Assembly (NCBI GenBank): GCA_947501275.1
Contig: CANMVD010000002.1
Coordinates: 620,001-684,000 of the forward strand
DNA from: an uncultured Tateyamaria sp.
GTDB lineage: Bacteria > Pseudomonadota > Alphaproteobacteria > Rhodobacterales > Rhodobacteraceae
Length of the DNA stretch: 64,000 nucleotides
Reading direction: 5' to 3'
Below, one piece after another: positions 1-64,000 of this stretch. Position numbers and translations under genes: made by a program. Numbering within the stretch: position 1 is the first letter of the stretch; each line of letters begins with the position of its first letter. The notes under the pieces were generated by a model that saw only the letters and a list, made by a program, of their open reading frames with translations, was not told the DNA's origin and searched no databases.

Positions 1-1
1 G

Positions 2-784
2 GCGGTGCTGGGCTTTGACAATCTGCTTTATATCTCCATCGAAAGCCAACGCGCGCCCGTCGCGCAACAGGCTGCCGTGCGACGGTGGGGGATCATCCTG
101 GCCGTGATCCTGCGGATCGTTCTGTTGTTTGCAATGCTGCGCCTGATCGGAGCCTTGGCTGAACCCTTCTATATCTTCCCCAGCGGTGGCTGGATCGAAG
201 GCGGCATCAACTTTGCAACATGCGTCTTCGTATTCGGCGGCATCTTCATCATGTACACAGCCGTCAAAGAAATCGGGCACATGCTCACGATCCATGATCT
301 CAACACGGATGTAGAACACAAGTCCGGCAAGACGGCGACGCAGGTGATCATGCTGATCGTTTTGATGAACCTGATCTTCTCGTTTGACTCCGTCCTTTCG
401 GCCATCGCCATTACAGATGTGTTCTGGGTACTGGCCACGGCTATTGGGCTGTCCGGTCTGGCCATGCTGCTCTTGGCCGATGGGGTGACCCGCTTTCTGG
501 AAAAGAACCGCATGTATGAGGTGCTTGGCCTGTTCATCCTGCTGATCGTCGGAGTGGTTCTGCTTGGCGAAGCAGGGCAGGCCGCTGTGCACGGCGCCGA
601 AAGCATGGGGATGTCTCATGACGAGGCGCACAAGCTGGCGCTCAAGATCTTTGGATACGAAGTCATTCCGATGTCCAAAACGACCTTCTATTTCAGCGTG
701 CTTGTGCTGGTGGCAGTCGAGGTGATCCAGTCCGGCTACACCCGCAAACTGAACGCCGAACGACGCACGGGCGCCAAGCACTAG
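2..784 (+). CDS. TerC-family integral membrane protein (5' end outside window)
   Basis: The protein is a multi-span membrane protein of the TerC family, whose members are linked to tellurite/oxidative stress and to metal ion export. The visible part opens with the family motif GFDNLLYIS and has a second acidic membrane motif, FSFDSVLSAIAI, near residue 125. At least six hydrophobic stretches alternate with a charged cytosolic loop (KEIGHMLTIHDLN). The frame is open to the left edge and an alanine codon precedes the first GTG, so the true start lies upstream and the gene is only partly seen. It leads a same-strand group with XpaC and TelA, the classic tellurite-resistance partners. The family call is firm; the transported ion is unknown. 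Confidence 0.9.
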   Translation, partial: AVLGFDNLLYISIESQRAPVAQQAAVRRWGIILAVILRIVLLFAMLRLIGALAEPFYIFPSGGWIEGGINFATCVFVFGGIFIMYTAVKEIGHMLTIHDLNTDVEHKSGKTATQVIMLIVLMNLIFSFDSVLSAIAITDVFWVLATAIGLSGLAMLLLADGVTRFLEKNRMYEVLGLFILLIVGVVLLGEAGQAAVHGAESMGMSHDEAHKLALKIFGYEVIPMSKTTFYFSVLVLVAVEVIQSGYTRKLNAERRTGAKH

Positions 785-838
785 TTAATGAACGGCAAAA
801 TGCCTATAGTTACCTCCAAGCCAAAGGTGGGGACCTTG

Positions 839-928
839 ATGCAACCAACAGCTTTTCAGAAGATCGCTTTTGCGGTGCTCATCGTGCTGATGTTCGGGGT
901 CACGCTTGGCCTCCTTGGGGGGCTGTGA
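839..928 (+). CDS. Small single-span membrane protein, 29 aa
   Basis: This short ORF encodes a peptide made almost wholly of one hydrophobic helix (AFAVLIVLMFGVTLGLL) after a polar N terminus (MQPTAFQK). A good ribosome-binding sequence, AGGTGGGG, lies about 6 bases before the ATG. An in-frame upstream ATG at 788 would give 46 residues but lacks such a site. It sits 54 bases after the terC stop and ends four bases before the next short ORF. The family is not recognised; a small accessory subunit for TerC or XpaC is a guess from position. Confidence 0.55.
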   Translation: MQPTAFQKIAFAVLIVLMFGVTLGLLGGL

Positions 929-932
929 CGCA

Positions 933-1058
933 ATGAGGCTGAACACCCTGCGCGGCACTGTTTTGTGTGCCATGGCTCTCGAAGCCATGGTCACCCACGG
1001 GGCGACCTATTCCGCCGGCACGCTCGCTTATCCTGTCCGCTGTATGGATGGCTCCTGA
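933..1058 (+). CDS. Possible short ORF, 41 aa, unknown
   Basis: The ORF starts four bases after the stop of the 29-residue ORF and ends four bases before the next one. The peptide begins MRLNTLRGTVLCAMALEAMV and is moderately hydrophobic, with two cysteines. There is no convincing ribosome-binding site, so if it is translated at all it would be by reinitiation. No family is recognised and chance occurrence cannot be excluded. Confidence 0.25.
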   Translation: MRLNTLRGTVLCAMALEAMVTHGATYSAGTLAYPVRCMDGS

Positions 1059-1062
1059 GACA

Positions 1063-1140
1063 ATGATGGACGGAACACTCACAACGATTTCAGCTTGGAC
1101 AGCGCGCATCCGCACCGCGCTGCCGCAACGGGAGCACTAG
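1063..1140 (+). CDS. Possible short ORF, 25 aa, upstream of xpaC
   Basis: A 25-residue reading frame (starting MMDGTLTTISAWTARI) ends four bases before the xpaC ATG. Its last codons contain GGGAG, which may be the xpaC ribosome-binding site, so translation of this frame could couple to xpaC. The peptide has no recognisable domain. It may simply be leader sequence. Confidence 0.2.
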   Translation: MMDGTLTTISAWTARIRTALPQREH

Positions 1141-1144
1141 GACC

Positions 1145-2047
1145 ATGGCCAAACGTTTTGGCGGCAAATACAGCCCCGATGACCGGGCCGAGGTGACGTC
1201 TGACACACCACGCCCGGCCTTTGACCGGGCGCGGGTGAATCCTGTGGGCGCGCGGGCAAATCTGATGTTCCTGCCCGCAGTCCCGATGGTGTTTCTTGCG
1301 CTCAATGACGGAGCCATAGGATTGGCGCTCGGGCTGGTGTCGGCGGGGGTGCTAACGCTTGGCGCTATCCTGCTGCGCGAAGGGATCAAAGCAGAAGCCG
1401 CCTATCACGAACGCAAAGTGGCGCGCCGCCCCGCCCTGCCACGCAAGATTCTGGCCGCTGGATTGTCAGGGATCGGCATTGCCATCGCCGCCTATCGCTC
1501 AGAGCCCGGGCTGGTTGCGCCCATCCTGTTCGGGATCGCCACTGCGGGTCTGCATCTGGCGGCTTTCGGGTTCGATCCAATGCGGGACAAGGGCATGGAA
1601 GGTGTTGACACTTTCCAACAGGACCGCGTGGCGCGCGTGGTGGACGAGGCTGAGGCACATCTGCAAGCCATGAGTGACGCAATGAAACGAGCCGAGGACC
1701 GGCCCATGGAACTCAAACTCGACCAATTCCAGACCATCGCCCGCGATCTTATCCGCACAGTGGAAGAAGACCCGCGCGACCTGACAGCCGCCCGCAAATA
1801 CCTTGGCGTTTACCTGCTGGGTGCGCGGGATGCGACGGTCAAATTCGCAGACATCTACGCCCGGACACGCGACACGCAGGCGCGCGCTGACTATTCCGAC
1901 CTGCTGGACGATCTGGGCCAGGGCTTTGCCCAACGCACGCAAAAGCTGCTGGTGGACGACCGCAGCGATCTCAACATCGAAATCGACGTGTTGCGGGACC
2001 GACTGCAACGCGAAGGGGTGCGGATAGCACCCGACACCAATTCATAA
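1145..2047 (+). CDS. XpaC-like 5-bromo-4-chloroindolyl phosphate hydrolysis family protein
   Basis: This 300-residue membrane-anchored protein matches the XpaC family, which is usually encoded beside TelA in tellurite-resistance loci. Two hydrophobic blocks near residues 40-80 and 100-140 form the membrane part. The C-terminal half (about 150-300) is a charged helical domain with the repeated pattern DLIRTVEEDPRDL...ARKYLGVYLLGARDA. Despite the family name, enzymatic activity is unproven. The gene is 18 bases upstream of telA, so the two are almost certainly cotranscribed. The family call rests on neighbourhood plus overall architecture. Confidence 0.8.
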   Translation: MAKRFGGKYSPDDRAEVTSDTPRPAFDRARVNPVGARANLMFLPAVPMVFLALNDGAIGLALGLVSAGVLTLGAILLREGIKAEAAYHERKVARRPALPRKILAAGLSGIGIAIAAYRSEPGLVAPILFGIATAGLHLAAFGFDPMRDKGMEGVDTFQQDRVARVVDEAEAHLQAMSDAMKRAEDRPMELKLDQFQTIARDLIRTVEEDPRDLTAARKYLGVYLLGARDATVKFADIYARTRDTQARADYSDLLDDLGQGFAQRTQKLLVDDRSDLNIEIDVLRDRLQREGVRIAPDTNS

Positions 2048-2065
2048 GAACCAAAGGGGACACCC

Positions 2066-3262
2066 ATGTCTGACACCATCCGCCAAAAGGCCGAAAGCGC
2101 ACTGGCGCAAGTCGAAGAAGTCACCGCCGTGGTGCTCGCCGAGCCAACGGAGGCCAACGCAATTGTGCCACTGGCCGAAGCTGATGCGCCCTTGGGCGCC
2201 GAAATCCGCGCCCGTATGGACGAGATCGACATGGAAGACACGAATTCCATCGTCTCTTTCGGCTCTGCCGCGCAGTCTGAGTTGCAGGAAATCAGCCAGG
2301 CCATGTTGCAAGACGTGCGCAACAAGGATCTGGGCCCCGCAGGCGACGGCTTGCGCGATATCGTGACCACGATCCGTGGCTTTTCCGTTTCCGAACTCGA
2401 CGTGCGGCGCGAACGGTCATGGTGGGAGAAACTGATCGGTCGGGCGGCGCCTTTTGCCAAGTTCACGGCCAAGTTCGAAAATGTGCAGGGCCAGATCGAC
2501 AGGATCACGGACAACCTGCTGGAACACGAGCACACGCTGCTCAAAGACATCAAGTCGCTCGATCTGCTGTATGAAAAGACGCTGCAGTTTTACGATGAAC
2601 TCGCCCTCTATATCTCGGCGGGTGAGGCCAAGCTGGCCGAACTGGATGGTACGCAAATTCCCGCCGCCGAAGCTGCGGTGCAGGCGGCCCCGGAAGGCGA
2701 GCAGGTGATGAAAGCGCAGGAGCTGCGTGATCTGCGCGCCGCGCGCGACGATCTGGAACGTCGGGTGCATGATCTTAAACTGACGCGTCAGGTGACCATG
2801 CAATCCCTGCCCTCGATCCGTCTGGTGCAGGAAAATGACAAGTCGCTGGTGACCAAGATCAACTCGACATTGGTCAACACTGTGCCGCTTTGGGAAACGC
2901 AACTGGCGCAGGCCGTCACGATCCAACGCAGCGCCGAAGCCGCTGCCGCAGTGCGCGATGCCAACGATCTGACCAACGAATTGCTGACCGCCAACGCCGA
3001 AAACCTGCGTGACGCCAACAAGATGATCCGCACCGAAATGGAGCGCGGTGTCTTTGACATCGAAGCGGTGAAAGAGGCCAACGCGGCCCTGATCGGGACC
3101 ATTCAGGATAGCCTGCAAATCGCGGATGAAGGCAAGGCCAAACGCGCCGCCGCCGAAGAGGACCTGAAGAAAATGGAAGCCGAATTGCGCGACACTCTGG
3201 CCGCTGCCAAGGCGCGCAAGGACGGTGTGGGCGACACGGCCGCCACATCCGTCACAGACTAA
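2066..3262 (+). CDS. telA: TelA-family toxic anion resistance protein
   Basis: This 398-residue protein is soluble and almost entirely helical, with long coiled-coil-like stretches, as in the TelA/KlaA family that protects against tellurite and related stresses. Typical segments are the central WWEKLIGRAAPFAKF block and the later LVTKINSTLVNTVPLWETQL block (about residues 270-290), which is strongly conserved in the family. The start has a clear AAGGGG site. It follows xpaC and precedes a DUF2927 lipoprotein by only 14 bases. The mechanism of TelA is unknown; association with membrane-linked XpaC/TerC is inferred from the shared locus. Confidence 0.9.
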   Translation: MSDTIRQKAESALAQVEEVTAVVLAEPTEANAIVPLAEADAPLGAEIRARMDEIDMEDTNSIVSFGSAAQSELQEISQAMLQDVRNKDLGPAGDGLRDIVTTIRGFSVSELDVRRERSWWEKLIGRAAPFAKFTAKFENVQGQIDRITDNLLEHEHTLLKDIKSLDLLYEKTLQFYDELALYISAGEAKLAELDGTQIPAAEAAVQAAPEGEQVMKAQELRDLRAARDDLERRVHDLKLTRQVTMQSLPSIRLVQENDKSLVTKINSTLVNTVPLWETQLAQAVTIQRSAEAAAAVRDANDLTNELLTANAENLRDANKMIRTEMERGVFDIEAVKEANAALIGTIQDSLQIADEGKAKRAAAEEDLKKMEAELRDTLAAAKARKDGVGDTAATSVTD

Positions 3263-3276
3263 GGAAAGGCAGGCGC

Positions 3277-4248
3277 GTGGCACGCAGCATGGCGCAAAGA
3301 CTGAGGGCATGGGGGGGCGGCATTGCCGCACTTGCCTGTCTGGCTGCTTGCGAAATGCCGGGAACGGTTGATCCCGTGTTGACACCGCGCGCACGCCCCG
3401 AGACGGTACCCGCTCCCGCGCCACCTCCCGTTGTGCGCGCCACCTCAACCGAAAGCGCCGCCCTACGCAGTTATCTGGGGGCGGTGCAATCCAGCCAACT
3501 GACCCAAGGGTTGCTGCGGCGCGATGGTGGGGGACCGGACACCCCTTTTACAGCGTCGATGCTGGCGCGGAATTTCGAGCAGATCGCGTTCTTCAACGAA
3601 TATGCAACGTCGGGTCTGCGGGGCGGTGGTGCACAACCGCTACGACGCTGGACTGGACCCGTTCGGATGGGCGTCGCCTTTGGGCCGTCTGTCCCGCCTA
3701 GCCAACGGGCGCGCGACATGGATGATGTGCGGGCCTATGCACGTCGGCTGTCACGGGCCACTGGGCACCCGATCTCGGTAGCGCCCAACCCCAACTTTCT
3801 GGTGCTTTTTGCCGGCGAGGATGATCGCGCCGATCTGGTCAACTCCATGGGTCCACGCCTGCCCGGAGTGACGCAACAGAACCTGCGGGCTATCCGCGAT
3901 CTGGATGACAACACTTACTGTGCGGTAGCCGCCTATGAAACCGGCCCTACCCCCGCAGTCTACACCGCTGCAGTCGCTATCATCCGGGCCGAAAACCCCG
4001 ATCTGCTGCGGTTGTCATGCATCCACGAAGAATTGGCCCAAGGGTTAGGGCTGGCCAATGACAGCCCCAATGCCCGGCCCAGCATCTTTAACGACGATGA
4101 CGAGTTTGCACTGCTGACAGATCACGACGAACACCTGTTGGGGATGCTGTACGACCCGCGCCTGACCCCCGGTGTCACGCGCGAAAGCGCCCGCGCAACC
4201 GTGCAGCAACTCGCGCGCGAACGCATCGACGGGCCCGAGGCCAGCTGA
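3277..4248 (+). CDS. DUF2927 domain lipoprotein
   Basis: The 323-residue product has a signal sequence ending in the lipobox LAAC (acylated Cys25), then a proline-rich linker (residues 35-55) and a DUF2927 domain. The domain carries CIHEELAQGLGLANDS followed by a conserved acidic stretch (IFNDDDEFALLTDHDE); the HEE-type motif recalls metallopeptidases, though activity is unproven. The GTG start at 3277 has AAGG upstream; an ATG at 3289 is the alternative. It is the penultimate gene of the TerC-XpaC-TelA-SPFH group and probably works at the outer face of a membrane. Confidence 0.85.
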   Translation: MARSMAQRLRAWGGGIAALACLAACEMPGTVDPVLTPRARPETVPAPAPPPVVRATSTESAALRSYLGAVQSSQLTQGLLRRDGGGPDTPFTASMLARNFEQIAFFNEYATSGLRGGGAQPLRRWTGPVRMGVAFGPSVPPSQRARDMDDVRAYARRLSRATGHPISVAPNPNFLVLFAGEDDRADLVNSMGPRLPGVTQQNLRAIRDLDDNTYCAVAAYETGPTPAVYTAAVAIIRAENPDLLRLSCIHEELAQGLGLANDSPNARPSIFNDDDEFALLTDHDEHLLGMLYDPRLTPGVTRESARATVQQLARERIDGPEAS

Positions 4249-4347
4249 TGGACGCACAGCGGCGCGCTGACGCGCCCCTTCCCCTCACATCCCTGCACAT
4301 GCCACACTCATATCCAACACGGATCATCCAAAAACGAGGACCACACC

Positions 4348-5445
4348 ATGGGCATTTTTGACTTCCTCTCAGGCGAATTCATCGACGTCATCCACTGGGT
4401 CGATGACAGCCGCGACACGATGGTCTGGCGCTTCGAACGCGAAGGCCACGAGATCAAATACGGCGCCAAGTTGACGGTACGGGAAGGCCAGGCAGCCGTG
4501 TTCGTGCACGAAGGACAATTGGCAGACGTGTTCACGCCCGGGCTCTACATGCTCGAAACCAACAACATGCCGATCATGACGACGTTGCAGCACTGGGATC
4601 ACGGCTTCAAAAGCCCGTTCAAATCCGAAGTCTACTTTGTCAACACAACCCGCTTCAGCGATCTGAAATGGGGCACCAAGAACCCGATCATCTGCCGTGA
4701 CCCCGAATTTGGCCCCGTCCGGTTGCGCGCCTTCGGGACCTATTCGGTCAAGGTCGCGGATCCGGCCAGGTTCCTTGTGGAAATTGTCGGCACCGATGGC
4801 GAATTCACCATGGACGAGATCAGTTTCCAGATCCGCAACATCATTGTGCAGGAAATGTCACGCAGCCTTGCCAAATCCGGGATACCGGTGCTCGATATGG
4901 CGGCCAACACCCGCGAGTTGGGGCAGATCGTGGCCAAGGAGATCAGCGCGCAAATCGCTGAATACGGGCTGACGCTGCCCGAGCTTTATATCGAAAACAT
5001 CTCCTTGCCCCCGGCCGTCGAAGAAGTGATGGACAAACGCTCGTCAATGGGGGTGATCGGAAATCTCAACGAATACATGCAGTTCCAAGCGGCCGAAGCG
5101 ATTGGGCGCGGTGGAGCTGCAGGGGCTGCAATGGAAACCGGTATGGGTGCAGGCTTGGGTATGCAGATGGGGGCCGCCATGGCCAATCCATGGGCGCAAC
5201 AGCAGCCCGCTGCGGCCGCTCCACCGCCTCCCCCTGTTGAGCATGTCTGGCACGTGGCCGAAAACGGACAAACCACCGGACCATTCTCAAAGGCGCAGCT
5301 GGGACGCATGGCCGCCAGCGGCGATCTCAGCCGCGAAAGCTATGTCTGGACGGCTGGGCAAGACGGCTGGATGAAGGCAGAAGATGTGACGGAACTGGCA
5401 CAACTGTTCACCATCATGCCACCGCCGCCACCGCCCGGGGTCTGA
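4348..5445 (+). CDS. SPFH-domain protein with C-terminal GYF_2 domain
   Basis: The protein (365 aa) has an SPFH/band-7-like core (about residues 25-240) of the kind annotated as virion-core-protein-like or YdjI-like. An Ala/Gly/Pro-rich linker follows (about 250-295), then a GYF_2-type module (about 297-352) containing TTGPFSKAQLGRMAASG and a conserved Trp pattern (VWTAG..GWMKAEDV). A polyproline tail PPPPPPGV closes it. No transmembrane segment is obvious. SPFH proteins scaffold membrane microdomains, and GYF modules bind proline-rich peptides, so the tail or the proline-rich DUF2927 linker could be ligands (inference). The start has CGAGGA upstream. The gene ends before a strong terminator. 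Confidence 0.88.
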   Translation: MGIFDFLSGEFIDVIHWVDDSRDTMVWRFEREGHEIKYGAKLTVREGQAAVFVHEGQLADVFTPGLYMLETNNMPIMTTLQHWDHGFKSPFKSEVYFVNTTRFSDLKWGTKNPIICRDPEFGPVRLRAFGTYSVKVADPARFLVEIVGTDGEFTMDEISFQIRNIIVQEMSRSLAKSGIPVLDMAANTRELGQIVAKEISAQIAEYGLTLPELYIENISLPPAVEEVMDKRSSMGVIGNLNEYMQFQAAEAIGRGGAAGAAMETGMGAGLGMQMGAAMANPWAQQQPAAAAPPPPPVEHVWHVAENGQTTGPFSKAQLGRMAASGDLSRESYVWTAGQDGWMKAEDVTELAQLFTIMPPPPPPGV

Positions 5446-5468
5446 CACCTTTCCAACCTAACCACAAA

Positions 5469-5500
5469 AAAGCCGCGCAGAAGGAACTCTGCGCGGCTTT
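5469..5500. terminator. Bidirectional intrinsic terminator
   Basis: A perfect 13-bp stem (AAAGCCGCGCAGA and its complement) encloses a six-base loop. It stands between the convergent SPFH gene and the repeat-protein gene. On the minus strand the stem is followed by a run of T (TTTTTTGTGG in total), and on the plus strand by TTTCTCTTT, so it can serve both. Confidence 0.9.
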
Positions 5501-5521
5501 CTCTTTGGGAGTGGTGCAGGC

Positions 5522-6577
5522 TTAACGACGAATGACTGTAGACATCCCAAGAACCTGGGACAGAGAAAAACCCTTGCTCGGTGTATGGGATTTCGCCTTG
5601 TCACTGTCCTTGATAACCAAAGGCAGGATCATGTCCGCCATCCGCGCGTGACGGGGGAAGGCAAAGTTATCCTTGGGTTGCCGTTTGGAAATCAACGGAA
5701 TGGGGAAGTTCGCCATCCGACCGTGCCGGGGCAAGGCGTGCTTGTCCTTGGGTACGCGGCGCGACAGCAGCGGAATGGGGAAGTTCGCCATGCGCGTGCC
5801 ATGCGGCATCAGTGTGTTTTCGGTGCTGCGCTTACCATTGATCAGATGCGGGAAAGGCCAATTGGCCATCCGGGCATGACGTGGGAACGCAAAGCGGTCC
5901 TTGGGCACCCGGCGCGAGATCAGCGGCAGCGGGAAGTTCGCCATACGCGCGTGGCGCGGGAATGCAAACCTGTCCTTCGGAACACGTTTGGAGATCAACG
6001 GGATGGGGAAATTCGCCATCCGGCCGTGGCGCGGAATGGCAAAATTGTCCTTCGGTACACGCTTGCTCAGCAACGGGATCGGCCAATTTGCCATATGCGC
6101 GCCCGGCTCAAACAGCATCTCGCGGAATGGTTTGCGACGGCTGATCAGCGGGATCGGCCAATCGGCCATGTGGTAGTCGTTGGAATAGCGATCCGGCCCG
6201 CGGGTCATGATGCGCGGATGGTCCTGCAACACGCTCAGTGTCGGCTTGAAGGTCTCGGGAACAGTGACTTCCTCGACAAGGTTGACCATATCGGCCGCCC
6301 CCATCTCTGCCATCACATCGCGGGTGGTCTGCGCTACGCTGAGCGGCTTGTGACCTGCGCGGACCAGCAGAACCGCGCCGTTCTTTTTCATGTGCTTTTG
6401 GTAGGCGGTGGCCGTTTCAGGCGCGACCTGTTGCGCGGTCAGCGCGTCCACCAGACCGTCGGCCTGCTCATAAATATCGACGATGCGCGATGAAAAGCGG
6501 CGGCGCTGAACAAGCTCCCGCCGCACAAGACGCGCCTGCGCTGCGCTTTCGAAATACCGTGTAATGACCTGTGTCAT
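5522..6577 (-). CDS. Unrecognised protein with eight 25-residue MANxPIPL repeats
   Basis: The 351-residue product has an N-terminal region (about 1-110) that vaguely resembles stress-protein YflT-like alpha/beta domains (RYFESAAQARLVRREL...). From residue 137 to about 336 it has eight near-tandem repeats of 25 residues (one of 26). Each begins MA(N/D)(W/F)PIPL, continues (I/L)S(K/R)RVPKD and ends in a basic PRH(G/A)R. Repeats five and eight are the most divergent. The ATG at 6577 is chosen because TGGAGG lies just upstream; a longer frame reaching 6658 lacks one. There is no signal peptide or membrane span. The array is strongly basic and proline-rich. No known family is recognised and no function is assigned. 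Confidence 0.85.
   Translation of the reverse strand: MTQVITRYFESAAQARLVRRELVQRRRFSSRIVDIYEQADGLVDALTAQQVAPETATAYQKHMKKNGAVLLVRAGHKPLSVAQTTRDVMAEMGAADMVNLVEEVTVPETFKPTLSVLQDHPRIMTRGPDRYSNDYHMADWPIPLISRRKPFREMLFEPGAHMANWPIPLLSKRVPKDNFAIPRHGRMANFPIPLISKRVPKDRFAFPRHARMANFPLPLISRRVPKDRFAFPRHARMANWPFPHLINGKRSTENTLMPHGTRMANFPIPLLSRRVPKDKHALPRHGRMANFPIPLISKRQPKDNFAFPRHARMADMILPLVIKDSDKAKSHTPSKGFSLSQVLGMSTVIRR
5572..6169 (-). repeat. Eight 75-bp coding repeats
   Basis: This is the DNA encoding the eight 25-residue units. On the plus strand the marker GGGAAGTTCGCCAT (or a close variant) recurs at about 5700, 5780, 5930 and 6005. Units have diverged at synonymous and some coding positions, so they are old enough to be under selection and not a fresh expansion. 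Confidence 0.8.
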
Positions 6578-6683
6578 GGTGCCTCCACCAGATTGGTTAG
6601 TCGACTCGCCTGAACTCAGACGAAGGGCTGCGCGCACCGCATATGTTTGTTCGAACACGGAAAAACAGGATTTCCGCCTTCGA

Positions 6684-6709
6684 GGTTACACTGAATTTAC
6701 GGCGTAACC
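6684..6709. promoter_or_regulatory. Inverted repeat GGTTAC-N14-GTAACC
   Basis: Perfect 6-bp arms flank 14 bases, within which TTACGGCGTAA is itself palindromic. It lies about 110-130 bases before the repeat-protein start. It shares the TTAC/GTAA half-site with the repeat at 6733. A regulator binding site is inferred; the regulator is unknown. Confidence 0.4.
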
Positions 6710-6732
6710 TGAGCTGCAATTTGTCAATTTTT

Positions 6733-6754
6733 TATTACATTTTCAAGTGTAATA
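6733..6754. promoter_or_regulatory. Inverted repeat TATTACA-N8-TGTAATA
   Basis: A perfect 7-bp inverted repeat with an 8-base spacer lies in the most AT-rich part of the divergent promoter region. It has the symmetry of a dimeric repressor or activator site. It could control either flanking gene. Confidence 0.45.
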
Positions 6755-6852
6755 GATGTCTGACACCTTGCGGCATGGCGGATCATGGACACGCCTTGAT
6801 GTGCAAAATGGTGCACGGCGCTGAAATGGCAAGGTTGAGTGCTTGTGATTCC

Positions 6853-6882
6853 GCGCCGGTGCCATGCGCATGGCACCGGCGC
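6853..6882. repeat. Perfect 30-bp GC-rich palindrome
   Basis: The sequence from 6853 to 6882 equals its own reverse complement without a mismatch; its centre is GCATGCGCATGC-like (CCATGCGCATGG). There is no T-run on either side, so it is not a standard terminator. It lies 112 bases before the first cytochrome gene. Confidence 0.75.
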
Positions 6883-6994
6883 AGTGGCGTAGTATTCACA
6901 CCAGACGCCACCCGAAACGAACGCACAGCCCACGCCGCACGCAACTTACCGCCCGGACCTTGACAGCGCGACGCCCAGACGCACCATCTGGCGC

Positions 6995-7543
6995 ATGTCC
7001 CTGCGCAGCCGACTTCCCCCGCGTCGTACAGCCCTCAAGTGGCTGCACTGGACAATGGTGCCCTTGTTCATCTGGTTCCTGCTGGTCCAGCCCAAAGATG
7101 TCACCCCTTTTGGACCACGCGCATTCCAAGCGCATTCCATGCTCGCCCTGGTCTTTGTGTCCCTGTCATTGCTGTGGTTTGCGGATCTGATGCGGCGTGG
7201 GCTGGCCAGCCGTCCGGGGCCCAAGCTGACGGGGCGCCTGCGCACCGTGCACCGCGCCATGCACTTGACGCTGATCTGGGGGCTGTTCTTTGTGGCCTTC
7301 ACGGGGTTTCTGTTGGGTCTGACATCGGCCACGCTGCTCAAGGCGGGTGGTGTGCTGCCCATTGCGCCGCCCTTGGGTCTGCACGCGGCCAATGAGATCG
7401 TTGGCATTGTGCATATCATCGAATTCTATGCGCTTGGCGCGGTGGTGGCGGGACACGCCGGATTTCACATCTGGCGGCACTATCGCCTGCGTGACAACGC
7501 CTTGCGGATCATGGTGCCACAGCGTTTTCACCGATTTCTATAG
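6995..7543 (+). CDS. Cytochrome b561-like membrane protein, copy 1
   Basis: This 182-residue protein has four predicted membrane helices and the histidine pattern of bacterial cytochrome b561 / Ni-hydrogenase b-type cytochromes. The candidate haem ligands are His18 in WLHW, His47, His86/90 in VHRAMH, and the late cluster HAGFHIWRH (about residues 154-161). A loop LASRPGPKL is shared with the next two genes. It is the first of three paralogues in a row. A role as membrane electron carrier to or from quinone is inferred. The ribosome-binding site is weak. Confidence 0.8.
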   Translation: MSLRSRLPPRRTALKWLHWTMVPLFIWFLLVQPKDVTPFGPRAFQAHSMLALVFVSLSLLWFADLMRRGLASRPGPKLTGRLRTVHRAMHLTLIWGLFFVAFTGFLLGLTSATLLKAGGVLPIAPPLGLHAANEIVGIVHIIEFYALGAVVAGHAGFHIWRHYRLRDNALRIMVPQRFHRFL

Positions 7544-7619
7544 GCCTTAGGCCAAAGGTTTATGGCACCGCGCCGCCTCACCCCATAGCTCTGCGCAACC
7601 ACAGCAGAACGGAGGGGTC

Positions 7620-8147
7620 ATGACCCATCGAACACGTCTTAAATGGCTGCATTGGCTGAGCTTTTTCATCATTCTTTGGTTCTGGACGGTCGAGCCCGAG
7701 AACGTGGAGCGCATGGGGGGCGCGGCACTTGGGGTGCACGCGGGCATGGGCGTGGTGCTGGCTGTGCTGAGCGCGATGTGGATGGGGATGTATCTGCGCC
7801 GTGGCCTTGCCAGTCGGCCCGGTCCCAAGTTGCCGGGATGGGCACGGTGGGTGCACCCGTGGATGCACAAGGGCCTGATATGGGGCCTGCCCACCATGGT
7901 GCTCAGCGGTGGGCTGGCCGGTTTTGCAGCACCTTATGCAATCAAACTGTTCGGGGTCGTCCCGTTCTTTCCCGGTGTCGGCCATGACCGCCTACACGGC
8001 GCGCTGCAAGATCTGCACGAACTCTGTTTCGACGCCATGTTGATCGCGCTTTTTGCACATGTAGGCTTTCACCTCTGGCGGCATTACGTGGTAAAGGATA
8101 ACGCATTACGGATCATGGCACCAAAACGGGTGCACAAGTATCTCTGA
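7620..8147 (+). CDS. Cytochrome b561-like membrane protein, copy 2
   Basis: The protein (175 aa) is a clear paralogue of the preceding gene, with the same WLHW start, LASRPGPKL loop, HVGFHLWRH motif and NALRIMAPKR C terminus. Candidate haem ligands are His11, His40, His79/83 and His147/151. An excellent GGAGGGG site precedes the ATG. The gene is 76 bases after copy 1 and 15 before copy 3, so all three are probably one operon. Its redox partners are unknown. Confidence 0.82.
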   Translation: MTHRTRLKWLHWLSFFIILWFWTVEPENVERMGGAALGVHAGMGVVLAVLSAMWMGMYLRRGLASRPGPKLPGWARWVHPWMHKGLIWGLPTMVLSGGLAGFAAPYAIKLFGVVPFFPGVGHDRLHGALQDLHELCFDAMLIALFAHVGFHLWRHYVVKDNALRIMAPKRVHKYL

Positions 8148-8162
8148 GGGAGACCGGCACAT

Positions 8163-8597
8163 ATGCACTGGCCCACGCTGCGCCGCAAAGCCACAATCGC
8201 TCTGCATTGGGCGGTTCTGGTGCTTTTGGTGTTACTGGTTGCGGGCGGGCCGGTGCCTCTGCTGGGGTGGGCCTTTGGGCTATGTGGCCTCGGCATGGGC
8301 GGTCTCGCGCTGATGTTCGGATTGCTGAACGGCCCCGGCCCGAAACTCAGCGGAACACTGCGGCATGCACACCCATGGCTCAGCCGCGGGATGTACATCG
8401 CACTGGCCTGGGTCAGCGCAAACACGCTGTGGTCATTGCTGGGTGGCGACGTCTATGGGCCACCTCTGGCATCGCTTTACTTTTACCTCATGGCTGGTGT
8501 TGCGCTGCACGCCATCTCTCACCTCTGGCGGCACACCGCATTGATGGACGGTGCCTTGCGCCGCATCACACCCGCCTCATTGCACGGAATGTTATGA
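8163..8597 (+). CDS. Cytochrome b561-like membrane protein, shortened copy 3
   Basis: At 144 residues this is the shortest of the three paralogues. It keeps ALHW (His15), the GPGPKLSG loop, HAHPW and the ISHLWRH motif (about 118-124), and ends ALRRITPASLHGML like its neighbours. The position matching His40 of copy 2 (GVHAGMG) is here GLCGLGMG, so one likely haem ligand is gone, and the periplasmic loop before helix four is shorter. It may bind fewer haems or act as a partner subunit. Its stop overlaps the next start (ATGA). Confidence 0.72.
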   Translation: MHWPTLRRKATIALHWAVLVLLVLLVAGGPVPLLGWAFGLCGLGMGGLALMFGLLNGPGPKLSGTLRHAHPWLSRGMYIALAWVSANTLWSLLGGDVYGPPLASLYFYLMAGVALHAISHLWRHTALMDGALRRITPASLHGML

Positions 8598-9712
8598 GCC
8601 AAACGCCCCCTTTCGCCGGGCCCGCCCCCGTCGCCGATCACCGTTTTCCCTGCGACAACTGCGGGGCGGATTTCCGATTTGACCCTGATACCAACGGGCT
8701 GACCTGCGATCACTGCGGGAACAAGGGACTGATTGAGGGTACCGAAACAACTGCCATCGCCATTGCCGAGCTTGACTACCGCACTGCCATGGCCGCTGAA
8801 CTGCCCGAAACCGAGATCGAGGAAACGCGGGTCTCCAAATGCCCCAACTGCGCGGCTGAGGTCGAATTCGACGCCGATATTCACGCCACGGAATGCCCCT
8901 TCTGTGCCACCCCGGTGGTCACGGACACAGGCGCACATCGACATATCAAACCCAAAGGGGTGTTGCCTTTTGCGCTGGCTGAACGCGATGCGCGCAAATC
9001 CATGACCGACTGGCTTGGCTCGCTCTGGTTCGCGCCTAACGGGCTCAAGGATTATGCCCGCAAAGGGCGCGCCATGCAGGGCATATACGTGCCCTACTGG
9101 ACCTTTGACGCAGACACACGGTCTGCCTATGCAGGCGAGCGCGGAACGGTCTATTACGAAACCAAAACTGTCGTGCGCGACGGCAAGCGCCAACAGGTGC
9201 GCGTGCCCAAAGTCCGCTGGCGGCGCACGAGTGGCAAGGTTGCGCGGTTCTTTGATGATGTGCTGGTGCTGGCGTCGACATCGCTGCCAAAACGCTACAC
9301 CGACGCGCTGGAACCATGGGATCTGAGCCAGATGGAACCCTACACGCCGGAATTCCTCGCCGGGTTCCGGGCCGAAGGCTACAGCGTCGAGTTGGACGAC
9401 GGATTTGTCGAGGCCCGCGCCTATATGGACCGCATTATCACCCGTGATATCAAATTCGACATCGGTGGGGATCGCCAGCGCATCCACACCGTTGATACCA
9501 AGCTGGGACGGGTCACATTCAAACATGTGCTGCTGCCGGTCTGGTTGGCCGCCTACAAGTACCGTGGACAGACATACCGCTTTGTCGTCAATGGGCGCAC
9601 GGGTCGGGTGCAGGGCGAACGGCCCTACTCTGCCGTGAAGATTGCGATTGCAGTTGTGGTGGGCTTGATTGTGGCTGCCGGTATCGGCTTTGTCGTGGCC
9701 TCCCAACAATGA
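8594..9712 (+). CDS. Double zinc-ribbon, C-terminally membrane-anchored protein
   Basis: The 372-residue product opens with two zinc ribbons: Cys20/23/38/41 (CDNCG...CDHCG) and Cys83/86/101/104 (CPNC...CPFC). A beta-rich middle follows with IKPKGVLPF and IYVPYWTFD, and a C-terminal membrane helix lies at about 350-370. Genomes often label such proteins TFIIB-type zinc finger or, wrongly, primosomal helicase. They are commonly found with SPFH/GYF-type proteins like the one at 4348. The ATG at 8594 overlaps the upstream stop; a longer reading in another start context is not credible. The function is unknown, and membrane stress sensing is an inference. Confidence 0.82.
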   Translation: MSQTPPFAGPAPVADHRFPCDNCGADFRFDPDTNGLTCDHCGNKGLIEGTETTAIAIAELDYRTAMAAELPETEIEETRVSKCPNCAAEVEFDADIHATECPFCATPVVTDTGAHRHIKPKGVLPFALAERDARKSMTDWLGSLWFAPNGLKDYARKGRAMQGIYVPYWTFDADTRSAYAGERGTVYYETKTVVRDGKRQQVRVPKVRWRRTSGKVARFFDDVLVLASTSLPKRYTDALEPWDLSQMEPYTPEFLAGFRAEGYSVELDDGFVEARAYMDRIITRDIKFDIGGDRQRIHTVDTKLGRVTFKHVLLPVWLAAYKYRGQTYRFVVNGRTGRVQGERPYSAVKIAIAVVVGLIVAAGIGFVVASQQ

Positions 9713-10383
9713 GCGATCCAGACACCCTCTCTCGCCTGATGCGCGAACGCTTTTCCTGCCGCGCTTTTCTGCCCGATCCCATTGAAACGGAAACGGTGGA
9801 CAGCATCGTCGCTACGGCCCAACAGGCGCCAAGCTGGTGCAACGCGCAGCCATGGCAATTGATTGTTACGCGCGGCGCAGAAACCGACCGTTTCCGCGAT
9901 GCGCTGTACGCCGTGGCCAGCACCAGCCCACCTGCCCCCGATCTGCCATGGCCCCAAGGCTACCCCGGCATCTACGGGGACCGACGGCGCGCCTGCGGCT
10001 TCCAGCTCTATGATGCAGTGGGCATCGAGAAAGGAGACCGCACCGCCAGCGGCGCACAAATGATGGAAAACTACCGCCTGTTTGGCGCACCGCATGTGGC
10101 AATCGTGACAAGCGCGCGTGTTCTTGGGTCTTACGGGGCCATGGACACCGGCGGCTTTGTCACGGCCTTTTGCCTCGCAGCGGTGGCGCACGATGTCGCG
10201 ACCATCCCCCAAGCAGCGATCGCGGCCCAAGCGCCCTTTGTGCGGGCGCATTTTGACATTCCAGATGACCAGATGATCCTGTGCGCCATCTCCTTTGGCC
10301 GCGCAGATCCCGATCATCCCGCCAACAGCTTCCGCACTGATCGGGCCTCCCCATCACAGGTCATAGACTGGCGCGGCACATGA
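9709..10383 (+). CDS. Nitroreductase-family FMN oxidoreductase
   Basis: The 224-residue protein fits the nitroreductase fold. It has an N-terminal [13 protein letters not shown] flavin-binding segment, [10 protein letters not shown] in place of the usual APS..N.QPW, and a C-terminal region [16 protein letters not shown]. Enzymes of this family use NAD(P)H to reduce nitro groups, quinones or related electrophiles. The gene overlaps the zinc-ribbon gene by four bases and the next gene by four, so it is translationally coupled in the cytochrome operon. The substrate is unknown. Confidence 0.88.
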
Positions 10384-10826
10384 GAGCGTTGTTGCAACGC
10401 GTGCATGAGGCCTCTGTGACGGTGGATGCAGAGGTGGTCGGGCAAACCGGTCCCGGGCTGTTGATCTTTGTCTGCGCGATGCCCGGAGACGATCTGGATA
10501 CGGTGCGCGCGCTTGCCACCAAGATCTCGAAATTGCGCCTGTTCAAGGACGAGGCGGGCAAAATGAACCTGTCTCTTGTGCAGACCGGAGGCAGCGCTTT
10601 GGTGGTCAGCCAATTCACGCTTGCCGCTGACACATCACGTGGCAATCGCCCCGGATTCTCGGGCGCGGCCAAGCCTGATGACGCAGAGACGCTGTATTTG
10701 CAATTTGCCCACATGCTGAAGACCCTCGGAATCGAAACGCAAACCGGCAAGTTCGGCGCGGACATGGACGTCAGCCTGACAAATGACGGCCCCGTGACAA
10801 TCTGGCTGGACACAGACACGCACTAA
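10380..10826 (+). CDS. dtd: D-aminoacyl-tRNA deacylase
   Basis: At 148 residues it has the normal length for DTD. The two catalytic motifs are present: SQFTLAAD (SQFTL with the catalytic Thr) near residue 78, and [11 protein letters not shown] near the C terminus. The enzyme hydrolyses D-amino acids from mischarged tRNA, which is cytosolic proofreading. It is the last gene of the operon and overlaps the nitroreductase by four bases. Confidence 0.96.
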
Positions 10827-10861
10827 AGGTCTGCCCAACTTCACGCTCAGCGGCGTTTCGA

Positions 10862-10882
10862 TGAACGGCATTGGGCCGTTCA
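10862..10882 (+). terminator. Weak hairpin after dtd
   Basis: An 8-bp perfect stem (TGAACGGC/GCCGTTCA) with a five-base loop lies 36 bases after dtd, in the gap between convergent genes. There is no T-run, so factor-independent termination is uncertain. The rest of the gap to 11087 shows no gene. Confidence 0.35.
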
Positions 10883-11087
10883 GACACCCTGTCTGCGTGG
10901 CCCATGAACCACGTGCGCTGTGCAGCTACTCTCCGACGAGGATCTGTGTGATAAGGACAAGCGTTGCCTGCGCCCGGACAGGATTGGTGTCGTAGCGATT
11001 GACCAGAACGACAGCGCCATTGCCGCGCCGCACTGCAAATCAGGTTGCACCGCCGCTTCGGGCAGTGTGGCGGCAACTCCGGGAGGT

Positions 11088-12269
11088 CTAGGGTTCCCGG
11101 AATGCTTCACGCGATTTGTACAAAGGCTTCATCAGGTACTGCAATATGGTCTTGGACCCTGTATGCAATTCCACCTCGGCCAGCATGCCGGGACGGATGG
11201 CAATACTGCGCTGACGGTCGCTGAGACCCGCCAGATCCACGCTGACGGTAACCTTGTAGTGCGGATCGCCGCCCTCTTTGTGCTCGTCCTTGAACGTGTC
11301 CGCAGACACCAACCCAACCTTGCCCTTTAAAGCGCCATAAACCGTGTAGTCATACGCACTCAATTTGATTGTCGCTTCTTGGCCGGGGCGAACACCGGCG
11401 ATGTCTTCGGGGGCAATCTGGGCCTCGACGAACAGTTCCTCGTCCAGAGGAACGATTTGCAGGATTTCCTCACCCGGGCGAACAACACCGCCAATGGTTG
11501 TCACCGACAGATTGTTCACAATGCCACGCACAGGCGACACAAGAACCGTGCGATTCAACTGGTCCTGAGCAGCCTTGTAGTTTTGTCGCAACGTGTTGAG
11601 TTCCTTCAGAGTATCCGAGTATTCCTGCGCGCGTTCCAGCTCGGTCGAAGTGATGATTTCATCCATCCGGATACGGGCATCTGCATAGGCCTTGCGGGCG
11701 CGTGTGACCTCGATCAGGGCAACGATCTGACGGTCCAGCAGGTTCTCCAGCAGCGTCTTTTCCTGATCAGCCTGATCCAGCACCGCAATGGCCCCTTCCC
11801 GGCGGCTGACAAAATCGGTCTGGCGCGCCTTCAAAAGGGCGCGTTCACTTGCCACCACGCCAGGCATCCGCACTTCCAAATCCAATGGGACTTCAAAGTC
11901 AAACTGACCTGCAAGCTCCGCTTCCAAACGCAATTGGCGCACTTTCAGCGTGGTAATCTGATCCAGCAAGTCATCTGCCTGCGCCTGAAACTGGGTTGAT
12001 TGCAAACGGGCCAGAACCGTACCGGGGCTGACGATATCACCCTCGGCGACCGCCAGTTCCGCCAAAATTCCACCCTCAAGATTCTGGATGATCTGCGGGC
12101 GTGAGGAGGAGATCATGGACCCCGATCCGCGCACGATTTCATCAACCCATGCCCAGGCCGCCCAGACCACAAAAACGAGAACAGCCAGAGCCGTCAGCCA
12201 GATCATGCGCGAAGGCCCACGCATCTGGTCGCCCAATTGGTCGTTTAAATGAACAGTGGCCATGGTCAT
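11088..12269 (-). CDS. HlyD-family type I secretion periplasmic adaptor
   Basis: The protein (393 aa) has one N-terminal membrane helix (about 25-45), the lipoyl-like motif QNLEGGILAELAVAEGDIV, a long coiled-coil hairpin (about 95-235) and a beta-barrel region (IAGVRPGQEATIKLSAYDYT). This is the membrane-fusion protein bridging the inner-membrane ABC transporter and TolC. It overlaps the ABC gene by four bases (12266-12269). It closes the adhesin export operon. Confidence 0.95.
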   Translation of the reverse strand: MTMATVHLNDQLGDQMRGPSRMIWLTALAVLVFVVWAAWAWVDEIVRGSGSMISSSRPQIIQNLEGGILAELAVAEGDIVSPGTVLARLQSTQFQAQADDLLDQITTLKVRQLRLEAELAGQFDFEVPLDLEVRMPGVVASERALLKARQTDFVSRREGAIAVLDQADQEKTLLENLLDRQIVALIEVTRARKAYADARIRMDEIITSTELERAQEYSDTLKELNTLRQNYKAAQDQLNRTVLVSPVRGIVNNLSVTTIGGVVRPGEEILQIVPLDEELFVEAQIAPEDIAGVRPGQEATIKLSAYDYTVYGALKGKVGLVSADTFKDEHKEGGDPHYKVTVSVDLAGLSDRQRSIAIRPGMLAEVELHTGSKTILQYLMKPLYKSREAFREP

Positions 12270-14647
12270 GCGATTTTGCCTTTCAGGGGCACGGGCGCAC
12301 CCGCGACATGTGAGAGCACCTGATCACGCGGGCCATCCACGGCCATTCGGCCATTTTGCAGGATCAACGTCCGCTGGGTCAGAGACAAAATGGGGACACG
12401 GTGCGTGGCAATGATGGCCGTGCGCCCTTGCAGCCAATGCTCCAACCGGCTGACAAGCGTGCTTTCCAGCATCTGATCCAACGCGGCCGTTGGTTCATCC
12501 AGCAGGCAAATCTTGGGGTCTTGCAACCACAGGCGCGCCCAACCAATCGACTGACGCTGCCCGATGCTCAGCCCCTGCCCGCCATCCAGAATTTCCAGAT
12601 CCAGACCCTTGTGGTGCCCTTTGACAAATTGCCCAAGGCCCGCGAAATCCAGCGCGGCCATCAGGCGCGCGTCGTCCCGCTCCAGCAGGTTGAGGTTCAG
12701 ATTGTCGCGCAATGTGCCTGTGAACAACCGCACATCCTGTCCCAGATAGCCGATCAGGCGGCGCAAGTCGCGAGGCTCGATCTGCCCCATCTCGGTCCCG
12801 TCGATCAGCACACGCCCGGATGTTGGCGCATAAAGCCCCGACAACACCTTGAGCAAGGAAGACTTGCCCGCACCGTTTGAGCCCAGCACAGCCACGTGTT
12901 GTCCAGGTGTGATCTGAACGGCCGGAATATCCAGCGTTGGCGAACCATCCGCCTCGTACTGAAACTTCACTTCGCGCAGCTCGTAGTGCCCCTCAAGCGC
13001 ATCGCGGCGCAGGTAGCTGCGCGTTTCGTCCGCATCCTGAGGCGCCGCAACAAGGCCCTCAAGCCCATCAAGGGCCGCCTTCACATTGCCCCATCGCGCC
13101 ATGGTCCCGGCCAGCTGGGTCAACGGCGCCAAGGTGCGCGACGTCAGAATGCCAACCGCAATGATGGAACCCACGGTGAATTGTCCGGCAAAGACCAGAT
13201 ACGTCCCTGCGATCACAGCGGCCACATATGTCATCTGCTGCATCCCCTGGCTCCAGAACGTCAGGGCAGAGGCGAGGCGACGCTGCTCGGAAGACTTCAG
13301 CGCGCTCAGTGTGGTCAATTCTTGCCACAAACGCATCACACGGTCTTCGCCGCGTTGGGTCTTGACCGTATCACGCTCAAAGATCGTTTCATGCAACAGA
13401 CGGGTTGATTTGGCGGATGCACCCTGGGTCTCTTGTGTCAGGCGCAACATCTTCTTTTGCATGAGAAATCCGGGGATCAGCATCAGAACACCGCCCAGGA
13501 TCAGCACCCACACAACCGGCCCGGCAATGGAGGCCACAAGCAGCAGGAACACGAAAATAAACGGGATGTCCGCCAGTGTACCGATGGTCGAGGCTGTAAA
13601 GAATTCGCGCACCGACCCAAATTCGCGCATGGCCGAAAATGTCATCGAAGGCGACTGATCCCGCAGATCGGACCGCATTCCCATAACCCGCCCCATCAAC
13701 AGGCGCAGCACGTTCAATTCGACCTGACGACCGGCCCCGTCCATCAAACGGGCGCGGGCAATTTTCAGGAACGCTTCAAACAGCAATGCCAGACAGGCGC
13801 CAGCCGCCAGCACCCACAACGTCGCTTCGGACTGGTGCGGGATGACCCGGTCATAGACCTGCAAGGAAAACAGGGCCACAGCGACGGCCAACAGGTTAGC
13901 CACAAGGGACCCCAAGGCGATCTCGCCCATTGCGCCCTTGAACTTTACAAATTCGCCCCAGAACCAGTGCGGCGCTCGGCTTTCGGTCTTGTGGGTGGCA
14001 GCGATGCGGGCCAGTGGCGCTTCGGCCTTGACCAGAAGACCGGCAAACACCGGGGTGAAATCAGACACCGCAACAAAGGCGCGGTTGTCCGGGCATGTCT
14101 TGTCAAAAACTACCAGATCACCGCGCGTCTGGCCAAGGACAAGCACCACCTGACCGCTGGTCATATAGGCCAGTGCAGGCCAATGCGTGTCATTCAGCTC
14201 GGTGACAGATTGCACATTTGCCCGCAGGCCCAACGCCGTCAGGCTGTGAGCGATGGCCCCCGCTTCATCGCGGTCGCTTGTGCCGCGCGCAGTGGTTCCG
14301 CGCAGCGCATCCAGAATGTCACTGCGTGCCGTTTCGATCCCGAGAAGCCCGGCATAAGTCACCGATAGATCCGCACGTGTGCGCAGACGGTCGTCAAAGC
14401 GGTCCGTGTTATCGGCCCTTGGGGGCTTGGGCACGGCAGGTGCCTTGGCCCCGCCCTTGATCAGGGAGGCCGTTAGCTTCTTGGCGCGTGCTGGTGGTTC
14501 TGGGATGTATTCCGGTTTTGGGTCCGTGTTGCGCACAATCCGGGAAGGCTTTTGTTCGCCAACTCCGGTTCCAGCGCCCATTTCGGCAACGATGCGAGAG
14601 CGATCACCGTTGCTGACGGTCATCGTAAATGGTCGGCGGTTGGTCAA
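12266..14647 (-). CDS. Type I secretion ABC transporter, LapB-like, with degenerate C39 domain
   Basis: The 793-residue protein has a long variable N terminus, then a C39-peptidase-like domain (about 95-215) that lacks the catalytic cysteine, as in LapB and HlyB. A transmembrane domain (about 240-520) and an ATPase follow, with Walker A GSNGAGKSS, signature LSIGQRQS and Walker B ICLLDEPTAALD. It powers export of a non-cleaved adhesin. Four-base overlaps join it to both neighbours (TolC upstream, HlyD downstream). The N-terminal ~90 residues are low in recognisable features. Confidence 0.93.
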   Translation of the reverse strand: MTNRRPFTMTVSNGDRSRIVAEMGAGTGVGEQKPSRIVRNTDPKPEYIPEPPARAKKLTASLIKGGAKAPAVPKPPRADNTDRFDDRLRTRADLSVTYAGLLGIETARSDILDALRGTTARGTSDRDEAGAIAHSLTALGLRANVQSVTELNDTHWPALAYMTSGQVVLVLGQTRGDLVVFDKTCPDNRAFVAVSDFTPVFAGLLVKAEAPLARIAATHKTESRAPHWFWGEFVKFKGAMGEIALGSLVANLLAVAVALFSLQVYDRVIPHQSEATLWVLAAGACLALLFEAFLKIARARLMDGAGRQVELNVLRLLMGRVMGMRSDLRDQSPSMTFSAMREFGSVREFFTASTIGTLADIPFIFVFLLLVASIAGPVVWVLILGGVLMLIPGFLMQKKMLRLTQETQGASAKSTRLLHETIFERDTVKTQRGEDRVMRLWQELTTLSALKSSEQRRLASALTFWSQGMQQMTYVAAVIAGTYLVFAGQFTVGSIIAVGILTSRTLAPLTQLAGTMARWGNVKAALDGLEGLVAAPQDADETRSYLRRDALEGHYELREVKFQYEADGSPTLDIPAVQITPGQHVAVLGSNGAGKSSLLKVLSGLYAPTSGRVLIDGTEMGQIEPRDLRRLIGYLGQDVRLFTGTLRDNLNLNLLERDDARLMAALDFAGLGQFVKGHHKGLDLEILDGGQGLSIGQRQSIGWARLWLQDPKICLLDEPTAALDQMLESTLVSRLEHWLQGRTAIIATHRVPILSLTQRTLILQNGRMAVDGPRDQVLSHVAGAPVPLKGKIA

Positions 14648-15996
14648 ATCTTGTCTCCGTCCGCCAGCACGCCTTGGACGCGGGCCAGTTCGATCTGCAA
14701 TCGCAGAGCATCATATTTCAACGTCACTTCAGCCTCTTGGCGGGCGGCAAACGTTTCATACACGCCAACCACATCCATCACCTGGCGTTGACCTGCGCGG
14801 TACTGCTCCTGAAACAGGTCCAGATTGCGCCGCGCCGTTGCGGTCAACCCTTGTGCCTCATGTGCCTGACGCGAGGTCGAGGCGACGTCACCCTCCAAAC
14901 GGCGCAAGGTGCGGTTGGAATCCTCGTTGGCTTGCGCCACTTGACGGCCTGCAGCCTCCTTGGCGGCCTCAAGCGCGCGCAGGCGTGCCTTGGTGCCAAA
15001 TCCGATGGAAGCACCGCCCGCCGTAACCCCAACGCCGCCATTTTCGCCAATCGTGGCCTGCGCCCCGATACCGGGTAACTGGCTGGCGCGATCAATCTGA
15101 GACTGGGCGATACTGCGTTCTTTCTCCGCCTCTGCGCGGGTCACGGCAAGAGGCTGCGCCGCTGCCGCACTGATGCGCAACGTGTCAGCACCACGTACAT
15201 CGTCAAGCGGGGAAATGGACATCGCGTTCAATTCGGCAATCGCAGTGGCCGCCATTTCCTCACTAGCGGAGACAGCCGCGCGGATCTCGGCGACTTTGCC
15301 CGCAATCACGTTGAGATCGGACATGTCGGACACGCCGCCACGCACCCGTTCGGACATTATGTAGTCAAAATGCTCCATGTCGCTGAGGGTGGCACGATGC
15401 AAGGCAGCCTGCTCACGACCCTGCGCAGCCGTTAGATACAGATCAAGCGCGGTTGCGACGCGATCATTGGTATCTTCGGCCAGTGCAACGGCCGCCACTT
15501 CCACATCTGCCTTGGCAAAGGCGCGCTCACCCTTCTTGCGGCCATTATCGAAAATCACCTGATCCACAACGATCTGTGTGATGATATCACCCAGTGAATT
15601 CAGCGAGATGTTGGGCCCGATCGTGGGCAGCCAGTTCTTTGATGCGGCCTCGGCGCGCAGGCGGGCTGCGCGCAATTCGGTTTCTGCGGCGCGCGCGTTG
15701 GCGGCAAGAACGGCGGTGCTGACGCGATCATAGGCGCTGCCAGCAGGCAGAACCGATTGTCGGGTCAGCAAATTGGCCAAGACCACGCTTTCGGCGTTCA
15801 GCTTTTCGTCGTTCTTGTTGGGTGTCTCGGTGAGGGCGGCGAACCGCCGGCCCTTGTTGACGCTTGGCCCGACCGACGTATCAACGCCCGTGTCCAACCG
15901 TGCCACCACCGGATTGTCTGTCAGCGCCCCATCACACCCTGCCTGTAGTGCGATTGCAGCGCAAAGTGCTGCTACTTTAACTGTACCATGCCCCAT
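14644..15996 (-). CDS. TolC-family outer membrane efflux lipoprotein (LapE/AgcA-like)
   Basis: At 450 residues this is the outer-membrane channel of the type I system. The signal peptide ends in the lipobox LQAGC (Cys21). The rest shows two TolC-type helical repeats: AFAKADVEVAAVALAEDTNDRV in the first half and QEQYRAGQRQVMDVVGVYET, the typical TolC C-terminal motif, near 400. It is placed 163 bases downstream of the adhesin gene and overlaps the ABC transporter gene by four bases. Confidence 0.92.
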   Translation of the reverse strand: MGHGTVKVAALCAAIALQAGCDGALTDNPVVARLDTGVDTSVGPSVNKGRRFAALTETPNKNDEKLNAESVVLANLLTRQSVLPAGSAYDRVSTAVLAANARAAETELRAARLRAEAASKNWLPTIGPNISLNSLGDIITQIVVDQVIFDNGRKKGERAFAKADVEVAAVALAEDTNDRVATALDLYLTAAQGREQAALHRATLSDMEHFDYIMSERVRGGVSDMSDLNVIAGKVAEIRAAVSASEEMAATAIAELNAMSISPLDDVRGADTLRISAAAAQPLAVTRAEAEKERSIAQSQIDRASQLPGIGAQATIGENGGVGVTAGGASIGFGTKARLRALEAAKEAAGRQVAQANEDSNRTLRRLEGDVASTSRQAHEAQGLTATARRNLDLFQEQYRAGQRQVMDVVGVYETFAARQEAEVTLKYDALRLQIELARVQGVLADGDKI

Positions 15997-16141
15997 CGTA
16001 CGGTCCCCATTCGGGTTTATCGTTTTTGGAGATGGGCGCGGTTACGGAACCCGGTCCGCGCCTCTTATCATTCTGGAAGTGTTGCTCGATTTGTTTTTAT
16101 TGCTCTTGCCCAGTGAAAATTACTTTTGTGGTCTTCGGATT

Positions 16142-16158
16142 GGCCCTCTGGCGGGGCC
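16142..16158 (-). terminator. Weak hairpin just after the adhesin stop
   Basis: A GGCCC/GGGCC stem with a seven-base loop directly follows the adhesin stop codon on the minus strand. No T-run follows. It may attenuate expression of the downstream secretion genes relative to the adhesin. Support is only this short stem. Confidence 0.25.
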
Positions 16159-19100
16159 TTAGCCGATGACGGTGTTTACATTGATGTCGTCGTCTACAAT
16201 GACCGTGGCATCCGCACCAAGGCTGTAGACGTCGTAGGTTTGGCCATCGACGCTGGTTGTACCCGTGCGGGATGCACCCGCAATGGTAACCGTATCGTCG
16301 CTGCCGCCATGAATAGTCAGCGTGTCAGAGTTGTCCGACAGCGCGACCAGTTGGGCTTCTGTGATCGTCAGGTTGGCTTCTTCTGCAAATTGCAGATCCA
16401 CCTGTTCGATCTGGTAGTTGCCCAAGGAAGGGTTGCCGAGGTTGATGGTGGAATTTGCGCTTTCATCATCCAAAGCGACATATGTTCCTGTCGTGTTGCC
16501 TGCGCTGTCGGTAGCGTTGACCACAAGATCAGATCCGTCCGGAACGTTGTTGTTGAATTGGAACACCGTCTCGCCCAGCACGTCCACGTCCACCTGCGTT
16601 GCGGCGACATCCGAAATGGAGCCGTTGTCGCTGACTTGCGCCACGCTAAGGTCACCGTCGCTCTGTTCGGTCGAGATCCCGCGGATGCCGTCCCCATCAC
16701 GAGTGAAGGACGCGATGACCGGACCATCTGGTGCGTCCGTATCAATGGCCAGCATGTCACTGAGGGTTTCGGTATTGCCCACCGCATCGGTTGCCATGAC
16801 AACCACTTCGGCAGTGTAGGTGCCGGGGGTCACGGCGCTGGACGGAATCTCCAGCGACCAGTTGCCACTGCCATCCACGACGGCGGCCAGCACTGTGCCA
16901 TTGAAGTCGACCAGAACCGAAGAGCCAACCTCGACCTGCCCACCAAGTGTGATGCCTTCGCGCGCCTCGGCGCCGCTGACCACATCATCCGCAGTGACCT
17001 GATCCTGAATGGTCAGCTGGTTCACCAGCGTGTCCACAAGGACTGTATCTGACACCGTTGCCACATTGCCCGCCAGATCGGTCGCGGTCACTGTGATCGT
17101 TGTCGTGTTTTCGCCCGGCGGGATCTGACTTGCGCTGAAGGGCGCGCTCCAGTTGCCATTCGCATCAACAATCGCCTGCGCGGTATATTCGCCAAAGGTG
17201 ACCATCACTGATGAGCCGGGCTCGGTTGTGCCAGTCAATACGACCCCGTCTGCGGCTTCTGCTCCCGAGATAATATCGTCGCCTTCAATCGGTGTGGTGA
17301 TCCCAAGGTTATCTACACGCGTGTCGACCTGAACGGTATCGCTGGCCGTCGCCGTGTTGCCAGCCGCATCGGTTGTGGTCGCTGTAATCTGCGCCTCGTA
17401 GGTACCCTGCTGGATCTCGTTGGAAGCATAGAACGCCTGCCAGACACCGTTGCCATTGGCGACAGCCTGATGGGTCACACCCTGCAGGGTGACACTGACC
17501 AGCGCACCGGGATCGGCATTGCCCGACAACAGCACGCCGTCGCTGGCCTCTGCGCCGTTGATGATGTCGTCGCCCTCGATAGGGCCCGCAATCGTCAGAA
17601 TGCTCGCTTCGGTGTCAACATTTACGGCCTGTGTGACAGAGCGGGTGTTGCCCGCAGCATCCGTCGCGGTGGCTGTCATGTCAGCGGTATAGGTACCTGT
17701 AGCAATCTGGTCGCTGGCAAAGCTGGCCGTCCAGTTGCCGTTGGCATCCACAATCGCGTTCACGGTGGATGCACCCAGTTGGACAACGACGCTGGAGCCC
17801 GGCTCGGCCACGCCAGTGACAACCATTCCGTTGGTGTGTTCGGATGCGTTGATCACGCCATCCGTGCCACCCGACGTCGACGTAAAGCCAAGGCTGTTGA
17901 CCAATGTATCCACTGTCACGGTGCCCGTTGCAGTAGATGTGTTGCCCGCGCTGTCTGTGGCCACGGCTGTGACCGGGGCGTCATATTCACCCGACTGAAT
18001 TTCAGAGCCGAGATAGCTGACCGTCCAGTTGCCGTTGCCATCCACGGTCGCTGCACGAGTGATGCCTTGGAACGTGACCTCAACGCTTGAACCCGTCTGC
18101 GCTGTCCCCGTTAGGGTCACGCCGTCGCTGGCTTCTTCTGCGTTGATAACACCGTCGCCTTCAACACTACTTGTTTCGATGGAAACGTTGGCAATGGTGT
18201 CAACCACCAGATTGTCGCTGATGGTTGTCGTGTTGCCAAAGCTGTCCGTGGCAACAATCGTGATGCCTGTAGTGTATTCACCTGTGGTGAGGGTGCCGGA
18301 CTGCCATGTGGCGCTCCAGGTGCCGTCATCTCCGACAACTGTAGTGCGCGTGACGCCATCAATTGTGATCTCTAGGCTGGCTCCTGCTTCGCCCGTGCCG
18401 GTCAGCGTGACGCCACCCGACAACTCGTCGCCGTTCACAGTATGTCCAACACTTTCAGAGCCTTGCGTGATCGCAACATCCGGGCCAACCGTGTCGATCA
18501 CAAATGTAGGACCGTCGAGATCAGTTGTGTCCCCGGTGACGACATGGGTAAATGTGACTTCGGTCTCTACAGTGCCATCTGTTGGGAAATCATCTCCAAC
18601 AAAAACAACTTCCCACGTGCCATCTTCGCCAATGACTGTGTCCAGCACGACGGTTCCGGCAGTCACTTCGACGGTATCGCCGGGCTCGCCTGTTCCGGTA
18701 ACGGTAAAGGTATGGGTTGTGTCGTCATCGCCGCCAATGTTTGTCGATGTATCGGCATCATCAACCGTTGGTGCTGCAGGACCGGCAGGCGTATCAGGTG
18801 ACGTGTCATCGTCACCGGTTGTCAGCAATGCCGCACCACCTACGGCTGCCGCGGCACCACCAAGACCCAAAAGGCCGGGCCCGCCAAGCAAGGCCGCGCC
18901 CAGCATCGAGACCTCTTCGTCCGCGCCAACACCAGCCTGCGCAATCTCGGAACGGCCCAGATAGATCAGGTCGTCAGATGGGCTCCATTTGCCCCACTGC
19001 TCGGTCGGGCCGAACTGCGCGAACAACTCGCCGTCTGTCGTTTCGACAAACGCCACCTCGTTCAGATATCCATCCGCCGAAATGAACAGGCGGTTCGCGT

Positions 19101-19326
19101 CACCGGCATCGTTGAAATAGTTTTCCAGCGTGATCGTGCGCCCGTCCACAAGCGTGATGACCAGGTTGTCACCGCTACGCAGCTGGCCCGCCATATCGAT
19201 CTGCCGCAAGTTAAGAGAAATTTCCTGTCCGCTGGACAAGGTCACCGCTGTATCGCCGTCCGCCGGAACGACACCACGTTGCAAAGCGCCCGCGCCATCG
19301 CGGACCACGAAATCAATCGCCTTCAT
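16159..19326 (-). CDS. BapA-like type I secreted adhesin with Ig-like repeats
   Basis: The 1055-residue protein starts with a BapA-prefix-like domain (about 1-130, EISLNLRQIDMAGQLRSGDN and TLENYFND). A Gly/Ala-rich hydrophobic stretch (about 140-170) follows, then tandem Ig-like repeats. The repeat marker VDT occurs at about residues 277, 375, 472, 570, 667, 764 and 861, a period of 97-98 residues, with DGNGNW and ATDSAGNT in most units. The C-terminal ~90 residues (LTIHGGSDDTVTI...TYDVYSLGADATVIV) are of the type used as a type I secretion signal. Classic GGxGxDxxx RTX arrays are not seen. It heads the operon encoding its exporter. A surface adhesion role is inferred from the family. Confidence 0.9.
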   Translation of the reverse strand: MKAIDFVVRDGAGALQRGVVPADGDTAVTLSSGQEISLNLRQIDMAGQLRSGDNLVITLVDGRTITLENYFNDAGDANRLFISADGYLNEVAFVETTDGELFAQFGPTEQWGKWSPSDDLIYLGRSEIAQAGVGADEEVSMLGAALLGGPGLLGLGGAAAAVGGAALLTTGDDDTSPDTPAGPAAPTVDDADTSTNIGGDDDTTHTFTVTGTGEPGDTVEVTAGTVVLDTVIGEDGTWEVVFVGDDFPTDGTVETEVTFTHVVTGDTTDLDGPTFVIDTVGPDVAITQGSESVGHTVNGDELSGGVTLTGTGEAGASLEITIDGVTRTTVVGDDGTWSATWQSGTLTTGEYTTGITIVATDSFGNTTTISDNLVVDTIANVSIETSSVEGDGVINAEEASDGVTLTGTAQTGSSVEVTFQGITRAATVDGNGNWTVSYLGSEIQSGEYDAPVTAVATDSAGNTSTATGTVTVDTLVNSLGFTSTSGGTDGVINASEHTNGMVVTGVAEPGSSVVVQLGASTVNAIVDANGNWTASFASDQIATGTYTADMTATATDAAGNTRSVTQAVNVDTEASILTIAGPIEGDDIINGAEASDGVLLSGNADPGALVSVTLQGVTHQAVANGNGVWQAFYASNEIQQGTYEAQITATTTDAAGNTATASDTVQVDTRVDNLGITTPIEGDDIISGAEAADGVVLTGTTEPGSSVMVTFGEYTAQAIVDANGNWSAPFSASQIPPGENTTTITVTATDLAGNVATVSDTVLVDTLVNQLTIQDQVTADDVVSGAEAREGITLGGQVEVGSSVLVDFNGTVLAAVVDGSGNWSLEIPSSAVTPGTYTAEVVVMATDAVGNTETLSDMLAIDTDAPDGPVIASFTRDGDGIRGISTEQSDGDLSVAQVSDNGSISDVAATQVDVDVLGETVFQFNNNVPDGSDLVVNATDSAGNTTGTYVALDDESANSTINLGNPSLGNYQIEQVDLQFAEEANLTITEAQLVALSDNSDTLTIHGGSDDTVTIAGASRTGTTSVDGQTYDVYSLGADATVIVDDDINVNTVIG
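16735..18777 (-). repeat. Seven ~291-bp coding repeats (Ig-like domains)
   Basis: The stretch encodes adhesin residues ~184-864. Unit boundaries are marked by a Val-Asp-Thr triplet every 97-98 codons. The units are related but clearly diverged, most similar between about residues 378 and 766. Copy number could vary between strains. Confidence 0.8.
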
Positions 19327-19431
19327 TACACCACCACTCTTCGCCTCGGTGCGGCTGAATTTTGCCGCCCATTTTTGTACGTGCCGCCGACCTTGTTTGC
19401 CGTGCTGACAATTCTTATGCGTACAGTGATA

Positions 19432-19445
19432 CGCGAATCGCGAAT
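19432..19445. repeat. Tandem CGCGAAT duplication
   Basis: Two adjacent copies of CGCGAAT lie in the divergent gap between the adhesin and glycerate kinase genes. A TGACA / GATAC pair just before it may be a promoter for the kinase. Function is not shown. Confidence 0.3.
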
Positions 19446-19547
19446 CAAGGGCTAGAGTCTTTTTGCTGCTCGATCACAATTTCCTGAGGCATCAAGTACA
19501 TATTGTGGCCAATCCGACTCAAATCAAAGGCAGGAGCTGAGGGCAGA

Positions 19548-20651
19548 ATGACAACAAACATTGATCTATTGGCGCTCTGGCACGCCGGAGTTGCGGCTGT
19601 GGGCGGCGACGCATCCGTGCGCATTGCGCTGGAAAATTCCCCCCTCCCAGCGCCGGATCGCATCATCGCTGTGGGCAAAGCCGCAGCCGCAATGGCCCGC
19701 CCTGCCGTCGAACGCTGGCCCGATAAGCCCTGCCTGATTGTCACCAAATACGGCCACGGCGCAACGGCGCCCGTAGGCGTCGAGGTCATCGAAGCCGCCC
19801 ATCCGGTGCCGGATGCTGCTTCGCTGCGGGCGGGACAGGCCTTGTACGATGCGGTTGCGGCCTGCGGACCGCGCGATCACTTGCTGATGCTGGTGTCTGG
19901 CGGCGCGTCGTCCCTCGCAGAACTTCCAGAAGGTGGGATGTCCCTTGAGGATCTGCAACAGCGCACCCAAGCCATGCTGGCATCCGGGGCGGACATCGCA
20001 GCCATGAATGCAGAGCGCCGAGCCTTGTCGCAGATCAAGGGCGGCAAATTACTGGCCGGGTTCCGCGGCGCACGGGTCAGCACGCTGGCCTTGTCGGATG
20101 TGGAAGGAGATGCGCTGTCGGTCATTGGATCAGGCATTGCAGATGCACCACAGGAACGGGACTTTCACTTTGTCCCGAGTATCGTGGCCAGCAACGCTAT
20201 TGCCCGTGAGGCATCTGCTGCGGCCTGCCCTGTTGCGGTCGTTGAAAACTCGGAAACGCTTTATGCAGAGGTGAACACGCTTGCCCCACGCATTGCAGCC
20301 AACATCATGGCCGCGCCGGCTGGCGTTCACGTGCTGGGAGGCGAGCCTGTGGTTGTGCTGCCGGATACACCCGGGATGGGCGGACGCAACATGGCACTTG
20401 CGCTTGGTTTGGCGCGCGAAATTGCTGGCACACGTGGCCTGCGCATTCTGGTGGCGGGCACGGACGGAACGGATGGCCCGACAGATGCGGCTGGTGCCCT
20501 GGTTGATGGCACAACATGGGATGAAACGGGCGAAGCAGCCTTGGCGAACGCTGACGCCTATCCGTGGCTTGCGGCAAAAGGTGCCCTGATCAAGACTGGC
20601 CCGACCGGAACAAACGTCATGGATCTCTTGATCGCCCACAAAGACGCCTAA
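19548..20651 (+). CDS. Glycerate 2-kinase (MOFRL family)
   Basis: This 367-residue enzyme belongs to the MOFRL/GckA-type glycerate kinase family, which phosphorylates D-glycerate to 2-phosphoglycerate in glyoxylate or serine-cycle metabolism. Motifs are the early AVGKAAAAMA, MLVSGGASSL, the SDVEGD segment and the C-terminal GTDGTDGPTDAAGA. The start at 19548 is chosen over an in-frame ATG at 19503 because GAGGGC lies just upstream and the homology-like core begins there. It is a single gene, divergent from the adhesin operon. Confidence 0.92.
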   Translation: MTTNIDLLALWHAGVAAVGGDASVRIALENSPLPAPDRIIAVGKAAAAMARPAVERWPDKPCLIVTKYGHGATAPVGVEVIEAAHPVPDAASLRAGQALYDAVAACGPRDHLLMLVSGGASSLAELPEGGMSLEDLQQRTQAMLASGADIAAMNAERRALSQIKGGKLLAGFRGARVSTLALSDVEGDALSVIGSGIADAPQERDFHFVPSIVASNAIAREASAAACPVAVVENSETLYAEVNTLAPRIAANIMAAPAGVHVLGGEPVVVLPDTPGMGGRNMALALGLAREIAGTRGLRILVAGTDGTDGPTDAAGALVDGTTWDETGEAALANADAYPWLAAKGALIKTGPTGTNVMDLLIAHKDA

Positions 20652-20793
20652 AACTGCAATCGGGTGTGCGCCCCCTTGGGTTGCCCGCCCGAAACGTCAA
20701 ATCTGATGGTGGGTCCGGGCTCTGCGCCATTCTGATGGACCTCACGTCTCACATCGCTTGACATGGGCGCACATGATCGCAAGCGTTGGCACC

Positions 20794-22746
20794 ATGCGAA
20801 ATACCCTCCGAGACATCGAAGAAGATCCCGACCTTGGCATCATTATGGCCGATGGCACCAGACTGTCCGTCCGCATGTGGCGCCCCAAGGACGCTCTTGA
20901 CGACCCCGTTCCCGTCATTCTTGAGCATCTGCCCTACCGCAAACGCGATGGCACCTGCGCGCGTGACGCGCTGACCCACCCGTATTTTGCAGCGCGCGGA
21001 TATGCCTGCCTGCGCGTGGACATGCGTGGCAACGGCGACAGCCATGGGCTGATGGAAGATGAATACACCCAGCAAGAGCTGGACGATGCGGTGGCCGTCA
21101 TCGCATGGGCGGCAGCGCAGCCGTGGTGCAACGGCAATGTCGGTATGATGGGGATCAGCTGGGGCGGCTTTAACGGCTTGCAGGTCGCGGCCATGGCCCC
21201 TGAGGCACTCAAGGCCGTCATTACGCTGTGTTCAACCGTGGACCGCTTTGCCGACGACATCCACTATAAAGGCGGCTGCCTTTTGAACGAAAATCTCGGC
21301 TGGGGGGCAACGATGTGGAGCTATTCTTCACGTGCGCCCGATCCGGCCTTGCGCGCGGACTGGCGCGAGATGTGGATGCAGCGGCTGGAGAATGAGCCGT
21401 TCCTTCCCGCAACGTGGCTGCGCCACCAAACCCGCGATTCCTATTGGCAGCACGGGTCGGTGTGCGAAGATTTCAACGCGATCAAGGCCAAGGTCCTCGC
21501 GGTCGGTGGCTGGGGGGATGCGTACAAGAACACGGTCGCGCATGTCGTCGAGAACATCCCCGGTTCCAAAGGCATCATCGGGCCATGGGTGCACAAATAC
21601 CCGCACTTCGCCGTTCCCGAGCCCCGCATCGGCTTTTTGCAAGAGGCATTGCGCTGGTGGGATACGTGGCTCAGGGGCGAGGATGCCGGCGTTGGATCTG
21701 ATCCGGACATGCGCACCTACCTCATGGAAGGGGTGCGACCGTCCACATGGTATGAGGAACGTAGCGGGCGCTGGTTGGCCGACCCTGCCAGCCATACGCA
21801 AACCTTTTTCCTCGGAGAGACCGGCTTGTCTGACACGCAGGGCGCGGTGGAAACCACAATCCGCTCTCCGCAGGATACCGGCAAGGATGCTGGAGAATAT
21901 TGCGCAATTTGGCTCGGTCCCGAACTGCCCGGCGATCAGCGACATGATGATGCCAACAGCGCGTGTTTCGACACGTCTCCACTGGCATCAGATCTCAACA
22001 TCATAAAAGCGCCGCGTGTTCGGCTGAACATCGCCGTGGACACACCGCGCGCGCAGATTGCCGTGCGCCTGAATCACGTGCACCCGGATGGAGCCTCGAC
22101 CCGTATTACGTATGGGGTGCTGAACTTGGCCGAACATCTTGGCGGAACGTGCACGCCACACCAACGCGAGGCAGTGATGCTTGATCTTGACCATGTTGCC
22201 TACACCGTACCTGCCGGGCATCGTTTGCGGGTTGCGATTTCGACCAGCTACTGGCCGCTGGTCTGGCCCAGCCCGTCCCCGACCACTGCCACACTTTTTG
22301 GCGGCAGCGTGTCGGTCCAGCACACCGATTCAACCGATGGGTGGACCTTTGCCGCGCCGGACACCGCACCGCCATGGCAGACCGAAGAGCTCAGACCCGA
22401 GCATCACACCCGCCGACAAGAAACCGACATGGTCACTGGCATCACGTCACTGATCATCGAGGACGACTTTGGCAAGGTGCGCGATTCCGATCACGGGTTG
22501 ATTTCTGGCTCGGTCGCACGCGAACGGTGGGAGATTCACCCTGACGAGCCGCTGTCGGCCCGCGGATCCTGCCATTGGAGTGACGAATTGGAACGCGACG
22601 GAATCGCTCTGAGGACAGAAACACACTGCGCGATGCACTCCGATGCGACCCACTTTTACCTGACAGCGCGCCTTGAGGCCTATGAGAACGGCACGCTTGT
22701 CTATGAGCGGGATGTCGAGGACACGATTGCGAGAGATCACGTATGA
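20794..22746 (+). CDS. CocE/NonD-family alpha/beta hydrolase
   Basis: The protein (about 650 aa) has an alpha/beta-hydrolase core with the nucleophile elbow GISWGGF (Ser ~122) after DMRGNGDS. A C-terminal jelly-roll domain (about 420-640) is typical of cocaine esterase and X-Pro dipeptidyl peptidases (RLNHVHPDGASTRITYGVLNL). The family cleaves esters or acyl-proline peptides. Start codons at 20758 (TTG), 20773 and 20794 are all possible; 20794 best fits the usual N terminus. It stands 134 bases before a dipeptide-type ABC operon, suggesting it processes an imported or exported peptide-like compound (inference). Confidence 0.87.
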   Translation: MRNTLRDIEEDPDLGIIMADGTRLSVRMWRPKDALDDPVPVILEHLPYRKRDGTCARDALTHPYFAARGYACLRVDMRGNGDSHGLMEDEYTQQELDDAVAVIAWAAAQPWCNGNVGMMGISWGGFNGLQVAAMAPEALKAVITLCSTVDRFADDIHYKGGCLLNENLGWGATMWSYSSRAPDPALRADWREMWMQRLENEPFLPATWLRHQTRDSYWQHGSVCEDFNAIKAKVLAVGGWGDAYKNTVAHVVENIPGSKGIIGPWVHKYPHFAVPEPRIGFLQEALRWWDTWLRGEDAGVGSDPDMRTYLMEGVRPSTWYEERSGRWLADPASHTQTFFLGETGLSDTQGAVETTIRSPQDTGKDAGEYCAIWLGPELPGDQRHDDANSACFDTSPLASDLNIIKAPRVRLNIAVDTPRAQIAVRLNHVHPDGASTRITYGVLNLAEHLGGTCTPHQREAVMLDLDHVAYTVPAGHRLRVAISTSYWPLVWPSPSPTTATLFGGSVSVQHTDSTDGWTFAAPDTAPPWQTEELRPEHHTRRQETDMVTGITSLIIEDDFGKVRDSDHGLISGSVARERWEIHPDEPLSARGSCHWSDELERDGIALRTETHCAMHSDATHFYLTARLEAYENGTLVYERDVEDTIARDHV

Positions 22747-22775
22747 CAGCACACCTATGGCGTGTGATCCTGTCA
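22744..22775 (+). terminator. Hairpin after the CocE-family gene
   Basis: Paired arms TGACAG/CTGTCA and CACAC/GTGTG, overlapping the stop codon, form an interrupted 11-bp stem. No T-run follows. It could be a weak terminator or processing site before the ABC operon. Confidence 0.35.
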
Positions 22776-22880
22776 GAAAGCGGCATTAATCCTTGCGGCC
22801 CACGGCCAAATCCTTAGGCTTTGGCGCAGGGAACCAACATCCGCGCAAAAGACGCGGTATAGACCAACCGGGAGAACTGT

Positions 22881-24485
22881 ATGTCTAAAGAGCTAGAAAC
22901 CCTGTCCGCACGCGTTGCGGCAGGCACCCTGACACGTCGTGATTTCATGGCCAAGGCCGCCGCATTGGGCGTCACCGCCGCAGTAGCATCGACCATGCTG
23001 GCCGATGCGGCACGCGCGGACGGACATGCGACACCCGTCGCAGGCGGCACATTCAAAATGGGTGTTCAAGGTGGCGAATCCACCAACAGTCAAGACCCCG
23101 CCACATGGGCCTCTGACGTGCCGATCGCGGGTGGTCAGCTTTGGGGCGAAGGTCTGGTCGAGGTCGAGGCAGATGGCTCCCTCACGGGCCTTGTTGCAGA
23201 AAGCTGGGAAGGTTCGGCGGATGCAAAAACGTGGCGCTTCAAACTGCGTCAGGGCATCACCTTCTCGAACGGCCAGCCCGTCACAACGGAAGACATCATG
23301 CAGACCATGGCGCGTCACTCGAACGAGGACTCCAAGTCCGGCGCTCTGGGCATCGTGCAAGGTATTGAAAGCATGCGCACTGATGGCGACGTGTTCGAAG
23401 TCACGCTGGCCGTTGGCAACGCTGACCTGCCCTACCTGATGGCCGACTATCACCTGATGATCCAACCAAATGGTGGTTTTGATGATCCAACTGCGGCTAT
23501 CGGTACCGGCGCATACACGCTGGAAAGCGATGAACCGGGCGTACGCATGGTCGGCAAACGCCGTTCTGATTACTGGGGTGGCGATCAATCCGTTACGGCC
23601 CACTATGACACTGTCGAAGTTATCGTTCTGAACGACGCCACAGCGCGCACAGCGGCCCTGCAATCGGGTCAGGTCGACACGATCAACCGGGTTGAACCCA
23701 AGATCGCAAAGCTGCTGGATCGCGCACCGAACATCGACGTGCTGTCAACAGCAGGTCGTGGCCACTACGTCTTCATTGCCCACATCGACACGGCACCTTT
23801 TGACAACCAGGAACTGCGTCTGGCACTGAAACATGCCCTCAACCGCGAGGAAATGGTCGAGAAAATCCTGCAAGGCTTTGGTTCGGTCGGCAACGACATG
23901 CCCATCAACGCAGCCTACCCGCTGTTTGATGAGACAATCCCGCAGCGCGAGTTCAACCTCGAAAAAGCGGCCGAGCACTACAAGAAATCCGGCCACGATG
24001 GCTCGCCCATTATCCTGCGCACAGCAGACGGTGCCTTCCCCGGTGCGGTCGACGCCGCAGCGCTCTTCCAACAGTCGGCGCAGGCCGCCGGCATCCCGCT
24101 GGAAATCAAGCGCGAGCCCAACGATGGCTACTGGTCCGAAGTGTGGAACGTCCAACCTTTCTGCTGCTCTTATTGGGGCGGTCGTCCCGTGCAGGATCAG
24201 ATGTACACCACGGCCTATCTGTCCACAGCCGACTGGAACGACACACGCTGGAAACGCCCCGAGTTCGACGAAATGCTTCTGGCAGCCCGCGCCGAACTGG
24301 ACGAAGCCAAGCGCAAGGAGATCTACTCCAAGATGGGTCGCATGTTGAACGAAGAGGGTGGCCTGATGGTGCCCATGTTCAATGACTTTGTGGATGCGGT
24401 CTCGACCAACGTCAAAGGTTGGACAAGCGATCCAAACGGTCCGCAAATGAACTGGTACGCCTTCAAGAAAACCTGGAAAGCGTAA
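22881..24485 (+). CDS. Dipeptide-type ABC transporter substrate-binding protein
   Basis: The 534-residue protein belongs to the family 5 (DppA/OppA) binding proteins. It carries a Tat-type signal with LTRRDFMAKAAALG, then AxADGH at the probable cleavage point. A typical family segment is WRFKLRQGITFSNGQPVTTEDI. It delivers its ligand to the two permeases downstream. The start has GGGAGAAC upstream. The ligand is unknown; the neighbouring hydrolase suggests a peptide or acylated amino acid. Confidence 0.93.
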   Translation: MSKELETLSARVAAGTLTRRDFMAKAAALGVTAAVASTMLADAARADGHATPVAGGTFKMGVQGGESTNSQDPATWASDVPIAGGQLWGEGLVEVEADGSLTGLVAESWEGSADAKTWRFKLRQGITFSNGQPVTTEDIMQTMARHSNEDSKSGALGIVQGIESMRTDGDVFEVTLAVGNADLPYLMADYHLMIQPNGGFDDPTAAIGTGAYTLESDEPGVRMVGKRRSDYWGGDQSVTAHYDTVEVIVLNDATARTAALQSGQVDTINRVEPKIAKLLDRAPNIDVLSTAGRGHYVFIAHIDTAPFDNQELRLALKHALNREEMVEKILQGFGSVGNDMPINAAYPLFDETIPQREFNLEKAAEHYKKSGHDGSPIILRTADGAFPGAVDAAALFQQSAQAAGIPLEIKREPNDGYWSEVWNVQPFCCSYWGGRPVQDQMYTTAYLSTADWNDTRWKRPEFDEMLLAARAELDEAKRKEIYSKMGRMLNEEGGLMVPMFNDFVDAVSTNVKGWTSDPNGPQMNWYAFKKTWKA

Positions 24486-24494
24486 ATCGGTCAG

Positions 24495-25451
24495 ATGCAC
24501 CCGATTTTAAAACTGGTGGCCCAACGCCTGGCGTTGGGCGCCCTTCTCCTCCTCGCCGCGTCTGCGCTGATCTTTGGCCTGACCGAGATCCTGCCCGGTG
24601 ACGCTGCACAAGCCATTCTTGGTCAATCCGCCACACCCGAAAGCCTTGCGAACCTACGCGAGGAAATGGGACTGAACCGGCCTGCCTTCACACGCTACTT
24701 CGAGTGGTTGGGCGGTATCCTCACAGGCGACATGGGCACCGCCCTGACCAACAAGCTCCCCATTGGCGAACAGATCGCCCGCCGGATGAGCTCAACCCTG
24801 TTTCTGGCCTTCTGGGCCGCCATCATCTCTGTCCCCTTGGCCATTTTGCTGGGACTGATCGCCGTGCGCTATCAGAACCGCTGGCCGGACAAGCTGATCT
24901 CCGGCGTAACGTTGGCCTCGATCTCGCTGCCCGAATTCATGATCGCCTACATTCTGGTGTTCTTCTTCGCAGTAAAATTGTTCTGGGCACCGTCCTTTGC
25001 TTCGGTCTCGCCCGGTATGCCGCTCCTTGCGCAACTGCATGCAATCTCGCTGCCCGTGGCGGTGCTGACGCTGGTGGTGCTGGCGCACATGATGCGCATG
25101 ACGCGCGCTGCGATCCTTAACGTAATGCAGTCAGCCTATATTGAGACAGCAGAACTCAAAGGGCTGACCACCTTTGCCGTGATCCGCAAACACGCGTTCC
25201 CCAACGCCATCGCCCCGATCGTCAACGTCGTGATGATCAACCTCGCCTATCTGGTGGTCGGTGTGGTGGTGGTCGAGGTCGTGTTCGCCTATCCCGGCAT
25301 GGGCCAATATCTCGTGGATGCTGTGGTAAAACGCGACGTGCCCGTGGTGCTGGCCTGCGGCGTGATCTTCGCGGCTGTGTACATCATCCTCAATATCGTG
25401 GCGGACGTGGTGTCGATCCTGGCAAACCCCCGGCTGAGGCACCCCAAATGA
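24495..25451 (+). CDS. Dipeptide-type ABC transporter permease (DppB-like)
   Basis: This 318-residue inner-membrane protein has the usual six helices and the EAA-type loop near ETAELKGLTTFAVIRKHAFPNAIAPI that contacts the ATPase. The N-terminal LTEILPGDAAQAILGQSAT is typical of DppB-type permeases. It starts 9 bases after the binding protein stop. Confidence 0.94.
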   Translation: MHPILKLVAQRLALGALLLLAASALIFGLTEILPGDAAQAILGQSATPESLANLREEMGLNRPAFTRYFEWLGGILTGDMGTALTNKLPIGEQIARRMSSTLFLAFWAAIISVPLAILLGLIAVRYQNRWPDKLISGVTLASISLPEFMIAYILVFFFAVKLFWAPSFASVSPGMPLLAQLHAISLPVAVLTLVVLAHMMRMTRAAILNVMQSAYIETAELKGLTTFAVIRKHAFPNAIAPIVNVVMINLAYLVVGVVVVEVVFAYPGMGQYLVDAVVKRDVPVVLACGVIFAAVYIILNIVADVVSILANPRLRHPK

Positions 25452-25573
25452 ATTTTTCAGCGAGAAAATTCGTTTCGTGCGACGAAGCGTATGCGCCAGT
25501 ATGCGCAGGGATGCACCCCGCAGCCAGCCCGCGCACCGACGAATGCCAAGGCAAAGGCGCAACACCATGCTGA
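25448..25573 (+). CDS. Possible coupled small ORF, 41 aa, four cysteines
   Basis: The ORF begins in an ATGA overlap with the DppB stop and ends seven bases inside the DppC gene, so it spans the 115-base gap exactly. The peptide (starting MNFSARKFVSCDEAYAPVC) has four Cys and no hydrophobic segment. It may only keep ribosomes moving across the gap. Not recognised as a family, and chance is possible in GC-rich DNA. Confidence 0.3.
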   Translation: MNFSARKFVSCDEAYAPVCAGMHPAASPRTDECQGKGATPC

Positions 25574-26385
25574 AAAACATCCCCCTCTCTGCCGCCATTG
25601 GCCTTATCATCACCGGCACCTATTTCATCGCAGCCATTTTCGCCGGTTGGATTGCTCCCTATGGCATGGCCGAAGCCGTGGGCGACGTATGGGAACCGTC
25701 CTCTGCCAAACACTGGCTCGGCACAGACCAAATTGGGCGCGATCTGCTGACTCGGATGATATTTGGCGGCCAGACAACGATCTTTATCGCCACCGCCGCG
25801 ACAATCCTCAGCTTCGCCACAGGATCTGTCCTTGGCTTCATAGCCGCTGTCTCCGGAGGCTGGGTTGATCAGGTGATGAGCCGCCTTGTCGACCTCTTCA
25901 TGTCGATCCCTTCACTGATCCTCGCATTGGTCATCCTCAGCAGCATCGAGGCGACCGTCCTTACCCTTATCGTCATCATGGGCCTGCTGGATTCAACCCG
26001 TGTTTACCGACTGGCCCGCGCTGTCGCGGTCGACATCTCAGTCATGGACTTCGTCGAAGCCGCACGACTGCGCGGAGAAAAACTCGGCTGGATCATCTTC
26101 CGGGAAATCCTTCCCAATGCGCTCTCGCCACTGGTTGCTGAAATGGGCCTGCGGTTCATCTTCATGGTGCTCTTTATTTCAACCTTGTCCTTCCTCGGGA
26201 TTGGCGTTCAACCACCTTTGGCTGACTGGGGCGGGATCGTGAAAGAGAACAAGGAAGGCATCAACTTCGGCATCGGTGCGGCCCTCTACCCGGCGGTCGC
26301 CATTGCCACATTGGCCATCAGCGTGAACCTGATCGCCGATTGGATCCTAAACCGCACCACCTCGCTGAAAGGCGGCCGCGGATGA
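25567..26385 (+). CDS. Dipeptide-type ABC transporter permease (DppC-like)
   Basis: The 272-residue permease has the N-terminal membrane helix plus five more, and the DppC motifs HWLGTDQIGRDLLTRMIFGG (about 50-70) and the EAARLRGEKLGWIIFREILPN loop. The ATG at 25567 is preferred; the frame is open further upstream but that sequence is Arg-rich and unlike the family. It pairs with the DppB-like subunit. Confidence 0.93.
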   Translation: MLKNIPLSAAIGLIITGTYFIAAIFAGWIAPYGMAEAVGDVWEPSSAKHWLGTDQIGRDLLTRMIFGGQTTIFIATAATILSFATGSVLGFIAAVSGGWVDQVMSRLVDLFMSIPSLILALVILSSIEATVLTLIVIMGLLDSTRVYRLARAVAVDISVMDFVEAARLRGEKLGWIIFREILPNALSPLVAEMGLRFIFMVLFISTLSFLGIGVQPPLADWGGIVKENKEGINFGIGAALYPAVAIATLAISVNLIADWILNRTTSLKGGRG

Positions 26386-26471
26386 TGCAGCAGTGCAAAT
26401 GGGTCGGTGGGTGGGCGCCTTTGGCGCAGCCAAACAGAGCACCCAACGACGCCAAGGAATTCCTGACATGA
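26382..26471 (+). CDS. Possible coupled small ORF, 29 aa
   Basis: The ORF starts in an ATGA overlap with the DppC stop and stops in an ATGA overlap with the ATPase start, filling the 82-base gap precisely. The peptide starts MMQQCKWVGGWAPLAQ. A real product is uncertain; translational coupling of DppC to the ATPase is the simplest reading. Confidence 0.3.
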   Translation: MMQQCKWVGGWAPLAQPNRAPNDAKEFLT

Positions 26472-28102
26472 CGACATCCTTGCTCAAAGTCCGCGGCCTC
26501 AAGATCGGCGCAACGGTATACCCGCCGGGCGAAAAACCACACGATATCGAAATCGTGCACGGCGTCGATTTTGACGTGGAACCCGGCAAGGTGCTGGGTC
26601 TGATCGGAGAATCCGGAGCGGGGAAATCCACCATTGGCCTCGCGTCCATGGCCTATGGACGCGGCGGCGTCGAACTCACTGGCGGCAGCGTTGAGGTCAA
26701 CGGGCGCGACGTGCTCAAATCCAAACTCAGCGATATCCGCAAACTGCGCGGGGCCGAGGTCACCTACGTCTCGCAATCCGCCGCCGCATCATTCAACCCT
26801 GCCAAGCAGATCATGGAACAGGTGATCGAAGCCGCCGTGGGCCAAGGTAAATTCTCCAAGGCGGATGCTCAAAAACGCGCAGTGGAACTGTTCACCAAAC
26901 TCGGCCTGCCAGATCCTGAAAACATCGGCTCCCGCTACCCGCACCAGGTCTCGGGCGGACAGCTGCAACGCTGCATGACTGCGCTTGCCCTCTGCCCTGA
27001 ACCGGATCTGGTGGTCTTTGACGAACCCACAACCGCGCTGGACGTCACGACCCAGATCGACGTGCTCAAGGCGATCAAAGACGCCATCCGCGACACCGGC
27101 GTTGCCGCCCTCTATATTACGCACGACCTCGCAGTTGTGGCGCAGGTCAGCGATCACATCATGGTGCTGCGCATGGGGCAAATGGTCGAATACGGCACCA
27201 CCGATCAGATCATCAACAACCCACGCGAGGAATACACCCAAGCTCTCGTTTCCGTACGCTCCATCGAGCACAAGGAAAAGCAACCCACCGAACCTATTCT
27301 GCGCGTTGAAAACATCACGGCGCGTTACAAAGGCACCAACTTTGACGTCTTGCACAACGTCAGCGTTGATATCTCACCCGGCCAAACGCTGGCTGTGGTG
27401 GGCGAGTCCGGATCCGGCAAGTCGACCCTCGCCCGTGTCATCACCGGCCTTCTGCCGCCGCGGGATGGCAAGATCACCTTTGCCGGTCGCACCCTGACCC
27501 CGGATCAACCCTCGCGCCCCCTCGAAGACCTGCGTGAGTTGCAGATGATATACCAGATGGCCGACACGGCGATGAACCCGCGCCAGACGGTCGGCACCAT
27601 CATCGGGCGTCCCCTCGAATTCTACTTCGGGCTCAAGGGCTTGGAAAAACAGAAACGGATTCAGGAACTGCTGGACGAAATTGAGCTCGGCACCGGGTTT
27701 CAGGATCGTTACCCTGCAGAACTGTCTGGCGGGCAAAAGCAGCGGGTCTGCATCGCGCGCGCGCTAGCCGCCAAGCCCAAGCTCATTATCTGTGACGAGG
27801 TCACGTCCGCTCTCGATCCACTGGTCGCGGACGGCATTCTCAAACTGCTGCTGAACCTGCAAAAAGTCGAGGACGTCGCCTATCTCTTCATCACCCACGA
27901 TCTGGCGACCGTCAAAGCGATCTCAGACAGCATTGCCGTCATGTATCAGGGGCGCGTGCAACGCTATGGCACCAAATCCGAAGTGCTGACACCGCCATTT
28001 GACGACTATACCGACCTGTTGCTGAGCTCAGTGCCAGAGATGAAACTGGGCTGGCTCGAAGAGGTGATCGCGAACCGCAAAATGGAAAGCGCCGGGAACT
28101 GA
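26468..28102 (+). CDS. Dipeptide-type ABC transporter, two fused ATPase domains (DppD-DppF)
   Basis: The 544-residue protein holds two complete ABC ATPases in one chain. Domain one (about 8-265) has GESGAGKST, VSGGQLQR and LVVFDEPTTALD. Domain two (about 285-535) has GESGSGKST, LSGGQKQR and LIICDEVTSALD. The longer frame to 26393 is rejected because its extra residues are not family-like. It powers the DppBC-like permease pair and ends the operon. Confidence 0.95.
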   Translation: MTTSLLKVRGLKIGATVYPPGEKPHDIEIVHGVDFDVEPGKVLGLIGESGAGKSTIGLASMAYGRGGVELTGGSVEVNGRDVLKSKLSDIRKLRGAEVTYVSQSAAASFNPAKQIMEQVIEAAVGQGKFSKADAQKRAVELFTKLGLPDPENIGSRYPHQVSGGQLQRCMTALALCPEPDLVVFDEPTTALDVTTQIDVLKAIKDAIRDTGVAALYITHDLAVVAQVSDHIMVLRMGQMVEYGTTDQIINNPREEYTQALVSVRSIEHKEKQPTEPILRVENITARYKGTNFDVLHNVSVDISPGQTLAVVGESGSGKSTLARVITGLLPPRDGKITFAGRTLTPDQPSRPLEDLRELQMIYQMADTAMNPRQTVGTIIGRPLEFYFGLKGLEKQKRIQELLDEIELGTGFQDRYPAELSGGQKQRVCIARALAAKPKLIICDEVTSALDPLVADGILKLLLNLQKVEDVAYLFITHDLATVKAISDSIAVMYQGRVQRYGTKSEVLTPPFDDYTDLLLSSVPEMKLGWLEEVIANRKMESAGN

Positions 28103-28230
28103 ACCAAATGGCGCGTGGCAGCACGCAACAAGCCGTCTGTTCCCGCATCTGCGCGCGCCCTCCAAAGCCGAAACGACAACGCAGTTCAACGGTGCGCCCA
28201 AGCCACCGCAACTTCTAACATCCGACAAGG

Positions 28231-28713
28231 TTATGCCGTCGCAATTTTCGCCTTGTGAGCGGCAAAAGCCTGCGCCAATTGCGCGCTTTGGTGCATGCCC
28301 TGGATCGTTTCGTGCAATTCGCCCTCTCCGTCAAACAGCAGCAGCGTCACATGAGAGACGTTGTACTTGCGGGCAAAGGCCGCGCCTTCTGGCGTTTTGA
28401 TGTCTGCAATCAGGTAGGTCAGGCCGCAATCATCAAAGTCACGCAATGCGGCACGGGTTTGTTTCTGCAATGCCGTGCATGTCGGGCACTGCGGATCGTG
28501 GATCTGCACAACTGTTGGATTGCCTTGCCCGACCTGCCCAAGGTCATGTTCCGCCGCGTATGTCCGGAACGAAGACACTGACCAGAAACCACCCGCGGCA
28601 ACGACGCCAGCGCCCAAAGCTCCATAGCCCAAAAAGGTACGCCGCGACGGCGCACCGCTGTTTTGTTGGGCTTGTGTTTTTTTCACACGGGCAGATTTGC
28701 GGGATTTTGGCAC
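28231..28713 (-). CDS. Membrane-anchored thioredoxin-like protein (CPTC)
   Basis: This 160-residue protein has a basic N terminus, one membrane helix (about 27-47) and a periplasmic-type thioredoxin fold with active site CPTC (Cys76, Cys79) and a later cis-proline-like VSHVTLL segment. The GTG at 28713 is chosen because AGGAGC precedes it by six bases; an ATG at 28764 has none. It could be a disulfide reductase or oxidase facing the periplasm. It stands alone between a convergent ABC operon and the acyl-CoA synthetase gene. The CPTC dipeptide does not tell the direction of catalysis. Confidence 0.8.
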   Translation of the reverse strand: MPKSRKSARVKKTQAQQNSGAPSRRTFLGYGALGAGVVAAGGFWSVSSFRTYAAEHDLGQVGQGNPTVVQIHDPQCPTCTALQKQTRAALRDFDDCGLTYLIADIKTPEGAAFARKYNVSHVTLLLFDGEGELHETIQGMHQSAQLAQAFAAHKAKIATA

Positions 28714-28810
28714 GGGAATGCTCCTGTTGACGTGGCGATACCCTAGCTTGCGCCGGAGTATCAAACCAATTCACGTTCCCGTCAGATCACCTCTTGCCGC
28801 AATCCAAGGA

Positions 28811-30709
28811 TCACTCCGCTGCAATTGCGTCCTTGGACACTTCCCACGGGCGGATGAAGTCACCTAATACCGTCTGGATTGCCTGCTCTCCAGCGGTGCC
28901 TGCATCAACCTGCGCGACAAGGCCGCGCTTTTTGTCGTCGATGACGGATACCACTTTGGCGTCCAGTCCAGCTGCGGCAAGCGACTCGTTGTAAATGCGG
29001 GCAATGGCCTCTTTGCGCAGGTCCGGCTTGAAAATCTTGCCCACGGCTGTCTTGGGCAATTCATCCATAATGGTCATGTGCTTGGGACGGGCAGCGCGTT
29101 CGTGCACGTGTTCCTGACAGAACGCCATCAACTCGTCCGGCGTCACAGATGCACCGTCCACCAGTTCGACATAGGCGCAGGGCACTTCACCGGAATGTTT
29201 GTCCGGTTGACCGATGGCCCCGGCAAAGGCGACAGCCTCATGGGCGGCCAAGGCTTCTTCGATCTCGGCGGGATCAATATTGTGGCCTCCGCGAATGATC
29301 AGATCCTTGGCGCGACCGGTGATCCAGAGATAGCCATCACTGTCAAAGCGACCCAGGTCGCCAGTGCGCAGATAGGTATCCAGAAAGTAGAGGTCTTTAT
29401 TCTTGTCGGCCTCTGTGTAGGTGTTGCCGGGCCAGACTCCGGGATTGCTGACGCAGATCTCGCCAACCTCGTCCACACCCAACTCGACCGGGCCGTCCGG
29501 GCTGCCCTTGAGGATCTTGATGTCTGTGTAGGGGAACGGAATTCCAACCGAGCCGACTTTCTTTTCACCGTCGATTGGGTTGCCAGAGACAAGGCAGGTT
29601 GCCTCGGTCATACCGTAACCTTCGACGATTTCGACGCCCGTGGCGGCCTCGTAGCGTTTGAACAACTCTTGGGGCAGCGGCGCGGACCCTGAGAAGGTGG
29701 ATTTCACGGTGCTGATGTCACCATCCACAGCACGCTGCATCATGGCCGAGATGGCAGTGGGCACGCCGACAAGAAAGGTCACCTTCCAGCGTTCCGTCAG
29801 CTTCCAGATGTTATCAAGCACACCCTCGCCCCGGAACCCTTGTGGTGTGGGGAAGATGCAATGCGCACCAGAAGCCACAGCGCCCATGACCATCACTTGC
29901 GCCGCCATCACGTGAAACAGAGGCAGCGGGACAAGCATGTTGTCATTTTCGTCCAGCAACACAGTTGCGCCGACCCAACCGTTGTAGATCATGCCCGAAT
30001 ATTTGTGCTGCGCGACCTTGGGCATGCCCGTGGTGCCACCTGTGTGGAAGTAACAGGCCACCCGGTCCGCCTGCACGTCCTCGAATTGCAGCGTTGTGGG
30101 TTGCTTGGCACATTCGGCGTTGAAGTTCAGGTACGTGACACCGGGCGCAGGCTGCATCTTGGGGCGGATGAGCGGAATGATAAAGGACTTCAGGCCGGAC
30201 ACATGGCCCAGCAGATCAACCTCGAGAACTGTTTTGACATTCGGCGCAAGCGCAACAGCCTCGGCCGTCTTTTCCGCCACGTCTGTTTTGGGGAACGCGC
30301 GCAGGGTCACGACGGCCTTGGCCTTGGTTTCGCGCAGGATGGATCCGATTTGTTCGGGGTCAAGTAGCGGGTTGATCGGGTTGACGATCCCCGCGACAGC
30401 CCCGCCCAGCAAAGTCACGACGGTCTCGGTCGCGTTGGGCAGGATAAATGCGACAACGTCCTGTTCACCGATCCCGATGCTGCGCAGCATGTTGGCGCAT
30501 TGCGTCACGCGATCTTTCAAAGCCGCCCAAGTCAGGGTTTCGGCCTTGGCCTTGGGATCAGAAAAGATCTGATAACTCATGGCATTGTGGTTGGGAAACT
30601 TGCGTGTCGTTTCGCTCAGCATCCCGTAGAGGGTTTTGGCGACATCGCGCTGTTCCCACGGCATTTCGTTTTCAATAGCCTTAGCGTCCGCGATCCCGGC
30701 AAAAGTCAT
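28811..30709 (-). CDS. Acyl-CoA synthetase (AMP-forming)
   Basis: At 632 residues it is an ANL-family ligase activating a carboxylic acid with ATP and CoA. The motifs are the phosphate loop YFHTGGTTGMPKVAQ, GYGMTEATC, YLRTGDLGRFDSDGYL, the hinge GRAKDLIIRGGHNI, and the catalytic Lys in PKTAVGKIFKPDL. It resembles medium/long-chain or aryl acid ligases; the substrate cannot be read from sequence alone. AGGAAAACG upstream supports the start. It is a single-gene unit. Confidence 0.92.
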   Translation of the reverse strand: MTFAGIADAKAIENEMPWEQRDVAKTLYGMLSETTRKFPNHNAMSYQIFSDPKAKAETLTWAALKDRVTQCANMLRSIGIGEQDVVAFILPNATETVVTLLGGAVAGIVNPINPLLDPEQIGSILRETKAKAVVTLRAFPKTDVAEKTAEAVALAPNVKTVLEVDLLGHVSGLKSFIIPLIRPKMQPAPGVTYLNFNAECAKQPTTLQFEDVQADRVACYFHTGGTTGMPKVAQHKYSGMIYNGWVGATVLLDENDNMLVPLPLFHVMAAQVMVMGAVASGAHCIFPTPQGFRGEGVLDNIWKLTERWKVTFLVGVPTAISAMMQRAVDGDISTVKSTFSGSAPLPQELFKRYEAATGVEIVEGYGMTEATCLVSGNPIDGEKKVGSVGIPFPYTDIKILKGSPDGPVELGVDEVGEICVSNPGVWPGNTYTEADKNKDLYFLDTYLRTGDLGRFDSDGYLWITGRAKDLIIRGGHNIDPAEIEEALAAHEAVAFAGAIGQPDKHSGEVPCAYVELVDGASVTPDELMAFCQEHVHERAARPKHMTIMDELPKTAVGKIFKPDLRKEAIARIYNESLAAAGLDAKVVSVIDDKKRGLVAQVDAGTAGEQAIQTVLGDFIRPWEVSKDAIAAE

Positions 30710-30893
30710 CGTTTTCCTCCCTAAAGCGCCAACGCTTTTTTATAGTTCGTGCGGCGCAAGTATCCCTCTAACATCAAGATGCGGTGGATTACTTCAATGA
30801 TCAAGTATGGCAAGGCGCCGAGCCCATTCGGACGCCGCGTCAAAACATATGACCTTGGGTCATTGTTGCCAGCAGGTGCGCAGCGACGCGCTT

Positions 30894-32705
30894 TTACTCT
30901 GCGGCCATTCCATCGGTGAACTGCAACCGCGCAAGGCGCGCATAGAGCCCCCCTTCGGCGACCAACTGGTCATGTGGGCCTTGCGCAACCACACGTCCCT
31001 GATCCAGCACGATTATGCGATCCGCCTTTTTCACGGTCGCAAGGCGGTGCGCAACAATCAGCGTTGTCCGGCCTTTGGCCAGCCTGTCGACAGCGCTTTG
31101 CACGGCCCGTTCGCTTTCGGCATCCAGCGCGCTTGTCGCCTCATCCAGCAGCAAAATCGGTGCATCACGCAAAATCGCGCGCGCAATGGCAATGCGCTGC
31201 TTTTGGCCACCCGACAGCATCACGCCCCGCTCGCCCAGTTGGCTGTCATATCCATCCGGCAAGGACTGGATAAAGTCGTCAGCCGCTGCCGCGCGGGCGG
31301 CATCCTTGATGTCGTCCATGCTAGCGCCCGGACGACCAAAGGCGATGTTTTCCGCGGCACTGGCCGCAAAGATCATCGGGTCCTGGGGTACGAGGGCCAG
31401 ATGGCGGCGATACTGCTCGCGCGACAGTTGGGCGACATTCACCCCATCGATTTCGATATGACCGGACTGCGGATCGTAAAACCGCAACAGCGTCTGGATG
31501 ATCGTTGTCTTGCCCGCGCCCGATGGACCGACAAAGGCAACGGTTTCCCCAGGTTTCACCTCAAAGGACACTCCATCAAGGGCAGGCGTTGCCGGGCGCG
31601 CCGGATAAGCAAAGCGCACATCGCGGAATGCAATGCGCCCGGCCACAGGCAATGCAAGCGCCTCAGGATTGGCCACATCGCGTACGCTGTCTTCGGTGTT
31701 GAGCAATTCAACCAAACGCTCCGTCGCACCAGCCGCACGCTGCAATTCGCCAATGATCTCGGACAGGGCTGCCACGCCACCGGCCACCATCACCGCATAG
31801 ATGACGAACTGAATGAGGCTGCCCAGCGACATCTGCCCGCTGCGCACATCGTTTGCCCCGATCCACAGCACACCGACAATCCCCGAGAACACGAGGAAAA
31901 TGACAATCACCGTCATCAGCGCCCGTGTTGTCACTCGCCGCTTGGCTGAACCATAGCTTGCCTCGGTCACATCAGAGAACATTTTGCGGCTGGCAGTTTC
32001 GTGAGTGAAGGCCTGCACCGTCTGCACCGCGCTCAACTGCTCGGATGCGCTGCCCGACGAGGCGGCAATCCAGTCCTGATTTTCGCGGCTCAGCACCCGC
32101 AAGCGTCGCCCCAGAACGAGGATCGGAACGACGACTGCGGGCACAATCAACAACACCAACCCCGTCAGCTTGGCCGAGGTCAGCAGCATCAACACAAGGC
32201 CTCCGATAAAGATCAGGATGTTGCGCAACGCGATGGATACGGACGAACCGATCACGCTCAGGATCAGGGTTGTGTCCGTTGTGATCCGACTGAGGACCTC
32301 ACCCGTCATGATGTTTTCATAGAAACTGGGTGACATGCCGATGATGCGGTCAAACACGGCCTTGCGGATGTCCGCGACAACCCGCTCGCCCAACCGGGTG
32401 ACAAGCGCATAGCGCAAGCCCGTTCCGATCGCGAGCAACCCGGCGATGCCCATGGCTGCCAGAAAGTACTGGTCCAGAACGGCCGGATCCGCGACGCGGA
32501 AGTTGTCGACCACCCGGCGCACGGCCAAAGGAAGGGTCAATGAAATAATAGCGGTGACGATCAGCGCAGCAATCGCTGCAGCTAACAACGGCTTGTACGG
32601 CAGAATGAACGGAAGCAGCGCCCGCAGAGCGCCGATTTGCTTTGATTTTTTGCGTTCTTCGCTTCCCGCGCTCGGCGGGGGGGCGACGGGTTTGTGATCC
32701 GCCAT
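30894..32705 (-). CDS. MsbA-like ABC exporter (fused membrane and ATPase domains)
   Basis: The 603-residue half-transporter has a six-helix exporter domain (about 40-330) and an ATPase with GPSGAGKTT, MLSGGQKQR and ILLLDEATSALD. The class exports lipids, lipid A or drugs as a homodimer. Start 32705 is chosen since GGAGAG precedes it; an in-frame ATG at 32765 is less likely. The C-terminal end is followed by a gap of 184 bases to the acyl-CoA synthetase, where no gene is seen. The substrate is unknown. Confidence 0.9.
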   Translation of the reverse strand: MADHKPVAPPPSAGSEERKKSKQIGALRALLPFILPYKPLLAAAIAALIVTAIISLTLPLAVRRVVDNFRVADPAVLDQYFLAAMGIAGLLAIGTGLRYALVTRLGERVVADIRKAVFDRIIGMSPSFYENIMTGEVLSRITTDTTLILSVIGSSVSIALRNILIFIGGLVLMLLTSAKLTGLVLLIVPAVVVPILVLGRRLRVLSRENQDWIAASSGSASEQLSAVQTVQAFTHETASRKMFSDVTEASYGSAKRRVTTRALMTVIVIFLVFSGIVGVLWIGANDVRSGQMSLGSLIQFVIYAVMVAGGVAALSEIIGELQRAAGATERLVELLNTEDSVRDVANPEALALPVAGRIAFRDVRFAYPARPATPALDGVSFEVKPGETVAFVGPSGAGKTTIIQTLLRFYDPQSGHIEIDGVNVAQLSREQYRRHLALVPQDPMIFAASAAENIAFGRPGASMDDIKDAARAAAADDFIQSLPDGYDSQLGERGVMLSGGQKQRIAIARAILRDAPILLLDEATSALDAESERAVQSAVDRLAKGRTTLIVAHRLATVKKADRIIVLDQGRVVAQGPHDQLVAEGGLYARLARLQFTDGMAAE

Positions 32706-32802
32706 GCGCTCTCCGGCATTTTCCGTGTCGCTGTGCACATGCCCGTATTGCGCAGCCAAGGTCAAGCGGACGGGCGCAAGGTGCGGCGATATGGAGAAGA
32801 GT

Positions 32803-32876
32803 TGGAGCGGGCGGCGGGAATCGAACCCGCGTCATTAGCTTGGAAGGCTAAGGTCTTACCACTACACAACGCCCGC
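32803..32876 (-). tRNA. tRNA-Gly (anticodon TCC)
   Basis: A 74-nt cloverleaf is read on the minus strand, beginning GCGGGCG and ending in an encoded CCA. The anticodon stem TTAGC/GCTAA holds the loop CTTCCAA, so the anticodon is TCC. The T arm has the CGGGTTCGATTCCCG sequence. The discriminator base is T, as normal for bacterial tRNA-Gly. Confidence 0.97.
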
Positions 32877-32944
32877 GTAGACCATCGCTCGGATACGGCA
32901 TCGCCGCGCGGGGGTCAAGATCACGACCGCGCCTTTCCGCCTGT

Positions 32945-33733
32945 TTAAAGCGGGCGCTGTGCCAGCCCGTCTGGCAACGTCGTTTCAACCATGTCGCGTG
33001 CAAGCTGCACAAAGCCTGCCGCCTGATGTGCCGCCAGTGCGTGCCCTTTTTCAGCAGTGGCCAGATGTGCCTGCCCAACAACGCCGCTGTCAGACAGGTC
33101 TGACGCGATCCAGCCATATGACACGGGCCCGGTTGGTTTGATCAGGGACGTCTCTGCACTTGAACGGAAATCCACGGCGGCACTCATGTCAACTGTATGC
33201 GGTGCAAAGGCCAACATCAGTGATGTTTCACTGTCCCCACCGTGAAGTCCGTACGTGTTTTCCTGCGCACCAAACATACCCTCAGGCGCGCCAAAGGCGC
33301 CCCATTGCGCCTTGACCGCCAACATGCCCGTCGCGATGCGCAACTCGCGCGCCAGAATGGAAACCAGATCCAGATTGCCGCCATGGCTGTTGATGATGAC
33401 GATCTTTTTCAGGCCAGCGCGGGCCACCGAAAGGCTAATCTCGGTCCATGCAGCAAGCGCTGTCTGCGCGTTCAGTGTCAGCGTGCCTTGTGCCCATAGA
33501 TGTTCGTTGGATTTCCCAACTGCCTGAATGGGCAGGATCAGCAGATCCAGATCCTCGGGACAAGCCAGACGCACCGCGTCAAGCATACCTTGTGCGATCA
33601 TTGCGTCCGTACCCACGGGCAAATGCGGGCCATGCTGTTCGATCGCGGCTGTGGGCAGAACAACGATTGTGCGCTCGGCGTCCAACGCATCAAACTCCGG
33701 CATGCGCAGGTCGGCCCAGTCACGCGCGCTCAT
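32945..33733 (-). CDS. Creatininase-family amidohydrolase
   Basis: The protein (262 aa) has the creatininase metal motifs AIEQHGPHLPVGTDA near residue 30, INSHGGN near 115, and GLHGGDSETS near 160. Family members hydrolyse creatinine or other cyclic amides, and others act in cofactor synthesis (MftE, ArfB). The next gene in the operon is a 2OG oxygenase-like protein overlapping by four bases, so the substrate is probably a product or precursor of that reaction, but it is not identified. Confidence 0.88.
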   Translation of the reverse strand: MSARDWADLRMPEFDALDAERTIVVLPTAAIEQHGPHLPVGTDAMIAQGMLDAVRLACPEDLDLLILPIQAVGKSNEHLWAQGTLTLNAQTALAAWTEISLSVARAGLKKIVIINSHGGNLDLVSILARELRIATGMLAVKAQWGAFGAPEGMFGAQENTYGLHGGDSETSLMLAFAPHTVDMSAAVDFRSSAETSLIKPTGPVSYGWIASDLSDSGVVGQAHLATAEKGHALAAHQAAGFVQLARDMVETTLPDGLAQRPL

Positions 33734-34650
33734 GGTGCCTCTTTCGCGGCATAGGTCGCATCCAGTCTCGAGGCCAGATAATCCGCTGCTCGGATCGGCG
33801 GATACTTGGGTTCTCCGGTGCCCGGCAGCGCCGCGACTACGGTGTCCGGATGGGCCTCACAAAAAAATGCAACCGAACGCCGTCGTCGCTTGGGTGGCAG
33901 CACCCGGTGCGGCGTGGATACGTAGATGTCATTGGTCCAGCGCATCATGCAGTCCCCGATGTTCACAACAAAAGCGCCCGCCACGTGGGGCACATCCATC
34001 CAGTCACCATCACGCGGTTTGACTTGCAGGCCCGGCTCTCCGTCCGTCAACAGAAGGGTAATGGCCCCATAGTCGGTATGCGCGCCCGCCCCGATTTCAT
34101 TCTGCTGGCCGCTGGCCGCAGGGTAGTGCAGTAACCGCATTGCGGACAGCGGATCTACAAACAACGCATCGAAATGATCCCTCGGAAGGCCCAGATCCTC
34201 GGCCATCACACTGAGCAATCCCAAGGCCTGAACATGACAGGCATTGTAATAGGCCAACATCGTGTCGGCAAAACCGGGAATATCGGGCCAGCGATTGACT
34301 CCGCGAAATGGTTCGCCCGCAAGCACACGCGGATCATCAGCGGACAGATCAAGGCCAATATTGAAGGTCTCTTTGCTGTCGACTTCGGGCCGGGTCTCAT
34401 CCAGAGATTCGTCTCCCGGCTTGCCCCACCCGCGAAAATGAGGTGTGTCCAGAATGGACAGTCGCGCCTTGGCATCCTCAGGCTGCCCAAAGAACGCATC
34501 CCCCAAAACAAACACCTTGCCGCGCAGGTCTTCGGAAACAGCGGCGTTTGCCAGCAAAAAGAAACCCGTTTCACGCACCGCACGACCCAGATCAGCGGTG
34601 AATTTCGATCTGTCAGTGGCAGCGTGGTTCCAATCGAGTACGGGTATCAT
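33730..34650 (-). CDS. Isopenicillin-N-synthase-family Fe(II)/2-oxoglutarate oxygenase
   Basis: The 306-residue enzyme has the N-terminal DIOX segment (MIPVLDWNHA, RAVRETGFFLLANAAV) and the 2OG-Fe(II) core. The iron ligands are in HTDYGAITLLL and TPHRVLP, and the R-x-S 2OG-binding motif is RRSVAFF. These proteins hydroxylate or cyclise small molecules. The ATG at 34650 is preferred to a GTG at 34668. It is upstream of, and coupled to, the creatininase-like gene (ATGA). Confidence 0.88.
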   Translation of the reverse strand: MIPVLDWNHAATDRSKFTADLGRAVRETGFFLLANAAVSEDLRGKVFVLGDAFFGQPEDAKARLSILDTPHFRGWGKPGDESLDETRPEVDSKETFNIGLDLSADDPRVLAGEPFRGVNRWPDIPGFADTMLAYYNACHVQALGLLSVMAEDLGLPRDHFDALFVDPLSAMRLLHYPAASGQQNEIGAGAHTDYGAITLLLTDGEPGLQVKPRDGDWMDVPHVAGAFVVNIGDCMMRWTNDIYVSTPHRVLPPKRRRRSVAFFCEAHPDTVVAALPGTGEPKYPPIRAADYLASRLDATYAAKEAP

Positions 34651-34716
34651 CCGGTCTGCCCTTTCCACCTGCTTTACGTTGGCAACACTATGTTGCTCAA
34701 CATGCCTGTTGCACCG

Positions 34717-35199
34717 TCAAAACAGCGACGCAGCGCCCCCCGCAATCAGTGGGAAGGGCAGCGTGACTGCCACACGGCTCACGATAAACCGCCCGCCCAG
34801 AAACGCCAGTTCTTCTGCAATCAGTTTGGTGAGCGCAAAAAGTCCCCACGCAGTGACATATGCAACCATCGCAGGCGCAGCCGCCCCTGCATTCATGGCC
34901 CCCGCCGCAAGGGCAAATGCGACAAAGGCACCCCCCGGTGTGACAATCCCAAGAGCCATTCCAACAAGAACGCCAGGCAGCCCGGACGTGTCACCGAGGT
35001 ATTGGCGCACCAGGCTGTCCGGCAACAACTCTGCAAACAGGCCCGCGCTGATCAACGCCACAACAAGACGCGGCAGCGTGCTCAGCAACATTCGTAGAAC
35101 CTCGTCATAGGCTTTGCGCCGATTGTCCTGGGTTTCCAGCCGCTGCCAGACCCATCCTGCCAGTAGCATCAGGACAATTGTGCCAATGACGATGTTCAT
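34717..35199 (-). CDS. Half-permease B (DUF318/ArsP-like)
   Basis: This 160-residue membrane protein has about four helices and the motif GIVTPGGAFVAFALAAGAM followed by AYVTAWGLFALTKLIAEELAFL. The same motif pattern occurs in the neighbouring protein at 35196, so each looks like one half of an ArsP/DUF318-type permease, which normally carries two such repeats in one chain. The true start at 35199 overlaps the partner's stop (ATGA). The likely unit is a heterodimer. Its transported substrate is not known. Confidence 0.75.
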   Translation of the reverse strand: MNIVIGTIVLMLLAGWVWQRLETQDNRRKAYDEVLRMLLSTLPRLVVALISAGLFAELLPDSLVRQYLGDTSGLPGVLVGMALGIVTPGGAFVAFALAAGAMNAGAAAPAMVAYVTAWGLFALTKLIAEELAFLGGRFIVSRVAVTLPFPLIAGGAASLF

Positions 35200-35750
35200 C
35201 GCATCACTCTCTGTGCGATCAGCCCAGCCACGACCGGCAAAGGCAAGCACACAAGCACGCGCATCAGCACGAAATCCGCGGGAAGAAACGACATCTCCCA
35301 GATGATGGTGCGGTTCAGCCCAAACAGGCTCCAGGCCGATACAAAACTGATGATCGTGGGTGTCCCTGCCCCGGCCAGTCGAAAACTGGCCGCCAATGGA
35401 AAGATCATCATCGGCCCGCCGGGCACCAAGGCCCCCGCCACACTGGCCACAAGCAGCCCGCGCACACCACTTTCCCGCCCCACCCACGCGGCAAGCATTT
35501 CACGCGGGACGAGGATGGGCACAGCAGCCGCAATGAAAAAGCCACACAAGATCTTGGGGCTCAAAACGATGAGAAAACCGAGGTAGTTCAGCGAAATCTC
35601 AAACACGCGCATGGCGCCGCTTTGCCATGCCACGCCAAGACCAGCGGCGCAGGCGATTCCGGCGAGAATGAAGAAAGACATATCGAACGTCTTGTGCCGC
35701 CCCAGCGGAGGTTCCTTTGGATGATCATCAGGCGCGCGCACCGATGTCAC
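35196..35750 (-). CDS. Half-permease A (DUF318/ArsP-like)
   Basis: The 184-residue protein has a short polar N terminus, then membrane helices with ALVPGGPMMIFPLAASFRL and SFVSAWSLFGLNRTIIWEMSFL, matching the partner half-permease motif by motif (PGG, LAA, AW.LF.L, E..FL). The start is uncertain: GTG at 35750 gives 184 residues, while an ATG at 35681 (MSFFILAGI) gives 161 and starts directly with a helix. No good ribosome-binding site marks either. Confidence 0.72.
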   Translation of the reverse strand: MTSVRAPDDHPKEPPLGRHKTFDMSFFILAGIACAAGLGVAWQSGAMRVFEISLNYLGFLIVLSPKILCGFFIAAAVPILVPREMLAAWVGRESGVRGLLVASVAGALVPGGPMMIFPLAASFRLAGAGTPTIISFVSAWSLFGLNRTIIWEMSFLPADFVLMRVLVCLPLPVVAGLIAQRVMR

Positions 35751-35817
35751 CGATCAAAAGAGGAGCGTTGCAAACACAATCGCCTTGTCGCGCGCCTGCG
35801 CTGAAACAGCAACGTCT

Positions 35818-36339
35818 TTAACAGCCAAGTGTGCGCACAAACCGGTTAAAGTCGCGGGTGCTGCGAAAGTGCTGTTTCCTAAGGCGGGCCGCGGCAAAAA
35901 ACGTCGCTTGATTGCGACGGCTGCGGCGGCGCGTGCTCACTATGAAATGCAGGAACGCGGGCAGCATCCGTATGTCTTCGACACATCCTTCGGCCATATC
36001 GCTGCGCGTTTGCCCGCGCTGCGAAATCGAACGTCGGATGACGCGCAAAATGCGCAGCCACACCGGGATATCCAACCAGATCAACAGGTCTGCCCGATCC
36101 GCGCGCAACTGGAACGTACTGGAATTGTTGCCGTCAATCACCCAGCGGTCCTGCGCCACGATCCTCTGCACCTGCCTGAGCTTGTCTGCCTTATCGCGCT
36201 CCTGCCAGCCGGGCAGCCAGAACACGTCGCGGTCCATATGAAAGACCGGCACATTCAGCGCAGCACCAATCATCCTCGCACCGGTGCTTTTGCCAGAGCC
36301 GGGATTGCCGATGATCATGATGCGTTTGGGTGTGCTCAT
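35818..36339 (-). CDS. P-loop nucleotide kinase-like / topology modulation-type protein
   Basis: The 173-residue protein has a Walker A motif GNPGSGKST at residues 11-19, a VFHMDRDVFWLPGW substrate-side segment typical of FlaR/adenylate-kinase-like proteins, and a basic lid region with many arginines (RRSISQRGQTRSDM). Genomes often call these DNA topology modulation proteins, but small-molecule kinase activity is more likely. It is monocistronic as far as can be seen. Confidence 0.82.
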   Translation of the reverse strand: MSTPKRIMIIGNPGSGKSTGARMIGAALNVPVFHMDRDVFWLPGWQERDKADKLRQVQRIVAQDRWVIDGNNSSTFQLRADRADLLIWLDIPVWLRILRVIRRSISQRGQTRSDMAEGCVEDIRMLPAFLHFIVSTRRRSRRNQATFFAAARLRKQHFRSTRDFNRFVRTLGC

Positions 36340-36464
36340 AAGGCGATCAGCGATACTCCGTTTTTCGCTGCACGTTCAATCCCGCGTCGGCCAGTCTTGC
36401 CAGGAGTGATGGACCGGGTCGGCACTGGTTGTGCGACGCCGGCCATCATTGTGCGGAATTTGGC

Positions 36465-37559
36465 CTACCTCAGTGAATCAAGAAGAGTGTTGGTGACCGC
36501 GTGTGTGCCCATGTCACCACCGAATTCCATCGGGCGCAAAGCGTTCGCTGCAAATCCCTTCTCAACCGCCTGTTCGATCAGCGTGGCCGCATCTGCCAAC
36601 TGTGCGATCCCGGCCTTGTCAGCAAGGTAGTCCAGCATCAGCGCGCCGGACAGGATCGCGGCCAACGGGTTCGCCTTGTCCTGTCCCATGATATCCGGCG
36701 CAGATCCGTGGGCGGGCTGGAACAGGCCGATGTCGTCTCCGATCTCAGCACAAGAGGCCATACCCATTCCGCCGACAAGGCCCCCTGCCAGATCCGACAG
36801 AATGTCGCCAAACATATTCTCCATCACCATAACATCAAAATCCCAAGGCGCGCGGATCAGGTCGAGCGCCTGAGCGTCCACATAGTTGTAGCCTGTTTCG
36901 ATGTCCGGATATTGCGGCGCGATTTCGTCATAGATCTTGCGAAAGAACGCCATCGAGGTGAAGACATTGGCCTTGTCCACACATGTCAAACGGCCCGGAT
37001 GCCCACGATCCTTGCGCCGCTGCGCCAGTTTGAATCCAAAATGGTGCAACTTCTCGGTCGTGGCACGCGTGATACGCAGCGTGTCGCGTACCTCTTCATC
37101 CCCGCGCACGTCAGCACGACCATGGGCGGCCGCAGAATAAAACAGCCCCTCCGTCGATTCCCTCAGGATGACAAGGTCGATTCCTGCGGCTCGCGGATCC
37201 GCCAGACGCTGTGGCGCGTTCGGATACGCTTTCACCGGGCGCACCCCCGCATAAAGGCCAAAACGGTCGCGCAGACGCAGGTGCGGCGAGATTTCGGTGC
37301 CGTCAGGGTGACGTATGGCAGGCAGACCAATGGCCCCGAGAAAAATCGCATCCATCTGCCCGGCACGCTCCTCGCCACCCGGTTCGATATCAATTGCAGC
37401 GTCGGCAAAATACGCCGCACCGGCGTCGATATCTTCATAGATCAGGTTCGGTTGACCGACTTTTGCCACGGCTGCATCGACAACTGCCACAGCGGCATTG
37501 GCAACATCGACACCGATTCCATCGCCGCGAATGAGGGCAACGCGCAAATTTCCTGCCAT
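36465..37559 (-). CDS. Isocitrate/isopropylmalate-type dehydrogenase paralogue
   Basis: This 364-residue enzyme belongs to the beta-decarboxylating dehydrogenase family that oxidises (2R,3S)-3-alkylmalates. It has the N-terminal GDGIG motif, the arginine cluster LRLRDRFGLYAGVRP that binds malate, ESTEG, the Mg-binding FDVMVMENMFGDILSDLAGG, and the NAD-binding HGSAPDIMGQDKANP. LeuB-typical residues around the gamma-group pocket differ, and no leu genes are nearby, so tartrate or D-malate dehydrogenase activity is as likely as leucine synthesis. AAGGAAAAG precedes the ATG. Its GntR neighbour probably regulates it. Confidence 0.85.
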   Translation of the reverse strand: MAGNLRVALIRGDGIGVDVANAAVAVVDAAVAKVGQPNLIYEDIDAGAAYFADAAIDIEPGGEERAGQMDAIFLGAIGLPAIRHPDGTEISPHLRLRDRFGLYAGVRPVKAYPNAPQRLADPRAAGIDLVILRESTEGLFYSAAAHGRADVRGDEEVRDTLRITRATTEKLHHFGFKLAQRRKDRGHPGRLTCVDKANVFTSMAFFRKIYDEIAPQYPDIETGYNYVDAQALDLIRAPWDFDVMVMENMFGDILSDLAGGLVGGMGMASCAEIGDDIGLFQPAHGSAPDIMGQDKANPLAAILSGALMLDYLADKAGIAQLADAATLIEQAVEKGFAANALRPMEFGGDMGTHAVTNTLLDSLR

Positions 37560-37595
37560 AGTCTTTTCCTTTTTTGGGGCGGTCGGGCGCTGTAA

Positions 37596-38267
37596 TCAAA
37601 GATGGCCCAATTTGTATGTCTCGAGAATGTCCAGCAGTTCGGTCGCGGCGCGCTGGCGATGTTGGCGAAAAACCGTGCGCGTCGCATCGACGTTTCCGGC
37701 GCGCAAATGATCGACAATAGCGCGGTGGTCTTGCGTGGATTGATGCGGTGGTGCACGCAAACGCATTGTAAAGACGCGCGCCCGGTGGGCCTGATCGTAA
37801 AGTGCTGTCACGATCCCCGTCAAACGACGGTTGCCCTGCAACTCAAGCAGAGTGAGATGAAAGCGATCATCGGCCTCGGCCCACATATCCAGATCCGACT
37901 TTGCCAGCGCGGCTTCCATGTCGCGGGTTGCAGCCTCAAGGGGCGCAAGATCCGCCTCTGACGGGCCGCGGGCGGCAACTTGCGCTGCGGCTTCTGGTTC
38001 GAGCGCGGTGAGAATGTCATATATCTCGCGCATATCGTCCGCGCGGATGGGCAGCACGCGCGCGCCATGTCGTGGGATCAGCTCGACCAGTCCCTCAGCT
38101 TCCAATCTGATCAGTGCCTCGCGGACGGGTGTCCGGCTCATTCCTAAACGCAACGCGATCTCGGGTTCTGTTGCTTGAAAGCCGGGAGGCATACGATTTG
38201 CACGTATTTCATCGCGCAGACGATCATGGGCATCTTCGGCGCGCGACGGCTTGGTGACGGGAGACAT
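37596..38267 (-). CDS. GntR-family (FCD domain) transcriptional regulator
   Basis: The 223-residue regulator has a winged helix (about 12-75, with ATEPEIALRLGMSRTPVREALIRLEAEGLV) and an all-helical FCD ligand domain (about 85-210, with the metal-type DDRFHLTLLEL and QDHRAIVDHLRAG histidines). The ATG at 38267 is used; longer frames to 38276 or 38333 read through the direct repeats that look like its operator. It is upstream of, and probably cotranscribed with, the dehydrogenase gene. Its effector may be an organic acid. Confidence 0.9.
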   Translation of the reverse strand: MSPVTKPSRAEDAHDRLRDEIRANRMPPGFQATEPEIALRLGMSRTPVREALIRLEAEGLVELIPRHGARVLPIRADDMREIYDILTALEPEAAAQVAARGPSEADLAPLEAATRDMEAALAKSDLDMWAEADDRFHLTLLELQGNRRLTGIVTALYDQAHRARVFTMRLRAPPHQSTQDHRAIVDHLRAGNVDATRTVFRQHRQRAATELLDILETYKLGHL

Positions 38268-38306
38268 CAACGGCATGTCCTGTATTGGCAGCAGGTAACT
38301 GGCTCC

Positions 38307-38336
38307 CATTAATGCATACATTAACGGATACATTAA
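38307..38336. promoter_or_regulatory. Triple 12-bp direct repeat (CATTAA), candidate GntR operator
   Basis: CATTAA occurs at 38307, 38319 and 38331, exactly 12 bases apart. The first two full units are CATTAATGCATA and CATTAACGGATA. The array lies 40 bases upstream of the chosen gntR start and also precedes the divergent polyol operon. Binding by the GntR protein is inferred. Confidence 0.5.
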
Positions 38337-38480
38337 AGAGGGCGCATGTTAAAAATTGAGAATCGCCCCCTAGATCGGTCCACAAATCTGCTCTGGCGAA
38401 ACAAAATCGCCAAATGCATATACTTTTACGACTCTCTCAGGCGAGTTCATTAGGCCCACATCGCGCGGAAACGCTCATAA

Positions 38481-38505
38481 TGCAAAAATTGTATGCTTTT
38501 TTGCA
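38481..38505. promoter_or_regulatory. Inverted repeat TGCAAAAA-N9-TTTTTGCA before the polyol operon
   Basis: Perfect 8-bp arms with a 9-base spacer lie about 90 bases before the binding protein start. A related AT-rich stretch, ATGCATATACTTTT, is found near 38414. This is a good candidate for the binding site of the AraC-type regulator encoded in the operon. It could instead overlap the promoter. Confidence 0.45.
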
Positions 38506-38591
38506 GAATTCTTGTTAGCCGAGACATCCCAGATCCGTCAGGTTCGCTGCCACAGACAAAAAGATAATCTGTGATTTCTGGGAGGATACAC

Positions 38592-39887
38592 ATGAAATCT
38601 CTACTGAACTCGGCTCTCGGCCTGACTCTGGGCGTTGCCGGTGCTTCCTTTGCCTTGGCTGATGGCCACGCAAAAGAATTGACGATTGCGATCGTGAACA
38701 ACGGTCACATGATCAACATGCAAAAAGTGGCAGAAGCCTACACCGAAGAAACCGGCGTAAAGCTGAACTGGGTGTCGCTGGAAGAAGGCGTTCTGCGCGA
38801 GCAGGTCACATCGGACACGGCCACAGGTGGCGGCCAGTACGACATCATCAACATCGGCATGCAAGAAGCACCCATCTGGGGCGCGGCGGGCTGGATCGAA
38901 CCACTTGAGTTCGGCGCCGAGTACGACGTGGACGACATGCTGCCAGCGATGCGCAACGGTCTGTCCCACGAAGGCACGCTCTACGCGGCCCCCTTCTACG
39001 GCGAATCCTCGATGGTTATGTACCGCAAGGACCTGACCGACGCGGCTGGCGTGAACATTGCTGACAACGACAGCTGGGACAACGTGAAAGCGGCAGCCGC
39101 TGCAATCCACGATCCTGACAACGGCGTTTACGGCGCATGTCTGCGCGGCAAGCCAGGTTGGGGTGACAACATGGCGTTCGTCACGACTGTCGTGAACTCC
39201 TTTGGCGGTGCTTGGTTCGATGCGGACTACAAACCAACACTGGAATCCGACGAGTGGAAAGCAGCCATCAACTTCTACGTTGACCTGCTGGGCACATACG
39301 GCCCTCCCGGATCCGAAGGCAACTCCTTCAACGAGATCCTGGCTCTGTACAACGAAGGCAAGTGCGGCATGTGGATCGACGCCACAATCGCGGCGTCCTT
39401 CCTCGAAGTTGACGGTGTAGCATACGCTCAGTCGCCAAACGCGGGTAACCCTGTCGGCGCGAACTGGCTGTGGGCATGGGCGATGGCTGTTCCAGCCGGT
39501 ACCGAAAACACCGCAGAAGCCAAAGCCTTCATCGAGTGGGCAACGTCCAAAGAGTACATCAAAGCCGTTGCTGATCACCCAGAGTTCGGTTGGGGCTCCG
39601 TGCCAACAGGTACACGTGCATCCACATATGCCTACTCTGAGTTCCAGGCAGCCGCACCATTCGCCGCAGCTGAAATGGCCGCGATCGAATCCGCAGCTCC
39701 TGAAGCGACAGACATCAAGCCTTATGTTGGCGTACAGTTCGCAGCGATCCCCGAATTCCCAGAAGTCGGCTCTGCCGTCGCTCAGGAAATCGCGGCCGCT
39801 CTGTCTGGTGCCAAGTCGGTTGACGAAGCTCTGGCGGCCAGTCAGGCGGCAGCAGATGCCATCATGAAAGAAGCGGGTTACTACTAA
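38592..39887 (+). CDS. Polyol/sugar ABC transporter substrate-binding protein (SmoE/MtlE-like)
   Basis: This 431-residue periplasmic protein of the family 1 type has a Sec signal peptide (MKSLLNSALGLTLG...FALA) and then a mature domain starting about ADGHAKELTIAIVNN. The sequence ending EAGYY and the segment AAPFYGESSMVMYRKDL are typical of mannitol/sorbitol binding proteins. GGGAGG precedes the ATG at 38592; an upstream in-frame ATG at 38571 is rejected. The mannitol-dehydrogenase family enzyme in the same operon supports a polyol ligand. Confidence 0.92.
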   Translation: MKSLLNSALGLTLGVAGASFALADGHAKELTIAIVNNGHMINMQKVAEAYTEETGVKLNWVSLEEGVLREQVTSDTATGGGQYDIINIGMQEAPIWGAAGWIEPLEFGAEYDVDDMLPAMRNGLSHEGTLYAAPFYGESSMVMYRKDLTDAAGVNIADNDSWDNVKAAAAAIHDPDNGVYGACLRGKPGWGDNMAFVTTVVNSFGGAWFDADYKPTLESDEWKAAINFYVDLLGTYGPPGSEGNSFNEILALYNEGKCGMWIDATIAASFLEVDGVAYAQSPNAGNPVGANWLWAWAMAVPAGTENTAEAKAFIEWATSKEYIKAVADHPEFGWGSVPTGTRASTYAYSEFQAAAPFAAAEMAAIESAAPEATDIKPYVGVQFAAIPEFPEVGSAVAQEIAAALSGAKSVDEALAASQAAADAIMKEAGYY

Positions 39888-39902
39888 CTCCTCTTACTGA
39901 AC

Positions 39903-39934
39903 GTAAGGCCCGACGAGTGCGTGTCGGGCCTTAC
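39903..39934 (+). terminator. Strong hairpin between binding protein and permease genes
   Basis: A perfect 12-bp stem (GTAAGGCCCGAC and its complement) has an 8-base loop and no T-run. It follows the binding-protein stop by 16 bases. Such hairpins often protect the upstream mRNA and reduce read-through so that binding protein exceeds permease. Confidence 0.75.
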
Positions 39935-40061
39935 ACCCCCACCAACTGCAGCCCATTGATCTGACGCATATTGCGCGCAATGCTGGCCCAGTTGGCCGAT
40001 ATTCGACCGTTCCTGTTCAACACGCCTCGCGACACTTTCGCTCTGCTAGGGATCTATAGAC

Positions 40062-41000
40062 ATGTCTAATCGAACGCTGCCCCGCTTGCTCCAAACGCCC
40101 GCCGTTGTGCTGCTGTTGATCTGGATGCTCGTCCCCCTCAGCATGACGATCTACTTCTCTCTTATCCGCTACGTGCTCAACAGCCTGCGGCGCCCCGAGT
40201 GGACGACGCCCAGCCTCAGCAACTGGCGCGGTCTTGGGAATTACGAATATGTTCTCAATGCCAAGGACTTCTGGTTTGCAATCCAGAATTCGGTTTTCAT
40301 CGTCACCAGCATCCTCGTGCTGACAGTCGTACTCGGCCTCGCCATCGCCGTCTTGGTGAACCGCTCGTTCCCCGGTCGGGGCGTCGTCAGGGTGCTGCTG
40401 ATCTCTCCTTTCTTCGTGATGCCAGCGGTGAATGCGGTCCTATGGATCAACATGATCCTCGACCCTGTCTTGGGCCTGCAAGGCATCGCCGTGGGTGGCA
40501 TCAATGATCTTGTAAATGGCTTGCGCGACTTCCCGGTCTTGGGGTGGTTCTTCTCGCTCTGGCCCGAATTGCAGCCGATTTCGTTCCGCGCCACGCAAAC
40601 GTCAGCCTATGCGGTTGTGATGATGGTGACATGGCAATGGACACCCTTCGCTGTCCTGATTTTCATGACTTCGCTGCAATCCGAAGACGAAAGCCAGAAA
40701 GAGGCGGCGACGCTTGATGGAGCGAGCCCATGGTCGCAGTTCATTAACCTGACTGTGCCCCACCTGGCCCGGCCTATCGCGATTGTAGTGATGATCCAGT
40801 CGATCTTTCACCTGTCGCTTTATGCCGAGATCGAGATCGTCAGCCGCGGCAACGGGAACAAGAACCTGCCCTATCTGATTGGCGAGTTCACTTCGAATAA
40901 CATTGGCGCAGCGAGCGCCACCGGCATCTTCGCCGTAATTCTCGCCAACATCATCGCAATCTTCCTGTTGCGTATGGTTGGCAAGAGCTTGATGGACTGA
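40062..41000 (+). CDS. Polyol ABC transporter permease 1 (SmoF/MalF-like)
   Basis: The protein (312 aa) has an N-terminal helix and a MalF-type core of six helices, with the EAA loop EAATLDGASPWSQFINLTVPHL that docks to the ATPase. The sequence PFFVMPAVNAVLWINMILDP is typical of the polyol subclass. It follows a 174-base gap with the hairpin above and no clear gene (a 29-codon frame at 39980 overlaps its start). Confidence 0.93.
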   Translation: MSNRTLPRLLQTPAVVLLLIWMLVPLSMTIYFSLIRYVLNSLRRPEWTTPSLSNWRGLGNYEYVLNAKDFWFAIQNSVFIVTSILVLTVVLGLAIAVLVNRSFPGRGVVRVLLISPFFVMPAVNAVLWINMILDPVLGLQGIAVGGINDLVNGLRDFPVLGWFFSLWPELQPISFRATQTSAYAVVMMVTWQWTPFAVLIFMTSLQSEDESQKEAATLDGASPWSQFINLTVPHLARPIAIVVMIQSIFHLSLYAEIEIVSRGNGNKNLPYLIGEFTSNNIGAASATGIFAVILANIIAIFLLRMVGKSLMD

Positions 41001-41011
41001 GGGGAAAGACA

Positions 41012-41848
41012 ATGGCAGCTGTTACCGAGCGTTCCAATTTCGGCAAGATCGCATGGCCCGTCGTGGCATGGGTTGTTGCACTGATCTTCTTTTTCCCGAT
41101 CTTCTGGCTGGTCTTCACCAGCTTCAAGACAGATGCCGACGCGGTGAAGCCGGAATACCTGTTCTTCTTCACGCCTACGCTGGAAAACTACACGAACATG
41201 ACCGAGAACTATGACTATTGGCGCTTCGCCATCAACTCGGTCATCACCTCGACCTTCGCCACGTTGTTCGCACTGGCCGTCGGTGTGCCTTGTGCCTACG
41301 CGATGGCCTTCAATCCAAGCCGTGGCACCAAAGACATCCTGATGTGGATGTTGTCGACCAAGATGCTGCCAGCCGCGGCCGTGCTGTATCCGATGACGTT
41401 TCTGACCAAGAACTTCCTTGGCATCTTCGACACGCATTTCCTTGTGATCGTGGTTCTGTGTCTCATCAACTTGCCCATCGTCATTTGGATGCTGTTCACC
41501 TACTTCAAGGAAATCCCCAAAGAGATCATTGAAGCCAGCCAGATGGATGGCGTGACCACCTGGGGTGAGATCAAGGACATCCTGATCCCGCTGGCATGGG
41601 GCGGTGTCGCGTCTACGGCTCTGCTTTGCTTCATTTTCTGCTGGAACGAGGCCTATTGGACCGTACGCCTGACCACGACCGAAGCTGCGACCCTGTCCAA
41701 GCTGATCGAAGGAAACCGCGCTCCTGAGGGGCTGTTCTTTGGCCGCCTGTCGGCTGTGTCGACGGCCGCTGTTGGCCCGATCGTTGTCTTGGGCTGGTTC
41801 TGTCAGAAACAGCTTGTGCAGGGCCTGACATTCGGAGCGGTGAAGTAA
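41012..41848 (+). CDS. Polyol ABC transporter permease 2 (SmoG/MalG-like)
   Basis: This 278-residue membrane subunit starts 11 bases after permease 1. The EAA loop is EASQMDGVTTWGEIKDILIPLAW, and the C terminus QKQLVQGLTFGAVK is the classic MalG-type ending. With permease 1 it forms the transmembrane channel. Confidence 0.94.
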   Translation: MAAVTERSNFGKIAWPVVAWVVALIFFFPIFWLVFTSFKTDADAVKPEYLFFFTPTLENYTNMTENYDYWRFAINSVITSTFATLFALAVGVPCAYAMAFNPSRGTKDILMWMLSTKMLPAAAVLYPMTFLTKNFLGIFDTHFLVIVVLCLINLPIVIWMLFTYFKEIPKEIIEASQMDGVTTWGEIKDILIPLAWGGVASTALLCFIFCWNEAYWTVRLTTTEAATLSKLIEGNRAPEGLFFGRLSAVSTAAVGPIVVLGWFCQKQLVQGLTFGAVK

Positions 41849-42033
41849 TGATGCGGCACGCCACTCTTACGGATGACAACGGCGCAAACGCACGCATTGC
41901 AGGTGCCAAGAGTGCATCCCTGCGCGCGCTTTGCGCCAACCCGAGGGGGATGGTTTCTGCGCCGCGCCGTGGCCTGAACCCGGGGTCTGTGCGCCCTATG
42001 GTCAAGGTCGACGGTAATAGGGTTCTGAGGTAG
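41848..42033 (+). CDS. Possible coupled small ORF, 61 aa, in permease-araC gap
   Basis: The reading frame starts in a TAATG overlap with the permease stop and ends four bases before the araC start, so it fills the 189-base gap. The peptide is basic and low in recognisable features (starts MMRHATLTDDNGANARIAG). The RNA also folds into the hairpin at 41881. It may be a spacer element and not a protein gene. Confidence 0.25.
   Translation: MMRHATLTDDNGANARIAGAKSASLRALCANPRGMVSAPRRGLNPGSVRPMVKVDGNRVLR
41881..41937 (+). repeat. Long imperfect hairpin in the permease-araC gap
   Basis: Outer arms GGCGCAAA (41881) and TTTGCGCC (41930) pair perfectly, and inner GC-rich arms (GCACGC/GCGCGC, GCAGG/CCTGC) extend the stem with a few mismatches. 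The inner strand contains GTGCATCCCTGCGC, which also occurs in reverse orientation near 25502-25515. It could be a dispersed palindromic element. Confidence 0.45.
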
Positions 42034-42037
42034 CGGC

Positions 42038-42931
42038 ATGTCGATCATTGAACCAGAAATCGAGATGGTGGACCGGTCGACCCGGTCGATACGCTACCTT
42101 CAGCACGGTTGGCCTACGGATCTGTGCCGCTGGCATGCCCATGAAGAATACGAACTGCATCTTGTCGTCGAGACACGGGGCAAGGCATTTGTCGGTGACT
42201 ATATCGGTGACTTCAAGGCGGGCGATCTGTTCATGACGGGCCCCAACCTGCCGCACAACTGGGTCACCGATCAGGTCTGGGCCGAACCCGTCGCCACGCG
42301 CGACATGCTGGTTCAGTTCAGCCATGACAGTGTTCAGAAACTGGCCGAAGGATTCCCCGAATTTGCTCAGGTGTTGCAACTGCTGCAACTGGCCCAATCT
42401 GGCATTCAGTTCGAGGGTTTCAACCCGACCTTTGCCCGTGGCCACATGGAATCGATCCGCGACAACAAAGGGGCGGAACGCATCCTCGCCTTTATCCGCT
42501 TTCTGGTGCGCCTCAATGAACATGCCGAGAAAAAGACGCTGTCGGCCGCCAAACTGATCCAGCCCAAGGGCGGCAGTAAACATGCCCGCATCGGGCACGT
42601 GGTCGATCACGTGGTAAACAGCTTTCGCGATGAGATTTCTGTCGCTCAGGCCGCGGATATGGCAGGCATGACCCAAGTGACGTTCAGCAGGAACTTTCAG
42701 GCTGTCACGGGTCATGGGTTCGTTGAGTTTCTGAACCGTGTGCGGATCGGGCAGGCCTGTGGGATGCTCTATGCCTCCGACGATCAGATCACCGCGATCT
42801 GCCACAAGGCGGGCTTCAAAAACCTCGCCAACTTCAACCGCCATTTCCTCAAGGTCAAAGGCATGACGCCGTCCGAATACCGCGAAACTGCGCGCAAGGA
42901 TCTCGCACCGAAAATGGAGACCACCCAATGA
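42038..42931 (+). CDS. AraC-family transcriptional regulator
   Basis: The 297-residue protein has an N-terminal cupin-like ligand domain (RWHAHEEYELHLVVETRG, PNLPHNW) and a C-terminal AraC double helix-turn-helix (about 195-290: ISVAQAADMAGMTQVTFSRNFQ and ITAICHKAGFKNLANFNRHF). Its location between permease and dehydrogenase genes matches the polyol-activator MtlR/SmoC layout. It probably activates this operon with a polyol or its product as effector. It overlaps the next gene by four bases. Confidence 0.92.
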   Translation: MSIIEPEIEMVDRSTRSIRYLQHGWPTDLCRWHAHEEYELHLVVETRGKAFVGDYIGDFKAGDLFMTGPNLPHNWVTDQVWAEPVATRDMLVQFSHDSVQKLAEGFPEFAQVLQLLQLAQSGIQFEGFNPTFARGHMESIRDNKGAERILAFIRFLVRLNEHAEKKTLSAAKLIQPKGGSKHARIGHVVDHVVNSFRDEISVAQAADMAGMTQVTFSRNFQAVTGHGFVEFLNRVRIGQACGMLYASDDQITAICHKAGFKNLANFNRHFLKVKGMTPSEYRETARKDLAPKMETTQ

Positions 42932-44352
42932 ACAGCGCGCTACGGCAAGCCAACATCAGCGCCACCCGATACGATCGTACCGCCTGTCAGGTCGGTGTCG
43001 TTCACTTGGGGTTCGGAGCGTTCCATCGTGCCCATCAGGCCGTCTACATCGATGACTACATGGAATTGTCTGGCGATTTGCGTTGGGGCATTGCCGCCGT
43101 CAATCTGCGCGCCTCCGAAGCGGAACACTTCCAAACAGCCGCCGAAGACGTTGCACGCCATGACGGGTACTTTCTGAAATCCCACGCCGCAGATGGTGAC
43201 GTGTCGTTGCGCCGCGTGCGCAGCCATGTCGCCTTTTTGGATTGGAGCGTCGATGCCCCCGCCGCCGAGGCGCTGTTGACGTCCGAACATGTGCATCTGG
43301 TCACAATCACCGTGACCGAAAGTGGCTATTACACAGACCCCAACGGCAACTTGGATCTGTCCGACAGCGTGATCAGCGCGGAAACCGATGGCGCTGCCCC
43401 CCAAAGCGTTTATGGCTACCTTCGAGCAGGCCTGCGGATGCGGATGGAGCACACGGCTGCCCCCCTGACAATCGCGTGCTGCGACAACATCCGCCAGAAC
43501 GGCAAGATGCTTGAGCGGAATCTGATGGCCTATGTACAGGCGTGCAAGGATGCGGAGCTTGCCGCGTGGATCAAATCCAACGTGGCATTCCCCTGTTCCA
43601 TGGTCGATCGGATCACTCCCCGCAGCCCAGCGACGCTTGGCGAAGAACTGAGTATGCTGGTTGGCGCAGACGTAACATCGCCCATCATGGCCGAAGACTT
43701 CACGCAGTGGGTTCTGCAAGACAAAGCTGCCGCCGCGATGCCGGATCTGGCCAAGGCCGACGTGACCGTCACGGCAAATGTGGACCCTTATGAAGAAACC
43801 AAAATCCGTGTTCTGAACGGCGGGCACACAGCACTTTGTTACCTCGCGGCTCTGGAAGGGGTCGAAACCTTTGATGAAGCGATGCGCGTCCCGCATCTAT
43901 ATGACCATTTTCGTGCATTCGAGACGCAAGAGGTGCTGCCCGCTATTACGCTCACCCTGCCCTTTTCCAAGGCGGACTACCTCGAAAGCATCGACCGCCG
44001 TTTTGGCAACGCTGCAATTGGCGACACGGTTGCGCGCATCTGCGCGGATGGCATGGCAAAGTTTCCGATCTTTATCCGCCCAACCCTCGAAGGGTGCCTG
44101 GCCAAAGACATCATCCCGGTGTTCGCGATCCGCTCGATTGCCAGCTGGTACGTCTTTGCGCGCCACGTGGCTGCCGGGAAAATCCCATTCGACTATGTCG
44201 AGCCTGGTTGGGCAGATCTGCACGCCATGCTTGGCAACGACACGTTTCTCACCAATCCCCAATTGTGGGGAAATATTCCGCAAACCTATCCCGTTTTCGC
44301 AGAGACCCTGCGGCACGAAATCTCTGAATTGGAGCTGACATGGCCGGTTTAA
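42928..44352 (+). CDS. Mannitol/polyol 2-dehydrogenase family enzyme (MtlK-like)
   Basis: At 474 residues it matches long-chain polyol dehydrogenases, which oxidise mannitol, arabitol or sorbitol to the ketose with NAD. Motifs are VVHLGFGAFHRAHQAVYIDD at the N terminus (nucleotide fold) and the catalytic Lys region KIRVLNGGHTALCYLA near residue 290. It couples to araC by ATGA and overlaps the ATPase gene by 13 bases. Mannitol or arabitol are plausible substrates. Confidence 0.93.
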   Translation: MNSALRQANISATRYDRTACQVGVVHLGFGAFHRAHQAVYIDDYMELSGDLRWGIAAVNLRASEAEHFQTAAEDVARHDGYFLKSHAADGDVSLRRVRSHVAFLDWSVDAPAAEALLTSEHVHLVTITVTESGYYTDPNGNLDLSDSVISAETDGAAPQSVYGYLRAGLRMRMEHTAAPLTIACCDNIRQNGKMLERNLMAYVQACKDAELAAWIKSNVAFPCSMVDRITPRSPATLGEELSMLVGADVTSPIMAEDFTQWVLQDKAAAAMPDLAKADVTVTANVDPYEETKIRVLNGGHTALCYLAALEGVETFDEAMRVPHLYDHFRAFETQEVLPAITLTLPFSKADYLESIDRRFGNAAIGDTVARICADGMAKFPIFIRPTLEGCLAKDIIPVFAIRSIASWYVFARHVAAGKIPFDYVEPGWADLHAMLGNDTFLTNPQLWGNIPQTYPVFAETLRHEISELELTWPV

Positions 44353-45374
44353 CACTTCGCGACGTAAAAAAGAGATATGGCGACACGCAAGTAATGCATG
44401 GCGTCGATCTGGACATCGAAGACGGAGAATTCGTGGTCTTTGTCGGGCCATCGGGCTGTGGCAAATCCACGTTGCTGCGCATGATCGCAGGACTTGAAGA
44501 AATCTCCGACGGATCCGTTGCGATTGGCGAAAATCGCGTCAACGAGGTTGCGGCCTCAAAACGCGGTGTGGCGATGGTTTTTCAGACCTACGCGCTTTAT
44601 CCGCATATGACGGTCTACAAGAACATGGCGTTTGGTCTCAAACAGGCCAAGACCGACCCGGCGGAGATCGACAAACGGGTGAAGGCCGCTGCCGAAATCT
44701 TGCAAATCAACGACTATCTCGACCGCAGCCCGCGCAATCTGTCAGGTGGTCAGCGTCAGCGCGTCGCCATTGGACGTGCCATCGTACGTGACCCCGAAGT
44801 CTTCCTGTTTGACGAACCTCTCTCGAACCTTGACGCGGCTTTGCGCGTGCAGACCCGTCTGGAGATTGCCCGCCTGCACGAACGTCTGAAGACCACGATG
44901 ATCTACGTGACACACGATCAGGTCGAAGCGATGACATTGGCGGACAAGATTGTCGTGCTGCGCGATGGGCGGATCGAACAGGTCGGCTCACCGATTGAGC
45001 TTTATGACAATCCGGCCAATGCGTTTGTTGCGCAGTTCATTGGCAGTCCGAAAATGAACTTCTTCAGCGCCAGCGACGTAACCTCGGGTGCCGCTGGCCT
45101 TTTGGGGCGCACCATCGAAGCCAATCATGAAGTCGGTCTGCGTCCCGAGCACCTTACCCCCACCGACAGTGCGAATGCCGTAGTCGAAGGGACCTTGGAA
45201 CTGGTGGAGAACCTTGGAGAATACGCTCTTGTTCATATGATCACGCAGTCCGGCGTCGAATTCATTGCCAAGACGGAAAAGCCGCCCGCCCAATCCAAGG
45301 GAGAAGTCATCAGCTTTGGGATCAAGCCGGATCTGGTGCACGTCTTTGCCAAAGACACCGGGTTGCGGGTCTAG
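44340..45374 (+). CDS. Polyol ABC transporter ATP-binding protein (SmoK/UgpC-like)
   Basis: The 344-residue ATPase has Walker A GPSGCGKST, signature LSGGQRQR, Walker B VFLFDEPLSNLD and a C-terminal regulatory TOBE-type domain (about 240-340). It is of the MalK/UgpC class that can serve several CUT1 sugar transporters. It overlaps the dehydrogenase gene by 13 bases. It ends the operon before a hairpin. Confidence 0.95.
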   Translation: MAGLTLRDVKKRYGDTQVMHGVDLDIEDGEFVVFVGPSGCGKSTLLRMIAGLEEISDGSVAIGENRVNEVAASKRGVAMVFQTYALYPHMTVYKNMAFGLKQAKTDPAEIDKRVKAAAEILQINDYLDRSPRNLSGGQRQRVAIGRAIVRDPEVFLFDEPLSNLDAALRVQTRLEIARLHERLKTTMIYVTHDQVEAMTLADKIVVLRDGRIEQVGSPIELYDNPANAFVAQFIGSPKMNFFSASDVTSGAAGLLGRTIEANHEVGLRPEHLTPTDSANAVVEGTLELVENLGEYALVHMITQSGVEFIAKTEKPPAQSKGEVISFGIKPDLVHVFAKDTGLRV

Positions 45375-45427
45375 GGATCCGATTTACTGACATCAGTTGA
45401 AGCCATCTGCGGCTTTATCTGTCACTT

Positions 45428-45463
45428 GCGGTCGCCAGTTCCTCCTAATGGCGGCCGCTTTTG
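45428..45463 (+). terminator. Terminator-like hairpin after the polyol operon
   Basis: A 10-bp stem (GCGGTCGCCA/TGGCGGCCGC, one G-U pair) with an 11-base loop is followed by TTTTGCGTTT. It lies 54 bases after the ATPase stop. This is the likely operon end. Confidence 0.65.
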
Positions 45464-45796
45464 CGTTTCTGCACACGCGGAAACATGTGTGCGAGCAGGC
45501 CACTCAGGGGCACGGACGAAACGGGTGCAACGGGTCATTCAGATGTTTGAGCCTTGTTTCATGGCTGATCCCGCTCGGGGAAGCGGGGCGATACACAGTC
45601 TGTTTCCAAACGACACCTCTTTTGGTCAAAGCCACACGTCCAGACGCGAAAATCTGGGCAAATCAACCACCTATCTAAGTAGATGACTTCAAGACCTCGC
45701 GAGTGGGTGCGCAGCCAGACTCCACATTAAGTTTGAAATCCTGAGTTCTTTCCGTCATCATTCTCTCATCCCGAGTGTTTTTTTGGATGATTTTTT
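45464..45796. other. Intergenic region before the VgrG gene
   Basis: This 333-base stretch separates the polyol operon from the type VI island. A 93-codon frame crosses it, starting at 45397 in the terminator region, but it has cysteine-rich, non-family-like content and no ribosome-binding site, so it is not called. The last 70 bases are AT-rich and may hold the vgrG promoter. Confidence 0.5.
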
Positions 45797-47857
45797 ATGC
45801 CAGCGCATTTTACGCAAAAGGACCGCCAAGGCCGCCTTACCACCACTTTGGGCGAAGACACGCTTGTCCTGTTGCGCATGGACGGTGTCGAGGAACTCTC
45901 TGGCGATTTCGAGTGGCGCGTCGAGGCGCTGTCCGAAGACGCAACCCTGAACATCGAGGCCCTGCTGGGCACACATGCCACTGTAGAAATCGACATGATG
46001 CAAGGCACGCGCGCCTTTGACGGCATCGTTTGCGAGGCGTCCCACCGCGGTGCGTTCGAAAACGGCTGGCGCTACGACCTTGTGCTGCGCCCTTGGCTGC
46101 ACGTGGCAAGCTTGCGCCGCAACATGCGGATCTTTCACCAGAAAACCGTTGTTCAGATCGTTGAGGAAGTGCTTGCCACCTATGCCGATCTGGGCTCTCC
46201 CCACATCGAAACGCAATTGACCGCGGACTACCCAAAGCTAGAATACACAGTGCAATATGGCGAAAGCGATGCGCAGTTTATCCGTCGCCAGCTGGAACGC
46301 TTTGGGATCACTTGGTCGTGGCGGCACGAGGCAGGATCACACACGTTGTTGCTCAGCGATGCAACCTTCAGCCTACCCGAAGTACCCGGTGGCAAGCGCC
46401 CCTTCTTTGGCGTGGACGGGCACCATCAGGCGGATGAGGAACATTTCCGCCGCTGGACCGCATCCCAGCGTATCACCACGGGCGCAGTGCGGCTGACGGA
46501 ATACAATTTCAAAACCCCATCAGCGGCCCAAGAAGTGGACCAGCTTGGGGATGCGGCGCACCCGCATGGTGATGTTGAAAGCTATGATTGGCCGGGTGAC
46601 TACCTTGATCAGGGCGAGGGGCGCGGCGTTCTGGACAAGCGGCTGGAGGCTGAGCGTGGACAAGCGCCGCGCCACTACGCCCAAGGCGACGTCATCTCGC
46701 TGGGTGCAGGATGGCGGGTCACCTTGTCAGGCGATGAGGTGCAGGGCGCAACGGGAGACAGCTTCGTCTGCCTGAAGGCTGAACACCGCTACCGCGCGCA
46801 GGCCTACGGATCCGGCGACACCGGAGGCGACGAGCGCGCTTATGACGGCAGCTATGTTCTGATGCCCGAAGACACGCCGATGCGCCCGGAACGCCGCACG
46901 CCCGGCGCCAAGGTACAGGGACCCGAAACGGCCGTTGTTGTTGGCGAGGGCGAGATTGATTGTGACGAACACGGGCGCATTCTTGTCCGTTTTCACTGGG
47001 ATCTCGAAGGCGCACATTCCATGCGCGTCCGCGTCAGCCAGAATTGGGCCAGCAAGGGCTGGGGGGGCATGGTCATTCCGCGCATCGGGATGGAAGTAAT
47101 CGTCGAACATCTGCGCGGTGACCCCGACAAACCCATCGTGACGGGCTGTGTCTATAACGGCAAGAACGTCCCACCTAACCAGCTGCCGACCTACAAGACC
47201 CGTTCGATCTTTCAGACGGACAGCCATCAGGGGTCAGGCTACAACGAGCTGCGCTTTGAAGATGAATCCGGTCAGGAAGAGATCTGGATGCAGGCGCAAA
47301 AGTACCTCAATGTCTTTATCAAGGACAATGAGACGTGGAAGACCGAAGGCAGTCAGGACTTCCACGTATCCGGTTCGTCTTCGCAAGACATTGACGGCGA
47401 CAAGGATATGAAAGTGCAGGGCGATCACCGTGAGCAGGTCACAGGGTCGCGCCATATTGAAGTGACCGGCTCGCGGATCACACACACCAAAATATCGGAT
47501 CTTGCGACAATCAACGGTGATCGCGCCACGCAGATCGATTCAACCGATGACACGTACATCGGCGAAAGCATGCGCCTCGAGACAGGCGGCGCACAGTATA
47601 ACAAAGTTGGCACAACGCATTTCATCGATGCTGGCAGTGACATCGTTCTGACAGCAGGTGCGACGATATCCCTCAACGTGGGTGGCAACTTTATCAAGAT
47701 TGACGCGATGGGCGTGACCATCAATGGCACCCTGACCAAGATCAACAGCGGCGGCAGCGCCAAGAAGGGAAAGAAGGTCAGCCGCGCCAAGCCAACCAAG
47801 CCCAAGAAATATGCAGGGCCCCATGCCACACGCTATGGCCGGTCGTTCAAGGAGTAA
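45797..47857 (+). CDS. vgrG: Type VI secretion tip protein VgrG
   Basis: The 686-residue protein has the gp27/gp44-like N-terminal half (about 1-390), with LHVASLRRNMRIFHQKTVVQIV and YTVQYGESDAQFIRRQLERFGI. The OB-fold/gp5 segment with GRILVRFHWD, VRVSQNWASKGWGG and DPDKPIVTGCVYNG follows, then the beta-helix region with repeated short (V/I)xG motifs. A lysine-rich tail replaces an enzymatic C-terminal extension, so it is a structural tip. GGATGA lies about ten bases before the ATG. No other core T6SS genes are in the window, so it is an orphan VgrG. Confidence 0.95.
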   Translation: MPAHFTQKDRQGRLTTTLGEDTLVLLRMDGVEELSGDFEWRVEALSEDATLNIEALLGTHATVEIDMMQGTRAFDGIVCEASHRGAFENGWRYDLVLRPWLHVASLRRNMRIFHQKTVVQIVEEVLATYADLGSPHIETQLTADYPKLEYTVQYGESDAQFIRRQLERFGITWSWRHEAGSHTLLLSDATFSLPEVPGGKRPFFGVDGHHQADEEHFRRWTASQRITTGAVRLTEYNFKTPSAAQEVDQLGDAAHPHGDVESYDWPGDYLDQGEGRGVLDKRLEAERGQAPRHYAQGDVISLGAGWRVTLSGDEVQGATGDSFVCLKAEHRYRAQAYGSGDTGGDERAYDGSYVLMPEDTPMRPERRTPGAKVQGPETAVVVGEGEIDCDEHGRILVRFHWDLEGAHSMRVRVSQNWASKGWGGMVIPRIGMEVIVEHLRGDPDKPIVTGCVYNGKNVPPNQLPTYKTRSIFQTDSHQGSGYNELRFEDESGQEEIWMQAQKYLNVFIKDNETWKTEGSQDFHVSGSSSQDIDGDKDMKVQGDHREQVTGSRHIEVTGSRITHTKISDLATINGDRATQIDSTDDTYIGESMRLETGGAQYNKVGTTHFIDAGSDIVLTAGATISLNVGGNFIKIDAMGVTINGTLTKINSGGSAKKGKKVSRAKPTKPKKYAGPHATRYGRSFKE

Positions 47858-47862
47858 GTGTC

Positions 47863-48237
47863 ATGTCTGGTAAACCTGCTGCCCGTATAGGGGACATCGG
47901 ATCTGGCCATGGCTGCCACTTTCCACCGACACCTGCTATTCAGGGCTCGCCCAACACGCTGATCAACAACCGCCCCGCCGTACGGCAAGGCGACATGTAT
48001 GCCCCCCATCCCTGTCCGGCCTGCCCGCAGCCGCCACATCCGCGCAATCTGTCCGCGGGCTCGCCCACCGTGCTGATCAACAACAAGCAGGCAGGCCGCA
48101 TTGGCGACCCGATCAACTGCGGCGGGGCCAACTCCACCGGATCAGGCAATGTGCTGATCGGCGGCAATGCACCTGCGGGCCTGACCCGCGCGCCCTTCGC
48201 CGAAAGCTGCGAGGACGCGGCCACCAAGGACGCCTGA
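47863..48237 (+). CDS. PAAR-domain spike-tip protein
   Basis: The 124-residue protein begins with the PAAR signature ARIGDIGSGHGCHFPP and repeats the beta-turn pattern SPNTLINNRPAVRQGD and SPTVLINNKQAGRIGD. It caps the VgrG spike and usually carries or docks an effector. It starts six bases after the vgrG stop with AAGGAG upstream. Several His and Cys residues could bind a metal at the tip. Confidence 0.92.
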   Translation: MSGKPAARIGDIGSGHGCHFPPTPAIQGSPNTLINNRPAVRQGDMYAPHPCPACPQPPHPRNLSAGSPTVLINNKQAGRIGDPINCGGANSTGSGNVLIGGNAPAGLTRAPFAESCEDAATKDA

Positions 48238-48240
48238 TCG

Positions 48241-49161
48241 ATGGCCGGTCCAGCCGCTCCAGCCGCGTGGTGGCTGCTGCGTGAAGCTGCGCGTCGATTG
48301 TTGACACCGCGCCGCGTACCGATTCCGGTTCCGGGCCCAAGGCCAGTACCCGCCCCACCGATTCCTCGCCCGATACCTCCCGCGCCGCCGATCCCTGTGC
48401 CCCCGGGCCCAGTTCCCGGACCGACGCCCGGCACCACCCCGACCCCCGGTACCGTGCCCGGCAATCCGCCTGTGGCAGGCCCCGAAGCGATCCCGCAACC
48501 CGAGACCATGCCCGGCTATGAGGCTCCCGCCTGGGAAGGCACCGAAACCAACATGGGCGACATGGTGCGGGCCGAAAACCGCACGCGACGGCGCGAACGA
48601 TCCTGCTGTAACCCGTTCATCTTTCGTCATGTCTGGATTCAGCCCGGCACCAACATCTCCAGCCAACTCGATCCGCGCATCCGCTTCGAAGACGGGGACT
48701 TTTCGCGGATTCTGCCTTCGAACCTCGTACCGCTTAAACGCGGGTGGTATTATCAGGCCTATATTTGCGGTGTGCAGGAGTGGGTGGCGAGATCCGCCGC
48801 CGGGGATCGTCAGGAAGCGGACGGCGAAATGCACGCACGCTGCTGGCTTCAGGAAGCAAAGTACCAGATGCCTTTGCAGTCCTCACCGCCCGGCACACCT
48901 TATGTGCCATCACCCACGCTGGCTGCGCGCACAACGGCACAGTTTGCCCGATATGGGCGCGTCTGCAACAATCCCGCCCCTCCTGCCAGACCGTGCTGGC
49001 ACATAGGGCTCGACGTTGTTTGCAGTAGGCGCGGTGGTCCAGTGATGTATTATCTGGGCTTGCTGCGCACAAATAACATCGAAGGCATTGTGCGCTGGCG
49101 CGGCGTTCCCCAAGAAGTTCAGGCAGAGCTCGACCGCGCCTACAGAAACCTCCAGGACTAG
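48241..49161 (+). CDS. Probable T6SS effector: proline-rich linker plus nuclease-like C terminus
   Basis: The 306-residue protein has a short N terminus, a proline-rich tract (about 24-90), and a C-terminal domain (about 125-300). This contains GWYYQAYICGVQEWV and then D194 followed by Q204-E-A-K207, matching the D-x(10)-ExK spacing of PD-(D/E)xK nucleases as in the Tox-REase-5 toxin family. Cysteines 122/123, 176, 201, 242 and 252 are unusual for a secreted protein. It follows the PAAR gene by three bases. DNA or RNA cleavage in target cells is an inference from family and context. Confidence 0.7.
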   Translation: MAGPAAPAAWWLLREAARRLLTPRRVPIPVPGPRPVPAPPIPRPIPPAPPIPVPPGPVPGPTPGTTPTPGTVPGNPPVAGPEAIPQPETMPGYEAPAWEGTETNMGDMVRAENRTRRRERSCCNPFIFRHVWIQPGTNISSQLDPRIRFEDGDFSRILPSNLVPLKRGWYYQAYICGVQEWVARSAAGDRQEADGEMHARCWLQEAKYQMPLQSSPPGTPYVPSPTLAARTTAQFARYGRVCNNPAPPARPCWHIGLDVVCSRRGGPVMYYLGLLRTNNIEGIVRWRGVPQEVQAELDRAYRNLQD

Positions 49162-49180
49162 GCCAAATACAGGAGAAAGC

Positions 49181-49660
49181 ATGCAAGACGCATCCCCAGA
49201 AGATCTTGAATACCTGCGCGGCTTATTCGATCAACCAAACAACTTTGCCCTTGCGGCCTGGGACACTGCCGCGCAGTCCGAAGGCACGCTGCGTTTCGAG
49301 ATTAAAGACCTGCTCGAGATCGTCGCCCGCACCTTCACGGTCCTGAACACACGCGAGGACACGGATTCGCTTGAAATGGACCTTGCTCCGATTGAACAAT
49401 TTCGGATTCTCAGCATTTTCAAGGATCGCCGCTTTCTGATGGCAGAAGGGGTCACTCCGCGCGAATTTTATCGCCTTGTCAAAGACTTCACAGACACAGT
49501 TCAACAGCCACATAAACTCTACGTAGTGACGGGGGACGTTTCCTATGCTTGGCTGCGCACGGATCTGCCCGAAGACGACGCTGTTTTGCATATGCTGACG
49601 CATTCCGATGCCGTGCGCGCAGATCTGGGGCTGCCTGCCTATGATCACTCCCAGTGGTAG
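49181..49660 (+). CDS. Unrecognised protein, candidate effector immunity
   Basis: This 159-residue protein is acidic and soluble, with no signal peptide; the segment LFDQPNNFALAAWDTAAQ is not family-diagnostic to me. The start with AGGAGA at 49171 is strong; a longer frame to 49088 is rejected since it overlaps the effector gene. Placement 19 bases after the putative nuclease effector is the standard position for an immunity protein, and its acidic charge would suit inhibition of a basic nuclease. It might instead be a chaperone. Confidence 0.5.
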   Translation: MQDASPEDLEYLRGLFDQPNNFALAAWDTAAQSEGTLRFEIKDLLEIVARTFTVLNTREDTDSLEMDLAPIEQFRILSIFKDRRFLMAEGVTPREFYRLVKDFTDTVQQPHKLYVVTGDVSYAWLRTDLPEDDAVLHMLTHSDAVRADLGLPAYDHSQW

Positions 49661-49670
49661 AAAGCCGCAA

Positions 49671-50747
49671 ATGGAACAACAGATCCCCCATGACCAGTTC
49701 GAGGCCTTCCTCACTATGTGGATCGACTCCTACAAGGCGCGCGGGGTGGGCAGTTACCTCGCGCTGGATGGCAGTTGGCAGCAGGATCTGGTGCAACTGG
49801 TGAGATCACGCGATGACGGGTGGCTGCCGCTAACGGGCCTGCCGCAGGACGACAAGCACGAGGCCCATATGCGCGCGCCGCTGCTGGTCGATCTCATTGT
49901 TCGCCCCGACACGATACCGCTGTGGCTGGGCACCGGGATAGATGAGCGCCTTGGCCTTGCAATTTTCAGCTCACTGGACATCTCCGATCTGCGTCTCAGC
50001 CTCAAACGGTTCCAATCCGTGATGCTGCCGGACGCTGAGGCCCCCGCCTTCTTTCGCTATTTCGACGGGCGCACCTTTGATTGCTTTGTGCGCACAGGGT
50101 TTCCCGAACAATGGGAAGACTTCTTTGAGGGGATCGAAGGGATCGCTGCCGTCACAGATGTATCGGTGGGGTGGACCAACTACGTTTGTCGCAATGGCGG
50201 GGTTCAGATCGGTGTCCTCAATGGGGAGAGCATGGCAACCGAGTGGCATGACATTCCCTTTGAGCCCCCGCAGGACGACACCTACGCCATTGCCAAGCCG
50301 TTTCGCACCATCGGCGCACATCAGTACGAACGCTTGATGGCCTGTTGCAAGAACGCGTTTCACATCGAGATCACCAACTTTATTCTCAAGGCCTTTCCCG
50401 AAATGCCGGAATGCGAGAACCCGGATGCAATCTTGGTCTTTGTCGCTGAGGCGGAAAAGCAGGCCATCGCGCTGGAGCATGACACCGAGGGTGCCATTTT
50501 CCTGTGGTGTGTCTGCGCGTTCCTGTTTGGTGAGTTGTTCTTTGAGGACCCGGACCTCGAGAGCCACATGAAGAACCAGAACCTCGACATCGTGGCACGA
50601 TTGGAACAACTGCTTGAGGCAGCCAATGCCGACATGCAGAACCCACATGTTCTGGACCTGATCGACACGCAAGAGACCTATCTTGAGGATGTCGACGGGA
50701 AAAAGGTCGCGTTTCGAAACAGATCCGGCAAGCAATTGCCGGTGTGA
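49671..50747 (+). CDS. DUF4123-type T6SS effector adaptor
   Basis: The 358-residue protein has the DUF4123 pattern in its first ~150 residues: SYLALDGSWQQDLVQLVRS, a Pro-Leu segment LPLTGLP, APLLVDL, LGLAIFSSLDISDLRLSLKRF, and FRYFDGRTF. The rest is helical and poorly conserved. DUF4123 proteins load an effector onto VgrG/PAAR. Here the gene comes after the candidate immunity gene, not between VgrG and effector as is more usual. ATGs at 49641 and 49671 are possible starts; 49671 is chosen as the first after the previous stop. Confidence 0.72.
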   Translation: MEQQIPHDQFEAFLTMWIDSYKARGVGSYLALDGSWQQDLVQLVRSRDDGWLPLTGLPQDDKHEAHMRAPLLVDLIVRPDTIPLWLGTGIDERLGLAIFSSLDISDLRLSLKRFQSVMLPDAEAPAFFRYFDGRTFDCFVRTGFPEQWEDFFEGIEGIAAVTDVSVGWTNYVCRNGGVQIGVLNGESMATEWHDIPFEPPQDDTYAIAKPFRTIGAHQYERLMACCKNAFHIEITNFILKAFPEMPECENPDAILVFVAEAEKQAIALEHDTEGAIFLWCVCAFLFGELFFEDPDLESHMKNQNLDIVARLEQLLEAANADMQNPHVLDLIDTQETYLEDVDGKKVAFRNRSGKQLPV

Positions 50748-50871
50748 GCCTAGGCAGGCCAAACAGGGGTTCCGATCCGCCTTCGCTCTGCCAAGCTCCA
50801 TCTGTGCGCCATATACACGTTTGCTCCCAACCGGGCCTTGATGGCCCCTCCACACAAAAGGAAATGGCATT

Positions 50872-51555
50872 TTGCACTCCCATGACCCCGCAGAACCGAA
50901 CGGCGTCAATCTAAGCCTGAACATTGCCATTTCCGAGGACGGATCAGCGAAAACGGGGCGACGCTACACCGTTCCTGCCCGTTGTGGCATGGCCGTGCGC
51001 CTGAATAAGGGGCAGACCTTGTGCATCATCAATCCAAGTGGCCACCAGGTTTGTGATTTCTGGGCATTTGCAGCCCAAGACCTGCACAAACATCTGTCGA
51101 TGGCGCATCTGCACACCTCCTTGGGCTCGATCTTTCCCAAGGTCGGTGACGGGCTGGTCACTCAGATGCGCACCCCGTTGATGACCATCATAGAAGACAC
51201 ATCAGCGGGCGTGCATGACACGATTGTCGCGTGCTGTGATCATGCGCGCTACCGCGAGCTTGGATGCAAGGAGTATCACGACAACTGTGCAGATAACCTG
51301 CGCATGGCGCTCAGGGCCATCGGTCTTCAAGCACCGTGTGTCCCTGCCCCGTTCAACATCTGGATGAACGTGCCCGTAGCGTCCGACGGGTCTACGCACT
51401 TCGCTCCACCCCTGTCCAAGCCGGGCGATCGCATATTGCTGCGGGCCGAGGCCGATGCAATTGCGGTCATGTCTGCCTGCCCCCAAGACATCACCGCCGT
51501 AAACGGAGACGGTGTCGCGCCCGGCCCTTTGCAATTTGAGGTGATGGATCAGTAG
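50872..51555 (+). CDS. DUF1989 / urea-carboxylase-associated family protein
   Basis: The 227-residue protein fits DUF1989, with TVPARCGMAVRLNKGQTLCIINPSGHQVCDFWAF near the N terminus, and later HDNCADNLRMALRAIGL and APFNIWMNVPV. The family sits beside urea carboxylase, guanidine or amino-acid metabolism genes, and its reaction is not well defined. It appears to start with TTG at 50872, AAGGA being about 9 bases upstream. It is tail-to-tail with the APRT-like gene, with a 7-base overlap. Confidence 0.85.
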   Translation: MHSHDPAEPNGVNLSLNIAISEDGSAKTGRRYTVPARCGMAVRLNKGQTLCIINPSGHQVCDFWAFAAQDLHKHLSMAHLHTSLGSIFPKVGDGLVTQMRTPLMTIIEDTSAGVHDTIVACCDHARYRELGCKEYHDNCADNLRMALRAIGLQAPCVPAPFNIWMNVPVASDGSTHFAPPLSKPGDRILLRAEADAIAVMSACPQDITAVNGDGVAPGPLQFEVMDQ

Positions 51556-52172
51556 GGAAAGGCGAGTTCAGGGCGATAACTGTCAAAACTGGACAATGTC
51601 TGGGTGTTGCACTCGGCCTGCCAACGCGAACCGGGCATGACCGCTGATACACACGGGAAGGTCTTGCGATATCCCATGGTGCGGTCATTGTCCTCGATGG
51701 CGATGGCAACCAGTCCGGCAACCACGCCCTTTTGGCGCTGAACAAGGCGAATGGCCCCGTCCATGGTGCCCCCTGTTTCAACCCATTGATCAGCCAGCAA
51801 AACCCGTGTTCCGGCTGCAAAGGCGGGTAAGCGCATTTCCATGTCCTGCGTGCGCCCCGAATAGTTGTCGAACTCAACCTTGTCAGTGTCCACGCACAGT
51901 TTGCCTGCTTTGCGGATGGGCAAAAAACCGACCCCACGGCGCGCAGCCAGCGCTGCCCCCAGCACAAATCCCATCGCGTCCAGACCGGCAACAACGTCAA
52001 ACTCAACGCCATCCAGATCCGCCATTAGGTCATCCAGCAAATCGTTGAACGCCTTTGCGTTGATGTAAATGGACGTCGGATCAAGCCAGGCAAATTGCGC
52101 GCCCTTGGTGTTGGGGGCCATGATGTTGAGGTACCAGCGATCGTCGCGCGGGCCTTTTTCCTGTGGGGTCAT
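51549..52172 (-). CDS. Adenine phosphoribosyltransferase-like protein
   Basis: This 207-residue type I PRTase-like protein has the PRPP loop VLLADQWVETGGTM and FLPIRKAGKLCVDTD, the pattern of purine PRTases. It is longer than typical Apt (about 170-180), with an extra N-terminal YLNIMAPNTKGAQFAWLDPT segment. Purine salvage or a base-modifying transfer is inferred. It overlaps the BtpA-like gene by four bases, so the two act together. Confidence 0.83.
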   Translation of the reverse strand: MTPQEKGPRDDRWYLNIMAPNTKGAQFAWLDPTSIYINAKAFNDLLDDLMADLDGVEFDVVAGLDAMGFVLGAALAARRGVGFLPIRKAGKLCVDTDKVEFDNYSGRTQDMEMRLPAFAAGTRVLLADQWVETGGTMDGAIRLVQRQKGVVAGLVAIAIEDNDRTMGYRKTFPCVSAVMPGSRWQAECNTQTLSSFDSYRPELAFPY

Positions 52173-52915
52173 GATGTCTCTCTTTGTCCAAGGGACCGCG
52201 TCGCGCGCATGAGCGCCTCAAGGCGCGCAGGGTCAATATCGTAAAAATTGCCGGGTTCATTGATGCCGGTGGCAACCATAAAGCAGTCCACATCGCCATA
52301 TGTGTCTGCGTTTTGCGGTGTGACGCCCGACGCGAGCGCCAAGGGCTTGTCGCCGATCGCGCCGCGAAAGGTATCTATTTTGCCCAGCTCCGCCTCGTGC
52401 CCTGTTGCCACGCCAGAGGTTGTCACCACATCCATAAAACCGCAGGCCTCGCGCGCGGCATCGCCGTAGCGCGCAGGGTCGATAGGGCGCTGTTTTTTGA
52501 AACACGTCCCACCAAAGTAAAGCCCCCGCCAGCCGCTCTCTTGGTATGCGCGCGCAATCTCTTTGGCTTGCGTGTTCTCACCGTCCTCGTCAATGCAGGC
52601 GTCGTCAGCCCAATAGGCGTCAACCGTGACACCATCCCGCGCCAAGTCACCCAACATCGGAAAGGCGTCACGCCCTGTCACGCCAAGAAAATTCACCCCC
52701 ATCCACAATGATGGATAGGCCGCGCGCACGTCGCGGATGATCGGCAGGAACTGAGCAGGTTCAAAATCATGATTGATCAAAAAGCAACCCGCGGCGCCCG
52801 CGGCAATAACTTCGCGCACATTGCGCAAAGTGCGCGGCGTGTCCAAAACGTGGATCACCGGTAGCACAACAGGCCCTGCGGACTTGAAGAACTTGTGGAA
52901 TTCATCGCGCTGCAT
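52169..52915 (-). CDS. BtpA/SgcQ-like TIM-barrel protein
   Basis: The 248-residue protein is of the BtpA/SgcQ type, a phosphoribosylanthranilate-isomerase-like barrel. Visible are VLPVIHVLDTPRTLRNVREVIAAG, AGCFLINHDF, WMGVNFLG and the late GINEPGNFYDIDPARLEALM. The real activity of this family is little known; some act with nucleoside or base metabolism. It is coupled by ATGA to the downstream PRTase and divergent from the LysR gene. Confidence 0.7.
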   Translation of the reverse strand: MQRDEFHKFFKSAGPVVLPVIHVLDTPRTLRNVREVIAAGAAGCFLINHDFEPAQFLPIIRDVRAAYPSLWMGVNFLGVTGRDAFPMLGDLARDGVTVDAYWADDACIDEDGENTQAKEIARAYQESGWRGLYFGGTCFKKQRPIDPARYGDAAREACGFMDVVTTSGVATGHEAELGKIDTFRGAIGDKPLALASGVTPQNADTYGDVDCFMVATGINEPGNFYDIDPARLEALMRATRSLGQRETS

Positions 52916-52944
52916 GGGCGCAGCTTAGGGTGGCCCCCAAAATT

Positions 52945-52960
52945 AACAAAATTTATTGTT
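52945..52960. promoter_or_regulatory. Candidate LysR-type site in divergent promoter
   Basis: The AT-rich divergent gap holds the inverted repeat AACAA-N6-TTGTT. It sits between the BtpA-like and LysR genes, where a LysR regulator commonly binds. The assignment is by position and symmetry only. Confidence 0.4.
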
Positions 52961-52994
52961 GCAATGCATCGATTGTATTTCGAAATTGAACGCT

Positions 52995-53900
52995 ATGCGT
53001 ATCGTGAACTTACCCACCGACCTGCTGCGGACCTTCGTCACTGTAATTGAGGTCAAAAGTCATACCCGGGCCGCCGACTTGCTGAACCGGTCTCAACCTG
53101 CGGTCAGCCTGCAGATCAAGCGCCTTGAAACGCTGGTCGGATACAAGCTGATTCAGCAAAAGGGGCGCTCGATGCATGTCAGCGAAAAGGGCGAGGCATT
53201 GGCCATGCATGCGCGGCAGATCTTGCGGTTGAACGACATGGCGGTGGGCTTGTTTGAACGCACGGACATGGAAACCGATCTGCGCATCGGTCTTCCGCTG
53301 GATTACGGCGTGCGCCTGCTGCAACAGGAGGTAACCGCACTGATGCAGGAAAACGCAGCGCTGAAACTGACGATGAGCTGTGATCTGTCGCAAAACCTGC
53401 ACGACGCCCTTCTGCGCGATGAGCTTGATATCATTGTTGCGCTTTATCAGGACGGCGACCCACAATTCCTTGTTCAAAAGTGGCGCGAACAACCGGTGTG
53501 GGTGGCCGCCCAAAACATGCGCCCTACGCAATTTGAGGAGCTGCCTTTGGTGGCGCATCCCGTAGGTTGCGTATACCGCCACCGGATGACAGACGCCCTG
53601 AGGTCAGTGGAACGGAACTGGAAGGTGATCTTTTCCAGCCCAGACATTGATGCGGTCCAAGAGGCCGTGCGCGGAGGGTTGGGCTTTACCATCCTGACCG
53701 CGCCCACCACTCAGAATGGGATGCGGCAAGTGCCGACCAGTGAAGGATTACCCCCCTTGGAGCCGCTGCGGATTGGTTTGTTTTACAGACAGACCAGGCT
53801 GGGCAGTTGGGGCAACATTGTCGCTGAACGCCTGACGCAAACCATCGAAAATGTCCTGTCGTCCCATGCTGAAAATAGCAGCACTCATAACGGACCTTAA
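52995..53900 (+). CDS. LysR-family transcriptional regulator
   Basis: The 301-residue regulator has a winged helix (about 5-65: LLRTFVTVIEVKSHTRAADLLNRSQPAVSLQIKRLE) and a substrate-binding effector domain. The ATG at 52995 is chosen; the in-frame TTG-type extension from 52956 is not family-like. It is divergent from the BtpA/PRTase operon and followed, 129 bases later, by the polyamine-type ABC operon. It probably controls one or both. The ligand is unknown. Confidence 0.9.
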   Translation: MRIVNLPTDLLRTFVTVIEVKSHTRAADLLNRSQPAVSLQIKRLETLVGYKLIQQKGRSMHVSEKGEALAMHARQILRLNDMAVGLFERTDMETDLRIGLPLDYGVRLLQQEVTALMQENAALKLTMSCDLSQNLHDALLRDELDIIVALYQDGDPQFLVQKWREQPVWVAAQNMRPTQFEELPLVAHPVGCVYRHRMTDALRSVERNWKVIFSSPDIDAVQEAVRGGLGFTILTAPTTQNGMRQVPTSEGLPPLEPLRIGLFYRQTRLGSWGNIVAERLTQTIENVLSSHAENSSTHNGP

Positions 53901-54029
53901 TGCATTTATATCCGCCATAAATTTCCTTTGATGGGTGATTATGGCTAACCTGAAGTCAATGGGCTTTGGCTGTGTCAGAACACGTCGATCAAAGTCGATA
54001 AGAAGCATTTCAACAGCGGAGTATGATCA

Positions 54030-55166
54030 ATGATGAAAACCGGAAAAAAGGCAAAAAATCAACTTCTTAGACGGGATGTTCTGCGTATTGGGGGCGGGGT
54101 TGCGCTCTCCGCACCCTTTGTGGGCCGAGCTTGGGCTCAGACCACGGATATCAACATGCTAGCGTGGTACGGGCACGGAGAACCGGATATGGTTGGCGCA
54201 TTCGAAGAAGCCAACAACGTCAAGTTTGTGCCTAAATATTATGCAGGCGGGGACAATATGTTGGCGTTGATCGCGCAATCGCCTCCGGGGACCTATGACA
54301 TCATCCTGTCGGACGGCGAGTTTGTGCAGCAGTTGAATGCCGCAGGTTACATCGAACCGCTGGAGGCCAGCGATTACCCGTTTGACGACATGCTGCACGA
54401 GGATTTCACGAAGTTTCCCGGCCACTGGGACGGTGACACGCTTTACTCGATGATCCTGCGGGGTGGTCATCTGGGCGTGTCCTACAACACAACCGCAATG
54501 AGCGCAGAAGAGGCCTCCAGCTACGCAGGCTTCTGGAAGCCTGAGCTTGCCGGCAAAGTGGGCCATTTCGACTGGCATCTGCCGACCCTCGGAATGATGA
54601 GCCTCAAGAACGGAAATGGCGCCGGTCTGTGGGATCTGTCGGACGACCAGTGGTCAGCCGTGCAAGAGACCACGATGAGCCTGCGCCCGCAGGTTGGCGG
54701 CTTTTTCGACTATGGTGGTACATTCAACGGCCTCAAGAACGGCGAAATGCTGGCCATGTGCGGGATTGGCGACTGGATCACCGGTGTATTGGAACGCGAC
54801 GGTGCGCCCGTGGCGTCGGTGATTCCTAAGGAAGGCGGCATCCAGTTCACCGAAAGCTATTGCATCGGCAAGGGCAGCTCCAAGGCGGACCTCGTCAAGT
54901 CCTTCATCCAGTACATGATGTCCCCCGAAGGGCAGGTGAAGTCGGCGCAGATGTTGGCCTATCCCGGCTTTTGCGTGACCAAGGCGGGGCGCAAGCTGTT
55001 GCAAGAGGTCGACCCCGCCGAAGCCAAGCGCAGCCACCAGATCGAGGGGATGGCCAACGATCCCATCGCCCTCATCAACGAAGGGCGCATCCACTATCGC
55101 GACATTCCTCAGCAGCAAAGCCTTGAGGACTGGAACGACTTCTGGTCGGAATACAAGAACGCCTGA
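54030..55166 (+). CDS. Polyamine-type ABC transporter substrate-binding protein
   Basis: The 378-residue protein of the PotD/PotF class has a Tat-like signal (LLRRDVLRIGGGVALSAPFVGRA). The ligand region includes SPPGTYDIILSDGEFVQQLN and NGEMLAMCGIGDWITGVL. The downstream permease/ATPase set is of the spermidine/putrescine class. The gene set downstream suggests a nitrogen-rich cationic or cyclic ligand, but this is inference. A long hairpin follows the stop. Confidence 0.9.
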   Translation: MMKTGKKAKNQLLRRDVLRIGGGVALSAPFVGRAWAQTTDINMLAWYGHGEPDMVGAFEEANNVKFVPKYYAGGDNMLALIAQSPPGTYDIILSDGEFVQQLNAAGYIEPLEASDYPFDDMLHEDFTKFPGHWDGDTLYSMILRGGHLGVSYNTTAMSAEEASSYAGFWKPELAGKVGHFDWHLPTLGMMSLKNGNGAGLWDLSDDQWSAVQETTMSLRPQVGGFFDYGGTFNGLKNGEMLAMCGIGDWITGVLERDGAPVASVIPKEGGIQFTESYCIGKGSSKADLVKSFIQYMMSPEGQVKSAQMLAYPGFCVTKAGRKLLQEVDPAEAKRSHQIEGMANDPIALINEGRIHYRDIPQQQSLEDWNDFWSEYKNA

Positions 55167-55189
55167 TGCGTTATGCGAAAAACCTGAAC

Positions 55190-55232
55190 CACCTGACGCT
55201 GCCTGAAATCCATGATTTCAACGCGTCAGGTG
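55190..55232 (+). terminator. Hairpin after the polyamine-type binding protein gene
   Basis: Perfect 10-bp outer arms (CACCTGACGC/GCGTCAGGTG) enclose a second stem (GAAATC/GATTTC). No T-run is present. It probably protects the binding-protein mRNA. Confidence 0.7.
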
Positions 55233-55327
55233 ATACGTGATATCTCAGGTATTTCGTCAAATGCTATAACGGCACCTTACGGACAGCCCTATGCGGGGCC
55301 GTCCGATGACAGGCAAGGACAACAGGC

Positions 55328-56185
55328 TTGAGCGCGCGTCGCAAAATCGACTTTTACGCCCTGACATGGCGGCTGCCCATCATCGTGTGGCAGCTGGTCT
55401 TCTTTGTCGGGCCTGTCCTGTTCATGGTCGCGCTGTCATTTTTCCTCGTCAAAAACTACCGCATGACCGAAGCGTTTGAGTTCGTGAACTGGCAACGGAT
55501 GCTGACGCGCGGCTTTTTCTGGGACAGCTACTGGTACACGCTTTTCATCGCCTCACTCAGCGGAACAATTGCGATGTCGGTTGCGTTTCCTGCCGCGTGG
55601 GCACTGGCATTTCGCGCCTCGGACACCCTGCGGCGATGGGCGGTGTTTCTGCTGATCATCCCGTTTTTCACATCCTACCTTGTGCGAACGTTCTCGTGGT
55701 ATGTCATTTTGGCCGAAAGCGGCGTGCTCAATGCCATGCTGGGCTATATCGGGCTTGGCCCGTTTCGGATGCTGAACAGCCATTTCGGCACAGTTGTCGG
55801 ATATCTGACGCTGACACTGCCGCTGGCCGTGATCCTGCAAACCGTGACAATGGCCAATATCGACAAGACCTTGATCGAGGCTGCGCGCAATCTGGGCTGC
55901 AAGCCGCTGGCGACGATCTGGCGTGTGGTTCTGCCACTGTCAAAAACGGGGTTTATCGTGGCGGCCCTGTTCTGTTTCATCCTCGCGTTCGGGGATTTTG
56001 TAGCCCCTTTCTATCTTGGGGGATCGCAGGAACCGACGCTGCCGATCCTGATCCTTGACACTACCAAATCCGGTCAACAGTGGCCCCGCGCCGCCGTTGT
56101 CGCGATCATGATGATGCTGACACTGTTCACGGTCGCCTTCACGGCCATCGCGCTTGCATATCGCAAACCCAAAGGCGTGCGGTGA
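55328..56185 (+). CDS. Polyamine-type ABC transporter permease (PotB-like)
   Basis: This 285-residue permease begins at a TTG (55328), since no ATG/GTG in frame precedes the first helix. AAGGA lies about 12 bases upstream. It has the N-terminal helix and six-helix core, with the EAA loop EAARNLGCKPLATIWRVVLPLS. Its stop overlaps the next start (TGATG). Confidence 0.9.
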   Translation: MSARRKIDFYALTWRLPIIVWQLVFFVGPVLFMVALSFFLVKNYRMTEAFEFVNWQRMLTRGFFWDSYWYTLFIASLSGTIAMSVAFPAAWALAFRASDTLRRWAVFLLIIPFFTSYLVRTFSWYVILAESGVLNAMLGYIGLGPFRMLNSHFGTVVGYLTLTLPLAVILQTVTMANIDKTLIEAARNLGCKPLATIWRVVLPLSKTGFIVAALFCFILAFGDFVAPFYLGGSQEPTLPILILDTTKSGQQWPRAAVVAIMMMLTLFTVAFTAIALAYRKPKGVR

Positions 56186-56979
56186 TGCAGGGGCGCGGAT
56201 TGAACATCGCATTGACGCTGTATGTCGGACTGGTTTTTGTCTTCATCTTCTCTCCGATTGTGTTCAGCCTGATCTTTTCCTTCAATTCGCAGCGTTTTCC
56301 GACAATCCCGCTGGGTGGGTTTTCGACCGAATGGTATGTGAAAATCCTGAACGATCCCGATGTGTGGCAAGCTGTGCGCAACTCGGTGATCGTCTCCTCC
56401 AGCACAGCGGCGATTGCGACGGTGCTGGGATTCTGCACGGCCTATTCCGATTTTCGCTACAATTTCCGCTTCAAGGGCCCCTACCTGGCGTTGATCCTGT
56501 TGCCGCCAACCATCCCGCTGATCATCATGGCACTGGCCATGCTGGCATGGCTGTCACGGCTGGGCCTGTCGGGGCAGCTCTGGTCCATCATTCTGGCGCA
56601 TTCCGTGCTGACAGCCCCCTTTGCCATGGCCATCATCCGGCTGCGCCTGCACCAAATGGATCCCGACCTTGAGGCGGCCGCATGGAACCTAGGGGGCAGC
56701 GAATGGCAGGCGATGCGCCATGTGATTGTACCGTTTTGCGCCCCGGCGATCGTGTCGTCGCTGTGTCTGACGGCGGCTGTGTCCTTTGACGAATTTGCGG
56801 TTGCTTGGTTTGTGTCCGGGCTGAACAAAACGGTGCCCATCGTGATCCTCGAAATTGTGCAAGGCAACATCGACCCGCAGGTCAATGCTATCGGCACGTT
56901 TGTCTTCCTGACCTCCATGACGCTGGTGATCCTTGCTCAGCTCATCTTTATCAGTCGCCAAATCAAGAGCCATTCCTGA
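56185..56979 (+). CDS. Polyamine-type ABC transporter permease (PotC-like)
   Basis: The 264-residue permease starts at 56185 in a TGATG overlap with the previous gene; a longer frame to 56080 is rejected. The EAA loop DLEAAAWNLGGSEWQAMRHVIVPF is present. With the PotB-like subunit it forms the channel for the binding protein cargo. Confidence 0.93.
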   Translation: MQGRGLNIALTLYVGLVFVFIFSPIVFSLIFSFNSQRFPTIPLGGFSTEWYVKILNDPDVWQAVRNSVIVSSSTAAIATVLGFCTAYSDFRYNFRFKGPYLALILLPPTIPLIIMALAMLAWLSRLGLSGQLWSIILAHSVLTAPFAMAIIRLRLHQMDPDLEAAAWNLGGSEWQAMRHVIVPFCAPAIVSSLCLTAAVSFDEFAVAWFVSGLNKTVPIVILEIVQGNIDPQVNAIGTFVFLTSMTLVILAQLIFISRQIKSHS

Positions 56980-56980
56980 C

Positions 56981-58066
56981 ATGACAGAACCCCTTGTGAC
57001 CTTTCGCAATGTCGAAAAACGCTTTGACGACTTTGTCGCTGTGCGGGACATGACGCTTGATATCCACGAGGGCGAGTTTCTGGCCATCATGGGGTCTTCG
57101 GGGTGTGGCAAGACCACTACTTTGCGCATGCTGGCCGGGCTTGAGACGCCGACCGGCGGAGAAATCCATATCGCCGGGCGTCTGATGAACGATGTCAAAC
57201 CACACGAGCGCGACACGCCGCTTGTCTGGCAGTCGCTCGCCCTGTTTCCTTTCCTGACAGCGCGAGAGAACGTCGAATTTGGTTTGAAAATGCGCGGCGT
57301 GGGCAAGGACGAACGCAAGCGCCGGGCACTGGACTGGCTGGAGCGGATGCAGATATCCGAATTCGCAGAACGCAACGTGGCCACCTTGTCGGGCGGGCAG
57401 AAACAGCGCGTTGCGCTGGCGCGCAGTCTGGTCATGGAACCGCGCATGTTGCTGCTGGATGAACCACTTTCCGCATTGGACGCCAATCTGGTGATCCGGA
57501 TGCAGGGTGTGCTGACGAGGTTGCAAAAGGAACTTGGGATTACCTTTGTCTACGTGACCCATTCCCAATCCGAAGCCTTTGCCATGGCGGATCGTGTTGT
57601 CATCATGAGCCAGGGCGATATCGCCCAGATCGGCGCTCCCAAAGACATCTACCGCGCCCCCGCCAACCGGTTTGTGGCCGAGTTTGTGGGGCGCAACAAC
57701 ATCCTGTCAGGCAAGGTGCAGGCGGTCGACGGCGACGGCACCCACATCCTGACGCCGCAAGGGGCATTCACAGCGCAGACACCCCAGACCGCGCTCAGCA
57801 CCGGGCAATCCGTCAGCTTTACGGTGTCGGCGGATCTGGTGTCGCTGTCGACCACAGAGCCCGATGCCGTGAACAAGGCGCAAGCGACTCTGATCTCGGA
57901 AGAGTTCATCGGCTCTGTTGTCACGCTGTTCTGCGAAGGTGTCGATGATCTGGAGTTCAAGGTGCAAATGCAGGAGCGTGCCTTGATGGCGCTGGATCTG
58001 GAACCCGGTGCGCCGCTTTGGCTCAGCTGGGAGACGCAGAACGCCAATATACTGGGAGAACGCTGA
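56981..58066 (+). CDS. Polyamine-type ABC transporter ATPase (PotA-like)
   Basis: The 361-residue ATPase has GSSGCGKTT, LSGGQKQR and MLLLDEPLSALD, and a TOBE-type C-terminal domain (about 260-350). The ATG at 56981 starts the family-like TEPLVTFRNVEKRF. It is immediately after the permease gene. It powers import. Confidence 0.95.
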   Translation: MTEPLVTFRNVEKRFDDFVAVRDMTLDIHEGEFLAIMGSSGCGKTTTLRMLAGLETPTGGEIHIAGRLMNDVKPHERDTPLVWQSLALFPFLTARENVEFGLKMRGVGKDERKRRALDWLERMQISEFAERNVATLSGGQKQRVALARSLVMEPRMLLLDEPLSALDANLVIRMQGVLTRLQKELGITFVYVTHSQSEAFAMADRVVIMSQGDIAQIGAPKDIYRAPANRFVAEFVGRNNILSGKVQAVDGDGTHILTPQGAFTAQTPQTALSTGQSVSFTVSADLVSLSTTEPDAVNKAQATLISEEFIGSVVTLFCEGVDDLEFKVQMQERALMALDLEPGAPLWLSWETQNANILGER

Positions 58067-58067
58067 C

Positions 58068-58955
58068 ATGATCCGCAACCCGATCCCTTGGCCCGACGGT
58101 GCAAAATGCGCTGTGGCAATCTCGTTTGATATGGATGCGGACAGCTTGATCCACGTCGCGCGTCCGCAAGACAGCCATCGCAGACTCTACCCCATTTCCA
58201 TGGGCCGCTACGGGCCCAATGTCGCCCTGCCCCGCATTCTGGACACCTATGCGCGCTTTGGCATCAAACAGTCGTTCTTCATTCCCGGCTGGTGTCTTGA
58301 GCAGTATCCCGAAACCGCCGAAGCGATCCTGCAGGGCGGTCACGAAATAGGCCACCATGGCTGGATTCACGAGGACCCGATCACCACATATGGCAACCAA
58401 CGCGAACCGTTCGAACGCGCAATCGAGGCCCACATGCGCATCTGCGGGAAAAAGCCCGAAGGCTACCGCGCACCGGTCTACAACATCACGGATGAGGTCG
58501 TGGATCTGATGCTGGAACACGGGATGCGTTTTGACAGTTCCCTGATGGGTGATGACATCCCCCATGTGCTCAAGACCGACAAGGGTCAACTCTATGAAAT
58601 GCCGGTGCATTGGGGGACAGACGACTGGCCCCCCTTCGCCCACTATGACGAGATCGGATACATGATGCCGGTCAAATCCCCTTCCGACGGGTTGTCCGGC
58701 TTTTGGGACGAGTTTGACGCACAATACGAGGCGGGCGGTTTTTTTATGCTGATTGTGCACCCATTTCTGACCGGGCGTCTGGCACGCTGGCGCTTGGTGG
58801 AACGCTGGATCGAACAGACGCTTAACACCAAGGACGTGTGGTTCACCACTCTGGGCGGCATTGCCGATCACATGGATGCCCTGTCGGCTGCGGGGACGTG
58901 GTCTCCCTCCATCGAACCCCTGCCCTATTTCAACGCACCGCCCGCAACTCAATGA
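58068..58955 (+). CDS. Polysaccharide-deacetylase-fold hydrolase (PuuE/HpPgdA-like)
   Basis: This 295-residue NodB-fold protein has the metal-binding pattern FDMDAD and GGHEIGHHGWIHEDP (His-rich) and the C-terminal LIVHPFLTGR. MGRYGPNVALPRIL is characteristic of the PuuE/PgdA branch, which includes cyclic-ureide hydrolases (allantoinase PuuE) as well as peptidoglycan deacetylases. There is no signal peptide, so a cytosolic ureide or cyclic-amide hydrolase fits better than cell-wall deacetylation. It starts one base after the ATPase stop. Confidence 0.85.
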   Translation: MIRNPIPWPDGAKCAVAISFDMDADSLIHVARPQDSHRRLYPISMGRYGPNVALPRILDTYARFGIKQSFFIPGWCLEQYPETAEAILQGGHEIGHHGWIHEDPITTYGNQREPFERAIEAHMRICGKKPEGYRAPVYNITDEVVDLMLEHGMRFDSSLMGDDIPHVLKTDKGQLYEMPVHWGTDDWPPFAHYDEIGYMMPVKSPSDGLSGFWDEFDAQYEAGGFFMLIVHPFLTGRLARWRLVERWIEQTLNTKDVWFTTLGGIADHMDALSAAGTWSPSIEPLPYFNAPPATQ

Positions 58956-58964
58956 GGCCCCAAT

Positions 58965-59411
58965 ATGATGACAGACACAGACGCTAGATTGCTGCGGATC
59001 GCCTATGACGAGGCCAAGGCCGGATTTGACGAAGGCGGGTGCCCGATTGGATCGGTACTGGCGCGTGGGGGCGAAGTTGTAGCCAGCGGCCGAAACCAGC
59101 GGGTGCAAGGCGGTGATCCGATTGCACACGGAGAAATGGACGCCTTGCGCAAGGCCGGGCGCCAAAAAACGTACCGCGACACAGTGCTTTACACGTCGCT
59201 CTCGCCTTGCATGATGTGCTCGGGCACCATTGTGCAGTTCGGTATTCCCCGCGTGGTCATAGGTGACACGACAAACTTTGGGGGCAACGAGGCGTTTCTG
59301 AGATCGCGCGGTGTCGAAGTGGTGATTGCCGAAGATCCCGATTGCGTTGCCCTCATGAAGCGTTTCATCGACGAAAAGCCCGAATTGTGGGCCGAAGATA
59401 TCGCGGAATAG
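58965..59411 (+). CDS. Cytosine-deaminase-fold nucleobase/nucleoside deaminase
   Basis: The 148-residue enzyme has the zinc-binding HGEMDAL and SPCMMCSGTIVQFG motifs of the yeast-type cytosine deaminase branch. It removes an amino group from a base or related cyclic amidine. AVxSGRNQRVQGGDPIAHGE is typical of that branch. It starts nine bases after the hydrolase and precedes a ureohydrolase. Candidate substrates include cytosine, isoguanine or creatinine-like rings; none is proven here. Confidence 0.88.
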   Translation: MMTDTDARLLRIAYDEAKAGFDEGGCPIGSVLARGGEVVASGRNQRVQGGDPIAHGEMDALRKAGRQKTYRDTVLYTSLSPCMMCSGTIVQFGIPRVVIGDTTNFGGNEAFLRSRGVEVVIAEDPDCVALMKRFIDEKPELWAEDIAE

Positions 59412-59441
59412 ATCCGTGCGCTTTGAGGGCCCCGAGACATC

Positions 59442-60416
59442 ATGACAGATACGTTTTTCCACCCGGTCTCCGGGTTTGACCTGCCGCGATTTGCGGGCAT
59501 TCCGACCTTCATGCGCCTGCCGCATGTGGATCTTGATCATGCCCGTTTGGGTGACGTCGACATCGGCTTGATCGGTGTGCCCTGGGACAGTGGCACCACC
59601 AACCGCGCAGGCCCACGCCATGGTCCACGCCAGTTGCGCGATATGTCCACGATGATCCGCGCGCAAAACGGTGCGACAGGCGTGCGCCCGTTTGAGCGCG
59701 CGAATTGTGCCGATCTGGGGGATGTTTCGACAAACCCGGCGGACATCTTCGACAGCATGGACAGGATCACCGCATTCTACGAGCGTGTCACAGCCGCAGG
59801 TATCCTGCCACTGACGGCGGGAGGCGATCATTTGTCATCCCTGCCGATCCTGCGGGCTCTGGCCAAGACCGCACCATTGGGCATGATCCATTTTGACAGC
59901 CACACGGACCTGTTCGACAGCTACTTTGGGGGAACCAAATACACCCATGGCACCCCGTTTCGCCGCGCCGTCGAAGAGGGGTTGCTGGACCCCAGGCGCG
60001 TCGTTCAGATCGGCATTCGCGGCACGGCCTACGACATGGAAGATCGCGATTTCGCCGCGTCTGTAGGCATCCGCATCATCCCGATCGAGGAGTATTTCGC
60101 GCGCGGGAGCGAGGATGTCATGGCAGAGGCCCGCGACATTGTTGGCACCGCCCCGACCTACGTGTCCTATGACATCGACTTTGTAGACCCATCCGTCGCA
60201 CCCGGCACAGGCACACCCGAAGTTGGCGGTCCAAATGCGTTTGAGGCGTTGCGGGTTGCCAGATTGCTGGCAGGTGTGGACATCGTGGGCGCAGATCTTG
60301 TCGAGGTCTCTCCTCCATTTGACGCATCGGGCGGGACGGCGTTCTTGGGCGTGTCCATCATGTTCGAGATGCTGTGTTGCATGGCGGATGCAACACCCGG
60401 CCCGTCAGCCGCCTGA
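59442..60416 (+). CDS. Ureohydrolase (agmatinase/guanidinobutyrase-like)
   Basis: This 324-residue arginase-fold enzyme has the manganese ligands His130 (TAGGDHL), Asp152/His154/Asp156 (HFDSHTDLFD) and Asp244/Asp246 (SYDIDFVDPS). It hydrolyses a guanidino compound to urea and an amine. The variant DSHTD, in place of the usual DAHxD, and the lack of arginine-specific context leave agmatine, guanidinobutyrate or other guanidines as substrates. It closes the ABC-hydrolase-deaminase operon. Confidence 0.9.
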   Translation: MTDTFFHPVSGFDLPRFAGIPTFMRLPHVDLDHARLGDVDIGLIGVPWDSGTTNRAGPRHGPRQLRDMSTMIRAQNGATGVRPFERANCADLGDVSTNPADIFDSMDRITAFYERVTAAGILPLTAGGDHLSSLPILRALAKTAPLGMIHFDSHTDLFDSYFGGTKYTHGTPFRRAVEEGLLDPRRVVQIGIRGTAYDMEDRDFAASVGIRIIPIEEYFARGSEDVMAEARDIVGTAPTYVSYDIDFVDPSVAPGTGTPEVGGPNAFEALRVARLLAGVDIVGADLVEVSPPFDASGGTAFLGVSIMFEMLCCMADATPGPSAA

Positions 60417-60462
60417 CCCCACCGAGGCATCGCAACCAAGATGACCAAAGCCAGCCCTCAGA

Positions 60463-61722
60463 CTAGATCAGAAATGTCGACAGGCTGGGGATGTAGCTGA
60501 GCAGGACAAGCACCACCGCGACAGCCAGCAGGAAGGGCCATAACGACCGCAGGATGGTGCCGGGCTTGGCCCCGCTCATGGTGGAGGTGATGTACAAACC
60601 GATCCCAACTGGCGGCGTCAGCAGCCCAAGAACAAGGTTCAGGCACGCCACAATGCCGAATTGATACGGGCTGATGTCATACGAGCCGGTGGCGATCGGG
60701 AGCAGGATCGGCGTGATCAGAATGATGGCCGCAATCCCGTCGATCACCATCCCAACCAGCAGCAAAGCGGCATTCACGATCAATAGAAACACAAACGGAT
60801 CGGACGTGATCGAGGTGATCAATCCCGCCAGCTTTTGGGGCAGCTCCTCATAGATGATCACCCACCCAAATACGCTGGCCGCGGCGATCATGAACAGGAT
60901 CATCGACGCATTGACGGCCGTGCGTTTGAACATCTCTCCCAAGGTGCGCGGGTTCAGATCACGATAGACAAGCCACCCCACAAGAAATGCAATCAACGAC
61001 GCGATGGCCGCGCTTTCGGTCGGGGTCGCCACGCCAAACAGGATCCCGCCGATGATGGCCAGTGGAACCAACATCGCAGGCAACGCCGCAACAAGGGCCC
61101 GCACCGCTTCGGCCTTGGTCATCCAATCGCTTTTGGGAAAGTCCCGCGTCCAGCCGATGGCCGTGATCACAAGGGCAAAGGCAACCACCAGCAAAAGCCC
61201 CGGAATGATGCCCGCGATGAACATGTCCCCAATCGGAACCTGCGCGAGCACACCGAAAATCACGAACATCATGGAGGGCGGGATCACTGGCGCCAAAAGT
61301 CCCCCAGCCGCAGTGGTCGCGGCGGCAAAGCCACGGTCGTAGCCTTCCTCCTCCATGGCCGGAACAATAGCCCGTGACATTACTGCAATCTGCGCGGTGG
61401 CAGAGCCGATGATGGCAGCCATGAACATGTTGGCCAGCAGATTGATATAGGCCAACCCACCGCGAAACCCGCCCACAAAAATACGGGCCAATGCGATCAG
61501 GCGCCGGGTCATGCCACCCTCGTTCATCAACTCACCGGTCAGCATGAACAGTGGAATGGCCAGCAGACCGTAGTTTTCCAGCCCCCCGAACATCTTCTGC
61601 GCAAAGCTGTCATAAAGAACGGTATTGCCGCTTTCCCACACGTACCAGATCGCCGTCACTCCAAGCACAATGGCGACGGGCACCGACAAAAACAGCGCGA
61701 CAAGGAAGACAGTTGCGCTCAT
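60463..61722 (-). CDS. TRAP transporter large permease (DctM-like)
   Basis: The 419-residue DctM protein has about 12 helices with the family motif GGLLAPVIPPSMMFVIFGVLAQ (about residue 140) and LTPPVGIGLYITSTMSGAKPG near the C terminus. The ATG at 61722 overlaps the small subunit stop (ATGA). It is the last gene of the TRAP operon and converges on the ureohydrolase gene. Confidence 0.95.
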   Translation of the reverse strand: MSATVFLVALFLSVPVAIVLGVTAIWYVWESGNTVLYDSFAQKMFGGLENYGLLAIPLFMLTGELMNEGGMTRRLIALARIFVGGFRGGLAYINLLANMFMAAIIGSATAQIAVMSRAIVPAMEEEGYDRGFAAATTAAGGLLAPVIPPSMMFVIFGVLAQVPIGDMFIAGIIPGLLLVVAFALVITAIGWTRDFPKSDWMTKAEAVRALVAALPAMLVPLAIIGGILFGVATPTESAAIASLIAFLVGWLVYRDLNPRTLGEMFKRTAVNASMILFMIAAASVFGWVIIYEELPQKLAGLITSITSDPFVFLLIVNAALLLVGMVIDGIAAIILITPILLPIATGSYDISPYQFGIVACLNLVLGLLTPPVGIGLYITSTMSGAKPGTILRSLWPFLLAVAVVLVLLSYIPSLSTFLI

Positions 61723-62243
61723 GGGGTTGGATCTTTCGCAAAGAGATGCATCGCGGAATGCACAGTCGCGCCCAGAGCAAACAGCCACATCACCATCCAG
61801 AACAGATATTTTGGCACCCCAAGCGTCGATGTGGGTTCAGCATAAATGAAGTTGAAGGTGGCCCCTTGAAAGGCCTGCGTATCAAAACCTGCGCGTGCAA
61901 TGTCCAGCGGCAGAAACCAGCGCCAGCAGAACCACAACATGGCCAGAGCAAAGACAAATACAATGACATCGACGGTTTTCAGGATGGCCCGTTTGGTGCC
62001 CTGTGGCACCGCATCCGCCAATAGCGTGATCGAAATCGCACTACGATGATGCAAGGCGGCAGAGGCCCCGAGAAACGTCATCCAGACCATCGCGTAAATC
62101 GCCAGCTCGTCCACCCAGAACAGGGCCGCGCCGAAATAGCGTGTCACGATATTGAGCAGGATCAACAGCGTCACGCACAACGCCATCAGGGCCGCCAGCC
62201 ACAGCTCCAACCACGCAAGGCCCGCTGAAAACCGCCTCAGCAT
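61719..62243 (-). CDS. TRAP transporter small permease (DctQ-like)
   Basis: The 174-residue protein has four helices and the central motif NIVTRYFGAALFWVDELAIYAMVW, typical for DctQ. It couples to the large subunit by a four-base overlap. It helps deliver the periplasmic binding protein cargo. Confidence 0.93.
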   Translation of the reverse strand: MLRRFSAGLAWLELWLAALMALCVTLLILLNIVTRYFGAALFWVDELAIYAMVWMTFLGASAALHHRSAISITLLADAVPQGTKRAILKTVDVIVFVFALAMLWFCWRWFLPLDIARAGFDTQAFQGATFNFIYAEPTSTLGVPKYLFWMVMWLFALGATVHSAMHLFAKDPTP

Positions 62244-62386
62244 TTTCGGTCAGGTCCGTGACCGTGCAGGTCTGTCCACAAGTCGCAAGACATCAGGGCG
62301 CGTTATCCATCAAGAGATCATATTTGGGTTTGGCCAAAAGGTTCTGCCTTGAAGCGCATGGCAAAACCTCCGTTTCAGCATGACAA

Positions 62387-62410
62387 AGGCAGCCAGTCGC
62401 CCGGCTGCCT
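62387..62410 (-). terminator. Hairpin between dctP and dctQ
   Basis: A perfect 8-bp stem (AGGCAGCC/GGCTGCCT) with an 8-base loop lies 20 bases after the DctP stop. On the minus strand it is followed by TTTGTCA. It is probably a partial terminator or mRNA stabiliser that keeps binding protein above permease. Confidence 0.55.
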
Positions 62411-62429
62411 CCATGCCGGTTGGACGCGA

Positions 62430-63512
<1,083 letters not shown>

Positions 63513-63536
63513 CTAAGTCATCGCCAATGTAGGCTG

Positions 63537-63566
63537 CGGTTTTTTCAGATCATAGCCGGTTTTTTC
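63537..63566. promoter_or_regulatory. Two 10-bp direct repeats 20 bp apart upstream of dctP
   Basis: CGGTTTTTTC occurs at 63537-63546 and again at 63557-63566, exactly two DNA turns apart. It lies 130-160 bases before the DctP start. It looks like a paired operator or activator site for the TRAP operon. Confidence 0.45.
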
Positions 63567-63621
63567 GCCGCCTTCTCACTGCCCTATGGTTTAAAGGCAC
63601 CCTGTCAACGGCACATCCCGC

Positions 63622-63999
63622 TTACAGCTGAACCCAGCCTTCCGGTGGCTCCTTGCCCGGGTGCAATGCAGCACAGTTCGGGCAGGTGCGGTCCTCTTCG
63701 GAGGCATAGAACTTCTCATAAACCGGCGGTAGATCCTTCACCAACGACTGCAATTGGAACTCCGCCCTGAACACGCGATGCTGGCATTCAAAACAGTACC
63801 ATTCGATTGCATCATGCTGCCCCTGCTGCCGCTTTGGCTCAATCACCAGGCCAACAGATCCTTCCTGCGGGCGTTGGGGCGAGTGGCGCACATGTGGCGG
63901 CAACAGAAAGACCTCGCCCTCCCGGATCGGCACATCATAGAAGTCTTCACCATCATACAGCTTGAGCAGCATGTCCCCCTCAAGCTGGTAAAAGAACTC
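63622..63999 (-). CDS. nbaC: 3-hydroxyanthranilate 3,4-dioxygenase (C-terminal part; 5' end outside window)
   Basis: The visible 125 codons include EFFYQLEGDMLLKLYDGEDFYD, the iron-binding HVRHSPQRP region, EWYCFECQHRVFRAEF and a C-terminal rubredoxin-like CPNC pair. It opens the ring of 3-hydroxyanthranilate in tryptophan (kynurenine) degradation and quinolinate synthesis. The full enzyme is about 180 residues, so its N-terminal third lies beyond the window. It is on the same strand as, and upstream of, the TRAP operon. Confidence 0.93.
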   Translation of the reverse strand, partial: EFFYQLEGDMLLKLYDGEDFYDVPIREGEVFLLPPHVRHSPQRPQEGSVGLVIEPKRQQGQHDAIEWYCFECQHRVFRAEFQLQSLVKDLPPVYEKFYASEEDRTCPNCAALHPGKEPPEGWVQL

Positions 64000-64000
64000 C

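Follow-up and report, generated by a model that had tools for sequence, protein, structure and literature searches.

PucD and PucE of Rhodobacter capsulatus include a 14-kDa LH2 gamma. The expression of pucDE and the pucBACDE cluster are treated in the excerpted texts of two reports (PMC4634722, PMC9231093), and by their place in the puc cluster, where they come after pucC, pucD and pucE can be likened to the gene family described here. The LH2-gamma of Rhodopseudomonas palustris (RPA1495; PDB 7ZCU, 7ZDI, 7ZE3, 7ZE8) is a protein of 97 residues that is made up of six 16-residue units. As far as the excerpted text of PMC9618040 goes, this subunit encloses six of the nine protomers near the cytoplasmic side in an extended form that is neither helix nor sheet, binds six bacteriochlorophylls via serines, and was confined to Rhodopseudomonas by BLASTp.

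Here we describe a gene from a stretch of 64,000 nucleotides of an uncultured Tateyamaria sp. (assembly GCA_947501275.1, contig CANMVD010000002.1, positions 620,001 to 684,000), the whole of which is called the window in the following. We consider it likely that this gene encodes an LH2-associated ribbon of the gamma type, that is, an accessory subunit of the peripheral antenna LH2. Like R. palustris gamma, the window family is linked to LH2 and possesses tandem short repeats with a PLI-like core, and the lack of helix and sheet in the repeats, which is observed in R. palustris gamma, is predicted for the window protein. Some relatives encoded next to pucC have the 16-residue period of R. palustris gamma together with a GxPL[IL]-like core. 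In contrast, the window protein is 351 residues long and contains eight units of 25 to 26 residues, not six of about 16, and it begins with an N-terminal domain of a kind that is absent from R. palustris gamma. The conserved residue differs as well: it is a histidine in the window family, where no counterpart of one serine ligand per unit was found, whereas R. palustris gamma uses serine ligands. Membership as an R. palustris-type gamma is not claimed; the likeness to a gamma ribbon rests on linkage, on regulation and on the period in some of the relatives.

Gene, protein and repeat unit

The gene is an open reading frame with an ATG start that occupies positions 5522..6577 on the reverse strand, as do all of its parts given below, and codes for the 351-residue repeat protein. 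The start codon is backed by M1, T2 and the motif ITRYF, which are invariant across 17 aligned sequences including that of the window. A likely ribosome-binding site, GGAGG, can be read directly at 6582..6586 (reverse strand), and a terminator-like hairpin, likewise read directly, lies at 5472..5497 between the gene and the convergent gene at 4348-5445.

The region in front of the repeats, for which the initial annotation had given about 110 residues, consists of a domain of about 107 residues (residues 1-107, 6257..6577) and a linker (residues 108-136, 6170..6256) with pLDDT mostly below 50. The domain has an alpha/beta fold which according to VIA-align, applied to the matches of Foldseek, is the common alpha/beta plait; no function was drawn from it.

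The eight units start at residues 137, 162, 187, 212, 237, 263, 288 and 313. Units 1 (6095..6169), 2 (6020..6094), 3 (5945..6019), 4 (5870..5944), 6 (5717..5791) and 7 (5642..5716) comprise 25 residues each and carry a histidine at position 23 (His23), with the exception of unit 1, which in the window protein lacks it and ends in EPGAH. Unit 5 (5792..5869) has 26 residues and is of a special type, MANWPFPHLING, without His23 and with the ending MPHGTR. Unit 8 (5570..5641) is of a further special type, MADxILPLVI, with a tail that has diverged after the first ten residues, and it is followed by the C-terminal core (5525..5569), which reads FSLSQVLGMSTVIRR in the window protein. The ending PRH(G/A)R, attributed to all eight units by the initial annotation, is found in units 2, 3, 4, 6 and 7 and is missing in units 1, 5 and 8. 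The strict eight-fold repetition itself was confirmed, with 88 identities at lag 25 in residues 137-351 compared to a maximum of 31 in 2000 shuffles (lags 1-59). The same stretch is basic, as had been noted, with 41 Lys and Arg against 12 Asp and Glu.

Among the six units of like type (1-4, 6 and 7; 15 pairs) the protein identity amounts to 40-92%, while the third codon positions agree in 28-60%, so that the unit copies are old and have been held by selection on the protein. In the predicted monomer the repeat region reaches a pLDDT of about 30, and by hydropathy no segment of the window protein is hydrophobic enough for a membrane helix; taken together, this fits a ribbon that is shaped by its partner. 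A signal-like N terminus was found in the window protein neither by eye nor by hydropathy.

The initial view that the unit belongs to no characterised family still stands, as Pfam and NCBIfam returned no real match for the window protein and the repeats were not placed in any characterised domain; NCBIfam also gave no match for the set A2. A sequence search of the PDB with the window protein gave two chance-level rows, and in a plasmid collection there was no match at E 0.01. The YflT domain (Pfam PF11181, heat-induced stress protein) matched two out of 16 short relatives weakly (best E 0.0029) and the window protein not at all at E 10; three profile matches that we read are glycine-zipper proteins without such repeats. 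Among the literature matches listed there was no report on the repeat protein, this literature being limited by licence and absence therefore not proven.

A scan of genome contigs yielded 19 relatives of the window protein, the titles of which name Rhodobacteraceae, Paracoccaceae, Tateyamaria, Roseobacter, Marivita, Silicimonas and other Alphaproteobacteria. Each of the 24 different long forms of full length (the window protein, L002-L018 and L029-L034) has eight units, a count that excludes the duplicates L027 (= L006) and L028 (= L016) and leaves the partial or mixed forms L019, L020 and L035-L039 outside. In these long forms the special types 5 and 8 stand at fixed places, and unit 5, with 26 residues in the window protein, has 25 in the others. 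Three further distinct long forms were found. Eight units are present in L142 and, with one of them 24 residues long, in L143, whereas L144 has eight only if its unit 2, which does not start with MA, is counted. The gene at L143:1417-2619 additionally contains another copy of the C-terminal FSxSKxxG module.

Conservation was counted in the 140 units at positions 1-4, 6 and 7 that are exactly 25 residues long, with four of other length dropped. P14 is present in 140, L8 in 138, His23 in 137 and R12 in 136 units. M1 and A2 occur in all of them, a constancy that is partly built in because the unit starts were located by the pattern MA (or LMD); an MA start is missing only in unit 2 of L017. Ser10, within the hydrophobic core, occurs in 132 units and is absent from unit 5, and Ser18 occurs in 72. 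Unit 1 carries His23 in 20 of the 24 long forms, the window protein being among those without it. Many short forms likewise end in a C-terminal tail of this type, FSxSxxLGxPT, and the type of the C-terminal core recurs in the units of pucC-adjacent relatives.

Linkage to puc genes and the upstream operator

In 15 out of the 19 relatives the gene lies directly after two genes which we take, from their sequences, to encode PucA and PucC, and in six relatives pucB was found by an 80-aa ORF screen. PucC is also present in the genomes of three unlinked relatives (L002, L012, L018) and in that of L020, where the locus is cut by a contig end. In the window genome another contig holds pucB, pucA and pucC, arranged in this order and without an adjoining gamma gene, and a photosynthesis gene cluster is located on contig 1.

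Three queries, the A1 profile, Photo_RC and PucC, were run against one set of 295 Rhodobacteraceae genomes. PucC proper was assigned to 38 genomes at E <=1.1e-156 and to one interrupted copy (G126), with a cut-off of our own choice that was placed at a gap in the E-values (next level 2.3e-133) separating a paralogue. Counted in this way, 35 of the 39 PucC genomes carry the gene, and none of the 256 without PucC does (Fisher p 2.5e-41). It is equally absent from all 83 genomes that have PufL/M and lack PucC (Fisher p 1.8e-26), PufL/M being present in all 35 carriers. In 33 of the 35 carriers a copy directly follows PucC in the same orientation, at a distance of no more than 1.2 kb; the exceptions are the window genome and G022, where contigs end. 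Four PucC genomes (G051, G091, G111, G252) gave neither a whole-genome match to the gene nor an A2 or A3 type by pucC.

Within the genus of the window 12 out of 20 genomes have PucC proper, and these are exactly the 12 with the gene. The initial annotation had named a lack of the gene in close relatives that have the rest of the locus as an argument against its reading. To the letter the gene is lacking in eight of the 20 congeners, but this is explained by their being exactly those without PucC. The gene family is of the LH2 (puc) operon type, pucC-adjacent and limited to LH2 genomes among those sampled, the window copy itself not being adjacent. We regard an association of the protein with LH2 as very likely. 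In G126 (G126:C3:44660-46367; L039, L093) pucC and the gamma gene next to it are both interrupted, which gives the impression of a joint decay of the LH2 locus.

The regulated-looking promoter mentioned in the initial annotation turned out to contain a tandem operator of the PpsR/CrtJ type (TGT-N12-ACA, 8 bp, TGT-N12-ACA) at 6722..6765, approximately 145 bp upstream of the ATG. In the excerpted text of PMC10890935, TGT-N12-ACA is the PpsR motif of D. shibae, tested by reporter fusion, and the puc operon of this species is Dshi_2897-2900. Single motifs occur in the window at chance level (13 vs 12.7), and the tandem motif appeared in none of 100 shuffled controls. In the genome of 4.6 Mb the tandem with a spacer of 7-9 has four occurrences, one by bchC, one between crtI and crtA (three genes which we name from their sequences), one upstream of pucBA and one at the window gene, and a reversed-motif control gave none genome-wide. 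A like tandem (spacer 7-8) precedes 12 out of 14 related puc operons examined; the puc operons of L009 and L010 have no such motif pair. As to the other unlinked copies, one site was found within 400 bp in L012 and L038 and none within this distance in L002, L018 and L033.

By its operator motif the window gene would fit into the PpsR regulon, with PpsR as the putative binding protein. Since the operator is located between the window gene and a divergent cytochrome b561-like gene, it might serve either. The latter side holds three consecutive genes (6995-8597), presumably cytochrome b561-like by their translations, which point away from the operator and might share it.

A proposed ribbon at the LH2 ring and other readings

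If the protein is a gamma-type ribbon, its N-terminal domain would stay in the cytoplasm, the hydrophobic stretch MANFPIPLIS of each 25-residue unit could dip into the membrane interface, and the basic stretch KRKP...PRHAR could sit under the lipid head groups. With one hydrophobic and one basic stretch per unit, each unit would engage approximately one alpha/beta protomer. The suggestion of the initial annotation that the repeats form a binding surface is, in our judgement, probably right. His23 (units 2, 3, 4, 6 and 7, and unit 1 in most relatives) is a candidate ligand for an extra bacteriochlorophyll by analogy with the serine of R. palustris gamma, and PpsR may co-repress the window gene together with pucBAC. 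Contact with LH2, the ratio of one unit per protomer, the binding of pigment and that of PpsR are points which we infer. We hold it to be probable that the protein wraps around the LH2 ring; pigment ligation by His23 is a guess that we offer tentatively.

The PucA of the window genome aligns without gaps from residue 1 to four PDB alpha chains among the matches listed, each of which has nine copies per entry, so that the LH2 ring is probably a nonamer. It is an attractive idea that eight units and the C-terminal core provide nine contacts, matching this nonamer. Carried further, the protein could act as a ruler of ring length, in which the eight units and the LGxPT core close the nonameric LH2 and about five or six extra bacteriochlorophylls sit on the His23 units, and it could belong to an LH2-belt superfamily across the Alphaproteobacteria with R. 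palustris gamma as a stripped-down member. We consider this extension to be rather doubtful. The number of units varies beyond the long forms, with about 10-14 in 15-residue variants and about 1-3 in short forms, and the 15-residue variants with their additional units speak against a simple rule of units per ring.

A variant within the ribbon reading, whose odds overlap with those of the ribbon, is a structural belt without bacteriochlorophyll that wraps LH2 and sets the stability or spacing of the rings. In the window family nothing fixed corresponds to the serine ligand of R. palustris gamma (Ser18 in 72 of 140 units), His23 could contact lipid head groups instead, and unit 1 of the window protein does without His23. 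Yet this histidine, in 137 of 140 units, equals in constancy every polar residue of the unit apart from R12 (in 136), and a pigment-free belt appears possible to us, though on the doubtful side. The strict tie to PucC, and not to PufL/M alone, would also be expected of an LH2 assembly factor with an N-terminal domain that docks on PucC and repeats that hold alpha/beta pairs or bacteriochlorophyll while the ring is being built and then leave, and the four PucC genomes without a match would agree with a factor that is not needed for every LH2. Such a role is unlikely, as the fixed count of 25-residue units and the special unit 5 suit a stoichiometric ring partner better and several relatives match the period of the structural gamma subunit. 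That all 35 carriers have PufL/M, and that variants with 13-14 of the 15-residue units would fit a bigger ring, could be taken to indicate a subunit of RC-LH1 rather than of LH2; this is made very unlikely by the 83 genomes that have PufL/M and lack PucC, none of which contains the gene.

The initial annotation had connected the gene to a TerC/TelA stress block and had also thought of a repeated peptide precursor. A stress protein, a surface protein or a precursor of basic peptides is suggested by the basic repeats and by window neighbours which, going by their translations, we assume to be TelA-like, SPFH-like and cytochrome b561-like. Synteny is against the connection, with the gene following LH2 genes in 15 of the 19 relatives, and the flanks of the relatives that were examined (up to 6 kb on each side, shorter at contig ends) do not contain that neighbourhood. 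A role in the stress block was rejected because the ORFs that adjoin the window gene on either side did not cluster with any ORF in these flanks of the 19 relatives. The peptide precursor was rejected as well, on account of the lack of a signal-like N terminus and the fixed order of the units, eight in number and with units 5 and 8 in fixed places. The PpsR-type operator and the tracking of PucC argue in the same direction, and we regard this group of readings as extremely improbable. The window neighbours at 2066-5445 are, judged by translations only, a TelA-like gene, a small secreted or lipoprotein-like gene and an SPFH-like gene.

By structure, an extra LH2 ribbon has so far been seen in Rhodopseudomonas, according to the excerpted text of PMC9618040. 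If the window gene does encode a gamma-type ribbon, 35 of the 39 sampled LH2-bearing Rhodobacteraceae as well as members of several other alphaproteobacterial families would carry a belt subunit that is omitted from pigment counts and energy-transfer models. With the fixed design of eight units one could test directly if a flexible chain is able to match or set protein ring size. The short, 15-, 16- and 25-residue forms would represent a natural series for studies of antenna absorption.

Shorter and more distant relatives

Short forms of about 190-230 residues possess the same N-terminal domain and only about one to three units, and they are also found after pucC in Rhodobacteraceae. Other variants have units of 15 residues (VPGHKFMAKFPFGHI), of which complete ones contain approximately 10-14; examples are located at L036:1501-2435, L038:1501-2595 and L145:1501-2601. 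A mixed form, half of 15-residue and half of 25-residue units, is encoded at L019:4161-5165. Some genomes have a long gamma-type gene in addition to a short one, the two standing in tandem or the long one being unlinked, as observed at L029:604-2601 (G235) and in G185, G001 and G692.

Outside the Rhodobacteraceae, PucC was detected at E <1e-150 in 10 out of 385 class-level genomes, and nine of these ten possess a related gene beside pucC or within about 2.5 kb of it, divergent to pucC in G389 and 2.5 kb off in G358. In G421 no related gene was found within 1.5 kb of pucC. The fragmented genome G392 contains a repeat-type gene and only a partial PucC match in the range of the paralogue. The class-level profile search gave 27 matches, of which 10 are the own gene or of the repeat type, four (L098, L102, L103, L104) are proteins without such repeats and 13 are unread; the gene in G384 was missed by this search and found by reading beside pucC.

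In profile comparisons A1 and A3 are linked with a probability of 100, A3 and the outside set with 99 (E 5e-19), and A1 and the outside set with 95 (E 3e-8), and these links are carried by the N-terminal domain together with the sequence that follows it. With regard to the period, four out of eight outside proteins have lag 16 or 32 above all of 300 shuffles, one has lag 12 and three have nothing; for the eight taken as one pool, the strongest lags are 32 and 16. In six of the eight, the first core is 24-25 residues away from the second.

Profile comparison with R. palustris gamma gave weak scores (probability <=7.2). Out of 150 unit-permuted controls, 1 attained the observed score for the outside set, 3 for A1 and 9 for A3. 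Against PDB chains, R. palustris gamma included, A1 had no match at E 10, and A3 and A4 gave chance-level rows only. A search with gamma (91 residues) in 284 class-level genomes returned two matches at E<=0.01, namely the gene by pucC in G539 (E 0.006, 87 residues aligned with one 3-residue gap) and a frame with three stops; the window genome gave none. Among 4698 ORFs of the collected loci only the G539 gene matched, and no other outside gene nor any member of the window family did. We take the gamma search and the permuted controls to be suggestive, with homology to R. palustris gamma not proven.

A hint towards the origin of the N-terminal domain may come from the glycine-zipper proteins encoded at L102:1492-2076, L103:1501-2127 and L104:997-1614, the N terminus of which matches the short-form profile.
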